Shown here: one piece after another, positions 1-64,000 of the stretch
Numbering within the stretch: position 1 is the stretch's first letter
Layout: each line of letters starts with the position of its first letter
Source: Candidatus Hydrogenedentota bacterium
GTDB lineage: Bacteria > Hydrogenedentota > Hydrogenedentia > Hydrogenedentales > JAEUWI01
DNA: 64,000 nucleotides
Direction of reading: 5' to 3'
Assembly: GCA_016791475.1 (NCBI GenBank)
Contig: JAEUWI010000013.1
Coordinates: 73,029 to 137,028 of the forward strand
Notes under the pieces: model-generated
Seen by the model: the letters and a program-made list of their open reading frames with translations, nothing else
The model's database searches: none
Told to the model about the DNA's origin: nothing
Made by a program: the position numbers and the translations under genes

Positions 1-1090
1 CGGTCTTCTTGTGGGTCGCGATGATCGCGTCCTTGTCGGCGGTCACGTCGCTCTTGATCTCCCAGCCGTCTTTGGTGAAGGTCAGGGTGGCGTCCGTGCC
101 GCGGATGCAGTGGGGGTTGCCATCGTCGTTGGCCATGGTGCCGAGGACGTGGACCGTCATGCCGTTGGTGATGCCTTCCATCGCGGGGTATTCGGCCAGC
201 AGCTCCAGGCTGTCGGGGAGGTCGCGGCCGTCGTTCCAGGTGTAGATGCCGCCCATGCCCACGACGCGCTCGGGGAACTGGAGGCCGCAGGCCTTGATCA
301 GGCGGGTAAGGCGGTGGACAAACAAATCCGTCGCCACGCCGCCGGAATAGTCGGAATAGCAGCGCCACTCGTAGTAGCGGTGGGGATCCCATTCATGGAC
401 CGGCGCGGGCTTTTGCCAGGCGTCCCAATCGAGATCGGCGGGTTTGGCCGCATCGCTGTCGCCGCCCTCACGCCGCCAGGGGCCGGGGCCTTCATAGTTG
501 CGCACGTAGTCGATCTGGGCCTGGACCAGCATGCCGAGTTTGCCCGCCTTGATAGCTTCAAAGGCGCTGGAATAGCTGTCGTCGGCCATGCCCTGGACGC
601 CCACCTGGAGCTTGAGGCCCGTCTCGTTCACTTTGCGCACGACTTCCTGGGATTCCTTGATGTCGTGGGTCATGGGCTTCTCGACGTAAACGTGCTTGCC
701 CGCGTCGAGGGCGTCGAGGGTGATGTAGGAATGGGAGTGCTCCGGGGTGGCGATGAGGACGTAGTCGATGTCCTTGCGCTCCAGAATTTTCCGGTAGTCG
801 TTGTAGACCTTGGCTTTGCCCCCGGCTTCCTGGATTTTGCCCTGAAAGTCCAGTGCGCGCTTGTTGTATACATCGCACACCGCGACCAGCTCCAGGTTTT
901 CCTCTTCCCGGATGGGGATAAGCTTTTCCAGGTGGTGGGTGGCGATGGTGCCGCAGCCGATGAAGGCCATACGCAGGCGGTTGTTTGCGCCCGGCGTTTT
1001 CGCGTAGCTATTCGCCGTCATGGCGAGGGCGCTCGCCGCGGCTCCGGAGCGGAAGAAATCGCGTCGGGTCAGTTGGAGGAGGGGGGACAT
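1..1090 (-). CDS. Gfo/Idh/MocA family oxidoreductase, Tat-exported, 3' end beyond window
   Basis: NAD(P)-dependent sugar or inositol dehydrogenase-like protein. Reading from an ATG at 1090, the N-terminus carries a twin-arginine motif (TRRDFF) followed by a small hydrophobic stretch, so it is probably exported by Tat. A Rossmann motif (AFIGCGTIATHH) follows, then IATPEHSH and the family signature YVEKPM near residue 118, where the Lys is the usual catalytic or cofactor-contacting residue. About 363 codons are visible and the C-terminal part of the substrate domain lies outside the window. Exported members are common in polysaccharide-degrading PVC bacteria. The substrate cannot be told from sequence. 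Confidence 0.9.
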   Translation of the reverse strand, partial: MSPLLQLTRRDFFRSGAAASALAMTANSYAKTPGANNRLRMAFIGCGTIATHHLEKLIPIREEENLELVAVCDVYNKRALDFQGKIQEAGGKAKVYNDYRKILERKDIDYVLIATPEHSHSYITLDALDAGKHVYVEKPMTHDIKESQEVVRKVNETGLKLQVGVQGMADDSYSSAFEAIKAGKLGMLVQAQIDYVRNYEGPGPWRREGGDSDAAKPADLDWDAWQKPAPVHEWDPHRYYEWRCYSDYSGGVATDLFVHRLTRLIKACGLQFPERVVGMGGIYTWNDGRDLPDSLELLAEYPAMEGITNGMTVHVLGTMANDDGNPHCIRGTDATLTFTKDGWEIKSDVTADKDAIIATHKKT

Positions 1091-1387
1091 GGGGTTGTGG
1101 TCCTTTCCAAATCAATGGGTCGGCATTCTGGATAGAAGGGAAGGATAGGGGGAAGGGCGGGCCGGTTACAAGTTCGAGGTGATTTTCCGGCTCGTGATCG
1201 GGGCTATGTCGCGGCGAGCACTTGACTTGAAAGTTTTGGAACTCCATACTATGCGCCCAAGCCGTTGCGAACAGGGGTATGGCGCACGTACTCCAGGCCC
1301 CGAGTGAGACGGTCGGCCACCGCTCACTTACGCCGCCTCGCGCGGGGCAGCACCGATTCGAATGTACCCAACCTCAGGTAACCATCC
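1091..1387. other. Intergenic region between divergent genes
   Basis: Separates the minus-strand oxidoreductase from the plus-strand membrane protein. It should hold both promoters, but I see no convincing -35/-10 pair or strong hairpin, and the short open frames here look spurious. Confidence 0.5.
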
Positions 1388-3292
1388 ATGCCAAGACCCT
1401 CGGCGCCGGAACTGGCCGGAACTGCTTCTCCAAGCGCCGGTTGCATTCCGCACAGCGCAATTCGGTCCGTGAACTTGCTTCAGGGGCTGTCGACGAGGAA
1501 GCTGGGCGTCGTTGCGGTGGTTCTGGGGCTTCTCTTGACCCTGCCGGCGGTGTGGATCGGCTTTGCGCAGGACGATCATTTTTTCCTCATGGTGTTCAAG
1601 GGCAGTCCGGGTTTCGATACCCAGGAACTTGGCCCGCTTGAGACCTTTTCCTTCTCCAAAGGGGATCCGGCGGATCGTCATGAACTCATGGAGCGGGGTC
1701 TCCTGCCCTGGTGGACGGTGGAAGGCTGGAAGCTCAATTTCTGGCGTCCCATTTCCTCATTGAGCAGTTGGGTGGACTACCGCCTCTTCGGCGCAAACGC
1801 ATGGGCCATGCATCTCCACAGCCTTGCGCTCTACGGGATATTGATTGCCATCGCCACGGTGCTCTACCGGCGGCTGATCGAACCGCGCTGGGCGGCGGGC
1901 CTGGCCGCGATCGCCTTCGCCGTCGACTCGGGCCACGCCATACCCGTTACCTGGCTCGCCATGCGCAACGCGATCCTGACGCTGCTCTTTGGCCTGCTGC
2001 TGCTGGCCGCCCATGACCGCTGGCGCAAGGCGCGGGCGGGGGGGCGCCCCGGCTGGTTTTTCGGCGCGCTTTCGACGCTGTGGCTGGCGCTTGCCTTGCT
2101 CAGCGGCGAGTCGGGGGTGTCCGTGGGGGGCTATCTGCTGGCCTATGCGCTTTTTCTCGATCCAACGCATCAGGGGCCCGAGCGCGGCCCGGCAGGCTAT
2201 GTCCGCGCCATCGCCGCCCTGCTGCCCTACCTGGCCGTGGTGATACTGTGGCGTATCGCCTATTCCAGCCTGGGCTACGGCACGGAAGGATCGGGGCTGT
2301 ACATCGATCCGGTGGCGGATCCGGCTGAATTTCTCTGGCGTCTGCCCGTACGGCTGGCGGTTCTCCTTCTGGGGCTTCTGGCCATGCCCGACGCCATGCT
2401 CTGGAGCCTGACCCCCGCGCCGTGGAGTCATGTCCAGCTCGCGCTGTCCATCGGATTTCTGTTTGTGTTCGGCTGGGCGGTGCTGCCGTTGTTGCGGCGG
2501 AGTCCCGAGGCGCGCTTCATGTTTGTGGGATCGGTGCTGGCGGCGGTGCCCGGCTGCGCGACGCTGCCGATGGACCGGCTCATGATGTTTTCTTCCTTTG
2601 GGGCGCTGGGGCTTTCGGCGATGCTGCTGGCCGACCTGTCCGCGTGCCGGGCGGGGGGATTCCGCGGGCGGATTCGTTCACCGCTGGCAATCTTTCTTAT
2701 CGTTTCGCACTTTGTGGTGGCTCCGCTGGGCCTGATTGCGGGCACGCAGCATATCCGCATCATGAACCGGGTGCTGAACGGCTCCAACCCCTCGATCCCG
2801 GTCGATCTACCGGCATCGACGCGGGTGGTGGCCATCAACACGCCCAACGATCTTCTGGGGGCGAGTCTGCCGATTCACCGATCCTCGCGGGGCGAGCCCC
2901 TGGTACAGCACTGGTGGTGGCTATACTCCGGCATGGAAGATCTGACCGTCGAACGGGAAGACGCCCGCACGATCATCCTGCGACCGGAGGGTGGCTATTT
3001 CACGACGCCCTGGGCCGACATTTTCCGGCTGCCGGCCACCGATCCCATTGAGGCGGGCGACCGCTTTTCCCTGGACGGACTCGAGATCGAAGTGATCGCC
3101 GCCACCCGCGAAGGCGTGCCATCGGAGGTGCGCTTTCGATTCGACACGCCCCTTGAAGACCCGTCGCTGCGTTTTGTTTCCTGGCGGGACGGCGCCTATG
3201 TGCCTTTTTTCCCGCCCGCCCCGGGCGCGTCGGTTGCGGTGCCCGGCGGCCGGCTCCGCCAGTTAATCGACCTTGCGCTGGGCTGGAAATAG
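1388..3292 (+). CDS. GT-C-like polytopic membrane protein, paralogue 1
   Basis: Integral membrane protein with about ten hydrophobic segments, resembling GT-C glycosyltransferases (PMT/TMTC type), which use lipid-linked sugars outside the membrane. After the first helix there is an acidic pair in FAQDDHFF, where GT-C enzymes place their first-loop Asp motif, then FWRPISS and a predicted helix with MHLHSLALYG. The last 150 or so residues are soluble and end with a beta-rich segment. The same design recurs in the two genes downstream (shared Asp-Asp, Arg-Pro and His-containing motifs). ATG at 1388 is used; a GTG at 1469 would remove an unlikely polar N-terminus. The sugar and acceptor are unknown. 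Confidence 0.7.
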   Translation: MPRPSAPELAGTASPSAGCIPHSAIRSVNLLQGLSTRKLGVVAVVLGLLLTLPAVWIGFAQDDHFFLMVFKGSPGFDTQELGPLETFSFSKGDPADRHELMERGLLPWWTVEGWKLNFWRPISSLSSWVDYRLFGANAWAMHLHSLALYGILIAIATVLYRRLIEPRWAAGLAAIAFAVDSGHAIPVTWLAMRNAILTLLFGLLLLAAHDRWRKARAGGRPGWFFGALSTLWLALALLSGESGVSVGGYLLAYALFLDPTHQGPERGPAGYVRAIAALLPYLAVVILWRIAYSSLGYGTEGSGLYIDPVADPAEFLWRLPVRLAVLLLGLLAMPDAMLWSLTPAPWSHVQLALSIGFLFVFGWAVLPLLRRSPEARFMFVGSVLAAVPGCATLPMDRLMMFSSFGALGLSAMLLADLSACRAGGFRGRIRSPLAIFLIVSHFVVAPLGLIAGTQHIRIMNRVLNGSNPSIPVDLPASTRVVAINTPNDLLGASLPIHRSSRGEPLVQHWWWLYSGMEDLTVEREDARTIILRPEGGYFTTPWADIFRLPATDPIEAGDRFSLDGLEIEVIAATREGVPSEVRFRFDTPLEDPSLRFVSWRDGAYVPFFPPAPGASVAVPGGRLRQLIDLALGWK

Positions 3293-3582
3293 GTCGGGAT
3301 TTCCGACTCGGGTTTGAAGCGCTCGCGCCCCCCGTGGCATAATTCCGCCTTACTTCGCCGCTGCTGGCCCGAATTACAAGTATAGGATTCTGCCCCCGGC
3401 GGTACTTGTAATCTCCCGGTGGCGCCGGCTGAGTTCCTTTCTCGCCCACGGTCGGCGGACGGAGCCGATGGATAGCTTTCCGTTCCGCGATGGCGACGCC
3501 GCCGCAAATGTGCGCGGTACCCGTGCAATTGTCTACCACTTTCTGGAACTGGCCGCGGCTTTCTTATTGGAGCGCACAAGGG
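3293..3582. other. Intergenic region with an inverted repeat
   Basis: About 290 bases between the first GT-C-like gene and the acyltransferase. The only clear structure is a 10-bp inverted repeat at 3373-3412, listed separately. The longer acyltransferase frame could begin at 3490, which would shorten this gap. Confidence 0.5.
3373..3412. repeat. 10-bp perfect inverted repeat ATTACAAGTA / TACTTGTAAT
   Basis: Arms at 3373-3382 and 3403-3412 with a 20-base C/G-rich spacer. The stem is AT-rich and not followed by a T-run, so an operator or transcript-folding element is more likely than an intrinsic terminator. Confidence 0.55.
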
Positions 3583-4587
3583 ATGGGATTCTCAGGGAAG
3601 GCCCCCAAGGCCGCTCCGTCGCGGGACTATGGCGGGATGATGGAGGGCGGCGTGGTCGGTTTTCTCGCCGGGCGTCTTGTCATTGCGCTCCTCGTTTTCG
3701 CCCGCTGGATGCCCATTGGCGTGGTCTACGGGTTTGGCGCCAGTGCCGTCATGGGGGCCATGCTCTTCGCGCCCCAAATCCGGCGCCATGTCCGCCGGAA
3801 TCTCACGATGCTGGTGGGCGACGGCGTTCCGCCCGGAGCGTTGAGGCGGCTGGTGAATGAGAACATCCGGAATACCTTCTCCCGTAAGTGGGTGGACATT
3901 TTCACGCTGCCCCGTCTGTCGCGGGCATTCTTCGAGAGCAATGTGGAGGTCGTCGGTCTGGAGCATTACCAGCGCGCCATCGCCGAGGGCCGGGGCGTCC
4001 TGCTGATCACGCACCACGTGGGTTCCTATGGGATACTGGCAGGGCTCGCTCTTCCCTGTCTGGGCAATCCCTCGATTGGGGGGGCCCGGCGCATCTTCGA
4101 CGAGACGACCGAGGCGGCGCTCCAGAAGGCGTATCACGCCCAGGGAGGAGAGTCGGCGAATCCGGGCGATTCGCTGCGCCGATTTCTGGCCCTCCTGAAG
4201 TCGGGTGGCACCGTGATTGTGGCGGGAGATCACCTCACCTCGCCGAAGGGAATTCGGGTGAAATATTTCGGCCGGGAAACGTTAGTTCCAGGTGGACCGG
4301 CAACGCTGGCGTGCCGCTACAACCCCGTTGCCCTGCCGGGCATTTGCGTCTGGACGGGGCCCCGACGATTTCGGATGGAGTTTGGCGCGCCCTTTTCGGC
4401 GCCCGAGGCCGGGACGATGCCTGAAGACGAGCGGCTCCAGGCCTTTGCCCAGCAGTACATGAGTTACTTTGAAGAAGTTGTCCGGCGTTATCCCGAGCAG
4501 TGGGAGTGCTTTTTCCGGATCTGGCCGGATTCCTTTGAGAAGGGGGACATCGAGGCCTTCTGCAAGGACTACGGCGTCAACCTTTGA
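3583..4587 (+). CDS. LpxL/HtrB-like lipid acyltransferase family protein
   Basis: Resembles the lauroyl/myristoyl acyltransferases that finish lipid A, in size (about 334 residues), one N-terminal membrane segment (FLAGRLVIALLVFARW) and the order of motifs: a His motif, a conserved RR/F block, then VIVAGDH and a Pro-Gly-Gly-Pro region. The catalytic motif is unusual. The family normally has His-X4-Glu/Asp (as in HFGNWE), whereas here H145 is followed by VGSYG, leaving no acidic residue at the +5 position. The start is ambiguous: ATG 3583 has GGAG ten bases upstream, ATG 3637 is also possible, and the frame stays open back to 3490. It lies between GT-C-like genes, consistent with envelope glycolipid work. 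Confidence 0.72.
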   Translation: MGFSGKAPKAAPSRDYGGMMEGGVVGFLAGRLVIALLVFARWMPIGVVYGFGASAVMGAMLFAPQIRRHVRRNLTMLVGDGVPPGALRRLVNENIRNTFSRKWVDIFTLPRLSRAFFESNVEVVGLEHYQRAIAEGRGVLLITHHVGSYGILAGLALPCLGNPSIGGARRIFDETTEAALQKAYHAQGGESANPGDSLRRFLALLKSGGTVIVAGDHLTSPKGIRVKYFGRETLVPGGPATLACRYNPVALPGICVWTGPRRFRMEFGAPFSAPEAGTMPEDERLQAFAQQYMSYFEEVVRRYPEQWECFFRIWPDSFEKGDIEAFCKDYGVNL

Positions 4588-4637
4588 GATGGCGCCTTGC
4601 CCGACCTTTCCCCAACTTGAATTCTGGAATTGATCGC

Positions 4638-6470
4638 ATGCTTGAAGATACACGCGAAGAGACACGGATGACGCTCCGTGATATTGCCCTGCTGGTGGGG
4701 CTTGCGATCCTGGCGTTCGGCCCGTCTCTGGCCTCCAATGTACTCACGGACGATCTGATCCTGATCCGAAACGCGCGGCACATCTCGTGGTCCTTTCCGG
4801 AGCTTGCCACGTCCTTCCGCCTGGAACACCCCGACTACACCGCGGGCTGGCTTCCGGGTCCCTTCAATCATTTCAGTCTCCAGTATTTTCGACCGGTGAT
4901 TATGGCGTCGCTCAAACTCGACAGCGCTCTCTGGAACGACTGGCCCCCCGGATTTCACGTCACCAATATCCTTGTCTTTATCGCCATGGTGCTGCTTGTC
5001 GTGCGGTGGGCGCGGGACTTCGGCCTGAATCGAAGCGACCGCATGCTGCTCGGGATGCTCTTCATTCTTTACACGCCGAACCAGATGGCGGTGAACGTGA
5101 TCGCGAGCCGCACGGAGTTGATCGCGGATGTTTTCCTTCTCGCGTCTGTGATTTGGCTGGGGTGCTTTTACGCCAACCGGAAGCTATTGTTTTTTGTGGG
5201 CGCGTTTATCGCCGGGCTGCTCGCGCTCGGTTCCAAAGAGAACGCCGTCATGCTGCCCCTGCTCCACGGGGTTGCGGCCCTGTTTCTGTACCGTCCCTCG
5301 GGGGACGAATCTGGCGGCCTCAAGGTCCGCCTGCTTGCCCTGTTACCCTTCGTGCTCATGGTCCCGGCCTATTTCGCATTGCGATCGGCCATGCTCGGGG
5401 GGTTTCCACCGCCGCTCAAGGGCTTCTACTTTCACCACCCGCTGGATCCCGGTTTCACACAGTTTCTCATCAGCAAGCTGATCCACGCGGCCCTCACCCT
5501 CGTGTATCAGTTCCCCATACTACTGCCGCCGGTGCTGATCCAGTATTCCGTGCCCACGGCGATTGCCACGGGATTAATCGCAATCGTCACGCTGGTCGCG
5601 GTGTACCGCGAGACGCGCCCGCCTTTTCGCTTCTTCATGCTCTTCTGGATCGGGGTGTGCATCGCGCCTACCCTGCCCATGGGACTGAACCCGATCTATT
5701 ATTTCCTGTGCTCGCCGGTCATGGCGGTGTTTTACGTCTTCATGTATCGCAAGTACCGCGCGGCCACCGTCTCGTGGCAGCCGAAGCTGGCGAAGGTGCT
5801 GCTCGTGTCCGCCCTGAGCTTCGGGCTCTTGAATGCCATCGGCGGGGCGGTGAATGCCCACGTGATCGGGGAGCCTTCGCGCGTAACCGCACGGGAGACC
5901 GCCGAGATTCTCGCGTCGAAGCCCGAGGTGAGGTCCGTGTTTTTTGTGGACCTTCCCCCGGCGGGCTTCGACCTCGTTCCCGCAATACGCTTCAAGTACG
6001 AGGAGCACGCCGACAAGGACTTCTACCTGCTGTCGATTCGGGAGAATCTCTTCGACCCGGCGGCCTGCGACATCACGCAGGTGGACGCGTATGCCTTCGA
6101 GCTCCGGCCCAAGGGCGGCGCGCTGCTGAAGATCGGCGTGGAGGAGGGATTCATCGGTTATCCCCTTGAACGCTTCGCGCCGGGCATGAAGGCCATTCAC
6201 CCGGATTACGAAATGGAAGTGATCGAGGCCGAAGCGGAAGCCGATGGCGCGCCCGATTTCCTCACGCGAATCAAACATCACTACCGAATCCCCCCGGCGA
6301 GTCAGAACGGCATCGCGGTGCTGCGTTACCGATTCAAGACGCCGCTGGCCGCGAATGACCGATTGTTTCTCCAGCTCACCCGGGACGGGGTGAAGGAAAT
6401 ACCCTTTCTGAATGAGGCCGATTTTTCAACGCAGGGCGGAAGCCCGATTCAAGTGAGTAACCCATCATGA
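4638..6470 (+). CDS. GT-C-like polytopic membrane protein, paralogue 2
   Basis: Second member of the local membrane-protein family. Helix one is followed by LTDDLILI, the acidic motif equivalent to FAQDDHFF and VSDDLMLL in its neighbours, then FRPVIMASLKLDS and FHVTNILVF. A dozen hydrophobic segments follow, then a soluble tail of roughly 170 residues. Family knowledge suggests a lipid-linked sugar transferase, but no substrate can be assigned. The frame is open from a TTG at 4584 overlapping the acyltransferase stop. I prefer ATG 4638; ATG 4668 is also possible and lies just before the hydrophobic helix. The tight spacing suggests cotranscription with the acyltransferase. Confidence 0.72.
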   Translation: MLEDTREETRMTLRDIALLVGLAILAFGPSLASNVLTDDLILIRNARHISWSFPELATSFRLEHPDYTAGWLPGPFNHFSLQYFRPVIMASLKLDSALWNDWPPGFHVTNILVFIAMVLLVVRWARDFGLNRSDRMLLGMLFILYTPNQMAVNVIASRTELIADVFLLASVIWLGCFYANRKLLFFVGAFIAGLLALGSKENAVMLPLLHGVAALFLYRPSGDESGGLKVRLLALLPFVLMVPAYFALRSAMLGGFPPPLKGFYFHHPLDPGFTQFLISKLIHAALTLVYQFPILLPPVLIQYSVPTAIATGLIAIVTLVAVYRETRPPFRFFMLFWIGVCIAPTLPMGLNPIYYFLCSPVMAVFYVFMYRKYRAATVSWQPKLAKVLLVSALSFGLLNAIGGAVNAHVIGEPSRVTARETAEILASKPEVRSVFFVDLPPAGFDLVPAIRFKYEEHADKDFYLLSIRENLFDPAACDITQVDAYAFELRPKGGALLKIGVEEGFIGYPLERFAPGMKAIHPDYEMEVIEAEAEADGAPDFLTRIKHHYRIPPASQNGIAVLRYRFKTPLAANDRLFLQLTRDGVKEIPFLNEADFSTQGGSPIQVSNPS

Positions 6471-8269
6471 GTTGGATTCGCACCCGTTTTTCCGGCGAAG
6501 GCACGGCCAGGGGCGATCTGCTGCTTCTGGCGTCGGTCATTCTGGTTTCCTATTCACCCACCCTGTTCAGCGGACTGGTCAGCGATGATCTGATGCTGCT
6601 TCGGCGCGCACGGGAAACGCCCTGGTCTCTCGCGGAACTGGCGAACTCCTTTCGCTTTGGCGCGGCGGACATGACCGACGGCTACACGCCCTACAACTTT
6701 CCCCAGTTTGAGCTTCATTTCTTCCGTCCCCTCTATATGGCCATCATGAAGCTGGAATATCTGGTTTTCGGCGCCTGGGGCGGGGGCTATCACGTCACCA
6801 ATCTCATCCTGCATTTCGCGGTGACGACCCTGCTCTATTTCTGGACGGCGGACTTCGGGTTTGATCGTCGGAAACGTTTGCTGGCCGCCTTGCTGTTTGC
6901 CGTGTTCGTGCCGAACTCTTTCACCGTGGCCTGGGTTTCCGGTCGGACGGAACTGCTTGCGGCGACGCTGGTGATCCTGTCGATCATGTTCATGGGCAGG
7001 TTTTACGCCCAGGGCAAACCCTGGCAATACGGCGTTTCGTTTGGCGCATATCTGCTTGCCCTCTGCTCCAAGGAATCGGCGGTTATCCTGCCCTTCTGGC
7101 ACGCCCTGGCGCTGCTTTTCCTCTATCCGCCGCAGCAGAAGAGCCTGGCGGCCTTTGCGCGGCGGTTTGCCGTGATCTCGCCCCTCTTTCTCATGCTGGC
7201 GCCCTACTTTGTCATCCGAAACTACGCGCTCGGCGGTTTCCCGCTGCCGCCGGAGGGGATGTTCTACTATCACCAGCCCTCCGATCCGGATTTCCTGCCT
7301 TTCCTGATTTCGCGAATCTACCACGCGCCCCTGGCGCTGTTTCTTCAGTGGCCCACCTTCATCGTCCCAAGTCTGTTCGAGCGGTGCGCGCCACTGCTGT
7401 GGATCATGCCGGTGATTGCCGTTGTGTTTGCCGTCGCCATACTGCGCTGGCTTCCATCGCCCTTTCGCTATTTCTTCGCGTGCTGGATAGCCTTCGCGCT
7501 GGCGCCCACGCTCAATATCGGTTTCAATCCCGTTTATTTCTATATGTGTTCGCTCGTTGTTCCCATCGCCTATCTGTACCTGCGGGATTCGCTTGACGCG
7601 TCGCCTCGCCCCTGGGCCCGCAAGGTGTCGAATCATGGCGTCAAGGTGCTTGTGGGCTACGGCGTGCTCTACGGCTTCGTTTCCTCGCTTCTTTTTGGAC
7701 TTGGCTCCCTCGAAGCGCGGACGGCGGCCACGGATCTCGCCCGAATCCTCCGGGAGAAGCCGGCGGCCACCAACGTCTACATTTTTGACGTGCCCTGGTC
7801 ACAGAATACCAACATCGTGCCGGGGGCCCGGTTGCTGGACGAGTCCTTCGCGCGTCGCAGAATCATGCTGATGAATCCGAGTATCGACGCGCAGGGCGGC
7901 ACACCCTCCGAGGTGGTGCGGGTCGACGACAAGACCCTGGAGTGCCGCGCGCAGGGGGGAACCTATTTCACCACGGGTATCGAGCAGGCGGCTTTTGCGG
8001 AAGACATTATTCCGATTGTGCCGGGCTTGAGGGGCGAGCACGAGGTCTATTCGGTGGAGATTGCGGAAGTCGCGCCGAGCGATGCCCTGCGGCGGGAGTC
8101 CGAAGTGGCCAAAGCGATTCGGGATTTCCTCCAAATGCCCGCGCGGGAGCAGGTGGGTGCGACGGTACTGCGATATACCCTTACGAAGCCCCTGGATTCG
8201 TCGGACAATCTATTTCTCCAGATGCGGGACGGCCGGATCCACGAGATCGAAGATATGGCGGTCCGCTGA
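6467..8269 (+). CDS. GT-C-like polytopic membrane protein, paralogue 3
   Basis: Third paralogue, starting inside the previous stop codon (ATGA overlap), so translational coupling is likely. It has the acidic first-loop motif VSDDLMLLRR, then FFRPLYMAIMKLEY and YHVTNLILH, very close to paralogue 2 and more distant from paralogue 1. About eleven membrane segments precede a soluble C-terminal region of about 190 residues. The His-Val-Thr-Asn motif resembles the conserved block in TMTC/DUF1736-type transferases. Having two near-copies side by side suggests sequential addition of related sugars, which is inference. Confidence 0.74.
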   Translation: MSWIRTRFSGEGTARGDLLLLASVILVSYSPTLFSGLVSDDLMLLRRARETPWSLAELANSFRFGAADMTDGYTPYNFPQFELHFFRPLYMAIMKLEYLVFGAWGGGYHVTNLILHFAVTTLLYFWTADFGFDRRKRLLAALLFAVFVPNSFTVAWVSGRTELLAATLVILSIMFMGRFYAQGKPWQYGVSFGAYLLALCSKESAVILPFWHALALLFLYPPQQKSLAAFARRFAVISPLFLMLAPYFVIRNYALGGFPLPPEGMFYYHQPSDPDFLPFLISRIYHAPLALFLQWPTFIVPSLFERCAPLLWIMPVIAVVFAVAILRWLPSPFRYFFACWIAFALAPTLNIGFNPVYFYMCSLVVPIAYLYLRDSLDASPRPWARKVSNHGVKVLVGYGVLYGFVSSLLFGLGSLEARTAATDLARILREKPAATNVYIFDVPWSQNTNIVPGARLLDESFARRRIMLMNPSIDAQGGTPSEVVRVDDKTLECRAQGGTYFTTGIEQAAFAEDIIPIVPGLRGEHEVYSVEIAEVAPSDALRRESEVAKAIRDFLQMPAREQVGATVLRYTLTKPLDSSDNLFLQMRDGRIHEIEDMAVR

Positions 8270-8303
8270 GGGTATTCTCGAGCCCCGCTCCGGAAACACG
8301 CGG

Positions 8304-11300
8304 TCACCGTCGGCGTGTAATACGAAGCGTCACGTCGCCTTCGTTCGGTGCGACGCGCACGAGGGGGTAGGCATGTGCGAGGGGATCCTCCAGCGGGAGT
8401 TTGCCCATGCCTACCACGATCGCGGGCACGTATCCCGTCGGGTCCAGGCTTTCCAGCGCGCCCGTGAAGATTTCCAGCTCCACGCCGCTTTCCCACGCCA
8501 TGGTGTTTCCCTCCACTTGGGGAAGCTGGTGGGCGTGAAACTCGACGGGGGCCAGAAGACCGCTCCACGTAAGGGTCGCCTGGTCGGGCCGCTCGATGGA
8601 CAGTGTGGTGGTGATACCGTTCAGATCGCGCGTGAGCGTGGCGACATTGCCCTCTTCGTTGAGGGTTACGGTTCCCGTCTTCGTATCCTCGGCGGCGCCG
8701 GCGGCTTTGGTGGCCAGCACGACCGCGCCACCCGCGTGGATGATGGTCTCGCCGGACTTCCCGAGGCCCGCCACGATGCCGCCGACCTCCCATCCACTTC
8801 GGGCATAGGCTTCGCCGACGGAGGGAAAGTGGTACGAGAGCGCCGCACCGCCCGAGTCCGCGTCCACCGAGGGGTCGTGCCACAGGGCCGCGTAACCGCC
8901 CATCTCGAAGAGGAGCTGCTCGCCCTTTCGTGTGATGTAGCGGGTCTGTTGAAGGGTGCCGAGGGTCAGGTCCCACAGGGCAAGCTGTTGCGCGAGGGGA
9001 GCGCGGTACTCCTTCGCGAGTGCGAGTAAGACGGGGGCGTAGTAGTCGAGTTGCCCGTAGGACGGCGACAGGATAACCGTTTCGTCGTTTTCGCTCCAGC
9101 CCGGTTCCTTCGGTGCGGCGATCTGCGCGTAGGCGAGATCGGCCTTCATGTATTGCTTGAATGCCGGGTACAGGTCTCTGCCCGTGATGCGTCGCAAGGC
9201 GTCCATGTAGAAGAGGCGATACTGCATGGTGGAAGCCCAGAAGGTGGCTCCCTCAATCTGCGCACCATCCTCCGCCAGGCCCATGGGCAGGAGGTGCTCT
9301 TCGAATTTCTTCGTGGTAAATTCCATCCATTGCCGCGCCTCGGGCACCTCGTCCAGCAGGGCCAGCGCGACCACGCCCAGGGAACCGAACTCCACCGTGG
9401 CGTGGTGCGTGTGAAAATCGGCGCTTTCCTTTTCGGGTGTGCGGAAATAGTTCCGGTAGTAGTTGTCCGTCGTGGTGCGCAACATGGTCACGATCTCGTT
9501 GCGATCTTCCGGTGTGAAGCGATCCCAGGCCAGGTCATAGGCCACCGCCACCCCCTTGAGGAGCCGCAGCACGGCATAGGCCTTGCCGCCATCGGGCGCC
9601 GCGTCGGCGTCGGGTTTCCAGGCGCGGCAGCTCGCCAGCGTCCAGGCCCGCGCGGCCTCGCCGTACTTCGCATCGCCGCCCAGCCCATACGTGAAGGCCA
9701 GATGCTCCATGATGGCCATGTCCATCATCATGGCGTAGAAGCGATCATAGAGATTCTCATAGATGGGATCGTCCGCGACCGGCGCGATGTAGTCTTGGCG
9801 CGGTGTTTTCGTGAGGCACCACTCCGCCGAAGCGATGAGGTTGTCCCAGATCAGTTTCGAGGCGCCCTCGCTCCGTCGTGCCTGAAACTGGGCCAGCTCC
9901 TGCGGAGTGAAATAGAGCCTCGGGTGCGATGCGACGGCCTTCGCGGATGCCGCACCGAATATACGAACCCGCCCGTCACTCGATGCGCAGGCCAGCTCCA
10001 CTTTGCCATCGCCATCCAGGTCGGCCAGTATGGGCGTGCCCATGGCTGCGTTGGTCTCTGTGCGCCATACCACGCGCGCCGCCGCGCCGCCATCGCCGAC
10101 GGCCATGATCTGTCCGTGGCTCGTTCCGAAGACAAATTCATAGCGGCCATCGCCGTCCACGTCGCCGCTGATGACATCGGAGACAGTAGCTTCGATGGGC
10201 AGTTCCCAGCGCACCGCGCCGCTTCGTGCGTCCACGCAGGCGAAGTTGCCGTTCTGACGTCCGAAACCCATAACCCAGGAACCGTCTTCGAGCGTTAAAA
10301 AGGCTTCATGGCCCGTGCGATTGGTGCCGGGCGACATGATCTGGTGCCAGTACGGATCCGCATTGATGGACATGCCGCCCTGGAAATAATGGCCTCCGAC
10401 CAGGCAGACCTCGGGCGTTTCGTCGTTACGCATGAGAATGGCGGGATAGGTGTAGAGCCCCTGGCTGGCCTGTTTGAAGATGTCCGGTGGAAAATTGGGG
10501 CCGTGGAGCGGTTCGCCCGTGGGGCCGTCGGCCACACAATAGAAGTCCGGGTTCGTGAAGACGAGATCTTCTTTGCCGTCGTTATTGAAGTCCTGGGCCG
10601 CCGCGAAATTCACGCTGGGGCCCCAGTATCGCTCCTTCGGCCCTTCGCCTTTGTCCCACAGCAGCGCGCCGGTGAGTCCGTCGAGCCCCGTGCTCCGCAC
10701 CACGGGCGTGCCCGCCCAGAAGTAGAGGTCCGGCGTCGCCTTTCCCGTCAGATGAATGGCGCGGGCATAGGCTTTGCGCGGCTGGGGCAGGCCCGTGCGA
10801 CCGGGCTCGGGCAAAGTGCTTTCCCACAGCACCGTGTCTTCCTGTGCGGGCGTGATTACGCGGACCGAAGGCAAGGCCGTGGGCGATACGGTGGTTAAGG
10901 CCAGATCGAGGTGGCCGTCCCCGTTGAAATCCGCCATGACGGGCGCGGAGGAGGATTCGTAGCCGCCGACGTTGACCAGTGCGCCTTGTTCCAGGCGCAG
11001 CACGGTGACCGATGGCTCGTTGTAGAGCAGCAATTCGTTTTCCGGGCCCCCGGCGAGATTCGCCGCGAGCAACAGGGGCATCGACGGTCCCTGCATGGGG
11101 GGGATTTTGGAAAAATCCGGACCGGGTGTTTGGGGCGCGGCGGGGGGAACGGCGACCAGACTGATTGTGCCCGAGGGATCAAGGGCGGGATTGAATCTTT
11201 GTCCATCCCGAGTGATTACGGGCACACCGTTGTCGGGGAGCACTTGTGCCGCGGCGTCTTCCCAGCGCAGTGTAAGCGCACCCTCAGCCACCGAAAGGAC

Positions 11301-12509
11301 CGTGGCCCCATCGAGTTGATTGCGGGTTGGGTCGGTGGAGGCATTGCCCAGGATTTCAGACCGCCCGTCGCCGTCGAGGTCCTGGGTGCGCACCGCGACC
11401 ACGCCGGGAAAACGATACTTCAGCGTGCCATCGAGCGCATCGTAGACGCGCGTGAGCCAGGCGTTTTCGCCCTCGCTGTTGTACATGGACACGACGATCT
11501 CCAGACCGCCGTCGCCATCCAAATCGGCCTGGGGCGGCTCGGCCCAGGTCGTTGCCACCTTCCCGGTGGTCACGCTTTCCTGCCAGCCGTGGTGCCACGC
11601 CATTTCCATGGCGCCGTTCTTGTTGAGCAGTACCTCGTGGTGCTGGGCGAAGTTGGCGATGCAGAGAAAGTCGTCGCGACCATCGCCATTAAGATCCAGG
11701 AAGCGCGTGAGACCGTAGCTGCGCATGTTGGCGGGGGTCACGTCCCACTTGGCGAAGTGCTTTAACGCGCCGGTCGTCGCATCGAGATACCACATGCGGC
11801 TGTGGGTTTCCAGGACGAGCTCCAGAACGCCGTCCCCGTCGATATCGGACTGGAGGAAGACGGGGAAGCACGTGTATTCGGAGAAGTCATAGCGCCACAT
11901 TTGCTCGGGCGACGCGCCTGGCGCATCGAATGCAAAGAGGGCGCAGTAGCCGTTCAAGGGATCGGGCGGATAGCCCATCATGACCACGAAGATTTGCGTG
12001 TCGCTCCGGCCCGGCAGGTAATTGCCGGCGTAGAGGTACCATTGGTAGGACATGGGCTCCACGTCGTAGCGCCACTTCAGGTCCCCGGTTTCAAAGTCCA
12101 ACAGCACGGCGGCGGCATAGGGCGTAGCCGGTCGCCCGGCCTGGAGGAGTACTTCCCGGTTTCCGTCCCCATCGAGATCGGCCACGCGCACCAGCGTCTC
12201 AAAGTTGAGTCCGGCGGGATGGGAAGACCACCGCAGGTTGCCCGCGGTATCGTGGCAGTAGAGGGCGCCGGCGACGATGGATAGCCCCAGATGGCCCGCC
12301 TCGATGGCGACCGGCGTAATGACTCCGTGGCCACGTCCCAGGTCATGTTCCGCCAACACTACGGGGGCTTGCGTCATCGCGCCGGGTGTGGGTTGCAGTG
12401 CGGTGAGGTGGGCGTTGTGTCGCGGCTCGGGCCAGTCACCTTCGGCGGGGGCGGGGAGGCATGTGAGTAGCAGGGCCGAATAGAGCGCGAAGAAAGCGGG
12501 GTACTTCAT
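8304..12509 (-). CDS. Secreted FG-GAP/VCBS repeat protein with heparinase-like C-terminal half
   Basis: 1401 residues with a Sec signal peptide (hydrophobic core after MKYPAFF). Roughly residues 30-880 are beta-propeller-like repeats with calcium-type DxDGDG motifs (ADLDGDGNREV, SDIDGDGVLEL, GDVDGDGRYEF and others). Residues about 885-1400 begin with HPRLYFTPQELAQF, typical of the alpha/alpha-toroid start of heparinase II/III or alginate-lyase-like proteins, followed by a mostly beta C-terminus. The catalytic Tyr/His/Arg set cannot be confirmed by eye. It may bind a polysaccharide through the propeller and cleave it. It converges with the GT-C-like genes; no intrinsic terminator is obvious in the 34-base gap. 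Confidence 0.8.
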   Translation of the reverse strand: MKYPAFFALYSALLLTCLPAPAEGDWPEPRHNAHLTALQPTPGAMTQAPVVLAEHDLGRGHGVITPVAIEAGHLGLSIVAGALYCHDTAGNLRWSSHPAGLNFETLVRVADLDGDGNREVLLQAGRPATPYAAAVLLDFETGDLKWRYDVEPMSYQWYLYAGNYLPGRSDTQIFVVMMGYPPDPLNGYCALFAFDAPGASPEQMWRYDFSEYTCFPVFLQSDIDGDGVLELVLETHSRMWYLDATTGALKHFAKWDVTPANMRSYGLTRFLDLNGDGRDDFLCIANFAQHHEVLLNKNGAMEMAWHHGWQESVTTGKVATTWAEPPQADLDGDGGLEIVVSMYNSEGENAWLTRVYDALDGTLKYRFPGVVAVRTQDLDGDGRSEILGNASTDPTRNQLDGATVLSVAEGALTLRWEDAAAQVLPDNGVPVITRDGQRFNPALDPSGTISLVAVPPAAPQTPGPDFSKIPPMQGPSMPLLLAANLAGGPENELLLYNEPSVTVLRLEQGALVNVGGYESSSAPVMADFNGDGHLDLALTTVSPTALPSVRVITPAQEDTVLWESTLPEPGRTGLPQPRKAYARAIHLTGKATPDLYFWAGTPVVRSTGLDGLTGALLWDKGEGPKERYWGPSVNFAAAQDFNNDGKEDLVFTNPDFYCVADGPTGEPLHGPNFPPDIFKQASQGLYTYPAILMRNDETPEVCLVGGHYFQGGMSINADPYWHQIMSPGTNRTGHEAFLTLEDGSWVMGFGRQNGNFACVDARSGAVRWELPIEATVSDVISGDVDGDGRYEFVFGTSHGQIMAVGDGGAAARVVWRTETNAAMGTPILADLDGDGKVELACASSDGRVRIFGAASAKAVASHPRLYFTPQELAQFQARRSEGASKLIWDNLIASAEWCLTKTPRQDYIAPVADDPIYENLYDRFYAMMMDMAIMEHLAFTYGLGGDAKYGEAARAWTLASCRAWKPDADAAPDGGKAYAVLRLLKGVAVAYDLAWDRFTPEDRNEIVTMLRTTTDNYYRNYFRTPEKESADFHTHHATVEFGSLGVVALALLDEVPEARQWMEFTTKKFEEHLLPMGLAEDGAQIEGATFWASTMQYRLFYMDALRRITGRDLYPAFKQYMKADLAYAQIAAPKEPGWSENDETVILSPSYGQLDYYAPVLLALAKEYRAPLAQQLALWDLTLGTLQQTRYITRKGEQLLFEMGGYAALWHDPSVDADSGGAALSYHFPSVGEAYARSGWEVGGIVAGLGKSGETIIHAGGAVVLATKAAGAAEDTKTGTVTLNEEGNVATLTRDLNGITTTLSIERPDQATLTWSGLLAPVEFHAHQLPQVEGNTMAWESGVELEIFTGALESLDPTGYVPAIVVGMGKLPLEDPLAHAYPLVRVAPNEGDVTLRITRRR

Positions 12510-12602
12510 GAAGGGAGTTCCAGCCAGAGGTTGAAGAAGATATCCATGGGGGTAGTGTACCGGATTGGGGTGTGCAGTCTGGAGCCCGAGCCGTGCCGGT
12601 CG

Positions 12603-15600
12603 CTATTCGGCGGGCAGCCAGATGCGCACGGTGGTTCCCCGGCCCAGGGCGCTTTCGAAGTGGAGGCGCCCGCCGTGGGCGTCCACGATGTCCTTAATGA
12701 TGGGAACCCCCAGGCCGACGCCGAAACCCTTGGTGCTGAAGAGGGGCTCGAAGATTTTATCCATGTGTTCCGGCGCAATGCCCGCACCCTGATCGGCAAT
12801 AGCGATCTCGATTTCGGTGTCGGTCCGCGCGGTTTCGATTCGCAGGGTCTTTCCGCCGCCCCCGCCGTTTTCCATGGCCTGGGCGGCGTTGTTGACCAGA
12901 TTCACGATGGCGCGGCGGAAATGCTCCCGGTCGATGCGGACCATGGCGTTGGCGGCGAACCGCAAATCGCAGACCATATCACCGGCGAGGGGGATGTCTT
13001 CCAGCACATCCTTGAGCCAGGGGTCGAGGGGCGTGGACTGTCGCTCCAGTTTGCGTGTCCGGGTGAAGTCGAGCAGCTCTTCGATGATGCGGTCGCAGCG
13101 GACGATGTTTCGCTCGGCCCGGGCCAGCACCGGACCTATCCGTGTGAAATCCTGCTTCTTGAGCATCTGATCGATGCTGAACACGGAGCCTCGAATGGTG
13201 CCGAGGGGATTCCGTATTTCGTGGCTTACCGTGCCGATCAACTGGCCGAGGGTGGCCAGCCGTTCCTTCCGCAGGAGGTCGGCCTGGGCCTTTTCCAGCG
13301 CGGCCGTGCGCTCGCGAACCAATTCTTCCAGATGTTCCTGGTGGCGCGCCAGCGCGTCCATGGAGTCGCGGATCAGTCGCTCGGATTCGATACGGTCCGT
13401 GATATCCCGGTCGACGCCGCGGAAGCCGCGGAGCTTGCCTTCGCTGTCGCGCACCGGCGCGGCGTTGCTCTCCAGGTGGCGCCAGCTCCCGTTTCGGTGG
13501 CGCCAGCGCAGTACCCAGCTCTCCCAGCCCTCGGCACGCTCCATGTGCACGGGCAGGGCCTCGGCAATCCGTATCGCGTCGTCCGGGTGCACCAGACTGA
13601 AGACGTCCATGCACAGGAACTCCTCCACCGGGTACCCGAGAATGGCTTCGATGGCGGGATTGCAGTAAACGTGTCTCCCCTGCAAGTCGATTTCCCAGAT
13701 CCATTCCTTCGTTGTTTCCACGATGGTACGAAATTTCTCTTCGCTCTGCAGCAGGGCCTCTTCCGCCCGCACGCGATCCGTCACGTCCTGAATGATGCCC
13801 AGATGTTGGGCGAGCCCGTGATGGCGGAAGGCCACCCCGGTCACTTCGATCTCCAGGATGCTTCCATCCTTGCGCAGATCGCGGGCCTTGACGAAGAAGC
13901 CTCCGCCGGCCAGGGCTTCCCGGCGGCACCGCTCGAAGTCGTGGAGGCTGGAGGCGTGGATGAACTCTTCGGGTCGTAGCGCGAGAAATTCCTCGCGGGT
14001 GAAGCCGTGCATGCGGTGCGCGGCCGGGTTAATTTCGGCGGTCGAGCCATCGGCATTGCTGATGATCAAGCCCAGGGGGATAGACTCGAAAATGGTACGG
14101 TACTGCTCTTCCCGCCGCATGAGGGCCTGCTGGGTGTCGCGTATCGTGGTGATGTCTTCCGCGAAGGCCCAGATGAAGGTTTCATCCGACCGTTCGACGA
14201 GGATGGCGTTGAGTCTCACCGGGAGGCGGTGTCCGTCCGCGTGAATATATTCCTTTTCAAAGGGCCCGGCGTGGCCCGTCGCAATCAAGGACTCCAGGAT
14301 GTCCCGCTCCTGTTCGCGAAATTCTTCCGGGGTGATTTCCCAGTAGGACAGGCCCAGAGTCTGCTCCACCGATCGCCCAATCATGTTCGCGTAGGCCTCG
14401 TTTACGAACACCAGCTCGCCGTCCATGCGGGACAGGGCGAGTCCCACGGGCAGCCGCTCCAGGAGGGTGCGGTAGTATTCCTCGCCGGCGCGGAAGGCGG
14501 CTTCCGCGTTGCCCCGCCGCCGGGCCTCTTCTTCGAGATCCCGGTTGAGCGCCTCCAGCGCCGATGTGCGTTCATGCACCGCCTTGACCAGTCGGCGATT
14601 GAAATGGATCAGAAAGGCGATCCAGCTCGCCACGATGATGGCGAGGGGCACGAGGAGCCATAGCATCCGCATGAAGGTGGCGGAATCGAATCCCTGGGTC
14701 TCGCGGAACTGGAAATCGGCCAGGTCGCGGCTTCCTTCCGTCATCCCCCGCTCGCGATATACGGCCGCGATGCGCTCCCAGCGTTCGGGGTTCATCTGCC
14801 CCATGGGGACAAGCTGGGGCAGAATCAGGGCCTGCATCTGCTCCGCTTCATTGCGCAGTTGCGAATCGGTGCGAAGTCCGGGGTGATTCTGCTGGATCCA
14901 GGCGATGACTTCGCCTGGATTGTCCATGGCGAAGCGCCAGCCCTTCAGGCTGGCCTCCCGAAAGGCCTCCACGCGTTCCCGGTCGCCGTCCAGTCGTTCG
15001 CGGGTGGTAAACAGGGTGTCGCCATAAAAATCCACGCCGAAGGCAACCGGCCGCAGCAGGGTGGTTTCGGCGCCGGGTATTCCTTCGAAGAAGGGCTGAT
15101 CGGTAAGGTAGACCGACATGGCGTCGATCTTTCCCTCCAGCAGATCTTCGTGGCGGAAGGTGTGCCCCACGAGTTCGAAGCCGTCTATCCCGACGCCGGC
15201 CTGGTTGAGCATGGCGAAGATTTCCGTGCTGGGGACGCCGTCCCGGAGCATGATGCGGCGCCCGGCCAGGTCCGCGGGGTCCCGGATGCCGGAAGACCGC
15301 ATGGAGAGCAGCGCGTAGGAAGAGTGCTGGAAGATGGCGGCCAGGGCGACCAGCGGCTCCCCCTCCAGATACCCCAGCACCAACTCGCTTCCGGCGACGC
15401 CAAACTCGGCTTCGCCCGCGAGCACGACCTCCCGGGGAGAGCGGTTGCTCCGGCCTTCCAACAGGGTCACGTCGAAGCCGGCATCGGCGTAAAAGCCCCG
15501 GGCGACGGCGGCGTAGTAGCCGGCGAACTGGAATTGATGGCTCCACTTGAGTTGGAGGCGGACCGGCTCCAGTTTCCGGGGGGGCTGGCCGGTGGCGGCG

Positions 15601-15656
15601 CAGGGCGGGAGGAGGGCGATTGTCAGGCAGAGTAATTGCCATGCCCATCGGGCCAT
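12603..15656 (-). CDS. Hybrid sensor: NMT1/THI5-like binding domain, membrane helix, three PAS domains, histidine kinase
   Basis: A signal peptide (core LLCLTIALLPP) leads into a periplasmic NMT1/THI5-like solute-binding domain (LQLKWSHQFQFAGYYAA, YADAGFDV), normally seen in thiamine-precursor or sulfonate ABC transporters. A membrane helix (LVPLAIIVASWIAFLIHF) near residue 335 and a short coiled coil follow. Three PAS domains each begin with an E-x-Y/F-R-T signature, then HisKA with phosphoacceptor His812 in VSHEIRNP, and HATPase with NLVNNAAQ and GVGLGVPI. It probably senses a small nutrient-like ligand outside the cell. No response regulator is adjacent. Start at ATG 15656 gives the cleanest signal peptide; the frame remains open to a GTG at 15683. 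Confidence 0.9.
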   Translation of the reverse strand: MARWAWQLLCLTIALLPPCAATGQPPRKLEPVRLQLKWSHQFQFAGYYAAVARGFYADAGFDVTLLEGRSNRSPREVVLAGEAEFGVAGSELVLGYLEGEPLVALAAIFQHSSYALLSMRSSGIRDPADLAGRRIMLRDGVPSTEIFAMLNQAGVGIDGFELVGHTFRHEDLLEGKIDAMSVYLTDQPFFEGIPGAETTLLRPVAFGVDFYGDTLFTTRERLDGDRERVEAFREASLKGWRFAMDNPGEVIAWIQQNHPGLRTDSQLRNEAEQMQALILPQLVPMGQMNPERWERIAAVYRERGMTEGSRDLADFQFRETQGFDSATFMRMLWLLVPLAIIVASWIAFLIHFNRRLVKAVHERTSALEALNRDLEEEARRRGNAEAAFRAGEEYYRTLLERLPVGLALSRMDGELVFVNEAYANMIGRSVEQTLGLSYWEITPEEFREQERDILESLIATGHAGPFEKEYIHADGHRLPVRLNAILVERSDETFIWAFAEDITTIRDTQQALMRREEQYRTIFESIPLGLIISNADGSTAEINPAAHRMHGFTREEFLALRPEEFIHASSLHDFERCRREALAGGGFFVKARDLRKDGSILEIEVTGVAFRHHGLAQHLGIIQDVTDRVRAEEALLQSEEKFRTIVETTKEWIWEIDLQGRHVYCNPAIEAILGYPVEEFLCMDVFSLVHPDDAIRIAEALPVHMERAEGWESWVLRWRHRNGSWRHLESNAAPVRDSEGKLRGFRGVDRDITDRIESERLIRDSMDALARHQEHLEELVRERTAALEKAQADLLRKERLATLGQLIGTVSHEIRNPLGTIRGSVFSIDQMLKKQDFTRIGPVLARAERNIVRCDRIIEELLDFTRTRKLERQSTPLDPWLKDVLEDIPLAGDMVCDLRFAANAMVRIDREHFRRAIVNLVNNAAQAMENGGGGGKTLRIETARTDTEIEIAIADQGAGIAPEHMDKIFEPLFSTKGFGVGLGVPIIKDIVDAHGGRLHFESALGRGTTVRIWLPAE

Positions 15657-15817
15657 CGGACTATGGAACTGACGCACTCCCACGAATTTCGACTATCCTC
15701 GCGCCCCCGTACCCGGATCCGCGCCCAATCCCACGAATCCCGGTCAACGACAAGGGCAACCTTCGGCGGCTACCCGCACCATCATTGCGCTTTTCCGTTA
15801 GTCTGTCAACTGTCATG

Positions 15818-15855
15818 AAAAAGGCCGCCGGATCCGAGGCTCGAGTCCGGCGGCC
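15818..15855 (-). terminator. Intrinsic terminator
   Basis: Read on the minus strand: a 10-bp GC stem GGCCGCCGGA / TCCGGCGGCC with a 13-base loop, followed directly by five T. It lies just downstream of the stop of the gene ending at 15873. Confidence 0.85.
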
Positions 15856-15872
15856 CTGGGACGGGTTTGGTG

Positions 15873-17282
15873 TTACACGGCGGGGGCGAGGACGGCCACC
15901 GAGTAGGCCGGCATGTAGACGACGAGGGAACCGTTTCCGGCTTCTACGGGCAGGTCTTCACCGTGGACGCGATAGTTGCCGCTCAGGCCGGCCACGGTGA
16001 CCGCCAGCGGGCTTTCAAACTCGTTGACGATGATGTGCCAGTCGCCGCCGGGCACCGCCTTGGAGAGGGTGGCCACGGTGCGGTCGAGGGAGCGGTTCGT
16101 GGGTGCGATGCCGATCATGGGCTTCGTGGGGCTGTCCGGGGCCGTCAGCACATGCTGGAGGCCGTCCAACTCTTTCACCACGGCGAGCAGATCCAGCCAG
16201 AAGGCGGAGTCCTTCTCCACAAACTGAGTGCCCCAATAGAGTATGCCCCGGGCGCCATGGACGATGGCGTCGTAGGCCATGAAGCGCGTCTCATCCTTGC
16301 GGGGGCGGCGCATTTGCTTCTTTTCTTCTTCGGTGAATTTTTCCTGGAAGTCGCCCCATCCCGTGCCCTGAAGCACCATCCACGTGGGTTTTCCCGGGGC
16401 CGCTTCCTGCATGCGGCGGGTGTAGGCGCCCACCGAGGCGAGGGTGCGGTTGGCCAGATCCGAATGGCGGATCTGGGGGGCCTCCGGCACGGGATAGATA
16501 TCGCAGCCGACGATGTCCGCGGCGCGGTCGAAGAAGGCCAGATCTTCGATGGTGTTGCGGGGCGCGTGGTTCATCCACACGGGATGCTTCGGATCGATCT
16601 CGCGGAGGGCCTGGTAACCCAGCAGCATGCCCTCGCCGAGCTTTGCGGCGCGCTCGGGCGCGTTGGAAAGTCCAAAGCCCGGCTGGGGGATATCCTTGCC
16701 CATGGCGGTCCACATGGAATCGGCCAGGGCCTCGCCCGCCGCCCACAGGCCGTGTTTTTGAAGACGCTTCAGCTCTTCCAGATCGGTGACGATTTTTGCC
16801 GCGAGGGCCTTGTCCTCCAGGGCCTCCGCCGCCGCCTTCAACTGGCGTGGTTCGTCCACGATGCGCCAGACTTCCGCCATATACCAGGCATTCCACAGCG
16901 CCTCATCGGGCACTTCCCAGACGATGAGGGCGGGGTGCGACCCCAGCGTGTTCACGGCTTCGGCCAGCTTGCCCTTTTTTGCCTCGGCATCGGCGCTGAA
17001 GTCGATGTCATAGCCCGTGTTCAGCCAGGCTCCCGCGCCCGCACTCTGGATCCGGTCGAGGGATTCCTTCGTTGCGGAAGCGTGGACTAGATTGATTCCC
17101 GCTTCCGCGGCGGCCTTGAGTACCGCATCATCTTCCGGGTTCTCATAGAGCCCGAGAATAAAGGTGGGTTGTCCGTCGATGACAGCGACCCGGTCCGCGT
17201 TAATGGTAACTTCCGCACTCCAGACGGGAGCGGTTGCAACGATGGCCGACGCCGCCAGCAGCAGTGGCTTGATAGATTTCAT
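15873..17282 (-). CDS. Secreted TIM-barrel glycosidase-like protein, unassigned
   Basis: 469 residues with a signal peptide (PLLLAASAIVATAPVWSA). The body looks like a clan-A type TIM barrel: an FILGLYENP strand near the start, LIVWEVPDEALW (acid at the end of a barrel strand), HPVWMNHAPRNTI, DIVGCDIYPVPEAP and GARGILYWGTQF. A small beta domain closes the protein. This arrangement resembles beta-galactosidase or cellulase-like hydrolases but I cannot place it in a named GH family. The gene begins 4 bases after the preceding small gene ends, so the two probably form an operon with the terminator at 15818. Confidence 0.7.
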   Translation of the reverse strand: MKSIKPLLLAASAIVATAPVWSAEVTINADRVAVIDGQPTFILGLYENPEDDAVLKAAAEAGINLVHASATKESLDRIQSAGAGAWLNTGYDIDFSADAEAKKGKLAEAVNTLGSHPALIVWEVPDEALWNAWYMAEVWRIVDEPRQLKAAAEALEDKALAAKIVTDLEELKRLQKHGLWAAGEALADSMWTAMGKDIPQPGFGLSNAPERAAKLGEGMLLGYQALREIDPKHPVWMNHAPRNTIEDLAFFDRAADIVGCDIYPVPEAPQIRHSDLANRTLASVGAYTRRMQEAAPGKPTWMVLQGTGWGDFQEKFTEEEKKQMRRPRKDETRFMAYDAIVHGARGILYWGTQFVEKDSAFWLDLLAVVKELDGLQHVLTAPDSPTKPMIGIAPTNRSLDRTVATLSKAVPGGDWHIIVNEFESPLAVTVAGLSGNYRVHGEDLPVEAGNGSLVVYMPAYSVAVLAPAV

Positions 17283-17286
17283 GGCT

Positions 17287-17640
17287 TCATTCCTTCACAC
17301 CGACAAAGCGGTCTTCTTCTTCCTTGAACAGCACGTTAAAGGTCGTCAGGCTGCCGTAGCACCGCGTGATGTACAACTGGAGATCGGCCTTTTCCGTTTC
17401 TTCGAGGGTCTTGTGATTGTTGATTTTCTGCTCCAGCACCCGGAGCTTCTCCCGCACCGATGTGATCTTCTTGAAGAAGGCGTCGATGGGGACTTCCTTC
17501 GCCTGGAGCGACGTGTCCGCCGGTTGCAGCACAAGGGTGCCCCCGTCGAACTTGGGCGCCATGACAAAGCGGCCCGCCGCCATTTCCTCCTGGAGCACTT
17601 CCTTCAGCACGGCCTTGAGCGCCTGCCTGTCCAGATCCAT
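17287..17640 (-). CDS. Small hypothetical protein
   Basis: 117 residues, charged, with no signal peptide or membrane segment. The N-terminal 25 residues form a likely amphipathic helix (ALKAVLKEVLQEEMA), followed by a short beta stretch and a likely coiled coil (VREKLRVLEQKINNH). I do not recognise a family. Tight coupling (4-base gap) to the secreted TIM-barrel gene is the only hint about its role. Confidence 0.65.
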   Translation of the reverse strand: MDLDRQALKAVLKEVLQEEMAAGRFVMAPKFDGGTLVLQPADTSLQAKEVPIDAFFKKITSVREKLRVLEQKINNHKTLEETEKADLQLYITRCYGSLTTFNVLFKEEEDRFVGVKE

Positions 17641-17891
17641 GGTAATTTGCTCTCCCTGATTTGCCGGGTGCGAGGCACCCCGCCGGATGTGATAGTGACA
17701 AGGGGCTCATCTTATACCATCGGAACGCGGGGAGCGTAGCCTGAGACGCGTTCAATGCGGGCATGGCGTGCTCGGGAGCAGCCATTGGTCGACAACCCCG
17801 TCATTTTTGCACCGCGCGGCTTGCGGGTCTACAATAGGAAGTCCATCGCATGCCAACCGGCTGGATTCTTCCCGGCCATCGGAGTTTCCCC

Positions 17892-20186
17892 ATGAAGTAC
17901 CTTGCCCTCTCCGCCCTGCCGATGCTCTTTCTCGGATCCGCCGCCGCGCAGTCGTCTTTCCCGGAGATCGACGTGCTGAAACGGCACGAACCGCTCCTGG
18001 ACTATGGCTCGCCCGCCACGCTCTGGGACGAAGCCCTGCCGCTGGGCAACGGCACCCTCGGCGCCCTGGTCTGGGGCGATGGAAAACCGCTGCGCATCTC
18101 GCTCGATCGGACCGACCTGTGGGACCTCCGGCCCGTGCCGGAATACTATACGAAGGAATATGACTACACCACCATGCGCCAGTGGGAGAAGGAGGGGAAA
18201 GTCAAGGAACTGGAAGCCCTCTACGACAACCCCTACCACAACCCCGCGCCCAGCAAGATTCCCGCGGGCCGCATCGAGATCATCCTGCCAGAAGAGGCCG
18301 CTTTTTCCCGCGCGACCCTCAGCGCGGAGAGTCCTGCGGCCACAGTGACCTTCAAAGGCGGCAGCGCCCGCGTCTGGATTCACGCCACCGAGCCCGTGGG
18401 ACAAATCGAACTCACGGGGCTCGACCCGGCGTCGGTTCAGCTTCAGGCGCCGGCCTTTGGCGGGAAGGAGCCCGGCGCACCCGAGGCCGCCATCGTGGCC
18501 GGGGAATTGAGCGAACTCGGCTATGTGCCGCCTGTAACGTCTTCCGGGGAGAACTGGCAGGCCTGGGTGCAGGAAGGGTGGGGCGGCTTTACCTTCGCGG
18601 CCTTCCTCGCGTGGGAGCAGCGGGACGGCGTGTGGCACGGCACCTGGAGCATCGCTACGAATCGCCGTGGCGGCGACCCGCTCGCCGAAGCAAAGCGTCA
18701 GGCCGAGCGAGCGCTGTCCACGGAGCGGGAAGCCCTGGCAAAGAGTCATTCCGCGTGGTGGAAGGCCTATTGGGAGAAATCGCTTGTGTCGATTCCGGAC
18801 GCGACCATCGAGCGGCAGTGGTATCTCGATACCTATAAATTCGGTGCCGCAAGCCGGCTGGGTGCGCCGCCGATCACGCTTCAGGGCCCGTGGACGGCGG
18901 ACGACGGCACCCTTCCGCCGTGGAAAGGCGACTATCACCACGATCTCAATACGGAGCTGAGTTACTGGCCCGCCTACAGCGGGAATCGGCTGGAGGAGGC
19001 GCAGAATTTTGTGGACTGGCTCTGGGATACACGGGGCAACTGCGAGGAATGGACCCAGCGCTTCTTCAAGATGCCCGGCATGAACGTGCCCATGACGGCG
19101 GATCTGAACAACAACCAGATCGGCGGCTGGCGCCAGTACACCCACTCCTCCACGACGGCCTGCTGGCTGGCCCACCACTTCTATCTCCACTATCAATACA
19201 GTCAGGACGAAACCTTCTTGCGCGAGCGGGCCTATCCCTATCTGCGTCAGTGCGCCGTGTTTATTGAGGCCGTCACGAGCGAGCGGGGGCCCGACGGCAA
19301 GCGCACCCTGCCTTTAAGTTCATCGCCCGAGGTAAACGACAACAAACCCGAGGCCTGGTTCAAAGGAATTACAAATTACGATCTTGCGCTGATGCGCTGG
19401 CTCCTTAGCGCGACTGCCGAGTTTGCCGAGAAGACCGGCCACGCCGACGATGCGACCCATTGGCGTTCGGTGCTCGATGAATTTCCCACGTGGAGTGTGA
19501 GCGCCTCGGGCACCTTGCTGGTGGCGCCGGATTATCCGCTGCCCGGCTCCCACCGGCATTTTTCCCATCTCATGGCCATCCATCCCCTCGGGCTGATCGA
19601 TGGCGCAAATGGACCGGAAGATGAACGTATTATTCAGGCCTCCCTCGCCGAGTTGGAAACCCTGGGTTCCAGCTTGTGGACGGGCTACAGCTTTTCGTGG
19701 CTCGCGAGCATGGCCGCACGTGGTCACGATGGAGACAAGGCGGCCAAGGCATTGGAAATTTTTGCGACGCGATTTGTGCTGCGGAATAGCTTTCACGCGA
19801 ATGGCGACCAGACCAAATCGGGCATCAGCAATTTCACCTACCGCCCCTTCACGCTGGAAGGCAACTTCGCTTATGCCGCCGGGCTGCAGGAAATGCTGTT
19901 GCAAAGCCACGCGGGCGTGATTGAGGTGTTCCCCGCCGTGCCGGCGTCGTGGAAGGCCCTGTCGTTTTCCACGCTCCGGGCGCAGGGCGGCTGGCTGGTG
20001 TCGGCACAGCGCGATGCGGCGGGTGCACAGACCGTGCGCATTGCGGCCACGAAGGACGGGGTCGCGAAAGTGAAGTCCTGGGTGGACGGCTCCGTGATCG
20101 AGTTGCCGATGAAGGCGGGCGAGGTGGCGACGCTGAAGGCGGATGGCGGGGACACCATCCGCGTGGCACTTGCCCAAGCGAAATGA
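17892..20186 (+). CDS. GH95-like glycoside hydrolase (alpha-L-fucosidase/galactosidase family), secreted
   Basis: 764 residues from ATG 17892, which gives a proper signal peptide (KYLALSALPMLFLGSAAAQ). The N-terminal beta domain contains WDEALPLGNGTLGALVWG, the hallmark opening of GH95. The alpha/alpha barrel contains HHDLNTELSYWPAYSG, matching the family's NIN-x-E-x-NYWPA block, and LSSSPEVN, matching the SPE motif with the general acid, here probably E480. One change stands out: the first Asn of the catalytic Asn pair appears to be Asp (D351, with N353 kept). GH95 enzymes remove alpha-1,2-linked L-fucose or L-galactose by inversion. Whether this one does depends on that substitution. Confidence 0.85.
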   Translation: MKYLALSALPMLFLGSAAAQSSFPEIDVLKRHEPLLDYGSPATLWDEALPLGNGTLGALVWGDGKPLRISLDRTDLWDLRPVPEYYTKEYDYTTMRQWEKEGKVKELEALYDNPYHNPAPSKIPAGRIEIILPEEAAFSRATLSAESPAATVTFKGGSARVWIHATEPVGQIELTGLDPASVQLQAPAFGGKEPGAPEAAIVAGELSELGYVPPVTSSGENWQAWVQEGWGGFTFAAFLAWEQRDGVWHGTWSIATNRRGGDPLAEAKRQAERALSTEREALAKSHSAWWKAYWEKSLVSIPDATIERQWYLDTYKFGAASRLGAPPITLQGPWTADDGTLPPWKGDYHHDLNTELSYWPAYSGNRLEEAQNFVDWLWDTRGNCEEWTQRFFKMPGMNVPMTADLNNNQIGGWRQYTHSSTTACWLAHHFYLHYQYSQDETFLRERAYPYLRQCAVFIEAVTSERGPDGKRTLPLSSSPEVNDNKPEAWFKGITNYDLALMRWLLSATAEFAEKTGHADDATHWRSVLDEFPTWSVSASGTLLVAPDYPLPGSHRHFSHLMAIHPLGLIDGANGPEDERIIQASLAELETLGSSLWTGYSFSWLASMAARGHDGDKAAKALEIFATRFVLRNSFHANGDQTKSGISNFTYRPFTLEGNFAYAAGLQEMLLQSHAGVIEVFPAVPASWKALSFSTLRAQGGWLVSAQRDAAGAQTVRIAATKDGVAKVKSWVDGSVIELPMKAGEVATLKADGGDTIRVALAQAK

Positions 20187-20470
20187 CTACGCGTATTCGT
20201 TGGCCCCCCCGGGGGTGCCACCCGTACACGCAGGAGCGCGAGCGACTAAGTTTGCGGGTGTAACATCGCGAAAGGGGACTTGCGTGAATCCCTATGAGTG
20301 CAACGCGAAATGCGTGATATGCATCGAAGGTATCTCTGCTTGCACATGGCCCCATCACCCGCAAGCTACCGGCCGCCCGAGGCGGCCCGCGTGCGGGTGG
20401 CACCCGAGGTTAACGTTTAAGACACTGGGGTCAAGTCCTTAAGTGAGTGCCATTCGAGGCTGTCTCCGGG
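20187..20470. other. Intergenic region between convergent genes, filled by repeat-like sequence
   Basis: Most of the region is the inverted-repeat element at 20213-20405. The remainder, near 20420-20450, has a phrase resembling the ends of REP-associated transposase elements. I see no gene. Confidence 0.5.
20213..20405. repeat. MITE/REP-like element with nested inverted repeats
   Basis: Outer arms 20213-20231 (GGGTGCCACCCG then TACACGC) and 20389-20405 (GCGTGCGGGTGGCACCC) match with minor differences. Inside are TTGCGGGTG (20252-20260) facing CACCCGCAA (20356-20364), and a hairpin GGCCGCC-CGA-GGCGGCC (20371-20387). No ORF is present. Confidence 0.55.
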
Positions 20471-21478
20471 CTATTCGCGCAGCAGCACATCGCAGGCGAG
20501 ACGCGCGGTGCGCAGGGCCTTGCGCAGGAGGGGGCGGCGTTGCGCCTGACCGCGCAGGGTGACGATCATCTTGCGCTGCAGATGATAGCGGCTGAAGCCT
20601 GACGATTTTTTTGCCGGTGCGGCGCCCGCCCCTTCGAGTGGGGCCCAGAGGGTGTCTATCGGGTAGCCCAGCGTAGCCAGATCGGCGGGATCGAGGGACG
20701 CCACGATTCCTTCAACAAAGGATCGTTTGTCCCGATCCGCCGCGAGCTCCGCAGCCCAGGAATGAACGGAATCGAGACTCGGGCGGGAATGCTTTTGCAC
20801 GCCCAGGGGGTCGCCCAGGCCTTGGGCGGGCGCGGGCGCGGCTTCCCCGTAGTTGATGGCGGCGGGAACGTAGGGCACGCCGATGTATTCGCAAATTCCC
20901 TCGAAGGCCGATTCCGGCGCGGCGACGAGATCCTCGTAGCGGACGTGGAAGAAGGGCACCTGATCCTGCCGGAGAAAGGCCGCCATCGCGGGCACGTAGC
21001 GGTTCAAGATCGGGTTGTAGGCCTGGGCCGCCGCGAAGTCGCCGTTGAAGAAGGAATTGGCAAACGAAGAAAAAATTGCTGCGGGGTGCCGGGTCAGCAC
21101 CACGTAGCGGGCGTCTGGAAAGACCTTCATCATAAAGGGTAGAATAAGGGCGTAGGCGGGCGTCTTGTCCAGACATACGGACTTGCCGCTTCCCGACAGG
21201 CTCTGGCTGTAGAGCACATCGCAGTAGGCCCGGCACGCCGTCCAATAATCCTGCTCGCCGCGGGGCAGCTTCGAAACAAACAACTGTTGCGATTCCGCAG
21301 CCAGCACGTGGTCATAGGGCGCTTTGTCCACGTTGCCCCAAATCCCCAGATGCGCCAGCGGCGTAAGCAGATGGGGTTCCGGCCCGCCGAGGATCTCCGG
21401 GTGAGCCCCCAGCATTCGCGCCAGCATGGTCGTACCCGATCTTGGGGCGCCGATAAGGAACAAAATCTGGACCGTCAT
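20471..21478 (-). CDS. Sulfotransferase family protein
   Basis: Contains the PAPS 5'-phosphosulfate loop FLIGAPRSGTTM at the N-terminus and a second cofactor block RYVVLTRHPAAIFSSF (the 3'-phosphate-binding Arg/Ser region) in the middle. Length of about 335 residues is usual for this group, which transfers sulfate from PAPS to sugars, lipids or peptides. ATG 21478 is chosen because GGAGGAG lies nine bases upstream; the frame is open to 21523. It is cytoplasmic, with no signal peptide. It shares a short divergent regulatory region with the PilT-like gene. Its acceptor cannot be predicted, though sulfatase-like proteins are encoded nearby. Confidence 0.88.
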   Translation of the reverse strand: MTVQILFLIGAPRSGTTMLARMLGAHPEILGGPEPHLLTPLAHLGIWGNVDKAPYDHVLAAESQQLFVSKLPRGEQDYWTACRAYCDVLYSQSLSGSGKSVCLDKTPAYALILPFMMKVFPDARYVVLTRHPAAIFSSFANSFFNGDFAAAQAYNPILNRYVPAMAAFLRQDQVPFFHVRYEDLVAAPESAFEGICEYIGVPYVPAAINYGEAAPAPAQGLGDPLGVQKHSRPSLDSVHSWAAELAADRDKRSFVEGIVASLDPADLATLGYPIDTLWAPLEGAGAAPAKKSSGFSRYHLQRKMIVTLRGQAQRRPLLRKALRTARLACDVLLRE

Positions 21479-21549
21479 ACAGGAGTTCTCCTCCGCACGG
21501 AATAGGCTGCCGCAACGGTTCACGTGACAAGGTTTTGCGAGGCTGAGAA

Positions 21550-21637
21550 ATCTGTAAAACAGTATACCAAGCCCCGCGCATCGGGCACAATGCTACGGTT
21601 CAACCCTTTGACAGTTTTACAGATCCCGTGCTAGACT
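21550..21637. promoter_or_regulatory. Divergent promoters sharing an 11-bp inverted repeat
   Basis: On plus, TTGACA (21608-21613), 18-base spacer, TAGACT (21632-21637), facing the PilT-like gene. On minus, TTGTGC (complement of 21585-21590), 18-base spacer, TATACT (complement of 21561-21566), facing the sulfotransferase. ATCTGTAAAAC at 21550-21560 and GTTTTACAGAT at 21614-21624 are perfect inverted half-sites, one adjoining the minus -10 and one adjoining the plus -35. A shared regulator is plausible. Confidence 0.6.
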
Positions 21638-21694
21638 TCGGCCCCTGTCCCTCTGAAGTAACGGCCGGCCTCGCCCGCCACAGAAAGGTCCAAG

Positions 21695-23182
21695 ATGTTC
21701 ATCGGTAGTAAAAGCGACAGTACCGTCTTTGATGTGTTCAAGATCGGTCTCGAGAACATGATCCACCAGATGGGCATGCCCACGGCGGTGAATTTCAAGA
21801 CCATGAACGCCAGCATGATCGCAAAAGCTCCCGATTTGACGAAGCGCGTGGACCTGCTCAGAGTCACCTTCTCCATGCGTGAGGACGCCACCGCCGAGGC
21901 CATCACCGCCGCCCTCACGGCCACCAATATCGTGTGCCGTGTGGAAGTGAAAGACGGCAAGTGCACGATCACCGTGCCGCCCTTTGAGCTGCGCCAGGTA
22001 AAGCACCTTGCCCCCATCGACGGCGTGATCGAGCAGTTTATCATCGAGTCGCTTCGCTCCATGACCTGGACCCTGAAGGCGGATGCCTTCGTGAAGTCCG
22101 ACTTCAATATTAACTTGCTCATTGAGACCATGGAAAAGCTGCGGGCATCGGATCTTCACCTCCGCGCCGGCAACCGGCCCTACATACGCGTCGACGGCGA
22201 CCTTATCCCGATGGATTTCCAGATTGTGTCCGCGGACGACATGCGGCAGATCGTCGTGGAGCTGGGCGGCGAAGCCGAACTGCACCTGTTGGAGACGGAG
22301 AAAGAGTCCAGCTTCCAATATCATGCGGCGGGCGTGGGTTACCTGCGTTGCTCGGGGTATATCAAGAGCGGCGCCATGGCGCTGGCCATCCGGCTTATTC
22401 CGGAGGCGCCCATCCCGCTTGCCAAACTGGATCTGCCCGCCGTCGTGGAGAAGATCTGCTGGAAGCACCGCGGCCTTTTTCTGGTGTGCGGCATCACCGG
22501 CAGCGGCAAGTCCACCACCCTGGCGGCCATGGTGGACTACATCAACGAGAACCGTCAGGCCCATATCATCACCACCGAAGACCCCATCGAATTCGTATAC
22601 AAGGACAAGAAGAGCATCATCTCCCAGCGCATGGTGGGCCGGGATACCTTCTCCTTCGCCAACGCCCTGCGCGGCGCGCTGCGCGAAGATCCGGACGTAA
22701 TTCTGGTGGGCGAAATGCGCGACGTGGACACCATCCGCGCGGGCCTGAGCGCGGCGGAAACGGGCCACATGGTGTTCAGCACGCTCCACACCACCACCGC
22801 CATCGACACCATCAACCGCATGATCAGTTACTTCCCCCAGAGCGAGCGCGATCTGGTGCGCCAGGAATTGGCCTACACCCTCGCCGCCGTGGTGTGTCAG
22901 CGCCTTCTCAAGCGTAAGTCGGGCGGACGTATTCCCTGCGTGGAGATTCTCATCGGCGGGAAGCCCATCGTGCGCGACGCGATTGTGGAAGGCGACCTGG
23001 CCAAGCTCCACGGCATCATGGAGCAGGACAGCGAGATGCGCAGCTTTGACCAGTACGCCGTGGACCTCTTCAAGAACGGGGTGGTGGAGCGTGCGGAAGC
23101 CATCTCGGCCTGCGCCGACGTGGAAGCCTTCGAGCGCGTCATGTCGGGCATTCAGTCGTCGAGCGGCAAGTTGCTGAAGTAA
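21695..23182 (+). CDS. PilT-like secretion/twitching ATPase with extra N-terminal domain
   Basis: 495 residues, about 130 longer than normal PilT. Residues from about 145 onward are a standard PilT core: SDLHLRAGNRPYIRVDG, Walker A GITGSGKSTT near 267, Asp box with TTEDPIEFVY, Walker B DPDVILVGEMRD, and His box GHMVFSTLHT. The first 140 residues (MFIGSKSDST to FVKSD) resemble nothing I recognise and contain no membrane helix; they look like a small alpha/beta domain with an alternating beta stretch (VCRVEVKDGKCTITV). It probably powers pilus retraction or a related filament. It is outside the main pil run and has its own promoter. Confidence 0.88.
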   Translation: MFIGSKSDSTVFDVFKIGLENMIHQMGMPTAVNFKTMNASMIAKAPDLTKRVDLLRVTFSMREDATAEAITAALTATNIVCRVEVKDGKCTITVPPFELRQVKHLAPIDGVIEQFIIESLRSMTWTLKADAFVKSDFNINLLIETMEKLRASDLHLRAGNRPYIRVDGDLIPMDFQIVSADDMRQIVVELGGEAELHLLETEKESSFQYHAAGVGYLRCSGYIKSGAMALAIRLIPEAPIPLAKLDLPAVVEKICWKHRGLFLVCGITGSGKSTTLAAMVDYINENRQAHIITTEDPIEFVYKDKKSIISQRMVGRDTFSFANALRGALREDPDVILVGEMRDVDTIRAGLSAAETGHMVFSTLHTTTAIDTINRMISYFPQSERDLVRQELAYTLAAVVCQRLLKRKSGGRIPCVEILIGGKPIVRDAIVEGDLAKLHGIMEQDSEMRSFDQYAVDLFKNGVVERAEAISACADVEAFERVMSGIQSSSGKLLK

Positions 23183-23194
23183 GGGAAATTCAGA

Positions 23195-23252
23195 GGACGG
23201 ATAGGACGTATAGGACCGATTTTATCGTCGGTCGAATCGGTCCTATCCGTCC
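23195..23252. terminator. Bidirectional terminator built from 9-base repeats
   Basis: GGACGGATA-GGACGTATA-GGACCGAT (23195-23220) faces AATCGGTCCTATCCGTCC (23235-23252), giving an 18-bp near-perfect stem, with T-rich sequence after it on plus. It sits between two converging genes. The tandem 9-mers let the stem form in two registers. Confidence 0.75.
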
Positions 23253-23258
23253 TTTCTT

Positions 23259-26200
23259 TCAATTTCCGATATACCCGATGGCTTCCAGGCTCTCCAGCGT
23301 GCCCGCATCGATCTTGACCTGCGAGGGGTCGACGGCGTTTTCTTCGCAGATTGTCAGGTAGGCGTCTATCGTGCCGTTGAGCAGCGCCTCCACCTCGGCC
23401 AGTTCTCCGCTTCCCGCGAGATTCGTTTGTTCCGTGGTGTCCGCGGCCATGTCATAGAGCGCGATTGCGGGCAGTCCCCGCTTGTTGCCTTCGTTCGCCC
23501 GGATGACCTTGTGTGCGGTGGTGCGCACCGCCTGCAGCACGATGCCTTCGAAATTGTTTTCCGCATAGCTGTAGCCGATGGCGGCGTTGGTGAATTCGCC
23601 CGCCGCATCGAAGAGGGATTGTCCCTGCATCATCGCGCCCTTCTCCAGGCCCGCGAAATGAAGGAAGGTGGGCGCAAGATCCAGATTGCGGGCCAGGTGC
23701 GTGTTGACCTCGCCGGCCCTGGCCTTTCCAGGCAGCTTGACGATGAAGGGCACATGGGTCTGCTCGTCATAGAGCGTTTGCCCGTGCCACCAGCCGCCGT
23801 GCTCGTGAAATTCCTCGCCGTGATCCGCCGTAAGCACGATCAGCGCGTCGTCATAGAGGCCCCGCTCCTTGAGGCCGGCGAAGAAATCACCGAGGGCGGC
23901 GTCCAGATATTCGATCTCTCCGATGTAGGCGCGCCGCATCTTCTCAAGGTAGGTTTCCGGGTCCGGATTGCCCAGCCGCTTGCGCCCGTAGCCCCCTTTG
24001 CGCGTGTCCGGGTCCATGAAGGGGTCGTGGGGGTCCATAAAATGGGTGAAAAGAAAGAAGGGCGTGTCCGCGGGCCGGTTCCCGCTTTCCAGGAAGCTCA
24101 GGGCCGCGTCCTTCACCACCGGTGCGGGCTGGTAGTAGTCCGTAACCACGATGGGGCGCTTCAACAAGCGGTCGTTCAGGGTTTCGCGAACTTTGATCAG
24201 CACGTCATACAGCGCCAGGTTCGACGCGGATGGTCCGGCGGCAAAGTGCAGGGATTTCTTCAGGTCCACGTAATTCACGAAGCCCTGGTCGTAGCCGAAG
24301 AGGGCGGCGATGTTGGGGTTGTTCGCGAAGCCCTGGGTATAGTAGCCGCCCGCCTGGAGCAACTCCGCCACCGTTTCCACATCGGGGGGGAGGCTTGCCG
24401 TCTTGGTCACCGCCGTGTGGCATTCGGGGTACATGCCGGAAAAAATCGAGCCAAAAGACGCCTTGGTCCAGGAGGCCTGGGAGAAGGCGTTCTGAAAGCG
24501 GACCGAGTCCGCGATAAAGCCATCCAGATTCGGCGTTTCCGTTTCGATGGCGGGGTTCCAGGCCTTGAGGTAGTCCGCACGGAGGGTATCCACCGCGATG
24601 AGGATGATATTGGGTCCCTGGGCGTTCCGGGCCGGTGCGAAAGCGGCCTGATTCTGGTTGGGGCGCATGACGGTGAAGAGCAGGAGCCCCGCGAGAAAGA
24701 GAATGGCGTAGGCGGCCAGGCCCGCGCCGATGACGGGTTTCGGCTGCGCGGGGAAGCGCCGGAGCACAAAGCCCGAAGCGAAGAGCAGCTTGAGCGCGCC
24801 CACGAGGGCCAGGCCGCCCAACAGGAGACCAAAGAGGGCAAGGGACTTGCCGTCGGGCATAAAGCCGTCGAAGACATCGCGGCGCAATCGGAACAGGCCG
24901 ATGACCAGACCGCCGCCGAGAAAGGTCCCCGCGAAGGCGAGCGCGTAGCTCCAGCGGTGGGGGGGGAAGCGGTCAATGAGGAGATACACAAACACGAGCC
25001 CCAGGGCCACCCCCAGGCCGGCGATGGCAAAGAGCAGGCCATAGACCAGGGCGGACCAGAGGAACAGCCCGGAATCACCGAGACCGCCCAGGGTGTGCCA
25101 GAGCCAGGCGGACTCGAAGAGGCCGATGGACGCGCCCGCGAGTAAACCGGCCAGCGGGCCCGCCACGAGGGCGCCGAGCACATTGTGGCGATAGCGCGCC
25201 AGCACTTCAGGGCTCAGTCGGAGGTCGGCCTCGTCGCCGGTGCCGACGCGCGCGCGGACTTCGGCGATTTCTTCGAGCAATTCCTCGCGATTTGGTCTTC
25301 CCGTCAGCAGGAGGAGGGGCATGCTTACGGTGAAGGGAATGATCTCGCCAAACCAGAGGCCCAGGTGGCCGAAGAGGAGGGCCTTGGCTTGACCGGCGCC
25401 GGGTCCGAGGAGCGTGGTCATGACGACTTCCGAAACGCCGATCCCGCTGACGGTGGGGGCGAAGACCGCGCCCACAATGAGAAGGGGGCTCGCGAAAAAA
25501 ATTTCGAGGATGCCGGTATTCTCCGCGCGAATGGCGGAGGCGGTTCCGAAATACATGAGACAGGTGCCCAGATGCACCCCCAGGCCGAAGAGCAGTGCGA
25601 GCATCAGGGAGCCCCGGTGCGCACTGTAGGCGGTTGCCGCGACGGCAAATTTATTCACTTTGATTCGGATTTTTTCCGGCATGGGGATGGATGCGGCGAG
25701 CACCTGGATCACCCGCGGCTGAAGCAGCAGGAGGAGGATCACCGAGATGAAACAGGCCAGCCCCAGGAGTACAACGCCGAGCAGGGCGAGATTAATGTCG
25801 AAAAGCCTCAGCCCCAGGGGCAGGGTCAGGAAGACGAGGGAAAAGAGCGTGATGAAGCCGGTAAGTTTTTCCACGGCGATGACGGTGGTGCACTTCACGA
25901 TCTCGCCGGTATAGCGCGATGACTCCACAAGGCGGAAACCGTCGAGGCCCAGCGTGCCCGGCATGAACAGGCCGATGGCCCGCCCCCAGAACCAGCACTT
26001 GGTGAGGTACCAGAAGGGAATGTGTACCCCCTGCGCACGCAGGAGGATGCGCCAGCGGGTAATGCCGCAGAAAATCCCGACAAGCTTGATGGAGGTTGCA
26101 AAGGTGAACCAGATGGCGGCCGTCGCTGGGTCGATGCTTTTCAGCGATTCCCAGAGCTCGGTGGGGGAGATGGCCTGAAAGCGGGAATCTTCGGGAATGC

Positions 26201-26315
26201 CCAGGGCGGTCGGGTTGAAGAGCAGAAGACAGACCAGCGTTATAAAGCAAAGCTTGACGCCGACCGCCAGGACCTTCTTCCAGTGTTTTTGAAGGAAAGA
26301 GCGAAGATTTTTCAT
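23259..26315 (-). CDS. Fusion of flippase-like (LPG synthase TM/UPF0104) membrane domain and sulfatase-superfamily domain
   Basis: About 1018 residues. The first 330 or so form 8-9 helices with motifs of the lysylphosphatidylglycerol-synthase membrane region/AglD family (GRAIGLFMPGTLGLDGFRLV, PTVSGIGVSEVVM). A further membrane block is followed, from about residue 567, by a sulfatase/alkaline-phosphatase fold: NIILIAVDTLRADYL, TADHGEEFHEHGG (metal ligands) and a C-terminal SLEAIGYI. The sulfatase nucleophile motif CxPSR is absent; the equivalent segment is ASWTKASFGS, as in Thr/Ser-nucleophile relatives such as LTA synthases and phosphoethanolamine transferases. A head-group transferase outside the membrane is therefore as likely as a sulfatase. 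A GTG at 26354 is an alternative start. Confidence 0.82.
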   Translation of the reverse strand: MKNLRSFLQKHWKKVLAVGVKLCFITLVCLLLFNPTALGIPEDSRFQAISPTELWESLKSIDPATAAIWFTFATSIKLVGIFCGITRWRILLRAQGVHIPFWYLTKCWFWGRAIGLFMPGTLGLDGFRLVESSRYTGEIVKCTTVIAVEKLTGFITLFSLVFLTLPLGLRLFDINLALLGVVLLGLACFISVILLLLLQPRVIQVLAASIPMPEKIRIKVNKFAVAATAYSAHRGSLMLALLFGLGVHLGTCLMYFGTASAIRAENTGILEIFFASPLLIVGAVFAPTVSGIGVSEVVMTTLLGPGAGQAKALLFGHLGLWFGEIIPFTVSMPLLLLTGRPNREELLEEIAEVRARVGTGDEADLRLSPEVLARYRHNVLGALVAGPLAGLLAGASIGLFESAWLWHTLGGLGDSGLFLWSALVYGLLFAIAGLGVALGLVFVYLLIDRFPPHRWSYALAFAGTFLGGGLVIGLFRLRRDVFDGFMPDGKSLALFGLLLGGLALVGALKLLFASGFVLRRFPAQPKPVIGAGLAAYAILFLAGLLLFTVMRPNQNQAAFAPARNAQGPNIILIAVDTLRADYLKAWNPAIETETPNLDGFIADSVRFQNAFSQASWTKASFGSIFSGMYPECHTAVTKTASLPPDVETVAELLQAGGYYTQGFANNPNIAALFGYDQGFVNYVDLKKSLHFAAGPSASNLALYDVLIKVRETLNDRLLKRPIVVTDYYQPAPVVKDAALSFLESGNRPADTPFFLFTHFMDPHDPFMDPDTRKGGYGRKRLGNPDPETYLEKMRRAYIGEIEYLDAALGDFFAGLKERGLYDDALIVLTADHGEEFHEHGGWWHGQTLYDEQTHVPFIVKLPGKARAGEVNTHLARNLDLAPTFLHFAGLEKGAMMQGQSLFDAAGEFTNAAIGYSYAENNFEGIVLQAVRTTAHKVIRANEGNKRGLPAIALYDMAADTTEQTNLAGSGELAEVEALLNGTIDAYLTICEENAVDPSQVKIDAGTLESLEAIGYIGN

Positions 26316-26384
26316 GGGGCCATTTCTTGTTGTGTTGTTTTCAAAGCGCGCCACAGAGACTTCAACATCACGGGGCGTGGGCCA

Positions 26385-28487
26385 TCAGTCGATATATCCG
26401 AGCGAGCGGAGACTTTCTTCCGTGGCCGCATCCATAACGACGTTTTCTTTTTCAACCGCGCCCGTGGCGCTGCCCGCGCCGTGGGCTTGAATAAGAAGCT
26501 GCCGCGCGCTTTCCGCGGCGGCGGCGTGCTCCGTGATGTTCAGCGGGTGTTGCTCCATCGGATCCACCGTATGGTTATATAGCTTCTCTCCGCCGAAATC
26601 CACCGACTGAATGTATTTGAACTCCGGTGTGGTCACGGCTTCAAGCTCGTCGAAGTACAGCGTGCCGAAACTCTTCACGGAGCCGGGCGTCGGTTGGGGC
26701 GATTCCGGACGCAGGTAGGCCGTGAACGACGCGGACGTCATGGAGGCCGCATCGTAGGGCAGTTCGGCGAGTTCCAGGAGTGTGGGCGCCAGGGCTTCGG
26801 TGCCTACGGGCGCTGCGACGCGCGCCGGCGAGGTTACCGTGGGTCCCTTGATGAGCAGGGGCACCCGCAACAGTTCGCGGTGCATCGTGTGGCCGTGTTC
26901 GAAGCCGCCATGGTCCCAGAACTCCTCTCCGTGGTCGCTTGACAGTATAAAGATCGCACCGTCATAGAGCCCTTGCGCCTTGATGGCCTCCATGAGCCGT
27001 CCGAACTCGTCGTCGACGAAGCGCACCTCGCCGTCGTAGAGACTCCGAATCCAGTCCCGCTCTTCCTGCCGCCCGCCGAAACGTCCCATACGAACCCGTT
27101 CAAAGGCGTTGAACTCCATCCCCATGGGGTTGGCGCGCTCCGCTTCGCTCAGGTAGGCGGCGGGTGGCGCATAGGGCAGGTGGGGATCAAAGTAGTGGAT
27201 CCAGAAAAAGGCCGGGCCTTCGTTCGCGACCGGTAGCCGTGCGATGGTCGCGTCGGTGATTTGTTCGGTGAAGGACACGGCTTCGCGGGGCCGGAGGGCG
27301 TCGAGCATTGAACGGCCGAGGGATACCGCCGGGTGCCAGGACTCGGAAGAGATCCAGTGGTACTCGTCAAAGCCCTGACTCACGTTTCGCGCCTGATCCA
27401 GTACGGGGTTTTGCCCGATGGCCACCGTGCGGTAGCCCGCCTCCTTGAAATACTCGGCCAGGGTCTTGAACTGATCGGGGAGACGCGCCTGCCAGGCGGT
27501 GGCGCCATGGCGCAGGGGAGATACGCCGGTCATAAAGGACGCCACGGACGGCAAGGTCCAGGACGATGCGGAGATGGCGTTTTCAAAGAGGACGCTCTCC
27601 CGGGCCAGATGGTCGATGTTCGGTGTTTGCACACGATCCGAGCCATAGCAGGAGAGCGCGTCGGCGCGCAGCGAGTCTATCGTGATGAGAAAGACCGGCT
27701 TTTGCGCGTCCAGCCGCGTACCGCCGCCGCCCGGGCGCGCATCAAGTTGACGAGCCGCGATGGGCGCGACGAAGGGCGATAGAAGCACGGCGACGACGGG
27801 GAACGTCGCCACCGCACGACCGACACGGCTATGACCGGCGAGGTAGAAGAATATCAGGGCCAGCAGCATGAAGCCGCCCGTCAGGCCAATCAGCAAGAGC
27901 CCCTCTTTAGAGGCCAGCGCCGCATCCATGCGAAATCGGCTGAACCAGACCAGCGCGAGCGGGGCGGCCGTCAGCGCGGGAAGCGACATCGTGAGCAGAA
28001 GCGGGGAGCGCCGCAGCGTCAGGCCCCGTTCCACGTCCCTGCCGAGGAGGTAGCCCCCGCGAAGCGTGGCGAGTGCAACGATGCCCACCACGGCCATTTT
28101 AAGGAGGGCCGTTGCCGAATCCCGCACCATCTCTGTTGGCAGAAACACCCCGGTGATCAGGGCGAGGGTCATAAAGGAGTAGAGCCCGAGTGTGGTTGCG
28201 ACCAGCAGCGAGGTCACTGGGATGGGCAGACCGGCGCGGTGCATGAGCAGCAGCAGCGCCCAGAGCGCCAGCAGCACGACAAGCGCGACCGCCGTGGTTG
28301 CGGCGAGCGGCGGGAAGATGGCGACGGCGGAATCGTAATCGTCCGGCCGGGGGAAGCGGATCATGCTGATGGTCAAGTCGATGAAAGCGGCCACAGGCGC
28401 CAGGCTTGCGATCCACAGTATTGCGACGGCGGAGGCCCCACTCGATTTCGGCGAGCGACCGCCTTCAGTGCCCTGCGTGTTCACCAT
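26385..28487 (-). CDS. Membrane-anchored sulfatase-superfamily protein
   Basis: 700 residues from ATG 28487. About seven N-terminal membrane helices (residues 20-255) precede a sulfatase/phosphatase fold beginning FLITIDSLRADALSCYG. Metal-binding motifs are visible (IDSLRAD, SSDHGEEFWDHGG), as is the terminal SLRSLGYID. As in the next gene, the CxPSR formylglycine motif is missing and ASSWTLPSVASFMTG occupies its place, pointing to a Thr or Ser nucleophile. Such proteins transfer or remove phosphate- or sulfate-linked groups at the outer face of the membrane. The two genes are 70 bases apart, in the same orientation, and follow pilR. Confidence 0.83.
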   Translation of the reverse strand: MVNTQGTEGGRSPKSSGASAVAILWIASLAPVAAFIDLTISMIRFPRPDDYDSAVAIFPPLAATTAVALVVLLALWALLLLMHRAGLPIPVTSLLVATTLGLYSFMTLALITGVFLPTEMVRDSATALLKMAVVGIVALATLRGGYLLGRDVERGLTLRRSPLLLTMSLPALTAAPLALVWFSRFRMDAALASKEGLLLIGLTGGFMLLALIFFYLAGHSRVGRAVATFPVVAVLLSPFVAPIAARQLDARPGGGGTRLDAQKPVFLITIDSLRADALSCYGSDRVQTPNIDHLARESVLFENAISASSWTLPSVASFMTGVSPLRHGATAWQARLPDQFKTLAEYFKEAGYRTVAIGQNPVLDQARNVSQGFDEYHWISSESWHPAVSLGRSMLDALRPREAVSFTEQITDATIARLPVANEGPAFFWIHYFDPHLPYAPPAAYLSEAERANPMGMEFNAFERVRMGRFGGRQEERDWIRSLYDGEVRFVDDEFGRLMEAIKAQGLYDGAIFILSSDHGEEFWDHGGFEHGHTMHRELLRVPLLIKGPTVTSPARVAAPVGTEALAPTLLELAELPYDAASMTSASFTAYLRPESPQPTPGSVKSFGTLYFDELEAVTTPEFKYIQSVDFGGEKLYNHTVDPMEQHPLNITEHAAAAESARQLLIQAHGAGSATGAVEKENVVMDAATEESLRSLGYID

Positions 28488-28635
28488 AAAATCAATGCTC
28501 CGTAGCGTATGATTTTGCTGCCAGTGTCCGCCCTCAGCCGGGCGGCCGGAAAAATGGCGACGCGCAACGTCTGCCGGGATGCGCCGCATGCGAATCTATG
28601 ATACCCGATCCCCGCCGCCAATTGTCGCGCGGCGA

Positions 28636-30030
28636 TTACTGCGCTTCCAGGCCGTGTTTTTGCAGGCGATAGCGCAGGGAGCGGGGGGTCAGCCCGAGGA
28701 GGCGGGCCGCCTTTTTCTGGGAGTAGCGACTTTTTTCCAGGGCCTGTTTCAGCAAGTCGATTTCGAGATCGGCGATGAGGCGCTCCATATCCATGCCCTC
28801 ATCGGGGACGTGGGCGGCGGCCGGGGAGACGCCGGTTTCGGGGGTATAGTTGCGCAGGTTCTCGGGGAGGTCGTCCAGGCCGATCATGTCCGTGCCGCAG
28901 AGGGCCACGGCTCTTTCCATCACGTTGCCGAGTTCGCGAACATTGCCCGGCCAGTGGTAGCCATTGAGGGCGTTCTGGGCCTCGGCGCTGATTTCCAGGC
29001 TCTCCCGTCCCATATTCTTTGCGTGCTGTTTCACAAAGTGGCGGCACAGCAGGGGGATGTCGTCGCGGCGCTCGCGAAGCGGCGGCACATGGAGGGGGAT
29101 CACGTTCAGGCGGTAGTAGAGGTCGCTCCGAAAGCTGCCTTCCTCCGCCATCTTTTCCAGGTCGCGGTTCGTCGCCGAAATCAGTCGCACATCCACCTTG
29201 ATGTCGGTGGTGCTGCCCACGGGCGTCACCGTGTTGTTGTCGAGCACGCGCAGGAGCTTTACCTGGAGCATGAGGGGCATTTCGCCGATTTCATCCAGGA
29301 AGATCGTGCCGCCATTGGCAACAACGAACAGGCCCTCCTTGTCTTCCACCGCGCCGGTGAAAGCGCCCTTCTTGTGGCCAAAGAGCTCGCTCTCCAGCAG
29401 ATTCTCGGGGATGCCGCCGCAGTTGATGGCCACGAAGGGCTTGCTGGCGCGGTTGCTCAGGTTGTGAAGGGCCCGGGCCACCAGTTCCTTACCCGCGCCG
29501 CTTTCGCCATGGACCGCCACCGTGCTCGGCAGCGCGGCGACGCGCCGGATCATCTGCTGCACTTTTTCAATGGCGGCGCTCTTGCCGATCATGTTGCCGA
29601 TGTCGCCCTGCTGGGCCTGCTGCTTGCGCAGGGCCACGTTTTCCCGAAGGAGATTGCGCTGGGCGATGGCGCGCTCGATGAGAATTCGAATCTCGTCGTT
29701 TTTGAAGGGCTTCATCATGTAATCGGCAGCGCCGCGTTTCATCGCCTCGATGGCGGTTTCCACGGAGCCGTGGGCCGTCATCATGATGGCGGGGGTGCCG
29801 GGCGAGTGCTCCTGGAGCCAGGTCAGCAGCTTCATGCCCGCGTTGCGGTCCTGGCCCATGAAGAGGTCCGTGAGCACCACATCGTAGTGGGCCTGGCCGA
29901 GCTGTTCGATGGCGCCCCCGGCATCACTCGCGGTGTCCACGTCGTAGCCGTCATTCTGCAGCACGATAACCATGAGCTCGCGCATGCTGAGCTCGTCGTC
30001 CACGACCAGTACCCGATGCTTTAGAGACAC
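28636..30030 (-). CDS. pilR: Sigma-54-dependent response regulator, PilR/NtrC family
   Basis: 464 residues with the standard three domains. The receiver domain has acidic pocket D11/D12, phosphoacceptor D55 and a lysine in MMKPFKND. The AAA+ domain has GESGAGKE (Walker A) and the sigma-54 contact loop GAFTGA. A Fis-type helix-turn-helix lies at the C-terminus (LLKQALEKSRYSQKKAARLLG). It should activate sigma-54 promoters, classically pilin genes, when phosphorylated by the kinase whose gene overlaps it by 10 bases. No pilin gene lies in the window, so its targets are probably elsewhere. Confidence 0.93.
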   Translation of the reverse strand: MSLKHRVLVVDDELSMRELMVIVLQNDGYDVDTASDAGGAIEQLGQAHYDVVLTDLFMGQDRNAGMKLLTWLQEHSPGTPAIMMTAHGSVETAIEAMKRGAADYMMKPFKNDEIRILIERAIAQRNLLRENVALRKQQAQQGDIGNMIGKSAAIEKVQQMIRRVAALPSTVAVHGESGAGKELVARALHNLSNRASKPFVAINCGGIPENLLESELFGHKKGAFTGAVEDKEGLFVVANGGTIFLDEIGEMPLMLQVKLLRVLDNNTVTPVGSTTDIKVDVRLISATNRDLEKMAEEGSFRSDLYYRLNVIPLHVPPLRERRDDIPLLCRHFVKQHAKNMGRESLEISAEAQNALNGYHWPGNVRELGNVMERAVALCGTDMIGLDDLPENLRNYTPETGVSPAAAHVPDEGMDMERLIADLEIDLLKQALEKSRYSQKKAARLLGLTPRSLRYRLQKHGLEAQ

Positions 30031-31658
30031 GAGTTTTCACTCCTGAGTTCCCGCGCCGACTCGTGACCTGATTCATGGGCGCGAGGCAGCCGGACAATGA
30101 TAGAGGTGCCGCCGCCGGAACGCGACGCGGCCTGGATCGTACCATCATGGGCGGTGATAATGCGCATGCACACGGCCAGGCCCATGCCCACGCCGCGGGC
30201 TTTTTCGGTGTAGAAGGGCTCAAAGATGCGCGCGACCTTGTCCGGGGCGATGCCGGGGCCTTCGTCATCGAAGCGAATCTCCACCGGGCCCCGGTTTTCA
30301 TTCTGGGAGACGATGATGCGAAGGCATCCCTTGCCGTCCATGGCTTCGACGGCATTCTGGCCCAGGTTCATGAAGACCTGCCAGATCTGGGTCTTGTCGC
30401 CCATGATCATGCAGGGCTCGGGCGTTTCGTAGAGCTCCACCGTACAGCCGGCTTCCCCGCCATACTTGCCGCCGAGCAACTCTTCCACCTCCCGCGCCAC
30501 CTCCTGTACGTCCAGCAGGGCGTATCGCCGACCTGGGTCGCGGGCGAAGTCCAGGAAGCCCGTCACGATCTCGTTCAGGTGGTCGGACTCCCGCACGGCA
30601 ATGGCCGCGAGCCGCTCCACCAGCGAGGGCGAGTTGATGTTGCGCTGGAGCTCGTCCATGCTGCCTCGGATCGAGGCCACGGGATTGCGGATTTCGTGGG
30701 CCAGCCCGGCGGAGAGTTCACCGATCACCGCCATGCGGTCCTGCTTCTGGAGCTCCTTGCGCATGCGCGCCATCTCGGTGAGGTCGGTGAAGGAGGCGAT
30801 GAGGCCGGTGACGTGGTCGTGGGCGTCGCGGATGCGGTTGGTTGTGAGGCCGAGCAGCTTCGATTCGTTTTCGCCGACCTGGGCGTTGAATTCGTAGCTG
30901 GTAAAGTCCTTCTTGAGGCGGAGCGCGGTGGTCACGGGGCATTCCGCGCCCGACTCCTGGATCATGATGCCGTCCACGTGGAGGCCGGCCACATTCTCTT
31001 CCACGAGATTGAGGATGCCGCAGGCCGCCTTGTTCATGGCGATGACCACGCCCCTTGCGTCGGTGATGAGGAATCCGCTGCTGAGATTGTCCAGGATCTC
31101 GCGTTGAAATTGCTTCATCCGACTGACGCGCTGGTTCCAGTAGCCGCTGATGAAGGCCGTAAAGAAAAAGGCCAGCCCCTGAATCAGGTAGTGATACCAG
31201 AGGGCCAGTTGATCGGGCGCGTCCGCGGCCTTGATGAAGGTCTGAAACAGCATGAAAACGGAGGCCATGGTGGCGAAGACGAAGCCCTGGAGCAGGCCCA
31301 TGAGCACGCCGGCCTCCAGGATAACGATCACCAGCAGGAAGGTGAAGAAACTCTGGTGGCCGCCGGTAAAGCTGATCGTGGCGGCGACGACGCCGAAGTC
31401 CACCAGCATCTGGGTCCAGGTGAGTATGGCGGGGATGGAATGCTCCCGGCGAAGGACCACCAGATACCAGAGGCTGCTGGCCAGCGCCGCGGCGTAGATG
31501 CCCGTCACGAAGGTGAGGTAGGCGCCCCCCTCCCGCGCGATGAGGTGTGCGCCGGACGCGACCACCACCAGCATCCCGATACGCGCCGCGCCCACGAACC
31601 AGAGCCAGCTCGCCGGGCCGTCGTAGGTGGGGCTTAAGTACTCCAGAAATTTTTTCAT
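30021..31658 (-). CDS. pilS: Membrane histidine kinase, PilS-like
   Basis: 545 residues. Six hydrophobic helices (residues about 15-175) form the input domain, as in PilS. A PAS domain follows (ILDNLSSGFLITDARGVVIAMNKAA), then HisKA with phosphoacceptor in GLAHEIRNPVASIRGS and HATPase with MNLGQNAVEAMDG, DDEGPGIAPDKV and GVGMGLAVC. The gene overlaps pilR by 10 bases and lies 19 bases downstream of pilT, so the pair clearly works with the pilus motor. PilS in Pseudomonas senses pilin in the membrane; whether this one does is inference. Confidence 0.88.
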   Translation of the reverse strand: MKKFLEYLSPTYDGPASWLWFVGAARIGMLVVVASGAHLIAREGGAYLTFVTGIYAAALASSLWYLVVLRREHSIPAILTWTQMLVDFGVVAATISFTGGHQSFFTFLLVIVILEAGVLMGLLQGFVFATMASVFMLFQTFIKAADAPDQLALWYHYLIQGLAFFFTAFISGYWNQRVSRMKQFQREILDNLSSGFLITDARGVVIAMNKAACGILNLVEENVAGLHVDGIMIQESGAECPVTTALRLKKDFTSYEFNAQVGENESKLLGLTTNRIRDAHDHVTGLIASFTDLTEMARMRKELQKQDRMAVIGELSAGLAHEIRNPVASIRGSMDELQRNINSPSLVERLAAIAVRESDHLNEIVTGFLDFARDPGRRYALLDVQEVAREVEELLGGKYGGEAGCTVELYETPEPCMIMGDKTQIWQVFMNLGQNAVEAMDGKGCLRIIVSQNENRGPVEIRFDDEGPGIAPDKVARIFEPFYTEKARGVGMGLAVCMRIITAHDGTIQAASRSGGGTSIIVRLPRAHESGHESARELRSENSCL

Positions 31659-31677
31659 GAAAGCAACCAGTGGCGGA

Positions 31678-32751
31678 TCACATTCCCTTTTCCATCAGGT
31701 GCTGGAGCCCTTCAGGATCGGCGCTGCGCTTGAAAGCCATCTCCGTGGTGATGATGCCGCGTTTCGCCAGGCGATACAGGGACTGGTTCATGGTCAACAT
31801 GCCTTCGCCCTTGCCGATTTCGATCATGGAGGGGATCTGTTCCAGCTTTTCCGCGCGGATAAGGGAGCGAATGGCGGGATTTGCGAGCATGATTTCCATG
31901 GCGAGCACGCGTCCCATGCCGTCGGCCCTGGGTACGAGCTGCTGCACCACCACCGCCTCCAGCACGAAGGAAAGCTGGGTGCGCACCTGCGCCTGCTGCG
32001 CGGCGGGAAACACGTCGATGATACGGTTCATGGTCTGGAGGGCGTCGTTCGTGTGCAGGGTGGCGAAGGCCAGGTGGCCGGTTTCGGCCACGGTCAGCGC
32101 CGCCTGGATCGTTTCCGTATCGCGCATTTCGCCGATGAGAATCACGTCCGGGTCCTGGCGCAGCACGCGCTTGAGCGCCGCGCTGAACGAATTGGTGTCC
32201 GCGTTGATTTCGCGCTGGTTGACCACGCTGCGGTTGTGGCGGTGCAAGTATTCGATGGGGTCCTCAATAGTGATGATATGGGTATTGCGCTCGCGGTTGA
32301 TCTTGTCCACGATCGACGCCAGCGTCGTGGACTTGCCGCTGCCGGTGGGACCGCACACGAGGACCAGGCCGAAAGGCTTGTACGCGAAATCGGCGATGAC
32401 CCGGGGCAGGCCCAACTGCTCGAAGGAAAGAATTTCAAAGGGGATGGAGCGGAAGGCCGCCACCACCGAGCCGCGATCGCGATAGACGTTCAGACGGAAG
32501 CGGCTCAGGCCCTCGATGCCGAAAGAAAGATCGCACTCGCGGGTCGCTTCGAACTCGGCGATCTGGTCTTCGTTCATTACCGTGTAGATGACTTCCTGGG
32601 TCTGATCGGCCGTCAGGCGGGGATAGCCGGGCAGCGCTTCCAGGCCCCCGTGAAGTCGGATCATGGGGGGCGCGCCGACGACGATGTGCATGTCGCTGGC
32701 GCCCGCCTTGATGGCCTTCGTCAGCAATTCCTTGATACTCGGTGTGGACAT
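31678..32751 (-). CDS. pilT: Type IV pilus retraction ATPase PilT
   Basis: 357 residues, normal length for PilT. N-terminal PAS-like domain (ASDMHIVVGAPPMIRLHG), then Walker A CGPTGSGKSTT, Asp box TIEDPIEYLH, Walker B DPDVILIGEMRD, and His box GHLAFATLHTNDA. The C-terminus retains AIRSLIRAEKLEQIPSMIE, close to the AIRNLIRE motif important for retraction. ATG 32751 is used because GAGGAGG sits five bases upstream; the frame is open to 32775. It disassembles pili by hydrolysing ATP at the inner membrane. Confidence 0.94.
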   Translation of the reverse strand: MSTPSIKELLTKAIKAGASDMHIVVGAPPMIRLHGGLEALPGYPRLTADQTQEVIYTVMNEDQIAEFEATRECDLSFGIEGLSRFRLNVYRDRGSVVAAFRSIPFEILSFEQLGLPRVIADFAYKPFGLVLVCGPTGSGKSTTLASIVDKINRERNTHIITIEDPIEYLHRHNRSVVNQREINADTNSFSAALKRVLRQDPDVILIGEMRDTETIQAALTVAETGHLAFATLHTNDALQTMNRIIDVFPAAQQAQVRTQLSFVLEAVVVQQLVPRADGMGRVLAMEIMLANPAIRSLIRAEKLEQIPSMIEIGKGEGMLTMNQSLYRLAKRGIITTEMAFKRSADPEGLQHLMEKGM

Positions 32752-32871
32752 ACTTCCTCCTCTTCCGCTCGGCATCCCCGTCGGCCCTGCGCGGCGCGCC
32801 CGGCCGGGATGTTTCCCTTAACCCGTGTCTACTGGCGGCGCACCTCCCCTCGGGCGCCCTTCCAGGTTTTC

Positions 32872-34596
32872 TCAGTCTGACGAAGTATGTTCCAGAACCT
32901 GCTCGATCGTGGAGAGGCCCTTTGCCGCTTTGGCGAGGCCGTTCTGCCGCAGGGTCTGCATGCCGCAGGCGATGGCCTGGGCCTTGATCGTGTAGCCCGT
33001 TGCCCGCTCCAGCACGAGCGGTTGCAATTCGGGCCAGTTCAACAATACTTCGATCACCGCCACGCGACCGCGATAGCCGGATTCCTTGCAGCGACTGCAA
33101 CCGCGTCCCCGGACGAACTGGATCTTTTCCAGGTAGTCGAAGCCGCGCCACTGGATGCGGTCCAGGACCTCTTCGGGCACGTTGATCGGCTCCTTGCAAT
33201 CGGTGCAGACGCGCTTGAGGAGGCGCTGTGCGGCGGCCAGGGCCACGGAAGACTGGACGAGGAAGGGCTCTATGCCCATATCGGTCAGTCGGGGGAATAC
33301 GCCCGCCGCGTCATTGGTGTGGAGGGTGCTCAGCACCAGGTGGCCGGTCAAGGCCGCCTTCACGGCCACGTCCGCCGTTTCACCGTCTCGAATTTCGCCG
33401 ACCATCACGATATCCGGGTCCTGGCGCAGAATCTGGCGCAGGGCCGCGGCGAAGGTGAAGCCGATGGTGGACTGCACCTGCACCTGATTCACGCCGAAAA
33501 GGTCGTATTCGATGGGGTCTTCCACCGTTACCACGTTGGTGTCGGGCGAGTTCAATTTGTGCAGCGCGCTGTACAGGGTGGTGGTTTTACCGCTACCGGT
33601 GGGTCCGGTGAGCAGGATCATGCCGTGGGGCAGGTTCAGCGCTTCCTTGAAGGCCGCGATGGGCTGGGGCTCGAAGCCCATGCCTTCCAGGTCGAGGGTC
33701 AGGTTGGACTGGTCCAGCACGCGGAGCACGATCTTTTCGCCGAATTTACACGGCAGGAAACCCACGCGGAAGTCGATCTCGCGGGAGTTATAGCGGATGC
33801 GGAAGCGACCGTCCTGCGGCAGCCGGTGCTCGTCGATTCGGCAACCGCAAAGAATCTTGAAACGGGCGATGATGTTGGCCTGAAGGTGCTTCGGCGGGGC
33901 CTTGGCTTCTTCCAGCGTGCCATCCACGCGGTATCGGATGCGGATGAGCTTTTCGAAGGGCTCGATGTGAATATCGCTTGCGCCCCGTTCCAGGGCGTTG
34001 AAAAGGATCAGCCGCGCCAGCTTCTTGACCGGCTCGTCCTCCGCGCCCACTTCCAGTTTGGACACGTCCTCGATATCATCGGTGGTCTTGAGCTCTTCGA
34101 CCGAGCCTTCGCGGTCTTCTTTGACCATGAGAGCGTCGTAAAGGTCTTCGGCCTTGCCGCCGCCATAGTGCTTGTCAATCGCCGCCGCCAGTTCCGACGC
34201 GACCGCCACCACCGGCTCGATCTCGTAGCTCGTAAGCATTCGCAGATCGTCCAGCGCCATGATATTGAGCGGGTCGGCCATCGCCAGCGTCAGCACGTCG
34301 CCCGTCACGCTGACCGGTAGCATCTGGTACTGGCGGGCGAGGGTCTCGGGTACTTCGGACAGCACTTCCTTCGGGATGGAGTAGTGGGCCACCCGGATAT
34401 GGGGGATCCCGAGCTGTTCGCTCAGCGTGATGACGAGATCCTCTTCCGAGAGGTACTCGTTCTGCACCAGCAGGCTGGGCAGGCTCTGCCCCGTCTGGCG
34501 GTGCTGGTTGATGCATTCCTGAAGCTGCTCCTGCGTGACCAGATTCTGCTCCAGGAGCATATCGGGCAGTCGCTTCTTCGTTGCGCGTGTGGCCAT
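32872..34596 (-). CDS. pilB: Type IV pilus assembly ATPase PilB
   Basis: 574 residues with the full PilB/GspE layout: MshEN-type N-domain (residues about 8-150, RLPDMLLEQNLVTQEQL and LTLAMADPLNIMALDDL), N2 domain (SDIHIEPFEKLIRIRYRVDG), Walker A LTGPTGSGKTTT, Walker B DPDIVMVGEIRDGET, and the zinc-binding Cys pairs CTDC and CSRC in the C-terminal part. The RLG motif used by c-di-GMP-binding MshEN domains reads RLP here, so ligand binding is uncertain. PilB drives pilus extension. The upstream gene encodes a second protein with the same N-domain. Confidence 0.93.
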   Translation of the reverse strand: MATRATKKRLPDMLLEQNLVTQEQLQECINQHRQTGQSLPSLLVQNEYLSEEDLVITLSEQLGIPHIRVAHYSIPKEVLSEVPETLARQYQMLPVSVTGDVLTLAMADPLNIMALDDLRMLTSYEIEPVVAVASELAAAIDKHYGGGKAEDLYDALMVKEDREGSVEELKTTDDIEDVSKLEVGAEDEPVKKLARLILFNALERGASDIHIEPFEKLIRIRYRVDGTLEEAKAPPKHLQANIIARFKILCGCRIDEHRLPQDGRFRIRYNSREIDFRVGFLPCKFGEKIVLRVLDQSNLTLDLEGMGFEPQPIAAFKEALNLPHGMILLTGPTGSGKTTTLYSALHKLNSPDTNVVTVEDPIEYDLFGVNQVQVQSTIGFTFAAALRQILRQDPDIVMVGEIRDGETADVAVKAALTGHLVLSTLHTNDAAGVFPRLTDMGIEPFLVQSSVALAAAQRLLKRVCTDCKEPINVPEEVLDRIQWRGFDYLEKIQFVRGRGCSRCKESGYRGRVAVIEVLLNWPELQPLVLERATGYTIKAQAIACGMQTLRQNGLAKAAKGLSTIEQVLEHTSSD

Positions 34597-34689
34597 CCGT
34601 GCCCTCCTTTTACGCTATCCGCGCGTTACGCGCATTCTGTGGGCTGTTCATAAGAATAGTACATTCGGGGTTGCGTTTACACACCATCG

Positions 34690-37197
34690 TCACGCCGCCT
34701 CCTCGCCACCCAGATGGCTGAGTATCTCCGTGGCCAACTCCACCGTCAGCGGTTCGCGCGACATGGCGGCGAAGGCCGCAATTTTACGCAACGAACCCAC
34801 CATCTTGCGGATGTCGTTGGACACCCGCATGGCGATGAGCGACAGGATTTCGTCGGGGATCTGGACGTTGGCGGTGCCCGCGTGGCGGCGCAGGATCTGC
34901 ATCCGCGTGTCCCACTCGGGCGCTTTCAAATCGGCCACGATCCCGCTGGAAAACCGGGAAATAAGGCGCTGCTCCAACAGGCCCAGGCGGTCCGGGGCCT
35001 TATCACTGGCAATAATAATCTGCCGCCCCTGCTGATGCAACACATTGAAGATATGGAAAAATTCCTCCTGCGCCTCCACGCGCCCCCCCATGAACTGAAT
35101 ATCGTCCAGAATCAGCACGTCCCAGTGGCAGTAGTTCTCCCGAAAAGCCTCCTGGGCGTCCGCAGCCAGGGCCTCTTTGAGCCGCCTCGAAAAATGGCTT
35201 GCCGAAACATAGCCCACCCGATGCTTCGGGTGGTTCTGGCGAATGGCATTGCCCGCCGCGCTGATCAGGTGCGTCTTGCCCAGGCCCACATTGCCATAGA
35301 GAAACAGCGGGTTGTACTCGCCGCCGGGCTTCGCCGCCACCGACTGGGCAATGGAAAGGGTAAAGGCATTGGCCTTGCCCGCGAAAAAGCTTTCAAACGT
35401 GAGGGTCTCCAGGGGTACTTCGGCCTCCAGCGCATCCCGCACACGATCATCGCCGGCCATATCGGCGGCTTCGCCCTCGACCGGGACCCCGAAGGAAGAA
35501 ACCGAAGCATGGCGGCTTCGCTGGCCCTGGCGCAGGTTGTGCATCCGCTCGTTCTGCACCAGAGACGCCTCCACCAGTTGCGAAGTCTGCTGGGTTGACT
35601 GGACCGCCGCCTCGATCAACTGGGAGGTCTGCTGGGAAGATTGCACCGCCGCCTCCGCCAGTTCCGCCAGGCGCGCGCTCTGGGCCGCCTGCGCGTCACG
35701 GCTGGCCTCGATTACCTCTTTCATCGTCGCAACCATACCCTGCTGCGAGTCGCGCAGCGCCAATACGATGGCCTCCTGCGCCGCCGCACCATGATCGTTC
35801 TGCGCGGAGTTCGTCCGCATCTGCACGATCAACGTGGCCAGGGCTTCCTGCATCACCCCGCCAATCGTGTCCCGGATCATTTCAGCGAACTGCTCGAAAG
35901 GGGGGGGCGCCTGATCTGGTTTTGCCGAGGCGCGCAGTTGCACCACCACAGAAGCCAACGCTTCCTGCATCGCGCCGCCGATGCTCTCGCGGATGGTCTC
36001 GCCCATGGCGTCGGCCGCGGGGGTTTGCCCCTTGATCGCGCTGATGAGTTCCTGGAGCACCGCCTCCATGCCGGGGCCCGCCGGCTCAACCGGGGGCGGA
36101 GGCACAAGCGCCGCAGTTTCCTTCGGGCGAACGATTTCCTTCAATTCGTCGAGCGTCGCACGGAAGGCCTGCTCAAAGCCCGACCAGTCTGGCGCCGCCG
36201 CCGTTGCGGGCAGTATGGCTGGCGCGATATTCGTCGATGGTCGGTCCAGGGTTCGGAGGGCTTCAGCCATCGCATCGCGCACCGAATCCCGCATGACATT
36301 GCCGAGCACCTCGGGTGAGAAGGCGGGGGCCGGCGGTGCAACCGGAGCCGCGGGGGGCTGCGGGACGACTTCGGCCGCGGGCCGTTCAAAATTCTTCAGG
36401 GCCTCGGCCATGGCATCGCGGATCGAATCGCGCATCACCCCGCCCAGTACTTCGGGCGACAGGGCGGGGGCCGCGGAAACCGGCTCGGACTGCGTTGGCG
36501 CCATGCGCGCCGAAAGCTCCTGGACCACATCGCGCAGTCCCGCCTGGATTGCGCCGACCAGGGCGCCCGTGTCTATGGCGGCGACGGGCGCGGATGGTAC
36601 CTGCGTTGAGGCGGCCGCCAGGGGCGGGGCGGAAGCGGGCGCCGGTTTTGGGGTGGGCTTTGGCGCCAGCTTGGTCAGCCCGAAGCTGGCCATGCTCTCC
36701 TGACTTTCCTTTTTCTGGCTGTCCGCGAAATATTTTTGCGCCGCCTGTTCAAAGTGGGTCCAGTTGCACAGAATCGGCTTGATGCGGAGATCGGGGCAGA
36801 GCGTGCGAATGGCTTCCAGCGCTTCATTATCCAGCGGATCCACCATCGCCACCGTCAAGATACGGCCCAGCTTGTCGATCGGGAGCAAGCCGTATTTGAG
36901 GCATACCTCCTTGGAGATCAGCTTGAGCACTTCCGAGCCCACATCGTAATCGAGAAGACTGATATGGGGAATCTTGCACTGCTTCACGAAGCACGTGTTG
37001 ATATCGTCCTGCGTGGTGTACTTGCGCTGGACGAGGATCTTGCAGAGAAATTCCCCCGTCTTGCTCCGCTCCTCTTCCGCATCGTCCAACTGTGCGCGCG
37101 TCACCAACTGGGCCCCCAGCAACAGATCGACCAAACGCTGCGGCATGACCACCGAGGTGCCGGTTGCATCGGTTACGCTGTGGGTCGGGGCAAGCAT
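34690..37197 (-). CDS. MshEN-like domain fused to amphipathic repeats and a DnaA-type AAA+ module lacking DNA-binding domain IV
   Basis: 835 residues. Residues about 18-158 align with the N-domain of the adjacent PilB ([36 protein letters not shown]). Residues 160-240 are Pro/Ala-rich. Amphipathic repeats follow: [14 protein letters not shown] (about 254-267), [14 protein letters not shown] (301-314), [14 protein letters not shown] (401-414), [14 protein letters not shown] (440-453), then a Gln/Ala coiled coil to about 555. Residues 598-830 are DnaA-like: [25 protein letters not shown] (Walker A), VLILDDIQF (Walker B), sensor 1 IIASDKAP, box [12 protein letters not shown], sensor 2 [11 protein letters not shown]. 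The protein ends there, without the helix-turn-helix of true DnaA. Its position upstream of pilB suggests a pilus-linked ATPase rather than replication. Confidence 0.88.
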
Positions 37198-37527
37198 CGG
37201 TTACGCATAACTCCAGATATGAGGGGCCAAAATACTCCAGCGCAAGACGGGCCATTGCCTGTCCCCGCAGATCCTCCAGGACCTGAAGCCGGTCAACAAC
37301 GGGCCGCAAGCACCCAAAGGGCTGTACACTCGATTGTATCATCGGTCCACGAAACGGTCAAACCAAAAATTGCTACAACCTATTGCATGACAACGTTTTG
37401 GATCGGCTGGAAGGCCGCGGAAAATCGGGCGCATGGGGTTTCCCGCCCATGGATGCGCCGCCGACGCCCTCTTTCGTGCAACTTCGCTCCAGGATACGCG
37501 TGTAAGCGCGCCCGCGCTTCCGCCGGT
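37198..37527. other. Intergenic region
   Basis: 330 bases between the DnaA-like gene start and the lipoprotein stop. It should contain the promoter of the long pil run, but I can point to no convincing -35/-10 or sigma-54 (GG-N10-GC) site and no strong hairpin. Confidence 0.4.
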
Positions 37528-38202
37528 TCAATCATCCGGGATTTCCTGAAAATCATAGACCAGCAGGGCCACGACCCGATCCAGGCCAAAATCGTGACAG
37601 GCCAGGCAGGATTGGTCGGCCCGGACCGGTCCCGCCACGCGAAATCCCGGCCCCTCGTCGAAGCGTTGCAAGGCCGGGCTGGCCTGCGCCTTCGCCCAGC
37701 CCAGCTCCGCCAGCGCGTCCGCCGCAATGGGGGTTGCAGTGTCTTCGCCCGCCACGGGGTGGGCCGCGCCTGCCCACTGGTACGCATAACCATCGGGTTT
37801 AACATAGATCAGCCGGGTCGTCTCCGAGGCCATGCCCCAGGAGTCCCCGTCGATCAGGACCGCGTCGGCATAGGGCCAGATTGCATTTGGGTCGCCGCCC
37901 GGCGCCGCCCCCAGGGCGAAGCGTTCGAGCCAGACGGCGTGGAGTTCCTCCAGGCTCTCCGCATAGGTCCACTCCGCCAGCGGATGGGCCCGCATACCGT
38001 CAAACTCCGGCGCAATCTCCGGCGCCGCCGGAGAAGATGTGGTCGGTGCGGCCTCGACCACGACCGGCGATGGCGCGGGCGCCTCGATTCCTTCCGGCCC
38101 ACAAGCGGAAGCGAAAAGGGCAAGGGCCACCGCCGCCCGGGTCATGCGTCCCGGGCCGGATCGCGTCGTGAAAGGCTGAATAACTTGTGCCAATTTATCC
38201 AT
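37528..38202 (-). CDS. Lipoprotein with single c-type heme motif
   Basis: About 224 residues. A signal sequence ([13 protein letters not shown]) ends in a lipobox whose Cys would be acylated, followed by a Pro/Ala/Ser-rich linker to about residue 65. Near the C-terminus is CLACH, a CxxCH heme c attachment site, with [15 protein letters not shown] after it. The middle ([21 protein letters not shown]) is not a family I can name with confidence. ATG 38202 is preceded by TATAAT, giving a very short leader; ATG 38145 is also possible. It may be an envelope electron-transfer or redox-sensing protein. Confidence 0.72.
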
Positions 38203-38382
38203 TTTCGCTATTATATGCGGGATCTGCCGCACGCGCCCCTGGACCCCATCGGGTGCCCGAAGGGGCCAACGGGAAGCGCGTCCGCCCTCGGGGCACAGTC
38301 TAACCCGGAAGCCCCCGGTCAGGCTACCCGCTCGGAATCCCGATCTTTACCGCCACATCGGCCCCACGAAAGGAATACCACC
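38203..38382. promoter_or_regulatory. Divergent promoter region, lipoprotein and aminotransferase
   Basis: 180 bases between divergent starts. On the minus strand TATAAT lies about ten bases before the lipoprotein ATG (plus positions 38211-38216). No clear -35 accompanies it. On plus, AGGA eight bases before GTG 38383 fixes the aminotransferase start. Confidence 0.45.
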
Positions 38383-39573
38383 GTGTTTGAACGCTTGGAG
38401 ATGGCTCCGCCCGACGCAATCCTGGGACTTACCGAGGCCTTTAAGAAGGATCCCGCCCCCCACAAGATCAACCTCGGTGTCGGCGTTTACAAAGATGAAA
38501 ACAACCAGACGCCCGTGCTCCAGTCCGTGAAAAAGGCCGAGGAGAAACTGCTGAAGGAAGAATCCACCAAGAACTACCTCAGCATCCCCGGCAGCCCGGC
38601 CTACGGCGCCTGCGTCCGCGAGTTGCTCTTCGGTGCGGATCACGAAATCGTCGTGTCCGGCCGCGCCCAGACCGCCCAGACCCCCGGCGGCACCGGTGCC
38701 CTGCGCGTCGCCGCCGACTTCATCAAGCAACAGTTCCCCGGCGCGTCCATCTGGATCAGCGATCCCACCTGGGCCAACCACAACGCCATCTTCGCCGCCG
38801 CCGGCATCGCAGTCAAGACCTATCCCTATTACGACGCCGAGAGCAAAGGCCTCAACTTTGAAGCCATGAAGGCCGCCCTGGCCGCCGCCCCCGCGGGCGA
38901 CGCCGTGCTGCTCCACGCCTGCTGCCACAACCCCAGCGGCATTGACCCCGACAGCGCCCAGTGGACCGAACTCGCCGCCCTCACGGCGGAAAAGGGCCTG
39001 CTGCCCTTCTTCGACTTCGCCTACCAGGGTTTCGGCCGCGGCCTCGAAGAAGACGCCGAAGGCCTCCGCGCCTTCTGCACCCCCGGCCGCGAACTGCTCA
39101 TCTGCAGCTCCTTCTCCAAGAACTTTGGCCTCTACAACGAGCGCGTCGGCGCGCTGACCCTCGTCGCCGCCGATGCGGACACCGCCGCGTCGGCCTTCAG
39201 CCACGTGGAAAAATCCATCCGCGCCAACTACTCCAACCCGCCCTTCCACGGCGGCGCGATCGTCACCACCATACTCCAGGACGCCGAACTCCGCGCCCTC
39301 TGGATCGAAGAGCTCGCCGCCATGCGCGACCGCATCCAGTCCATGCGCGACAGCTTCGTCGAGACCCTCAAGGCCAAGGGCGTAGACCGCGACTTCTCCT
39401 TTATCGCTCGCCAGATCGGCATGTTCTCCTTCTCCGGCCTCACCAAGGCCCAGGTGGACGCCCTCCGCGATAAGCACGCCCTCTACATCGTCGGATCGGG
39501 CCGCATCAGCGTCGCCGGCATGACCCCGACCAACATGGGACCCCTCTGCGACGCAATTAAGAGCGTCCTGTAA
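38383..39573 (+). CDS. aspC: Aspartate/aromatic amino acid aminotransferase
   Basis: 396 residues, standard for AspC/TyrB, and PLP-dependent. The pyridoxal lysine is K246 in [16 protein letters not shown], a near-exact match to the E. coli signature. Other family blocks are [40 protein letters not shown] and FFDFAYQGF. It interconverts aspartate and oxaloacetate, or aromatic amino acids and their keto acids, with glutamate/2-oxoglutarate. The start is GTG with AGGA upstream; the reading frame remains open far upstream by chance and that extension is not coding. A terminator follows at 39611. Confidence 0.95.
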
Positions 39574-40088
39574 TATAAAGGCCATCGGCTATCACGTCTG
39601 GCGCGAACACCACGCGCCGGGCGTGTTTTTTTTGATCGCGCAGCGGGATCGAGAGACCACTCCAGCGCCGCCCATTCCGCATCGGGGAAGCTTCACCGTC
39701 AGGCCGTCGAATCCGAGGGCAAGCCACCGCAACGCGCGGGCCTGTCCCTAACCCACAGGCCGCTCTTCGTAAGATGTGCCGTCCCGCCTGTCCGCCGCCA
39801 CGCGTCCGTCCCGGATGCTATTGTTAATGTCGCTCTGGTGAGTGTGCTAGTCCGTCGAAGGTGGCTTAACCTTCCAGGTTGAGACAAGGGGAAATGGGGA
39901 CAGCCACCTATAAAAGAGGACTTCCTGACCGCCGCTACGGGTACGCTCTGGAAACCAGTTCTAACGTCGGCCTTTTGAACCTGGATGCAGTCCACTTTCG
40001 GTTGCGGTTCCCTCGTTGGGAACTTGCGCTTCGCTCAGATTGCGGGACGTGGCTTAGGAATCCCAACTCGCCGTTCCCCGGTCCTCCC
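39574..40088. other. Intergenic region with terminator and possible mobile-element remnant
   Basis: After the aminotransferase terminator, about 450 bases carry no credible gene. The phrase around 39890-39920 (ggggaaatggggacagccacc) resembles the ends of REP-associated transposase elements as I remember them. A related phrase occurs near 47115. Confidence 0.4.
39611..39633 (+). terminator. Intrinsic terminator after aspartate aminotransferase
   Basis: Stem CACGC / GCGTG with loop GCCGG followed by eight T. It lies 38 bases after the stop codon. Confidence 0.88.
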
Positions 40089-40787
40089 TTACACGCTTTG
40101 TGCGCCGGGAATGATGAAGTAGAAGACGGCGAAGAAGTGGCAGGCGCTTCCCGCAAGGACGAAGAGGTGCCAGATGGCGTGGTTGTAGGGGAGGCGGTTC
40201 CAGAGGTAGAACACCGTTCCGCCGGTATAGGCCAGGCCGCCGAAAACCATGAGCCAGAGGGCGGCCTGGGGAACCAGCTCCATGGTGGGCTTGATCGCGA
40301 TCACGATGGTCCAGCCCATGGCGACGTAGAGCGCGGTGGAAACTTTGTCCCACCAACCCAGATGGGCACCGCGATCGATGAAAAACATTTTGAACAGGCA
40401 GCCTGCAATTGCGATGGTCCATTGGACGGCAAAGAGGCTCCAGCCCCAGGGGCCGCGCAGGTTGACGAGCAGGAAGGGGGTGTAGGTGCCTGCGATTAGC
40501 AGATAAATGGAGCAGTGGTCGATCTTGCGGAAAATACGCTTGAGTTTGGGCTGGGGGAAAGCGTGGTAGAGGGTGGACGCGAGGTACATGAGCACCAGCG
40601 TGGTGCCGAAGACACTGACGCTGACGGTACACCAGGGGTCGGCCGCCATGGTGGCATAGACCACGAGCATGGTCAGCGCGGCCACGCTCAGGAGTGCGCC
40701 GATACCGTGGGTGACGCTGTTGGCGATTTCTTCGCCGAGGGAATATTCAGATTCAGAGGACATGGCATTCTCATGGGTTTGGGCCAT
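40089..40787 (-). CDS. Hemolysin III / PAQR family membrane protein
   Basis: Seven membrane helices in about 232 residues, standard for the YqfA/HlyIII (PAQR) family. Conserved polar residues are present: the Glu and His in EEIANSVTHGIGA, the His in STLYHAF, the DHCSIYLLIAGTYTPF block, and HAIWHLFVLAGSACHF near the end, which together form the likely metal site. Bacterial members are linked to lipid metabolism or stress; a hemolytic role is historical. ATG 40787 has GGAAAG seven bases upstream and is preferred over starts at 40832, 40802 and 40763. Confidence 0.9.
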   Translation of the reverse strand: MAQTHENAMSSESEYSLGEEIANSVTHGIGALLSVAALTMLVVYATMAADPWCTVSVSVFGTTLVLMYLASTLYHAFPQPKLKRIFRKIDHCSIYLLIAGTYTPFLLVNLRGPWGWSLFAVQWTIAIAGCLFKMFFIDRGAHLGWWDKVSTALYVAMGWTIVIAIKPTMELVPQAALWLMVFGGLAYTGGTVFYLWNRLPYNHAIWHLFVLAGSACHFFAVFYFIIPGAQSV

Positions 40788-41520
40788 CACGCGGCTTTCC
40801 ATTATGGTACGTGAGATGGGGGCCGATAGCAAGTTTGCCGGCGGCGTGTATTCGCTTTTTCCGGTGATTCAGACGATACCGTCGAGGGGCTGATTGGTGA
40901 CAGGCGGCGTTGGTTACTGGAATTTGGGTCCGTTGATTTCGTGGCGTGCAAATTCCTGCGCAGCGAACACATTCGCCATGCGCATTTGTGTTCAATAAGT
41001 GGCCTGGGGGAAGAGTCCCTGGATATTTTTCCCGGTTCGCGCATTACGTTAAGTGGTTTATTTTCAGTGGGTTGACAAATTCAATCGCTTTTACGCCACC
41101 GTTGGCATAACTTATGCCTATATAGGTCAGGCGAGCACAAAGCCCGCCGATGGAAGGGCCCAAAAGGCCCAACGAAAGACTGGATCATGTTCGCCAACCA
41201 CAGACACCACCAAGACGCCGGGCCTTTCAGACCGACCCAACGTCCTGATGTAGCGTGGTCCAGCGCCAACACACCGGCTGTTTGCACGATGGCCCAGCCC
41301 CTGCTTCCCGACGACGAGGCAAACTGGTTAACACTTCCGTGTACCCGTGTTACAGCCGGATTCCATCGCTCCCCGCAATCGCACGGTTCACGTGCGATTA
41401 GACTCACTGCCTGGGGGTCTGCCCGTTCACTGCTGCCCAACCTACCAGATAGGCAGACCCCACCTTCTTCCGCGCTGACGTCCAGCCAGACCTCAGCATA
41501 GACACACCGGAAGAAGCTGA

Positions 41521-41557
41521 AACCGGCCGAGTGGTTGCAACGACCGTTCGGCCGGTT
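41521..41557. repeat. Inverted repeat AACCGGCCGA / TCGGCCGGTT
   Basis: 10-bp perfect arms at 41521-41530 and 41548-41557 with a 17-base loop that itself can pair (GGT/ACC). It is followed by TGTCCTTTTGGGG, a weak T-run on plus. Confidence 0.6.
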
Positions 41558-41712
41558 TGTCCTTTTGGGGGGAGACGATTCGCGCCTGCTTCAGTCGCCC
41601 ACGGGTGACTTTTGTCCAATCCACCGGTTCAGCCGATGAGCTTCCCACGCAAGCAACTGAATTTGATCCGCAGGAGCGGCAGTCAATAGTTGGCGGTTCG
41701 CCATCCGTTTGA

Positions 41713-41838
41713 ATCCGCGAAGCGGATGGCAACGCAATACGACGTGATTCTGCCATCCGCTTCGCGGATTCAATACTACGTTTCCAGGGGGCCTGGGGCT
41801 TACGCCCCAGGCTATTGACTGTCATCCGCTTCGCGGAT
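41713..41838. repeat. Cluster of REP-like palindromes
   Basis: Palindrome ATCCGC-GAA-GCGGAT at 41713-41727 and its complement form ATCCGC-TTC-GCGGAT at 41755-41769 and 41824-41838. A hairpin GCCTGGGGC-TTAC-GCCCCAGGC (41791-41812) lies between copies two and three. Spacing and symmetry are typical of REP/BIME clusters. Confidence 0.7.
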
Positions 41839-42010
41839 TAGGAAAGTCGGGGTCTTGAGAAGCGGTCCGGAAATCTCGACCCGCGCTTCACCCGTATGGA
41901 CGCCCAAGGCTTCAGCAGACTGGACCTGTACCTGGACCGACCGGCCCCTTTCAGGGGCCTTCCTCATACCGCCGGCTCTATCGGTGGTTGCGGATTTTTG
42001 CCCACGCGGG

Positions 42011-42436
42011 TCAGGGCTTGGCTTCGGCTGCCGCAGCATCGGCGGCATTGGAGAGGGAGATATTCTGGATCTTGGCCGACCGGGCAAAGTCCATGATGTC
42101 GGTCATGCGCTCCAGGGGCGCGAGGGGGTCGACATTCAACACGATGCCGTCGGGGTGGCTGGCGGCCTCGGCGAGAATGCGCTGCCGGATCAGATCATTG
42201 TCCAGCACGTCGCTGCCAATGCTGTAGGCACCCGCCGCGTCGATATTTACCGTGATGGTCTTCGGCTCTTCCTGGGACTCGCTCGGCGCATCGTCGCCAC
42301 TGGAGACCGACGTGGAGACGCCTGTGGTCTGGAGGAGGGGATTGACCACAATCATGATGATGAGGAGCACGAGGAACACGTCCGTCAGGGGCGTGATATT
42401 TATTTCGCCGATGACTTTCTGTTTGCCGGTTTTCAT
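42011..42436 (-). CDS. exbD: ExbD/TolR-type biopolymer transport protein
   Basis: 141 residues with one N-terminal membrane helix preceded by the signature EINITPLTDVFLVLLIIM, whose Asp is the proton-carrying residue of ExbD/TolR stators. A periplasmic domain follows (TITVNIDAAGAYSIG, GIVLNVDPLAPLERMTDIMDFA). It is the last of three stator genes and follows another ExbD with a 27-base gap. Together with ExbB it would convert the proton gradient into motion of a TonB- or TolA-like partner, which is not encoded here. Confidence 0.9.
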   Translation of the reverse strand: MKTGKQKVIGEINITPLTDVFLVLLIIMIVVNPLLQTTGVSTSVSSGDDAPSESQEEPKTITVNIDAAGAYSIGSDVLDNDLIRQRILAEAASHPDGIVLNVDPLAPLERMTDIMDFARSAKIQNISLSNAADAAAAEAKP

Positions 42437-42463
42437 GGGAGGATTGCCTCGAAAATAGCGGGG

Positions 42464-42979
42464 TCAGGGGCCGGCGGGTGCTGGCGCTGGTACTGCGGTC
42501 GGGGCCGGTGCGGCAGCGGGTGCTACCGGGGTGGCCGGTGCAGCGGGTGCCGTCGCCGCTCCGCCGGGCAGGCCCGCAGGCTCGCGCTTCAACTCGCCTG
42601 AAATGTACACGTTCTGAAAGCCCACATTCTGCGCGGCTTCCATTATGAGCATGACCTTGCCGCTCTGGGCCGCCTTGTCCCCGCGAATCACGAGGTTTTT
42701 CGGATCGGTGGCGGGCAGCCGGGTGGTCAGGTAGGCCTCCAGGCCATTTTCCAGAATCGACTGGCCATCCGAGAAAAATTCGCCGCTGCTCTTGATCTCG
42801 ATGAGGGGCCATTTCTCATCCATCATGACCGACTGGGTCATGGTGGGGGCCTTGATTTCACGCTGCTGGTTCGTCACCGGCGCCGCGATGATGATGACCA
42901 CCAGGAGCACCAGAAACACGTCCGTCAGGGGCGTGATGTTGATGTCCGAAAAGGTGGCGTTCTTGCCGGAGGCCGCCAT
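42464..42979 (-). CDS. exbD: ExbD/TolR-type protein with Pro/Ala tail
   Basis: 171 residues. It has the same membrane signature as its neighbour (FSDINITPLTDVFLVLLVVI), a longer periplasmic domain (FSDGQSILENGLEAYLTTRL, KNLVIRGDKAAQSGKVMLIM) and a 35-residue C-terminus made almost wholly of Ala and Pro. Two different ExbD genes with one ExbB suggest a hetero-oligomeric stator like those of some gliding or outer-membrane uptake systems. It begins one base after the ExbB stop. Confidence 0.9.
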   Translation of the reverse strand: MAASGKNATFSDINITPLTDVFLVLLVVIIIAAPVTNQQREIKAPTMTQSVMMDEKWPLIEIKSSGEFFSDGQSILENGLEAYLTTRLPATDPKNLVIRGDKAAQSGKVMLIMEAAQNVGFQNVYISGELKREPAGLPGGAATAPAAPATPVAPAAAPAPTAVPAPAPAGP

Positions 42980-42980
42980 G

Positions 42981-43652
42981 TCAGATTTCCCAGGCCTGAT
43001 CCAGGCGGTGCTTGGTGCCGTGGGTGGCCGGGCCGTGGGGGTGGCCGCCGGGCTTCACGCTCATGCAGATCAGCTTCACCACTTCAAAATCGGCCACGAT
43101 ATTGTCCGCCACGGCGTGGAGGTAGTTATTCATGGCCACCGCCAGAATGGCGACCAGCAGGCCGAAGGCCGTGGCGATCAGGGCCGAGCCGATGCCGAAC
43201 ATGATCTCGGCGGAATTGCTGCCCCCGGTGGACTGGGCCATGGTGCCGAAGGTCAGCAGGATGCGGGCCACGGTGCCGAAGAGGCCGAGGTAGGGGCAGA
43301 TGGTGGCGATGGTGCCCAGCCAGGCGAGGCCGCGATGCAGATCACGGGAAGCCAGGGAGGCGCGCACTTCATAGAGCGGTTCAAAGCTGTCCGGGTGCTC
43401 CGCCATGATGCCCGCCCCTTCGGCGGCAAGATGGGGGATAAGGCCCGGCTTCCGTTCGGCCAGCTTCCGCGCATCGGGGAGGCTGCGGAGGATGGCGGCC
43501 TGGAAGGCGTCAATAAACTCGCCCACACCGGCGCGATTCCGCTTGTAGAAGCGCATCCGTTCGAGACTGACCGCCAGCGCAATAATGGAGCACAGGAGGA
43601 TGGGCGCAAGCACGGGCCAGTCGTGGATGATGGCGAACTTATATAAATCCAT
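42981..43652 (-). CDS. exbB: ExbB/TolQ/MotA family proton-channel protein
   Basis: 223 residues with three hydrophobic segments: helix one near the N-terminus (WPVLAPILLCSIIALAVSLERM), then a cytoplasmic section and the conserved pair around LAWLGTIATICPYLGLFGTVARI and IGSALIATAFGLLVAILAVAM. The latter match the MotA_ExbB domain. The C-terminus is His-rich (GGHPHGPATHGTKH), which might bind metal. It is first in the exbB-exbD-exbD operon. Confidence 0.92.
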   Translation of the reverse strand: MDLYKFAIIHDWPVLAPILLCSIIALAVSLERMRFYKRNRAGVGEFIDAFQAAILRSLPDARKLAERKPGLIPHLAAEGAGIMAEHPDSFEPLYEVRASLASRDLHRGLAWLGTIATICPYLGLFGTVARILLTFGTMAQSTGGSNSAEIMFGIGSALIATAFGLLVAILAVAMNNYLHAVADNIVADFEVVKLICMSVKPGGHPHGPATHGTKHRLDQAWEI

Positions 43653-44054
43653 GGAGTCGAATCCTTTAGCGTACCTGGGAGCGAGATATTCTGGCCATAC
43701 CCCAGTTCATCCCGCGGCAGGCGCCGCGGGTTTCACGGCGGCGGGGGATCGAGACGGGGCGGGCTCGGTTCAAGCGCAGTTGTTTCGACCACAGGCGTTC
43801 CTGGAGCCCTCGTTCGCTATATTTTACGGTATTGGGAGGATCGACTACAAATTGGGGTATGCCGGGCCGGGGATCGCCACGGGATGTGGTATTGGTCAGA
43901 CAGCAGGATCGGAAAGACTCCACAACACCGGCGATCATGGTGCCCGGGCGCCACGACTTCCCGGCAACAATCAAAACTCGACTAATTCCTTGAGCACGCC
44001 CGGCCGCACCCGCGATAATGGCAGGACGACTTGACCAAAGGAGGCATCCCTGTC
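43653..44054. promoter_or_regulatory. Divergent intergenic region, exbB and beta-helix gene
   Basis: About 400 bases. It contains a perfect 8-bp hairpin CCCGCGGC-AGGC-GCCGCGGG (43713-43732), which would lie in the exbB leader. AAAGGAGG at 44037-44044 is a strong ribosome site for ATG 44055. I could not fix promoters. Confidence 0.5.
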
Positions 44055-47000
44055 ATGAATCATCCTCGCACGCTCTTCCGCTTCGCCCTCGGGCTCACTG
44101 CCGTCACCGCGCTGCTGGTAACTTCCGCCGCCCGTGCGGAGCTTAACCTCTATGTGTCGCCCTCGGGCAATGACGCCTGGTCTGGAACGGTGGCCGATCC
44201 CAATCCTGCGGGCACGGACGGGCCCCTGAAAAGCGTGCAGCGCGCGCGCAACGTGATACGCGAGCGCAAGGCCACCTCCGGGCTTACCAACCCGGTGAAT
44301 GTCCACCTGCGCGGCGGCGTCTTCCCCATCGCCGAAGCGATCACCTTCACGCCGGAAGATTCGGGCTCGGTCAAAGCCCCCATCACCTATCGCGCGTACG
44401 CAGGCGAGACGCCGATCATTTCAGGTGGCGTCGCTGTTACCGGCTGGACGCAGGAGGGCGCACTCTGGGTGGCTGATGTACCCGCGGATGCTGCAGTGAA
44501 AGACTTTCATGAACTGTGGGTGGGCAATGCACGGCGCACACCCGCGCGCACGCCGAACCAGACCCATGAGGCGGGCGATGAACCGCTGGACAGCGAATTT
44601 TTCTATACCACTGGCCCGGTGATGGAAACGGGCGCGGACGGCAAGGAAGTGGCCAGCTCCACGAAGTTCAAGTTCAATCCCGAGCAGCTCCAGCGCTGGG
44701 AATCGGTGAATGACGCAATCTTTGTCGTGTTTCACTCCTGGGCCACCTCGCTTCTGCGGGTGAAAAACATCGACTGGGAGAAGAACGAGATCGAATTCAC
44801 CGGGCCGGGCCGCTGGCCTTTTACCCAGTGGCAGAAAGAACAGCGCTACTACGTGGAGCACCTCTTCGAAGCGCTGGACGCGCCCGGTGAGTGGTATCTG
44901 AATCGCAAGACGAACAAGATCTACTACATGCCCATGGCGGGCGAAGTGCTGGAAGGCTTTTCCGCCACGATCCCGCAGGCCCGGCAGTTGATCGTGCTTC
45001 AAGGCGATCCGGCGACGAATCAATTTGTGGATCATCTTCAGTTCGTTGGACTCGATTTGCGGCACTGCGAGTATCCCATCGCGCCGGAAGGCCACAGCGA
45101 TTCCCAGGCGGCTTACCGCGTGAGCGGCGCCTTTGAAAGCACCGGCGCGCGCCATGGGCTGATTGAGAACTGCCGCATCGCAAACGTGGGCAACTACGGC
45201 ATATGGCTTCATGCCGGCTCACAGCACTGGACCGTGCGTGGCAACGAACTCACCGATCTCGGTGCCGGTGGCGTGCGCATTGGCGAGGGCGGATCGCCGG
45301 CGACCCCGGCCTTTGCGGCGGATCGCAATGTGGTGGACAACAACTTCCTTCACGACGGCGGGCGCGTGTGGCGCGAGGCCGTGGGCGTGTGGATCGGCCG
45401 CGCATCGTACAATGAAGTGACCCACAACGAGATCGCCGATTTCCGCTACACCGGCGTTTCCGTTGGTTGGTCCTGGGGCTATGATCCCAGCTCGGCCCAC
45501 CACAACAAGATCAATTTCAACCACATCCACAACATCGGTCGGAGCCAGCTCAATGACATGGGCGGGGTTTATCTGCTCGGGATCGCGCCCGGTACCGAGG
45601 TGAAGAACAACCTCATCCACGATGTGATTTCCCATCCCGCGCTCTACGGCGGCTGGGGCCTTTACACCGACGAAGGCAGCTCGGAGGTCGTGCTGGAAAA
45701 CAACGTGGTCTACAACACCCGCACGGGCGGCTTCCACCAGCACTACGGCAAAGACAACCGCGTGGTGAACAACATCTTCGCCTATTCCCACACGCCCAAC
45801 ATCATTCGGACACGGGACGAAGAGCACAATTCCTTCTTCTTCGAGCGCAACATCGTGATCTTCAACAACGGCCAGTTGCTCGGCAGCAGTTGGAAGAACG
45901 ATCGCTTCACCATGGACTACAACACCTATTGGGACACCAGTGGACAGCCGGTTAATTTCAAAGAGCGTTCCTTTGCCGAGTGGCAGGCGGCGGGGCACGA
46001 TCGGCACAGCATCATCGCCGATCCCCTGTTTGTCGATGCGGAATCGGGCGATTTCACGCTGCTTCCCGAGTCCCCCGCGCGGGCCCTGGGCTTCAAGCCC
46101 ATCGATCTCAGCAAGGTGGGACTCTACGGCGAACCGGCCTGGGTGGACAAGCCCAAACAGATCCAGCGCCCCGCCTTCATGCCGCCCTTGTCCAAGCAGC
46201 CGAAGATTGAGTCGGTAACGAAGATTTGGGATGCGGGCGAGCACAACGCCTTCACGGATATTCTGCGTCACGGCGACTACTTCTACGAGACTCACCGCGA
46301 GGCCACGGGCCACGTGGGGGGCAACGGCAAGATTCGCATCATCCGTTCGACGGATGGCGCTACCTGGGAATCCTGCGGACTGATCGAGGAAGAAGGAATC
46401 GACCTGCGCGATCCCAAGCTCTGCATCACCCCCGACAAGCGGCTTATGGTCAATATGGGCGGTTCAGTGTATGACGGGACGACCTTGAAGGGGCGTCGCC
46501 CGCGCGTGGCCTTTTCCGCCGATGGCACCACCTGGAGCGCGCCGGAGAAAATCTGCGCCGAGGGCGACTGGCTCTGGCGCGTCACGTGGTACAAAGGTGT
46601 GGCTTACGGCGTCTCGTACAACAACACGGAAGGGATTGATACGCGTAATCGCTTCCGACTCTTTGTCAGCCCCGACGGGGTGAACTACAAGATACGCACG
46701 GTCTTCGACATCACGGGTCGGCCCAACGAGACCACGCTCCGCTTCATGCCGGACGGCACCATGGTGGCCCTCGTGCGTCGGGAAGAAGAAGACCAGGGCG
46801 GCTGGATCGGCACCAGCGCCGCGCCCTATACCGACTGGTCCTGGAGCAACACCGGCATGCGCCTCGGCGGGCCGAATTTCATCCGCCTGCCCGACGGCTC
46901 CCTGTGGGCCGGTACGCGGCAATATGGGAACGGCTCCAAGACCGTGCTCGCACAGATGACGAAGAAAAACCTGAAGCCCGTGCTCGAATTCCCCAGCGGC

Positions 47001-47114
47001 GGCGACACCAGCTACCCCGGCTTGCTGTGGCACGAGAATATGCTGTGGATGAGCTACTACGCCTCGCACGAGGGGAAGACGAGTATTTATCTGGCGAAGA
47101 TCAAGTTTGAATGA
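44055..47114 (+). CDS. Secreted right-handed beta-helix protein with BNR/sialidase-like C-terminal domain
   Basis: About 1019 residues from ATG 44055, with signal peptide (LGLTAVTALLVTSAARA). It opens with LYVSPSGNDAWSGTVADPN, the common start of parallel beta-helix polysaccharide lyase-like proteins, and continues with many Asn/Gly turns of the helix type (ENCRIANVGNYGIWLHAG, NVVDNNFLHDGG, NEVTHNEIADF). From about residue 715 the pattern changes to a propeller with Asp-box-like units (IRSTDGATWESC, AFSADGTTWSAPEK), as in exo-sialidases and similar folds. It probably acts on an extracellular polysaccharide; substrate unknown. Confidence 0.82.
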   Translation: MNHPRTLFRFALGLTAVTALLVTSAARAELNLYVSPSGNDAWSGTVADPNPAGTDGPLKSVQRARNVIRERKATSGLTNPVNVHLRGGVFPIAEAITFTPEDSGSVKAPITYRAYAGETPIISGGVAVTGWTQEGALWVADVPADAAVKDFHELWVGNARRTPARTPNQTHEAGDEPLDSEFFYTTGPVMETGADGKEVASSTKFKFNPEQLQRWESVNDAIFVVFHSWATSLLRVKNIDWEKNEIEFTGPGRWPFTQWQKEQRYYVEHLFEALDAPGEWYLNRKTNKIYYMPMAGEVLEGFSATIPQARQLIVLQGDPATNQFVDHLQFVGLDLRHCEYPIAPEGHSDSQAAYRVSGAFESTGARHGLIENCRIANVGNYGIWLHAGSQHWTVRGNELTDLGAGGVRIGEGGSPATPAFAADRNVVDNNFLHDGGRVWREAVGVWIGRASYNEVTHNEIADFRYTGVSVGWSWGYDPSSAHHNKINFNHIHNIGRSQLNDMGGVYLLGIAPGTEVKNNLIHDVISHPALYGGWGLYTDEGSSEVVLENNVVYNTRTGGFHQHYGKDNRVVNNIFAYSHTPNIIRTRDEEHNSFFFERNIVIFNNGQLLGSSWKNDRFTMDYNTYWDTSGQPVNFKERSFAEWQAAGHDRHSIIADPLFVDAESGDFTLLPESPARALGFKPIDLSKVGLYGEPAWVDKPKQIQRPAFMPPLSKQPKIESVTKIWDAGEHNAFTDILRHGDYFYETHREATGHVGGNGKIRIIRSTDGATWESCGLIEEEGIDLRDPKLCITPDKRLMVNMGGSVYDGTTLKGRRPRVAFSADGTTWSAPEKICAEGDWLWRVTWYKGVAYGVSYNNTEGIDTRNRFRLFVSPDGVNYKIRTVFDITGRPNETTLRFMPDGTMVALVRREEEDQGGWIGTSAAPYTDWSWSNTGMRLGGPNFIRLPDGSLWAGTRQYGNGSKTVLAQMTKKNLKPVLEFPSGGDTSYPGLLWHENMLWMSYYASHEGKTSIYLAKIKFE

Positions 47115-47502
47115 GGGGAAGGGGACAGCCTCCGCCGGGCACGCGACTTAAACTTAACGTCGAGCCGTCAGGCCAGGTGGGGGCTGTAACCCCTGAAGAA
47201 ACGTTCGGAGTGAGATCTCGATACCGCCCATTGCGATTCCTGATGGATTGCAGCCATGTTCCGGCGGCGCATCTTCGACCCTCGCTGCGCGTCCCGATTC
47301 CACGCTTGCGCGGCAGCGAACGCTTGGACTCGGGTGTCAGTCTCTGGGGACAACCTACGGCTGGCTCATCGCACGCGCCTACCCACCAGCCGGTTGCAGC
47401 CCCCGCCGTCATGCTCGGGTTCTGGTTGGAGATTTATTCCGCCGCGCATGATACCCACGCCCATGATCCACGCTTTGCAACAGCCCCCGCAATCCGCTAA
47501 TC
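47115..47502. other. Intergenic region before the IS element
   Basis: 388 bases with no credible gene. The start (ggggacagcctccgccggg) resembles REP-associated element ends as I remember them. The rest shows no clear structure. Confidence 0.4.
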
Positions 47503-47503
47503 C

Positions 47504-47528
47504 TTGGATTCAAGCTCTAAGTGCAACA
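47504..47528 (+). repeat. IS30-type left inverted end
   Basis: 25 bases matching the complement of 48789-48813 at 21 positions; the mismatches are confined to one 4-base block. Confidence 0.85.
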
Positions 47529-48505
47529 TGCTGTATTTTTCGCTGGGAATAGAAGACTTCGTTTGGTGTTCGGTAACCTAACTTTTTTCTTGGTCTGTTG
47601 TTGAGGTAGTCCTCGATGACGTTTAATTGTTTCTGGGTGATGTTGTCGAAGCGGGTGTTCTTCGGTAGGAATCTTCGTATTAGCCCATTAGTATTTTCGT
47701 TTGTCCCCCGCTGGTAGGAGCTGTAGGGGGCGGCGAAGTAGATGTCGGCTCCGGTTTCCCGGGCTATGGTTTCGTGGGCCGCAAACTCGGTCCCGTTGTC
47801 AAAAGTAATCGTCCTTATCCATGATTTTGGCATATCCATAAAGGCATCGATGGCGGCTTCCGCAGTATGTTCGGCGTTCTTCGTATCGAGCTTTCGAATC
47901 ATGGTGTTCAGGGTCGTTCGTTCGACGAGCGTGAGCAGGTAGCCTGACTGAGCGGCGCCTACAATGAGGTCGCCTTCCCAGTCGCCGTGGCGCTTGCGTT
48001 CGTCGACTTCGGGTGGGCGGTGTTCGATGCCTACGCGGTTTGGAAGGGCGGTTGCACGTCCGGTCTTTCCCTGCCCTCGCTTTCTGCGCCTGGGCCGGGC
48101 CTGGGGTAGGTCCTTGATGAGGCAGTGCATGCGTTCGTCCCCATAAATGGCCTGGTAAATCGCTTCGTGGCTGATTCGCATCCTGGGGGCCTCTGGAAAA
48201 TCCAGCGGCAGGCGTCCGGCGATGGTTTCGGGGGTCCACCCGTCCGTGATGCGGTCGAAGACGTAAGACCGCAGTGGCGCGTAGTCGAGTTTCCGCGCGG
48301 GCCTGCACTCCTTGCGCCGCTCGTCGTAGCGCGCCTGAGCCCGCTGCGGGTCGTAGACTCCGTTGACGGAATTCCGTTTGATTTCCCGGCCAAGGCTGGA
48401 CCGGTCGCGGCCAAGCTGGCGGGCGATGCGCGCTTTGGAATAGCCCGCTGCCAAATAGGCGCTTATTTCGCCGCGTTGAATTGATGTAAAATGAACGTAG
48501 GACAT
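47510..48505 (-). CDS. IS30-family transposase
   Basis: 331 residues from ATG 48505. The N-terminal helix-turn-helix (RGEISAYLAAGYSKARIARQLGRDRSSLGREIKR) is followed by IS30 signatures RISHEAIYQAIY and a DDE core: WEGDLIVG (first Asp), TFDNGTEFA (second Asp) and RGTNENTNGLIRRF (Glu). Length and motif spacing are normal, so the gene looks intact. The stop codon falls inside the left terminal repeat. A longer frame reaching 48634 runs into the repeat-rich tail and is unlikely to be translated. Confidence 0.95.
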   Translation of the reverse strand: MSYVHFTSIQRGEISAYLAAGYSKARIARQLGRDRSSLGREIKRNSVNGVYDPQRAQARYDERRKECRPARKLDYAPLRSYVFDRITDGWTPETIAGRLPLDFPEAPRMRISHEAIYQAIYGDERMHCLIKDLPQARPRRRKRGQGKTGRATALPNRVGIEHRPPEVDERKRHGDWEGDLIVGAAQSGYLLTLVERTTLNTMIRKLDTKNAEHTAEAAIDAFMDMPKSWIRTITFDNGTEFAAHETIARETGADIYFAAPYSSYQRGTNENTNGLIRRFLPKNTRFDNITQKQLNVIEDYLNNRPRKKLGYRTPNEVFYSQRKIQHVALRA

Positions 48506-48589
48506 CGTGGTGCTCGCTTTCGGGTTTGGATTTCTAGCAGATGAAGAATACCGAAAGTCCAACACGATGTCCTCTTTTTTTTGCCTGCG

Positions 48590-48702
48590 CCCCCCCCCCC
48601 GAGACGGAGCGACGGCTTTTATGGGGCGCTCCACTACGCCCTTGCCCTTCGGGCAGTTCGCCTACGGCGAACACGGGCTACGTTCCGCGCCCCATAAAAG
48701 CC
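48590..48702. repeat. C11 run and cloverleaf-like nested palindrome inside the IS
   Basis: Eleven C at 48590-48600. Then 16-bp perfect arms GGCTTTTATGGGGCGC (48614-48629) and its complement (48687-48702) enclose two hairpins, GCCC-TTC-GGGC (48644-48654) and TTCGCC-TAC-GGCGAA (48657-48671). The loops TTC and TAC and the stem style match REP elements elsewhere in the window, so this is probably a REP-like insertion in the IS. Confidence 0.7.
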
Positions 48703-48788
48703 CCCAGGAGTACCTTGTTGCTCCCGGAGGGGCCATGTCCTAATTTCAGAAAGCCACGACCACACTGACCAACAGGGAAACGAGACTC

Positions 48789-48813
48789 TGTTGCACTTAG
48801 TTTATGAATCCAA
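48789..48813 (-). repeat. IS30-type right inverted end
   Basis: 25 bases, the partner of the left end. It contains the ATG (48804-48806) used by the next open frame. Confidence 0.85.
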
Positions 48814-50171
48814 GATCTCAAGCCCGAGGGTCTCTTGGTGGAATCTGGGTCTGGTCCTGGAGTAAGGGAAGGGATGGCGTGGCGACAATTCGAGATGAGA
48901 CGGCTGAACGGCTGTGGGGTGTAGATCCCGCACAAATACTACAGTGGACTTTGGCACCTTGGAATTCCACGGAACTGGCTGAGGTCTCGGAGTTCATCCT
49001 CGTTTCGAATGAAGTTGCCATTACTGGCGAGGAATCTAAACTTCATGAGAAGGGTTGCGCCCCTTTCGGCTCCAAGGGTTCGGATAGCCGCACGTACCAA
49101 ACTCCGCTCGGCGGCATTGTGTCGATAATCTGCATCGAACGTGATTACAAAATCGCATTGGGAGAACAGCAAGCGGCAGGGCCTCGACCTATGGACGTCT
49201 GGTACTTCCGACTGAAGTACACTGTCAACTTGCGACGTCTGTTGACCCGGGAAGCCAACGCGGCGCTCGCGTGTGCAAGGCTGCACAAGGCGCATTTCGA
49301 CAGCGCATTCTCGCAGGACGAGCTATGGTTTAGAAAACACAAACTCCGGAGCGCCGTAGAGCTGCGATGTCTGAAGCGAATCTTGTTCTCTCGCGCCGCC
49401 CCCGCCATCTTTCTGGTCGTAGCTGCGGGCACTATCCGAAAAGAACGCTTCCCGCTAAGTTATTCGGGCATGGAAGATCTGGACTCCCGACTTCGTGCGA
49501 TGGCGGCCATCAGGGAGGAACTGAAGGCCACCGACAACGAATTCGCGCCGCTGCGAATCGAAGGATCGGGTACGCCAACAATTCTGGATGAATCGGGAGA
49601 GCTCATCTGCGGCGTTGACCCGGCCGCAGTGATACGATGGGCAATTACCACGTATCCAGACGAAAGTTTGACATCCCTGCGTAAGATAATCGTGGTGGCT
49701 GGCGAACACATGATGGACAGTGTGGAATTCGATCTAATGACCTGCGGAGCACGCCTGGCACAACACAAGTCACCGAAGTCGTGTACCTACGCCCTTCCAA
49801 CTGACGGTGCCGTCTTGGTGATCAACATCGGGCGGCTTCGCTGGCGGGTTGAAGAGCGGCTGGAGAAGAAAGTAGGCGGCTTTCTCGCTGTGCCTCTTGC
49901 CAGGCTCTACTATCGCTCACGACTCAGGCACGACGTCATCGACCAAATCCAGGATGGCCTGTCCTACGCTCATCTTGCAGCAATTCAGAGAACTCAAACG
50001 TTGACTCAAGAAGAAATAGACGAACGGTTTCAGTTCTTTCGCTCGGAATTCTTTGGGCCTGTGATGAAGCGACAGTTACGTTCAACCCTTATACCAATGT
50101 CGCTCTTGCTATTCTTCGTCGAACTTGTACTTGAGACTTGTCGCCGAAACAGAAATGCGGGCGAGAAGTGA
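48804..50171 (+). CDS. Unrecognised protein with internal duplication, 5' end set by IS insertion
   Basis: 455 residues, no known family. Two halves of about 215 residues are related: TIRDETAERLWGVDPAQILQW (about 28-48) matches TILDESGELICGVDPAAVIRW (about 255-275). ALACARLHKAHFDSAFSQDE matches GLSYAHLAAIQRTQTLTQEE. Each half ends with a hydrophobic helix (RAAPAIFLVVAAGT; TLIPMSLLLFFVEL). The ATG lies within the IS right end, so the original start was probably displaced and the protein may be a truncated or tandem-fused remnant. Its codon use and lower GC look unlike nearby genes. Whether it is expressed is unknown. Confidence 0.55.
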   Translation: MNPRSQARGSLGGIWVWSWSKGRDGVATIRDETAERLWGVDPAQILQWTLAPWNSTELAEVSEFILVSNEVAITGEESKLHEKGCAPFGSKGSDSRTYQTPLGGIVSIICIERDYKIALGEQQAAGPRPMDVWYFRLKYTVNLRRLLTREANAALACARLHKAHFDSAFSQDELWFRKHKLRSAVELRCLKRILFSRAAPAIFLVVAAGTIRKERFPLSYSGMEDLDSRLRAMAAIREELKATDNEFAPLRIEGSGTPTILDESGELICGVDPAAVIRWAITTYPDESLTSLRKIIVVAGEHMMDSVEFDLMTCGARLAQHKSPKSCTYALPTDGAVLVINIGRLRWRVEERLEKKVGGFLAVPLARLYYRSRLRHDVIDQIQDGLSYAHLAAIQRTQTLTQEEIDERFQFFRSEFFGPVMKRQLRSTLIPMSLLLFFVELVLETCRRNRNAGEK

Positions 50172-50352
50172 CAACTGACAGGCGGATACGGTTCCCGCAG
50201 GGACTAGCTCGCGTGCGCGTGCACCTCGCTGACGACAGGACAGCCCCGCCGATTGCCGTTGTTCTTGCCTGGTCGCAATGAAGAGTTTGACTCGCAGTAC
50301 TTCTCGCGCCTTCTCGACACGGGGCGACGCTGTCCCTGCGGCGCGACACTTG

Positions 50353-50580
50353 CTAAAGAAAGTGCTGGAACTCTTCTTGCGTAAAACCCGCTTGCTTCAC
50401 GATGGCAACCAAGGTACCACGCTTCAATTCGCGGGCGTGCATCGCCACGACTACCTCGCGACCGTCTGGGTGGGCAAGAACAGAGTGAGATCCGCGGCCC
50501 CGGTCTGGAATCAGGGAGAACCCCACGCGTTTGAGCGCTGCGACAAGTTCGGACGGCGTCAGGAATGGCAGTCGGGTCAT
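50353..50580 (-). CDS. hicA: HicA-type mRNA interferase toxin
   Basis: 75 residues with the HicA dsRBD-like fold. It has PFLTPSELVAALKRVGF, the catalytic His in GRGSHSVLAHPDG, VVVAMHARELKRGTLVAIVKQAG and a short C-terminal helix. HicA cleaves mRNA; the antitoxin HicB neutralises it. The start overlaps the hicB stop (ATGA), so the pair is translationally coupled with antitoxin first. Near an IS and a MITE-like repeat, it may be part of a mobile patch. Confidence 0.93.
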   Translation of the reverse strand: MTRLPFLTPSELVAALKRVGFSLIPDRGRGSHSVLAHPDGREVVVAMHARELKRGTLVAIVKQAGFTQEEFQHFL

Positions 50581-50828
50581 AATGCCGCGGGGGCTTTTAC
50601 TCGAACCTGTGCATCCAGCGGCACGTCTGGCGGGGCATCGGGGGGCACGTCCTTGCCTTGGCTGATGCAGTAGTCGATATACGTCTGGATTGCATCTTCG
50701 GCCATGGCAATCGCCTCGGCATAGTTGTCGCCCTGCGTGATCACCGCGGGAAGGGCTGGCACGGTTACGACATACCCGCCCTCTTCGGCGGGCTCGAGAT
50801 GGATGGTGTAGGTGAGGTCTCTGTCCAT
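50577..50828 (-). CDS. hicB: HicB-type antitoxin
   Basis: 83 residues. The degraded RNase H-like HicB domain is clear: TYTIHLEPAEEGGYVVTVPALPAVITQGDNYAEAIAMAEDAIQTYIDYC. The tail is Pro/Ala/Val-rich and lacks an obvious helix-turn-helix or ribbon-helix-helix, so DNA binding and autoregulation are uncertain. It is encoded upstream of hicA. Confidence 0.93.
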   Translation of the reverse strand: MDRDLTYTIHLEPAEEGGYVVTVPALPAVITQGDNYAEAIAMAEDAIQTYIDYCISQGKDVPPDAPPDVPLDAQVRVKAPAAL

Positions 50829-50895
50829 GGTAGAGATAGTCTATCATGGACCTTTCAATCCGGCAATAATTCGTTTTACCGGAGAGTGACTCGAC

Positions 50896-51076
50896 TCGTG
50901 CCACGCGATTCGGCAACGCCGATTCGTGTGCGTTGTGCGGCGAATTCTTGTTGCATTTACGTATGCCCGAGCGAGCGTTGAGAACCGACCCGCCGCTTGC
51001 CGTGGTTTCTTATGGGTAGATCGCGTGACCCCTGCGACGGGCACACGAATCGGCGTTGCCGAATCGCGTGGCACGA
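50896..51076. repeat. 181-bp element with 36-bp perfect inverted ends
   Basis: Arms 50896-50931 and 51041-51076 are exact reverse complements over 36 bases (beginning TCGTGCCACGCGATTCGG), separated by 109 bases with no gene. This has the shape of a MITE, and since it ends 22 bases beyond the livF stop, it could also end that transcript. No target repeat is obvious. Confidence 0.75.
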
Positions 51077-51098
51077 CCGAGGGGCCTTGTGCAGTCCC

Positions 51099-51815
51099 CT
51101 AGTCCTCGCCCAGATACGCCTTCGTGACTTTCGGGTCCACCATGAGTGCGCGGGCGTCGCCCTGGAGCACGATGGCGCCGGTTTCCATGACGTAGGCGCG
51201 CTTGGCGATGCCGAGGGCGAGGTGGGCGTTCTGCTCCACGAGGAGGATGGTCATGCCGTCTTCGTTGAGCTGGCGGATGGTGTCGAAGATCTTCGCCGTC
51301 AGCAGGGGCGCGATGCCCATGGAGGGCTCATCCATGAGGAGAAGTTTGGGTCTTGTCATCAAGGCGCGTCCGATGGCGAGCATCTGCTGTTCGCCGCCGG
51401 AAAGGGTGCCACCAAGCTGGGTCTTACGCTCTTTGAGGATGGGGAACATTTCCATGACGCGGTCGAGATCGCGCTGGATGTCCTTGTCGTTGCGGATGTA
51501 GGCACCGAGTTGGAGATTCTCCAGCACGGACAGCTTCGCGAAGATGCGGCGGCCCTCGGGCACCTGGATCAGGCCCGTGGTCACGATCTTGTGGGCGGGC
51601 ATGCCATCGACGCGCACGCCGCTGAAGTTGATGGCGCCGCTACGGATCTTGAGCGTGCCGGAGATCGAGTGGAGCGTGGACGTCTTGCCGGCGCCGTTGG
51701 ACCCGATGAGGGTGACGATCTCGCCGGGGAACACTTCCAGCGACACGTCGCGGATGGCCTCAATGGGGCCGTAGCCGGCGGAGATGGATTCAATCTTGAG
51801 AAGCGGTTCGGCCAT
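51099..51815 (-). CDS. livF: Branched-chain amino acid ABC transporter ATPase LivF
   Basis: 238 residues, typical LivF. Walker A GSNGAGKTST, Q-loop region GLIQVPEGRRIF (a LivF hallmark), signature LSGGEQQMLAIGRALM, Walker B LLLMDEPSMGIAP and His switch LLVEQNAHLALG. It overlaps livG by one base. LivF pairs with LivG to energise import of leucine, isoleucine, valine or related compounds such as urea or amides. Confidence 0.96.
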   Translation of the reverse strand: MAEPLLKIESISAGYGPIEAIRDVSLEVFPGEIVTLIGSNGAGKTSTLHSISGTLKIRSGAINFSGVRVDGMPAHKIVTTGLIQVPEGRRIFAKLSVLENLQLGAYIRNDKDIQRDLDRVMEMFPILKERKTQLGGTLSGGEQQMLAIGRALMTRPKLLLMDEPSMGIAPLLTAKIFDTIRQLNEDGMTILLVEQNAHLALGIAKRAYVMETGAIVLQGDARALMVDPKVTKAYLGED

Positions 51816-52843
51816 CAGTCGGGATTTCCCAGGTAGGCGGCACGCACTTTGGGGTTGGCGCGGATTTCTTCGGGGACGCCCTCGGCGATTTTGTTGCCGA
51901 ACTCCAACACGACCACGTAATCGGAGATGCCCATGACGAGGCGCATGTGGTGCTCGATGAGGAGCACGGATACGCCCTTGTCGCGGATGTCGCGGATGAG
52001 CTGCATGATCTCCACGATTTCGCTGGGGTTCATGCCGGCGCCGGGCTCGTCGAGGAGGAGCAGGCAGGGTTCGGAGGCCAGGGCTCGGGCGATTTCCAGC
52101 TTGCGCTGGTGTCCGTAGCAGAGGGAGGCCGCCTCGTCGCTCGCGAGGTGATCGAGTTTCACGAAGCGGAGAATCTCCATGGCCCTGGCCACGGCTTCCT
52201 TGTTGTCCCTGTGGTGGAGGGGCAGGCGGAAGGCGGCGTGCCAGAAGCGCGTGCTGAGGCGGCGGTCCATGCCGACAAGGACGTTTTCCAGGACGCTCAT
52301 TTCATAGAAGAGCCGAGGGTTCTGGAAGGTGCGCGCGAGGCCCGCGGCGGCGGCGACATGAGGGGCGAAGCGCCCGCGCCACCAGACGGTGTAGAAGCTC
52401 GCCGCGCCCATGATGGCGCCGAGGATTCCGGCGCCGAGGACGTAACGCGATTCGGTCTCGCGCAGGTAGGTCACGGTGCTCTTGATGGCCGCGCCCCAGG
52501 GAAAGGCTTCCTGGTAGACATAGTTGGCGGCTATCGCGGCCTCCCAGAGGGCTTCCAGATTTACCAGGGTGACGAAAAAGACCATGGTGAACAACGCGGC
52601 CGCCACCAGGCCCGCAATGGTGCGTCGGGTAAAGGGGCGCGAAGCGGTCTTTCCATTGAGGAGGATGGTGCCGGTATCGGGGCTGTAGACACCGCTGATC
52701 GCATTGAAGAGGGATGTCTTGCCCGCGCCGTTGGGTCCGATGACGGCCATGATCTGGCCGGGCTTCATGGTGAAGCTGACCTTGTTCACGGCGGTGAGGC
52801 CGCCAAAGCGCAGGGTGAGGTTATCGACCTGGAGGAGGCTCAT
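51815..52843 (-). CDS. livG: Branched-chain amino acid ABC transporter ATPase LivG with membrane-helix insertion
   Basis: 342 residues, about 90 longer than normal. The ATPase core is intact: Walker A GPNGAGKTS (36-44), TGTILLNGK, Q-loop GLARTFQNPRLF (168-179), signature CYGHQRKLEIARAL, Walker B LLLLDEPGAGMNP and LIEHHM with a His switch. Between residues 71 and 167, where LivG normally has about ten residues, is an insert with two hydrophobic segments (about 76-96, AGLVAAALFTMVFFVTLVNL, and about 134-155, VLGAGILGAIMGAASFYTVWW) joined by about 37 polar residues. These could form a membrane hairpin. The reading frame is continuous, so this is not a frameshift. Confidence 0.93.
   Translation of the reverse strand: MSLLQVDNLTLRFGGLTAVNKVSFTMKPGQIMAVIGPNGAGKTSLFNAISGVYSPDTGTILLNGKTASRPFTRRTIAGLVAAALFTMVFFVTLVNLEALWEAAIAANYVYQEAFPWGAAIKSTVTYLRETESRYVLGAGILGAIMGAASFYTVWWRGRFAPHVAAAAGLARTFQNPRLFYEMSVLENVLVGMDRRLSTRFWHAAFRLPLHHRDNKEAVARAMEILRFVKLDHLASDEAASLCYGHQRKLEIARALASEPCLLLLDEPGAGMNPSEIVEIMQLIRDIRDKGVSVLLIEHHMRLVMGISDYVVVLEFGNKIAEGVPEEIRANPKVRAAYLGNPD
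52343..52633 (-). other. Coding segment for the LivG membrane-hairpin insertion
   Basis: Codons for residues 71-167 of LivG. GC content and codon style look like the rest of the operon, so the insertion appears old rather than a recent mobile sequence. No direct repeats flank it that I can see. Confidence 0.7.
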
Positions 52844-52846
52844 GGG

Positions 52847-53920
52847 TCAGCAGTCTCCCTTGGCGGGTGCGGCGTCGCCGTGGTGCAATTCGGCTTTCAC
52901 CTGGCGCGACGGGAGCAGGCCCTCGGGTCGGTACCGCATCATGATGATCAGGGCCAGGCCGAAGATCATGTACTTCCAGTTGACCGGGGCGCTGAAGACG
53001 CTTTCGCCGATCATGCCTTTCTGCGTGAGGAAATCGGAGAGCTTGCTGAGGAAGATGGAGTTGAAACCCATCATGACGAATGCGCCCAACAGTACACCAC
53101 TGATGCTACCCATACCGCCCACGATGACAATGCAGAGGGCGAGGATGGAAACCTGGAAGTCGTAGTTGCCCGGCTCGCCGCTGGAGCCGAGGTAGGCGCC
53201 CCAGAGTGCGCCGGCGCTGCTGCACATGGCGGCGCCTACGGCGAAGGCGAGGAGCTTGGCTTTCATGGGGTCAATGCCCATGCAGGAGGCGGCCAGTTCG
53301 TCTTCGCGAATGGAAATCAGCGTGCGGCCCACGCGGGAGGTTTCCAGGTTGCGGGTGAGCACCACCACGACGGTGAGAATCGCCAGCAGGAGGTAGTACC
53401 ACGGCAGGGGCTGCTCCGGTACGAAGGCGTAGCCGAACAGGGTGGGAGCGGGCAGGGGGTTGATACCCTGGGTGCCCTTGGTGATGACGTCGAGGTTCTT
53501 GAGACTGTCCTGCATCATCTCGCCGAAGCCGAGGGTTACTATGGCCAGGTAGTCACCGCGCAGGCGCAGGGTGGGCAGGCCAAGGACGACTCCGGCTCCT
53601 GCGCCGGCGGCGGCGGCGAGGATGAGCGCGGTCCAGAAGCCCAACTGAAAGGGATAGATATCGCAAGTCAGGATGGCGTAGCTGTAGGCGCCGATGGCCA
53701 TGAATGCGGCCACGCCCAGATTGAGCAGGCCAGTGAAGCCCGTTACTACATTGAGGCCCATGCCGAGAATGGCAAATATGAAGATGGGGCGCACCAGATC
53801 GGCGATCTGAAATTCCTTGGGCAGCACCAGATCGAGGACGGGGAGGAAGGCCGCCAAAGCGAGTAACACCCAGTGGGTCTGGGCGCGCCAGCCCGAAAGT
53901 CGCTCCGCTGCGCCGCCCAT
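52847..53920 (-). CDS. livM: Branched-chain amino acid ABC transporter permease LivM
   Basis: About 357 residues with 8-10 membrane helices. LivM-specific blocks are visible: GLNVVTGFTGLLNLGVAAFMAIGAY, LPTLRLRGDYLAIVTLGFGE (the EAA-like cytoplasmic loop) and IVGGMGSISGVLLGAFVM. ATG 53920 overlaps the livH stop (ATGA); the frame is open to 54013. The C-terminus extends about 30 residues beyond the last helix. Confidence 0.94.
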   Translation of the reverse strand: MGGAAERLSGWRAQTHWVLLALAAFLPVLDLVLPKEFQIADLVRPIFIFAILGMGLNVVTGFTGLLNLGVAAFMAIGAYSYAILTCDIYPFQLGFWTALILAAAAGAGAGVVLGLPTLRLRGDYLAIVTLGFGEMMQDSLKNLDVITKGTQGINPLPAPTLFGYAFVPEQPLPWYYLLLAILTVVVVLTRNLETSRVGRTLISIREDELAASCMGIDPMKAKLLAFAVGAAMCSSAGALWGAYLGSSGEPGNYDFQVSILALCIVIVGGMGSISGVLLGAFVMMGFNSIFLSKLSDFLTQKGMIGESVFSAPVNWKYMIFGLALIIMMRYRPEGLLPSRQVKAELHHGDAAPAKGDC

Positions 53921-54882
53921 CAGACTTTCTCCCGCTGGGAGGCCCCGAGTAGGCCGGAGGGGCGGAGGATGAGCACGAGGATCAACACCGCGAACACGCA
54001 GACGTTGGTCCACTCCGTGGCGATGTACTGATCGCTCATAGCGCGGATAAGTCCGATAACGATACCGCCGAGGACTGCGCCGGGCAGGTTGCCGATGCCG
54101 CCGAGGACCGCCGCGGTGAAGGCGTCAATGCCCACGCGGAAGCCCATCTGGTAATAAATCGTGTTGTTGTAGAGGGCGTAAACCACGCTGGCCACGCCCG
54201 CGAGTCCGCCGCCGATGAAGAAGGCGGTGCCGATGGTGCGATCCACGTCGATACCCATGAGGCGCGCGGCCAGGGGGTTCTGGGCCACGGCGCGCATGGC
54301 CTTGCCGAGCCGCGTGAATTTGATGATCATGGTCAGCGCGACGAGCAAGGGGATGGTAACGAAGAAGACCAGCAGTTCTCTGGGGGTAATGGAGATGTTG
54401 CTCGTCTCGCCGAGGAGGTTGTTGTAGGACATGAGAGCCGGGAAATCTTTTGGGGCCGCAGCGGTGGCGCCTTCATTGAAGACGCTCATGGGGAGGCCGC
54501 CCCAGAAGAGGCCGAGGTTCAGGTAGATGAAGGAAACCCCGATGGCCGACACGAGAGGCGCCAGGCGGGGCGCCTCGCGCAACTTGCGATAGGCCACGCG
54601 GTCGGCGGTCCAGTTCATGACGGCGCAAAAGGCGGGCACGGCTATCAGCAACGGGATGAGGGCCCACCAGGCCGTGGCCGGATCGGCGACCTGGTCGAGG
54701 CCCAGCGCGCCCACGACGGTGAGGGCGAGAAAGGAGCCCAGCATGAAAAGGTCGCCGTGGGAGAAGTTGATCAACTCCACGATGCCGTACACCATGGTAT
54801 AGCCCAGGGCGATGAGGGCGATGATCATGCCGTTGGACAGGCCGATGATGAGCTGCTGGACGAGTACTTCGGTATCGGTCAT
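53920..54882 (-). CDS. livH: Branched-chain amino acid ABC transporter permease LivH
   Basis: About 320 residues with eight helices. The start MTDTEVLVQQLIIGLSNG leads into ALGYTMVYGIVELINFSHGDLFMLGSF, the LivH signature, and later GIDVDRTIGTAFFIGGGLAG and GGIGNLPGAVLGGIVIGL. It forms the membrane channel with LivM. ATG 54882 is chosen over the upstream start at 54927, which would overlap livK. Confidence 0.95.
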   Translation of the reverse strand: MTDTEVLVQQLIIGLSNGMIIALIALGYTMVYGIVELINFSHGDLFMLGSFLALTVVGALGLDQVADPATAWWALIPLLIAVPAFCAVMNWTADRVAYRKLREAPRLAPLVSAIGVSFIYLNLGLFWGGLPMSVFNEGATAAAPKDFPALMSYNNLLGETSNISITPRELLVFFVTIPLLVALTMIIKFTRLGKAMRAVAQNPLAARLMGIDVDRTIGTAFFIGGGLAGVASVVYALYNNTIYYQMGFRVGIDAFTAAVLGGIGNLPGAVLGGIVIGLIRAMSDQYIATEWTNVCVFAVLILVLILRPSGLLGASQREKV

Positions 54883-54916
54883 GGGGCGAAATTCTGCTCC
54901 GGAATTACGGCTCGGG

Positions 54917-56122
54917 CTACTGTCCAAACACCTTGACGAACTCGAACTTGCCGTTCTTCACGGTGTTGCAGCTCATGGTGGTGTTGGTCGTGTCGCCATT
55001 TTCGTCAAAAGACCATTTTCCGAGCACGCCGTCAAAGTCTTTCGTGGCTGCTGTAGCCGCGATGATGGCGGCCCGGTCTTTCTTGCCGGCGCGGTTGATG
55101 GCGTCGATGACGACGCGGCCGCATTCATAGCCGTAGGCCGCATAGGCCTCGGGCTCGCTGCCGAAGCGTTTCTTGTAGTTCTCGTAGAACTCCGCGCCCT
55201 TGCCCGTGAGCTTGTCCGCGGGCACGCCGCCGAAGGTGATGAAGGCGCTGCCTTCCACGTTCTCGGGGCCGGCGGATTCGATGAAAGCGTTCTCAAAGCA
55301 ACCATCGGGCACCATGAACTTCACGTTCAGGTTGGCCGAGCGCAGGTCCTTGGCAATCTGTCCCGCGTTGGTCTGGGTGGTGCCGCCGAAATAGACCAGG
55401 TCGGGGCGCTTCTGCTTGATCTTGGTGACCAGCGAGCGGTAGTTGGAGGCCTTCGGGTCGATACCCTCAAAGCCAAGCACGTCCAAGCCGAGGACCTTGG
55501 CTTCCTTCTGGAACATGGTGGCGATGCCCTGGCCGTAGAGCTCGCGGTCGTGGAGGATGTAAACTTTCTTTGCGCCCATTTCATTGGTCCACCGTGCCGC
55601 CACGAGGCCCTGGATGTCGTCGGCGGGCACCACGCGGAAATAGGTGATTTTCTTGGAAGGGCGGTACACCATGGGCTCATTCGGCTCGCCGACTTTTGGC
55701 TTCGTGAGGCCGGGCCAGGTGTTGCCGGGGCTGATCATAAGCAGGCCCGCCTGATTCAACTTGGGCATGGCGATCTTCGCCGCGCCGGAGTTGTAAGTGC
55801 CGATATAGGCCATGATGTTGGGGTCGGCCACGGCTTTGTCGGCGTTGGCCGCTTCCACGGCGGGGTCCCACTGGCCGCGTTCGGGCGAGGCGTCGTCCCA
55901 GGCTTCGTAGACCAGCGGAAAGCCGCCCGCCTTGGAACCCGCTTCTTCGATGGCCAGTTGAATGCCGTTGACCATGGTCTTGGTCTGGGCGTTGGCGCTG
56001 CCGGTGTGGGGCAGGCTGGAGACGATTTTGATGGGCTGGGCGTCTTGGGCCCGCACGGGGGCCGCCGCCACGGCGAGGGCGGCCGCCGCCGATGCTTTCA
56101 AGAAATTGCGACGAGAGTTCAT
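54917..56122 (-). CDS. livK: Tat-exported branched-chain amino acid type substrate-binding protein LivK
   Basis: About 401 residues, first gene of the operon. The N-terminus has a twin-arginine motif SRRNFLKASAAAALAVAAAP, so the binding protein goes out by Tat, unusual for LivK, which normally uses Sec. The periplasmic-binding fold type I is clear (IKIVSSLPHTGSANAQ, GIQLAIEEAG, AYIGTYNSGA, LVYFGGTTQTNAG). ATG 56122 has GGAAAGGA upstream. Ligand could be amino acids, amides or urea. Confidence 0.93.
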   Translation of the reverse strand: MNSRRNFLKASAAAALAVAAAPVRAQDAQPIKIVSSLPHTGSANAQTKTMVNGIQLAIEEAGSKAGGFPLVYEAWDDASPERGQWDPAVEAANADKAVADPNIMAYIGTYNSGAAKIAMPKLNQAGLLMISPGNTWPGLTKPKVGEPNEPMVYRPSKKITYFRVVPADDIQGLVAARWTNEMGAKKVYILHDRELYGQGIATMFQKEAKVLGLDVLGFEGIDPKASNYRSLVTKIKQKRPDLVYFGGTTQTNAGQIAKDLRSANLNVKFMVPDGCFENAFIESAGPENVEGSAFITFGGVPADKLTGKGAEFYENYKKRFGSEPEAYAAYGYECGRVVIDAINRAGKKDRAAIIAATAATKDFDGVLGKWSFDENGDTTNTTMSCNTVKNGKFEFVKVFGQ

Positions 56123-56569
56123 GGCTTTTCCTTTCCTATCCACCGGCTTCTGGAGCGGCAGGGTGCTACAGTCATTCTGGGCAAATGGGCCGCCGTGCTG
56201 TTCCTGCTGCGACGGCCGCCACTGAATTCCCGGGTCTCAGGGCCGCCCGGCACGAATGAAGGGGCTCTGTTCCCGATGGAGCGCGCCTTCCCGGAGGCGA
56301 ACCACGGAATAACGAGTGTTTTTCAGAAGCCTCAACCGGGGTCAGTCTAACATGAGACTAACGCCGATTACGAATGGACTTCGGTGGAGAGTTGACAGTT
56401 GACAGTTGACAGTTGACAGCGGAGAGTTGGCAGCGGAGAGTTGGCGAATGGGTCTTATGGGTCTTATGGGTCTTATGGGTCTTATGGGTCGCCTCGCTGT
56501 CAACTGTCAACTGTCAACTGTCAACTGCTACAATCCGGCTGGAAAGCTTAACCGACTGTGGAGGCATCA
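56123..56569. other. Divergent intergenic region with nested tandem repeats
   Basis: 447 bases between livK and moxR. The central 135 bases are the repeat listed at 56391-56525. Apart from that, no convincing promoter is seen. Confidence 0.5.
56391..56525. repeat. 29-bp perfect inverted repeat of heptamers enclosing 9-base tandem repeats
   Basis: Four copies of GTTGACA make arm one (56391-56419); its exact complement is at 56497-56525. The spacer holds two copies of a 14-base unit containing CGGAGAGTTGGC and four full plus one partial copy of GGGTCTTAT (56450-56490). The arms could form a very long hairpin 45 bases before the moxR start. Confidence 0.85.
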
Positions 56570-57535
56570 ATGGAACAGGCTGCCCTGAAGGAACTTACCC
56601 CGACCGAGGCCGTGGCAAAGCTGGCGGCGCTCAAGCAGAACCTTAACTCGGTGATCCAGGGCAAGCGGGAAGTCATTGACATTCTCGTGGCGGCGGTGAC
56701 GGCGGGGGGCTCGGTTCTGATGGAGGACGTGCCCGGGGTGGGCAAGACTACGCTGGCCAAGGCGCTGGCGCGCTCGTTGAACGCGGTTTACAACCGAATC
56801 CAGTTTACCCCGGACCTGCTGCCCGCCGATATTCTGGGTTCTTCCATCTACAATCCTGTGGACGGCAACTTCAATTTTCGTGCGGGTCCCATTTTCTGCA
56901 ATGTGCTGCTGGCGGACGAGATCAACCGGGCCTCGCCCCGGACCCAGTCGGCCCTGCTGGAGGCCATGAGCGAGCGCCAGGTTACCATAGAGGGCCAGGG
57001 GCGCACACTGGAAGCCCCCTTCATCGTTATTGCCACGGAGAATCCGGTGGAGTACCACGGCACCTACCCCCTGCCCGAGGCCCAGCTTGACCGCTTTCTG
57101 GTCCAGCTCAATCTGGGCTACCCGGATGCGGCGTCGGAGGTGGACATTCTCTACGCCCATGCTTCCGAGCACCCGCTGGAGTCGCTGGAGCCCGCCATGG
57201 ACGCCGGGGACCTTATCGCCATTCAGCGGCTGGTGCGCCAGGTGGAAGTCCATCGGGATATTGCCCGTTACCTCGTTTCCATTGTTCAGCGGACCCGGGA
57301 AGATGTCCGGCTGAAGATTGGCGCCAGCCCCCGGGCGTCGCTCATGCTCTTCGGCGCGGCCAAAGCGGCGGCCTTTGGGGCGGGTCGGAACTTCGTGCTG
57401 CCTGACGATGTGCAAACCATGGCGCGCCATGTGTTTCCGCACCGTGTGATGCTCACGGCCAAGTCGAAGTACGACGGAAGCACGAAGTCCGGGATTATCA
57501 ACAGCCTGCTGGACGAAGTGCCTGTTCCGGTCTGA
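56570..57535 (+). CDS. MoxR-family AAA+ ATPase
   Basis: 321 residues, normal for MoxR. Walker A EDVPGVGKTTLAKALA, Walker B NVLLADEINRASPRTQSALLEAM, sensor 1 FIVIATENPVEYHGTYPLPEAQLDRF, and the C-terminal lid (GASPRASLMLFGAAKAAAF). MoxR proteins act as chaperones that help metal insertion or complex assembly, often with VWA-domain partners; no such partner is adjacent. ATG 56570 has GGAGG five bases upstream, better than the GTG at 56558. Confidence 0.95.
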   Translation: MEQAALKELTPTEAVAKLAALKQNLNSVIQGKREVIDILVAAVTAGGSVLMEDVPGVGKTTLAKALARSLNAVYNRIQFTPDLLPADILGSSIYNPVDGNFNFRAGPIFCNVLLADEINRASPRTQSALLEAMSERQVTIEGQGRTLEAPFIVIATENPVEYHGTYPLPEAQLDRFLVQLNLGYPDAASEVDILYAHASEHPLESLEPAMDAGDLIAIQRLVRQVEVHRDIARYLVSIVQRTREDVRLKIGASPRASLMLFGAAKAAAFGAGRNFVLPDDVQTMARHVFPHRVMLTAKSKYDGSTKSGIINSLLDEVPVPV

Positions 57536-57676
57536 ATCGGGGCCGGGTGCGGAGCGCGGGCGGCCGGCAGGTCTTCGGGTGACGGCTGCCCCCACAAATT
57601 GACAATTTTGTCGTATAATACATGGGCGCATCCGGTGCAGAGGCCGGGCGCCCAACCCGATGGGAGAGGAAGTCTC

Positions 57677-60600
57677 GTGTCAAAGTATTCTGTATTCGCT
57701 GGTGTGTGCCTTTTGGTGGCCGGGGTGTTCCCGGTGTTGCCGGAGGCGTCGGCGCAGGTTACCCCGGCGGTCGATATCGGCGCGCTGAAGGGCACGCCGA
57801 AAAAAGCGCCGCTTCGGGCGAACAAGCAAGGGGATTCCGAGCGCCTGCGCCATGAGATTTGGGGCCAGACCACCTATGGCGAGGGCTATGTTTACGGGCC
57901 CACCAATCGGCGTTCCGGAATGACGGTGGTGGATATCGACCTGGACGGGGACAACGACTTTGTGTTTCCCAGCAGCATCTCCAGCCCGGAATTGATGCGA
58001 AACCTGGGCTCGAGCAATGCCTTTTACCCCGGCGGTTCGTCGGTCATCCCCATGGATGACCTTCCGGAGTTTACCCGTTGGGATCTGAATATGGATTTCG
58101 GCGACCTCACCGGGGACGGCCTGCCCGACCTGGTGGCGGTGGTGAATTTTGAAGATGGCGTGGGCACCTTTGACAAGCAGGTGGTGCTGTACACGAACGA
58201 CGGACCCCGCTCGAACCCGACCTTTTCCTTTAACCGGGTAATCGCGAGCAGCAATCAGGCGGCAGACGACCAGCGGGCCATGTGGGTCGCACTGGGCGAT
58301 ATCAACGGCGACGGGCTGCTGGATCTTTTTATTACCGAGGCCTGGATTTTCGAGGCCGAGCGCCAGCACCGGGTTTATCTGGGCATCAACGAAGGCGACG
58401 CCTCCGCGCCGCTTTTTCCCGCGTATGTGGAAGTGACGGAATTGAGCGAATTGCTCCCCGGTCGGATTGAGTCGAAGGCTCTGAAGGCGGCGGGGGCGAA
58501 CCCGGCGGAGCTCCCCGCGGAACCGGGTATGAGCAAGTCGGCGAAGGGCGGCAATTTTTCGTATAACGTGGGCGACACCGCCCTGTACGACTGGGACTAC
58601 GACGGCCTGCTGGATTTCATGTTCTATGACCGGACGAACGGCCTGACGCTGGTGCGGAATATTGGCACGGCGACCGAGCCCGCCTGGAACAATACGATTG
58701 GCACCGATGCGGTGACCTATATTTACGATCACAATGCGATCGACGGCGTGGACTTTGCCGAGGTGACTTTTGCGGTTCGGGAGAATCCCGATTCGGTGCT
58801 TCCCGGGGTGGAGTGGGTGCGGGATATCTTCGTTTCGGTCAACAGCCGCCTGAAGAACTATCGCTTCTTCCTGGATGAAGGGGAGAATGGGGCCTACCGG
58901 ATCAACCAGGAGAACGCGGTGGCCTTTTCGTCCGGTCAGGGCGATGTGGATTTCTGGGACTATGATCACGATGGCGATCTGGACCTGTTCCGCACGGGGA
59001 TCAGCGGGTCCGCCGAGACCAATTTGATCATGTTCGAAAACAAGGGCGCGCCCTATGCGCCGGCGTGGGCGGAGTTCGACTTTGCCAACAGCTTCGTATC
59101 GGTGCCGCTCAATGCGGGCACAGCCGACAACGGTTATCGCAACGACCTGTTTCTCTTTCAGGATCACGACGGGGACGGGGATCAGTCGCTGTTCGTGCAG
59201 AAGCTTGACGGCACGATCGACTACTACGAGATCGAGCCCGGGGGCGGCGGCAGCCCGCCGAGCTTCGATCAGGTGACGGGCGACTTTGTGGAGTCAATCG
59301 CCTTCGGCGACAACGTGACCTTTCCGCGCGGCTTTGCGATTCACGACTACGACCAGTACGAGGATGGTTACTCGGAGCTGATCACCGCCTATTCCTTTGA
59401 AGGGGACAGTACGATTCGCGTGGTGGACATCTATCAGTACGAGTACCTGCTGGCGCACAGCATGGACCCCTCGCCGGCGTACTATGATCTGCTGGATGGC
59501 ACTCTGCCGGCGGACTTTCTCCCCGATCCGTACGACACGAACCAGCCGCTCGATCCGCTCTATCTGGAGGCCATGGCCGCCGGGGATTTGAATCTTGACG
59601 GGCGCCCGGACCTTGTGATCGCCTGGAGCCCGGACAACGATTTCGAAGACACGGAACTGCACTTCTACATCAACCGCGCGGTTCCGAATCACAACAACTT
59701 TGAGATACCGGCGTTTCGCTTCGACTACGGCGGCCGCCTGGACGAGGCCTACGAAGTGGACCACCGCTACGGACGCATGCCGAAGATGGCGGATGTGGAC
59801 GCGGACGGCGACGACGATCTCTTTGTGGGCCACCGCTATCCCGACAATCACGGGAGCAACTTCCGGTCCTATCTCCGCTTCCACCGCAACGTGGTGGACT
59901 CGGGACTGGACATTTACCGCACGCGGCTGGTGGCGAATCAGGCCATCAACCTGATAGAGAGCGACGTCGACCCCGGCTACGAAGTTATTTTTAACGGGAG
60001 CGGTGGCGCGATGGAGACGGACACGATCTACCGCACGGGCGTCGACGCGCCGACGATAGATATTGTCCAGAGCTTTAACCTCGAGCGGAATGCCCGCGTT
60101 TTCCTGGATGTGCTTCCGCCGGTCGGGCCGAACGAATCGAAGGCTATAATCGTGGTGGGCGATACGGCGGACGACGCGCTGTACGAGACCTTCTCCACGC
60201 TGGCGGGCTTTGCCTATTTCGTCCTTGGATCGGAGGGGCTCCCGGCGGAGAACATCCGCTTCTACGCGGACACGGATATCGACGGCGATGGCGACGGGGT
60301 GAACGACGTAATCGGGAAGCCGAGTCTGGCGAGCCTGGAAGATTCCATCACGAACTGGGCTCAGGGCTCGGAGAAGCTGCTGGTGTACCTGGTCGATCAC
60401 GGCCAGCGGGATCGCTTCCGCATGAGCGCGACGGAGTATCTGGAAGCGGACGACCTGGATGCGTGGTACGACGAGTTGCAGAATGTGCCCCTGGCCGAGC
60501 GCACGGTAATCACGACGCTGATCGACACGTGCGAAGCGGGGTCGTTTATCGACAACCTTCAACTCGCCAAGTCGCAGATTGTGGAAGACAAGGGGGTGAA

Positions 60601-62461
60601 CAACCTCCAGCGCATCAGCATGACGAGTTCGGGGGTGGGCCCCGTGGAGGGGGTGGCGCTCTTTGACCAGGCGCAATATATCAGCTTCTCGCTGAACTTC
60701 TGGTTCAATATTTTTAATGGCAAGGACTACGGTCAGGCCTTTGACATGGCGAAGATCGCCATCGAGGCGGTGAACCCGTTGCAGGTGCCCCAGATCGACA
60801 GTGACGGCAACGGCGCGGCCAATCAGGCGGGCGACAGCGCTCTGGCCTTTGGTCACCGCCCCGGCGCGAACTTTGATATTCAGGTGCCGGGCGTGTTCAT
60901 CGGCGAGATCACCCCCGACCAGGCGATCGGCAGCAATTCGGCCACGCTGGGCCTGGGCAACGTTGTGTCGCCCTTCCCGGTGGAAGGGGCGGGGGCGTTG
61001 ATTGTGCCGCCGAACTTCCAGCGTCCCTCGTTGACGAGCGATGATGAACAGCCCATTTCGGGGCTGGACTTCATCGAGTTCACCTTCAACAGCGCGACGG
61101 AGCGCTGGGAGGGCGACTACAACGGGTTCGATCAGGGCGGACTTTTCCAGGTGCAGTATTTCGTCCGCGCCGGCGGCCAGTTTCACGCCTCGCCCCGCAT
61201 CGGATTTGTGGATCGCATCAATCTGGCGGACGCCTGGGAGAATGACGACGCGCCGGAAGACGCGAACTGGATACCCATCAACTCGGTTCAGGGCCACAAC
61301 TTCCACGACGACGGCGATGAGGACTGGGTGCTGTTCGCGCCGTTGCCGGACCAGAAGGCCACGATTGCAGTAATCAATCCGGGACCGAACAATCAGGCGG
61401 TTGTGGAGCTTTACCTCGCCAACGACGTGCTGGACCATGGGGTAGACGGCGCAACACCTGTGCGGGTGGAAAGCAGTGAGACACCCGGCGCGGATCTGGT
61501 CTTCGAGCATAATTTCAGCGCCCCGGATCAGTATCTGCTGCGCGTAACGAATGCGGACTCGACGATCAGTGGCGAGGGCACCTCGTATCTGCTGCTGGTG
61601 GCGATCGGCACGGGCGGCTCGGATCTTATTCCGACGACCCTGATCGTTGCCGTGCGGAGTTCGGAAGGCAATACGCCGATTGTAAACGCCAACGTGATGT
61701 TTGACGGTCGAAACGCCGGTCGCACCTCGCGCGACGGTGTTGTCCACATGCCCGTGGATATTTACGGTCAATACAACATCTCTTCCAGCAAGGAAGGCTT
61801 CGTTGCCAATTCCACGACGGTTCGGGTGAACAATATCATCGAAGAGGCTATCGTCACGCTGACGCCCGAGGGCGGTGAAGGTGAAGGCGAGGGTGAAGGT
61901 GAAGGTGAAGGTGAAGGTGAAGGTGAAGGCGAGGGCGAGGGCGAGGGCGAGGGCGAGGGTGAAGGTGAAGGTGAAGGCGAGGGTGAAGGTGAAGGTGAAG
62001 GTGAAGGTGAAGGTGAGGGTGAAGGTGAAGGTGAAGGTGAAGGTGAAGGCGAAGGCGAAGGCGAAGGTGAAGGTGAAGGCGAAGGCGAAGGTGAAGGTGA
62101 AGGTGAAGGTGAAGGTGAAGGTGAAGGTGAAGGTGAGCCGGAACCCATTGCCACCATCGCCAACCGGCTCCTGGACAACTTCGACACGATTGATGGCGAC
62201 GGTGACGACCGGTTGAATTTCGCCGAAGCGTCCGCGGGTTCGGCGGGAATGACCCTGGCCCAGTTCAATGAGATTGATTCGAACGAAGACGGCTTCCTCA
62301 CGCAAGCGGAGCTGGATCGGGCCGCAAAGCCGACGGTTGGCTGTTCCGCGCCCCAGTTCAAGGGAGGCGCAGGCCTGACCAGTGATGTGATCCTGGTGCT
62401 GTTTACGATGGTCGGCCTGGGATGGGCGAGCATGCGTTCGCGACGTCGCGGAATTTCTTGA
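57677..62461 (+). CDS. Secreted FG-GAP/caspase-like protein with Gly-Glu array, EF-hand and C-terminal sorting signal
   Basis: 1594 residues from GTG 57677 (GGAGAGGAAG upstream), signal peptide core [16 protein letters not shown]. Residues about 60-750 are FG-GAP-type repeats with calcium motifs ([37 protein letters not shown]). Residues about 830-1010 resemble the C13/legumain caspase-like fold: [20 protein letters not shown]908 in VDHGQ and C952 in DTCEAGSF. Then a PPC-like domain ([13 protein letters not shown]), a carboxypeptidase-regulatory beta domain and 44 Gly-Glu pairs (1400-1487), two EF-hand-like loops ([31 protein letters not shown]), and a tail of Cys ([11 protein letters not shown]), hydrophobic helix and SRRRG, like protein-sorting CTERM signals. 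It is probably surface-exposed. Confidence 0.85.
61874..62137 (+). repeat. Hexanucleotide array encoding 44 Gly-Glu pairs
   Basis: 264 bases of GGN-GAA/GAG units, mainly GGTGAA with runs of GGCGAG and GGCGAA, all in frame. The reverse complement also gives a long open frame (Ser-Pro or Phe-Thr rich) that is an artefact of the repeat. Slippage can change copy number without breaking the frame. Confidence 0.95.
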
Positions 62462-62499
62462 GCGGCGCGCGGTGACGCGATAGACTGATTGACCGCTAC

Positions 62500-62528
62500 G
62501 GGCCATGGTTCTCTGAGGACCATGGCCC
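62500..62528 (+). terminator. Stem-loop after the Gly-Glu protein gene
   Basis: Perfect 10-bp stem GGGCCATGGT / ACCATGGCCC with a 9-base loop, followed by GTTTATCTT. The T-run is weak but the position, 38 bases after the stop codon, fits a terminator. Confidence 0.65.
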
Positions 62529-62641
62529 GTTTATCTTGGGCGTTCTTTGTCGTTAGACTTCAAACCTTTTTCGAAGATCAAAGTCCAATCGTCACACGCG
62601 GGGGTAGTTCCCGCGCCTTTCAAACTACGTGGAGAGATTCA

Positions 62642-64000
62642 ATGAGACAACTCAAATTAGGGCATCCCGTCCGCATTGTTGCGGCGGTGTTGTTGCTGAC
62701 TGGAATTGCGATCCAGGCTCTTGCCGAGGCGCCGGCGCTTTTTGCGCGGGAAAATCTCGTGGCGTGGTGCATCGTGCCCTTCGACAGCGCGAAGCGGGGT
62801 CCGGCGGAGCGTGCGGAGATGCTGGCGCGGCTGGGCTTCAAGAAGTTTGCCTACGACTGGCGCGCGGAGCATATCCCCACCTTTGATGAGGAAATGGAGA
62901 CGCTGGAGCGCTATGGTATCGAGCTGACGGCCTTCTGGTTTCCCGGCGCGCTGAACGACGAGGCGAAGGCCATCCTGGATGCGCTGAAGCGCCACGAGGT
63001 GAAGACCCAGCTCTGGATCACCATGGGCGGCGGCGAAATCCAGTGCACGCCGGAAGAGCAGGCCGCGCGGGTGCGGCAGCACGCCGACGCGATCCGGCCT
63101 ATTGCGGCGGCGGCCGCGGAGATCGGTTGCACCGTGGGCCTGTACAACCACGGTGCGTGGTTCGGAGAGCCGGACAATCAGATTGCCATCATCAAGGCGC
63201 TGAACTTGCCCAACGTGGGCATGGTGTACAACATGCACCACGGCCACGATCACGTGGACCAGTTGCCGGCGCTCATCCAGCGGATGATGCCCTACCTCTA
63301 CTGCTTCAACCTGAACGGCATGAACCGCGAGGGCGACAAGAAGGGCCAGAAAATCCTGCCCATCGCCTCGGGTGAGTTGGACAAGGACCTCATCAAGGTG
63401 GTTCGCGACAGTGGCTATTCGGGCCCTATTGGCATTCTCGGCCACACGGAAGACGACGCTGAAGACACGCTGCGCGATAACCTTGAAGGGCTCGACTGGA
63501 TTGTGCCCCAGCTTGATGGCGGTGCGGCGCCGGGGCCGAAGCCCGTGCCCCAGCGCGCCAGCCTGCGCCCGGCGGTCTCCAAAGGCGCGCCTTCGCTTTC
63601 GGAAGCCTTCGGCATGGCCCTGGCCGGGGGCATGGTTGTGGAAGGGAAGCCGGACTACGCTACGCCCCCGATCACGGTGTCGCTGCGGGCCAGGCTGAAT
63701 GGCGCGGCATCCTTCAACATTCTCGCGGCGAACCACACCAAGGCTTCCGGCGCGCACTGGGAGATTTTCACCGAAGCGGGCAGTGGCAACCTTTCGGTGT
63801 ATATGCCCGGCATGAAGCCCGACCATTTGCGCACGGGTCGCAGCATCACGGATGGTCAATGGCGCGCGATCAGCTTTGCCTACGGTCCGGGCGAAGTCAC
63901 GCTCGCGCTGGACGGCGTTATTGTTGCGGGGCAGCCCATCGAGCCCAATGGCATGCCTTCCGCGCCCGGCGGTCTGGCTTTCGGGCGGCTGGTGGAGGGC
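62642..64000 (+). CDS. Secreted xylose-isomerase-like TIM-barrel protein with LamG-like C-terminal domain, partial
   Basis: Begins at ATG 62642 (GGAGAG nine bases upstream) and runs off the window after 453 codons. Signal peptide core IVAAVLLLTGIAIQ. Residues 30-310 resemble the sugar phosphate isomerase/epimerase (AP endonuclease family 2) barrel: NLVAWCIVPFDS, LTAFWFPG, IAAAAAEIGCTVGLYNHG, VGMVYNMHHGHDH, YCFNLNGMN and GPIGILGHTEDD, with the His and Asp/Glu residues that bind metal in this family. From about 350 onward a LamG/concanavalin-like sandwich begins (ITVSLRARLNGAASFNILAA, WEIFTEAGSGNLSVYM). Exported members act on sugars or polyols; the substrate is unknown. Confidence 0.85.
   Translation, partial: MRQLKLGHPVRIVAAVLLLTGIAIQALAEAPALFARENLVAWCIVPFDSAKRGPAERAEMLARLGFKKFAYDWRAEHIPTFDEEMETLERYGIELTAFWFPGALNDEAKAILDALKRHEVKTQLWITMGGGEIQCTPEEQAARVRQHADAIRPIAAAAAEIGCTVGLYNHGAWFGEPDNQIAIIKALNLPNVGMVYNMHHGHDHVDQLPALIQRMMPYLYCFNLNGMNREGDKKGQKILPIASGELDKDLIKVVRDSGYSGPIGILGHTEDDAEDTLRDNLEGLDWIVPQLDGGAAPGPKPVPQRASLRPAVSKGAPSLSEAFGMALAGGMVVEGKPDYATPPITVSLRARLNGAASFNILAANHTKASGAHWEIFTEAGSGNLSVYMPGMKPDHLRTGRSITDGQWRAISFAYGPGEVTLALDGVIVAGQPIEPNGMPSAPGGLAFGRLVEG

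What the first reader, a model, noticed from the sequence alone, without database searches (positions are those of the whole stretch)
34690..37197. DnaA-type AAA+ ATPase fused to a pilus-motor N-domain, in the pil operon
The N-terminal 140 residues align with PilB's MshEN-type domain, and the C-terminal 240 residues carry every DnaA motif (Walker A/B, sensor 1, box VII Arg, sensor 2 Arg) yet stop before the DNA-binding domain IV. Four near-identical amphipathic repeats lie between. Directly before pilB-pilT-pilS-pilR, this suggests a motor regulator or a new assembly ATPase that borrowed the DnaA oligomerisation engine, possibly linking pilus extension to the replication or nucleotide state. 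I know of no described protein with this layout, but I could not search.
Basis: partly seen in the sequence, partly recalled or inferred. Interest (0 to 1): 0.88.

Follow-up and report, generated by a model that had tools for sequence, protein, structure and literature searches.

The report
DnaA-type ATPase in pilus operon
A little-known bacterial phylum, and at least one other, encode next to their pilus motor a protein that joins a signal-sensing domain found on pilus motors to the ATP engine of the DNA-replication starter DnaA without its DNA-binding part, which suggests that the replication engine was reused as a regulator of pili.

Summary
Window 34690-37197 (-) is one 835-aa ORF: an MshEN domain (about residues 19-160), a long Pro/Ala-rich linker with helical repeats and a long helix, and a complete DnaA domain III AAA+ module (594-830). 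Domain IV is absent. It lies directly before pilB-pilT-pilS-pilR. The genome (Candidatus Hydrogenedentota) also has a normal DnaA. The fusion occurs in about 55 of 68 Hydrogenedentota genomes, as a full-length ORF in 33 aligned copies, and always just upstream of pilB where flanks exist (28 of 28 loci). A supported sister clade (98/92) sits in the same pilB-T-S-R-C operon in another, unnamed phylum. More distant MshEN-DnaA fusions exist in four further lineages, one also before pilB. ATPase, arginine-finger and sensor residues are at least 97% conserved. In Hydrogenedentota the ssDNA-contact residues are rewritten, so origin opening is unlikely. The c-di-GMP motif is nearly complete in most orthologues but decayed in the window's genus. 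I found no published description. Most likely it is an ATP-switched regulator of the type IV pilus motor, docking through MshEN and sensing c-di-GMP in most relatives; the mechanism is inferred. The claimed link to replication has no support, but the architecture is new and conserved.

The parts
34690..37197 (-). MshEN-linker-DnaA domain III fusion protein, 835 aa
36718..37143 (-). MshEN domain (residues 19-160)
   Evidence: Pfam MshEN, AlphaFold and Foldseek 5htl/8pfa/9g1w
36979..37137 (-). tandem c-di-GMP motif positions (residues 21-73), degraded in this copy (7/12 key residues)
   Evidence: NCBIfam c-di-GMP_motif 27.9 bits against a cut-off of 38
35788..36717 (-). Pro/Ala-rich linker with two pairs of amphipathic helical repeats (residues 161-470), variable between orthologues
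35527..35787 (-). predicted long helix (residues 471-557)
34708..35418 (-). DnaA domain III AAA+ module (residues 594-830), no domain IV
35269..35295 (-). Walker A (GNVGLGKTH, residues 635-643)
   Evidence: invariant G635, V637, G638, G640, K641, T642, H643
35101..35115 (-). Walker B (LILDD, residues 695-699)
34954..34968 (-). box VII with arginine finger (RLISR, residues 744-748)
   Evidence: R748 invariant
34807..34809 (-). sensor 2 arginine R797
   Evidence: invariant
37333..37361 (-). sigma-70-like promoter match upstream of the fusion gene (TTGACC-17-TACAAT, TG before -10)
   Evidence: consensus match only
32872..34596 (-). pilB, 93 bases downstream
   Evidence: TIGR02538 1.8e-191
31678..32775 (-). 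pilT
   Evidence: TIGR01420 477.5 bits, over cut-off
30021..31658 (-). pilS-like sensor kinase
   Evidence: 6TM_PilS, HisKA, HATPase_c
28636..30030 (-). pilR-like sigma-54 response regulator

Best explanation
It is a conserved type IV pilus accessory ATPase, not a replication initiator. Its MshEN domain, a relative of the PilB N-domain, docks it at the pilus base (PilM/PilN platform or PilB) and in most orthologues probably senses c-di-GMP. Its DnaA-type AAA+ module binds ATP and assembles head-to-tail through the arginine finger, and this ATP-gated assembly acts as a switch on loading or activity of the PilB motor encoded next to it. SHOWN: architecture, conservation of all ATPase residues, strict pilB synteny in Hydrogenedentota and a second phylum, separate canonical DnaA, loss of domain IV. 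INFERRED: docking partner, oligomer form, direction of the effect on PilB, c-di-GMP control.
For: Synteny: pilB is the next gene in the same direction in 28/28 loci with downstream sequence, usually within about 150 bases and sometimes overlapping, and again in three genomes of another phylum with pilB-T-S-R-C; the AAA+ domains of both form one clade, 98/92. A more distant MshEN-DnaA-DnaA protein also precedes pilB, separated by one ORF, in a third phylum. Residues K178, D235/D236, R285, R334 (E. coli numbering) are 100% and R281 97% conserved. c-di-GMP key residues: most orthologues 11/12; the second-phylum orthologue passes the NCBIfam c-di-GMP motif cut-off (61.3 against 38 bits). PilB N-domains bind PilM homologues and PilZ (PMC8389850). 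In the same genome MshEN is fused to GGDEF, cNMP-binding and FHA domains, i.e. it is a signalling module. No genome lacking pilB has the fusion.
Against: No interaction or ATPase data. Two near-complete genomes (G013, G014) have pilB-pilT without the fusion, and two (G022, G025) seem to keep only the MshEN part, so the AAA+ module is dispensable there. Fusions in the G191 and G204 lineages are not near pil genes within about 9 kb. Co-absence with pilB is weak evidence because the genes are adjacent and most of those genomes are incomplete. The c-di-GMP site is degraded in this copy and Arg38 is Phe/Tyr in nearly all copies.
Confidence: 0.5

Rival explanations
1. Hda-like regulator: the AAA+ module pairs with DnaA-ATP and stimulates its hydrolysis, tying replication initiation to the pilus or surface state.
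For: Domain III without domain IV resembles Hda; arginine finger and sensor 2 are intact; Foldseek matches Hda 3bos/5x06.
Against: Scores far below Hda equivalog cut-offs (107 against 194.8 bits). Closer in sequence and structure to DnaA itself. The N-terminus is an MshEN domain, not Hda's short clamp-binding end (clamp-motif not tested by a dedicated search). Near-complete genomes (G003, G013, G014) have dnaA but no fusion. The gene is tied to pilB, not to dnaA or dnaN.
Confidence: 0.12
2. DNA-uptake factor: the AAA+ filament binds incoming ssDNA in type IV pilus-mediated transformation.
For: DnaA domain III binds ssDNA; the gene sits in a T4P operon; the second-phylum orthologues appear to keep Ile and Arg at the two ssDNA-contact positions (read from sequences).
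Against: In Hydrogenedentota the V211 position is Ala/Gly/Lys/Ser and R245 is Glu/Asp in 96% of copies, a charge reversal. No competence genes were looked for.
Confidence: 0.1
3. General signalling AAA+ output (STAND/NtrC-like) not specific to pili, co-transcribed with pil genes because both answer to the PilS/PilR input.
For: In the G223 lineage the same AAA+ type is fused to response-regulator receivers; other fusions lie away from pil genes; DnaA-type AAA+ genes precede histidine kinase-regulator pairs in Elusimicrobiota.
Against: Strict pilB adjacency through a whole phylum and its sister clade in another is more than co-regulation usually preserves.
Confidence: 0.2
4. Scaffold only: a pole- or pilus-base scaffold in which the ATPase is a vestige.
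For: Long, length-variable linker with helical repeats; MshEN-only versions exist.
Against: Catalytic, arginine-finger and sensor residues are the best conserved columns of the protein.
Confidence: 0.08

Closest known systems
DnaA (chromosomal replication initiator), domain III
   Same: AAA+ fold and all nucleotide-handling motifs; 38-40% identity; TM 0.91 to 8bv3
   Different: no domain I, no DNA-binding domain IV; in Hydrogenedentota the ssDNA-contact residues are altered; separate clade; the genome has its own DnaA
Hda / HdaA
   Same: DnaA-type domain III ending after the lid
   Different: MshEN and long linker at the N-terminus; well below Hda model cut-offs; pil operon context
MshEN domains of PilB, MshE, PilF and XpsE
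   Same: two-part MshEN fold; 32% identity with the neighbouring PilB; tandem c-di-GMP motif in most orthologues
   Different: no T2SSE motor domain; Phe/Tyr in place of Arg38; closer to MshEN of signalling proteins
FimX-PilZ-PilB type regulators of type IV pili
   Same: accessory proteins proposed to tune PilB at the pilus base in response to c-di-GMP
   Different: unrelated sequences; here the sensor is fused to an AAA+ ATPase
NtrC-type (sigma-54) AAA+ regulators
   Same: sensor domain controlling an AAA+ engine
   Different: no sigma-54 activation domain or HTH match; DnaA-clade AAA+

Membership tests
DnaA initiator | domain III AAA+ with Walker A/B, box VII Arg, sensor 2 Arg | tested here: met
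DnaA initiator | domain IV DNA-binding helix-turn-helix | tested here: not met
   ORF ends just after the lid; NCBIfam DnaA profile matched only to 338/437
DnaA initiator | ssDNA-contact residues (V211, R245 in E. coli) | tested here: not met
   R245 to Glu/Asp in 96%; V211 position Ala/Gly/Lys/Ser
DnaA initiator | NCBIfam equivalog cut-off | tested here: not met
   286.5 against 343.9 bits
Hda | Hda equivalog score | tested here: not met
   107.5 against 194.8 bits
Hda | N-terminal sliding-clamp-binding motif | not tested
   no dedicated search; the N-terminus is an MshEN domain
MshEN domain | Pfam MshEN score and fold | tested here: met
   58.5 against 23.1 bits; Foldseek 5htl 8e-8
c-di-GMP-binding MshEN | tandem RLGxx...Q motifs | tested here: not met
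   window copy 7/12 key residues and 27.9 against 38 bits; most orthologues 11/12, second-phylum orthologue 61.3 bits
PilB/GspE motor | T2SSE ATPase domain | tested here: not met
   no T2SSE match
type IV pilus operon gene | conserved adjacency to pilB | tested here: met
   28/28 loci; three genomes of another phylum
type IV pilus operon gene | required for pilus function | not testable with these tools
   needs genetics

The most novel reading that the evidence does not exclude
The DnaA domain III engine, cut loose from its DNA-binding domain, is a recurrent signal-transduction module in under-studied phyla (MshEN-DnaA, REC-DnaA, TPR-DnaA, tandem DnaA-DnaA), and one branch of it is a dedicated type IV pilus switch that couples c-di-GMP to ATP-gated assembly at the motor.
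Probability: 0.4. Interest if true: 0.8.

Novelty: new variant of a known kind. Interest (0 to 1): 0.62.

Why it matters
DnaA-type AAA+ modules are known in replication initiation, its inactivation and helicase loading. A conserved family that places this engine behind a c-di-GMP-type sensor in pilus operons would give DnaA's ATP switch a non-replicative job and name a new candidate regulator of PilB. Both are directly testable with a purified protein or a deletion.

Tried and rejected
Frame artefact: rejected by 33 intact orthologues. Split DnaA with a separate domain IV partner: no such ORF in the operon, and the genome has a whole DnaA. One-phylum oddity: rejected after wider searches. 'Nitrospiraceae' locus L061 as a transfer to Nitrospirota: the same contig coordinates appear as G045, placed in the window's own order, so the record title is probably wrong. 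Single origin of all MshEN-DnaA fusions: not supported, the label needs 6 changes on the tree, but deep nodes are weak and the root is unknown. Co-absence with pilB as a function test: weak because the genes are adjacent. Rfam: nothing. Literature: nothing in open-access full text; supplements were not readable. The tblastn was an uninformative query and is not used. The second AlphaFold job was not used.

Full report
OBSERVATION. The ORF at 34690-37197 (-) encodes 835 residues. Pfam finds MshEN (75-159, 6.7e-16) and Bac_DnaA (598-755, 2.6e-55); NCBIfam finds PilB's N-terminal part (22-225) and DnaA up to profile position 338 of 437. AlphaFold with 28 sequences gives two confident domains, 22-160 and 600-830, joined by a low-confidence linker with short helices and one long helix 471-557. 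Foldseek matches DnaA domain III (8btg, 8bv3), then Hda, and MshE/PilF MshEN structures. The ORF stops right after the AAA+ lid, so domain IV is absent. The repeats are two pairs, not four near-identical copies.

SURROUNDINGS. Downstream on the same strand are pilB (93 bases away), pilT, pilS and pilR. A sigma-70-like promoter match lies about 136 bases upstream of the start codon and no terminator-like site lies between the fusion gene and pilB on this strand, consistent with the fusion gene leading the operon.

PHYLUM. Related loci come from Candidatus Hydrogenedentota. Of 68 genomes of the phylum I count about 55 with the fusion's AAA+ part. Thirty-three distinct full-length ORFs of 596-963 aa align. 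In all 28 loci with downstream sequence the next gene is pilB. The linker varies in length and sequence; both end domains are conserved. Seven genomes lack a pilB match and all lack the fusion, but most are incomplete and the genes are neighbours. G013 and G014 have pilB without it, and G022 and G025 seem to keep only MshEN.

BEYOND THE PHYLUM. A survey of mostly one genome per family and follow-up found: (a) a sister clade (98/92) in an unnamed phylum (G246, G099, G386; 3 of 3 genomes) with the same gene order, fusion-pilB-pilT-pilS-pilR-pilC, and a short linker; (b) in the G223 lineage, a pil locus with several MshEN and DnaA-type proteins, including a 1993-aa MshEN-DnaA...DnaA protein, shortly before pilB, pilT, pilC, pilS, pilR; (c) MshEN-DnaA fusions in the G191, G204 and G201 lineages, for which no pil genes were found within about 9 kb; (d) receiver-DnaA fusions in the G223 lineage. 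On an 84-row AAA+ tree Hydrogenedentota fusions are one clade (100/100) apart from canonical DnaA.

RESIDUES. Walker A lysine, Walker B aspartates, arginine finger and sensor 2 arginine are invariant in Hydrogenedentota fusions; box VII R281 is 97%. The positions of E. coli V211 and R245, which touch ssDNA (own knowledge), are changed: R245 to Glu/Asp in 96%. The E. coli DnaA ruler sequence was written from memory and used only for numbering; it aligned on all motifs. Second-phylum orthologues appear to keep Ile and Arg there (read by eye), so the loss of the ssDNA-contact residues is particular to Hydrogenedentota.

C-DI-GMP. Scored on 12 contact positions defined in PMC5013675, most orthologues have 11 of 12, Arg38 being Phe or Tyr in 32 of 33. 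The window copy and three relatives of its genus have 7 of 12. The NCBIfam motif model agrees: 27.9 bits (cut-off 38) for the window copy, 46.0 for its PilB, 61.3 for a second-phylum orthologue. The family is probably c-di-GMP-responsive; this copy probably is not.

MODULARITY. In the same genome closely related MshEN domains head a GGDEF protein, a cNMP-binding protein and an FHA protein, so MshEN here is a mobile signalling domain. PMC5013675 lists REC, HD-GYP, CheA, CheX, cyclase and kinase partners but no DnaA in the section on domain partners.

MECHANISM. PilB N-domains bind PilM homologues, and PilZ in Xanthomonas (PMC8389850). By homology the MshEN domain can place the protein at the pilus base. 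The intact AAA+ module should assemble with ATP as DnaA does. A switch acting on PilB is the simplest reading of the fixed gene pair. These steps are inference. The replication link is not supported: DnaA is separate and complete, and dnaA persists where the fusion is absent.

LIMITS. Literature was limited to open-access full text. No complex prediction was possible.

Noticed in passing
L083, L104, L103, L073, L110: Sumerlaeota/BRC1 and one unclassified bin: 1364-1786 aa proteins with a C-terminal DnaA AAA+ domain; the three scanned with Pfam (L073, L083, L104) have long TPR arrays, and L104 also has a weak N-terminal CHC2 (DnaG-type) zinc ribbon match.
   Followed up: partly
L068, L069, L111 (Endomicrobia), L175 (G191): DnaA-type AAA+ proteins of 590-709 aa without domain IV lie about 0.4-0.9 kb after pilT.
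   Followed up: partly
L070, L072, L080: DnaA-type AAA+ protein with Cys-rich ribbon-like segments (seen in L070, L072), followed by a histidine kinase-like ORF and a small receiver-like ORF.
   Followed up: no
L151, L189, L190: Response-regulator receiver domains fused to a DnaA-type AAA+ output domain; this lineage (G223) has 12 DnaA-type domains in one genome.
   Followed up: partly
L156, L157, L158: About 650-700 aa proteins with two DnaA AAA+ domains in tandem (G180, G136), some next to DUF4388/TPR or MshEN-like genes.
   Followed up: no
L174:5476-6549, G386:C166: A short 357-aa DnaA with a domain IV motif but no domains I-II, next to two PilB/GspE-type genes (G246), besides a full DnaA elsewhere.
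   Followed up: no
L232, L233 (G022, G025): Fusion gene seems reduced to MshEN plus linker without AAA+; in G022 pilB follows directly.
   Followed up: partly
L004 (about 4 kb left of the window on the same contig): MshEN fused to a cNMP-binding domain.
   Followed up: no
window 37528-38232 (-): ORF of 234 aa with a CLACH haem-binding-like motif and no Pfam or NCBIfam match.
   Followed up: no
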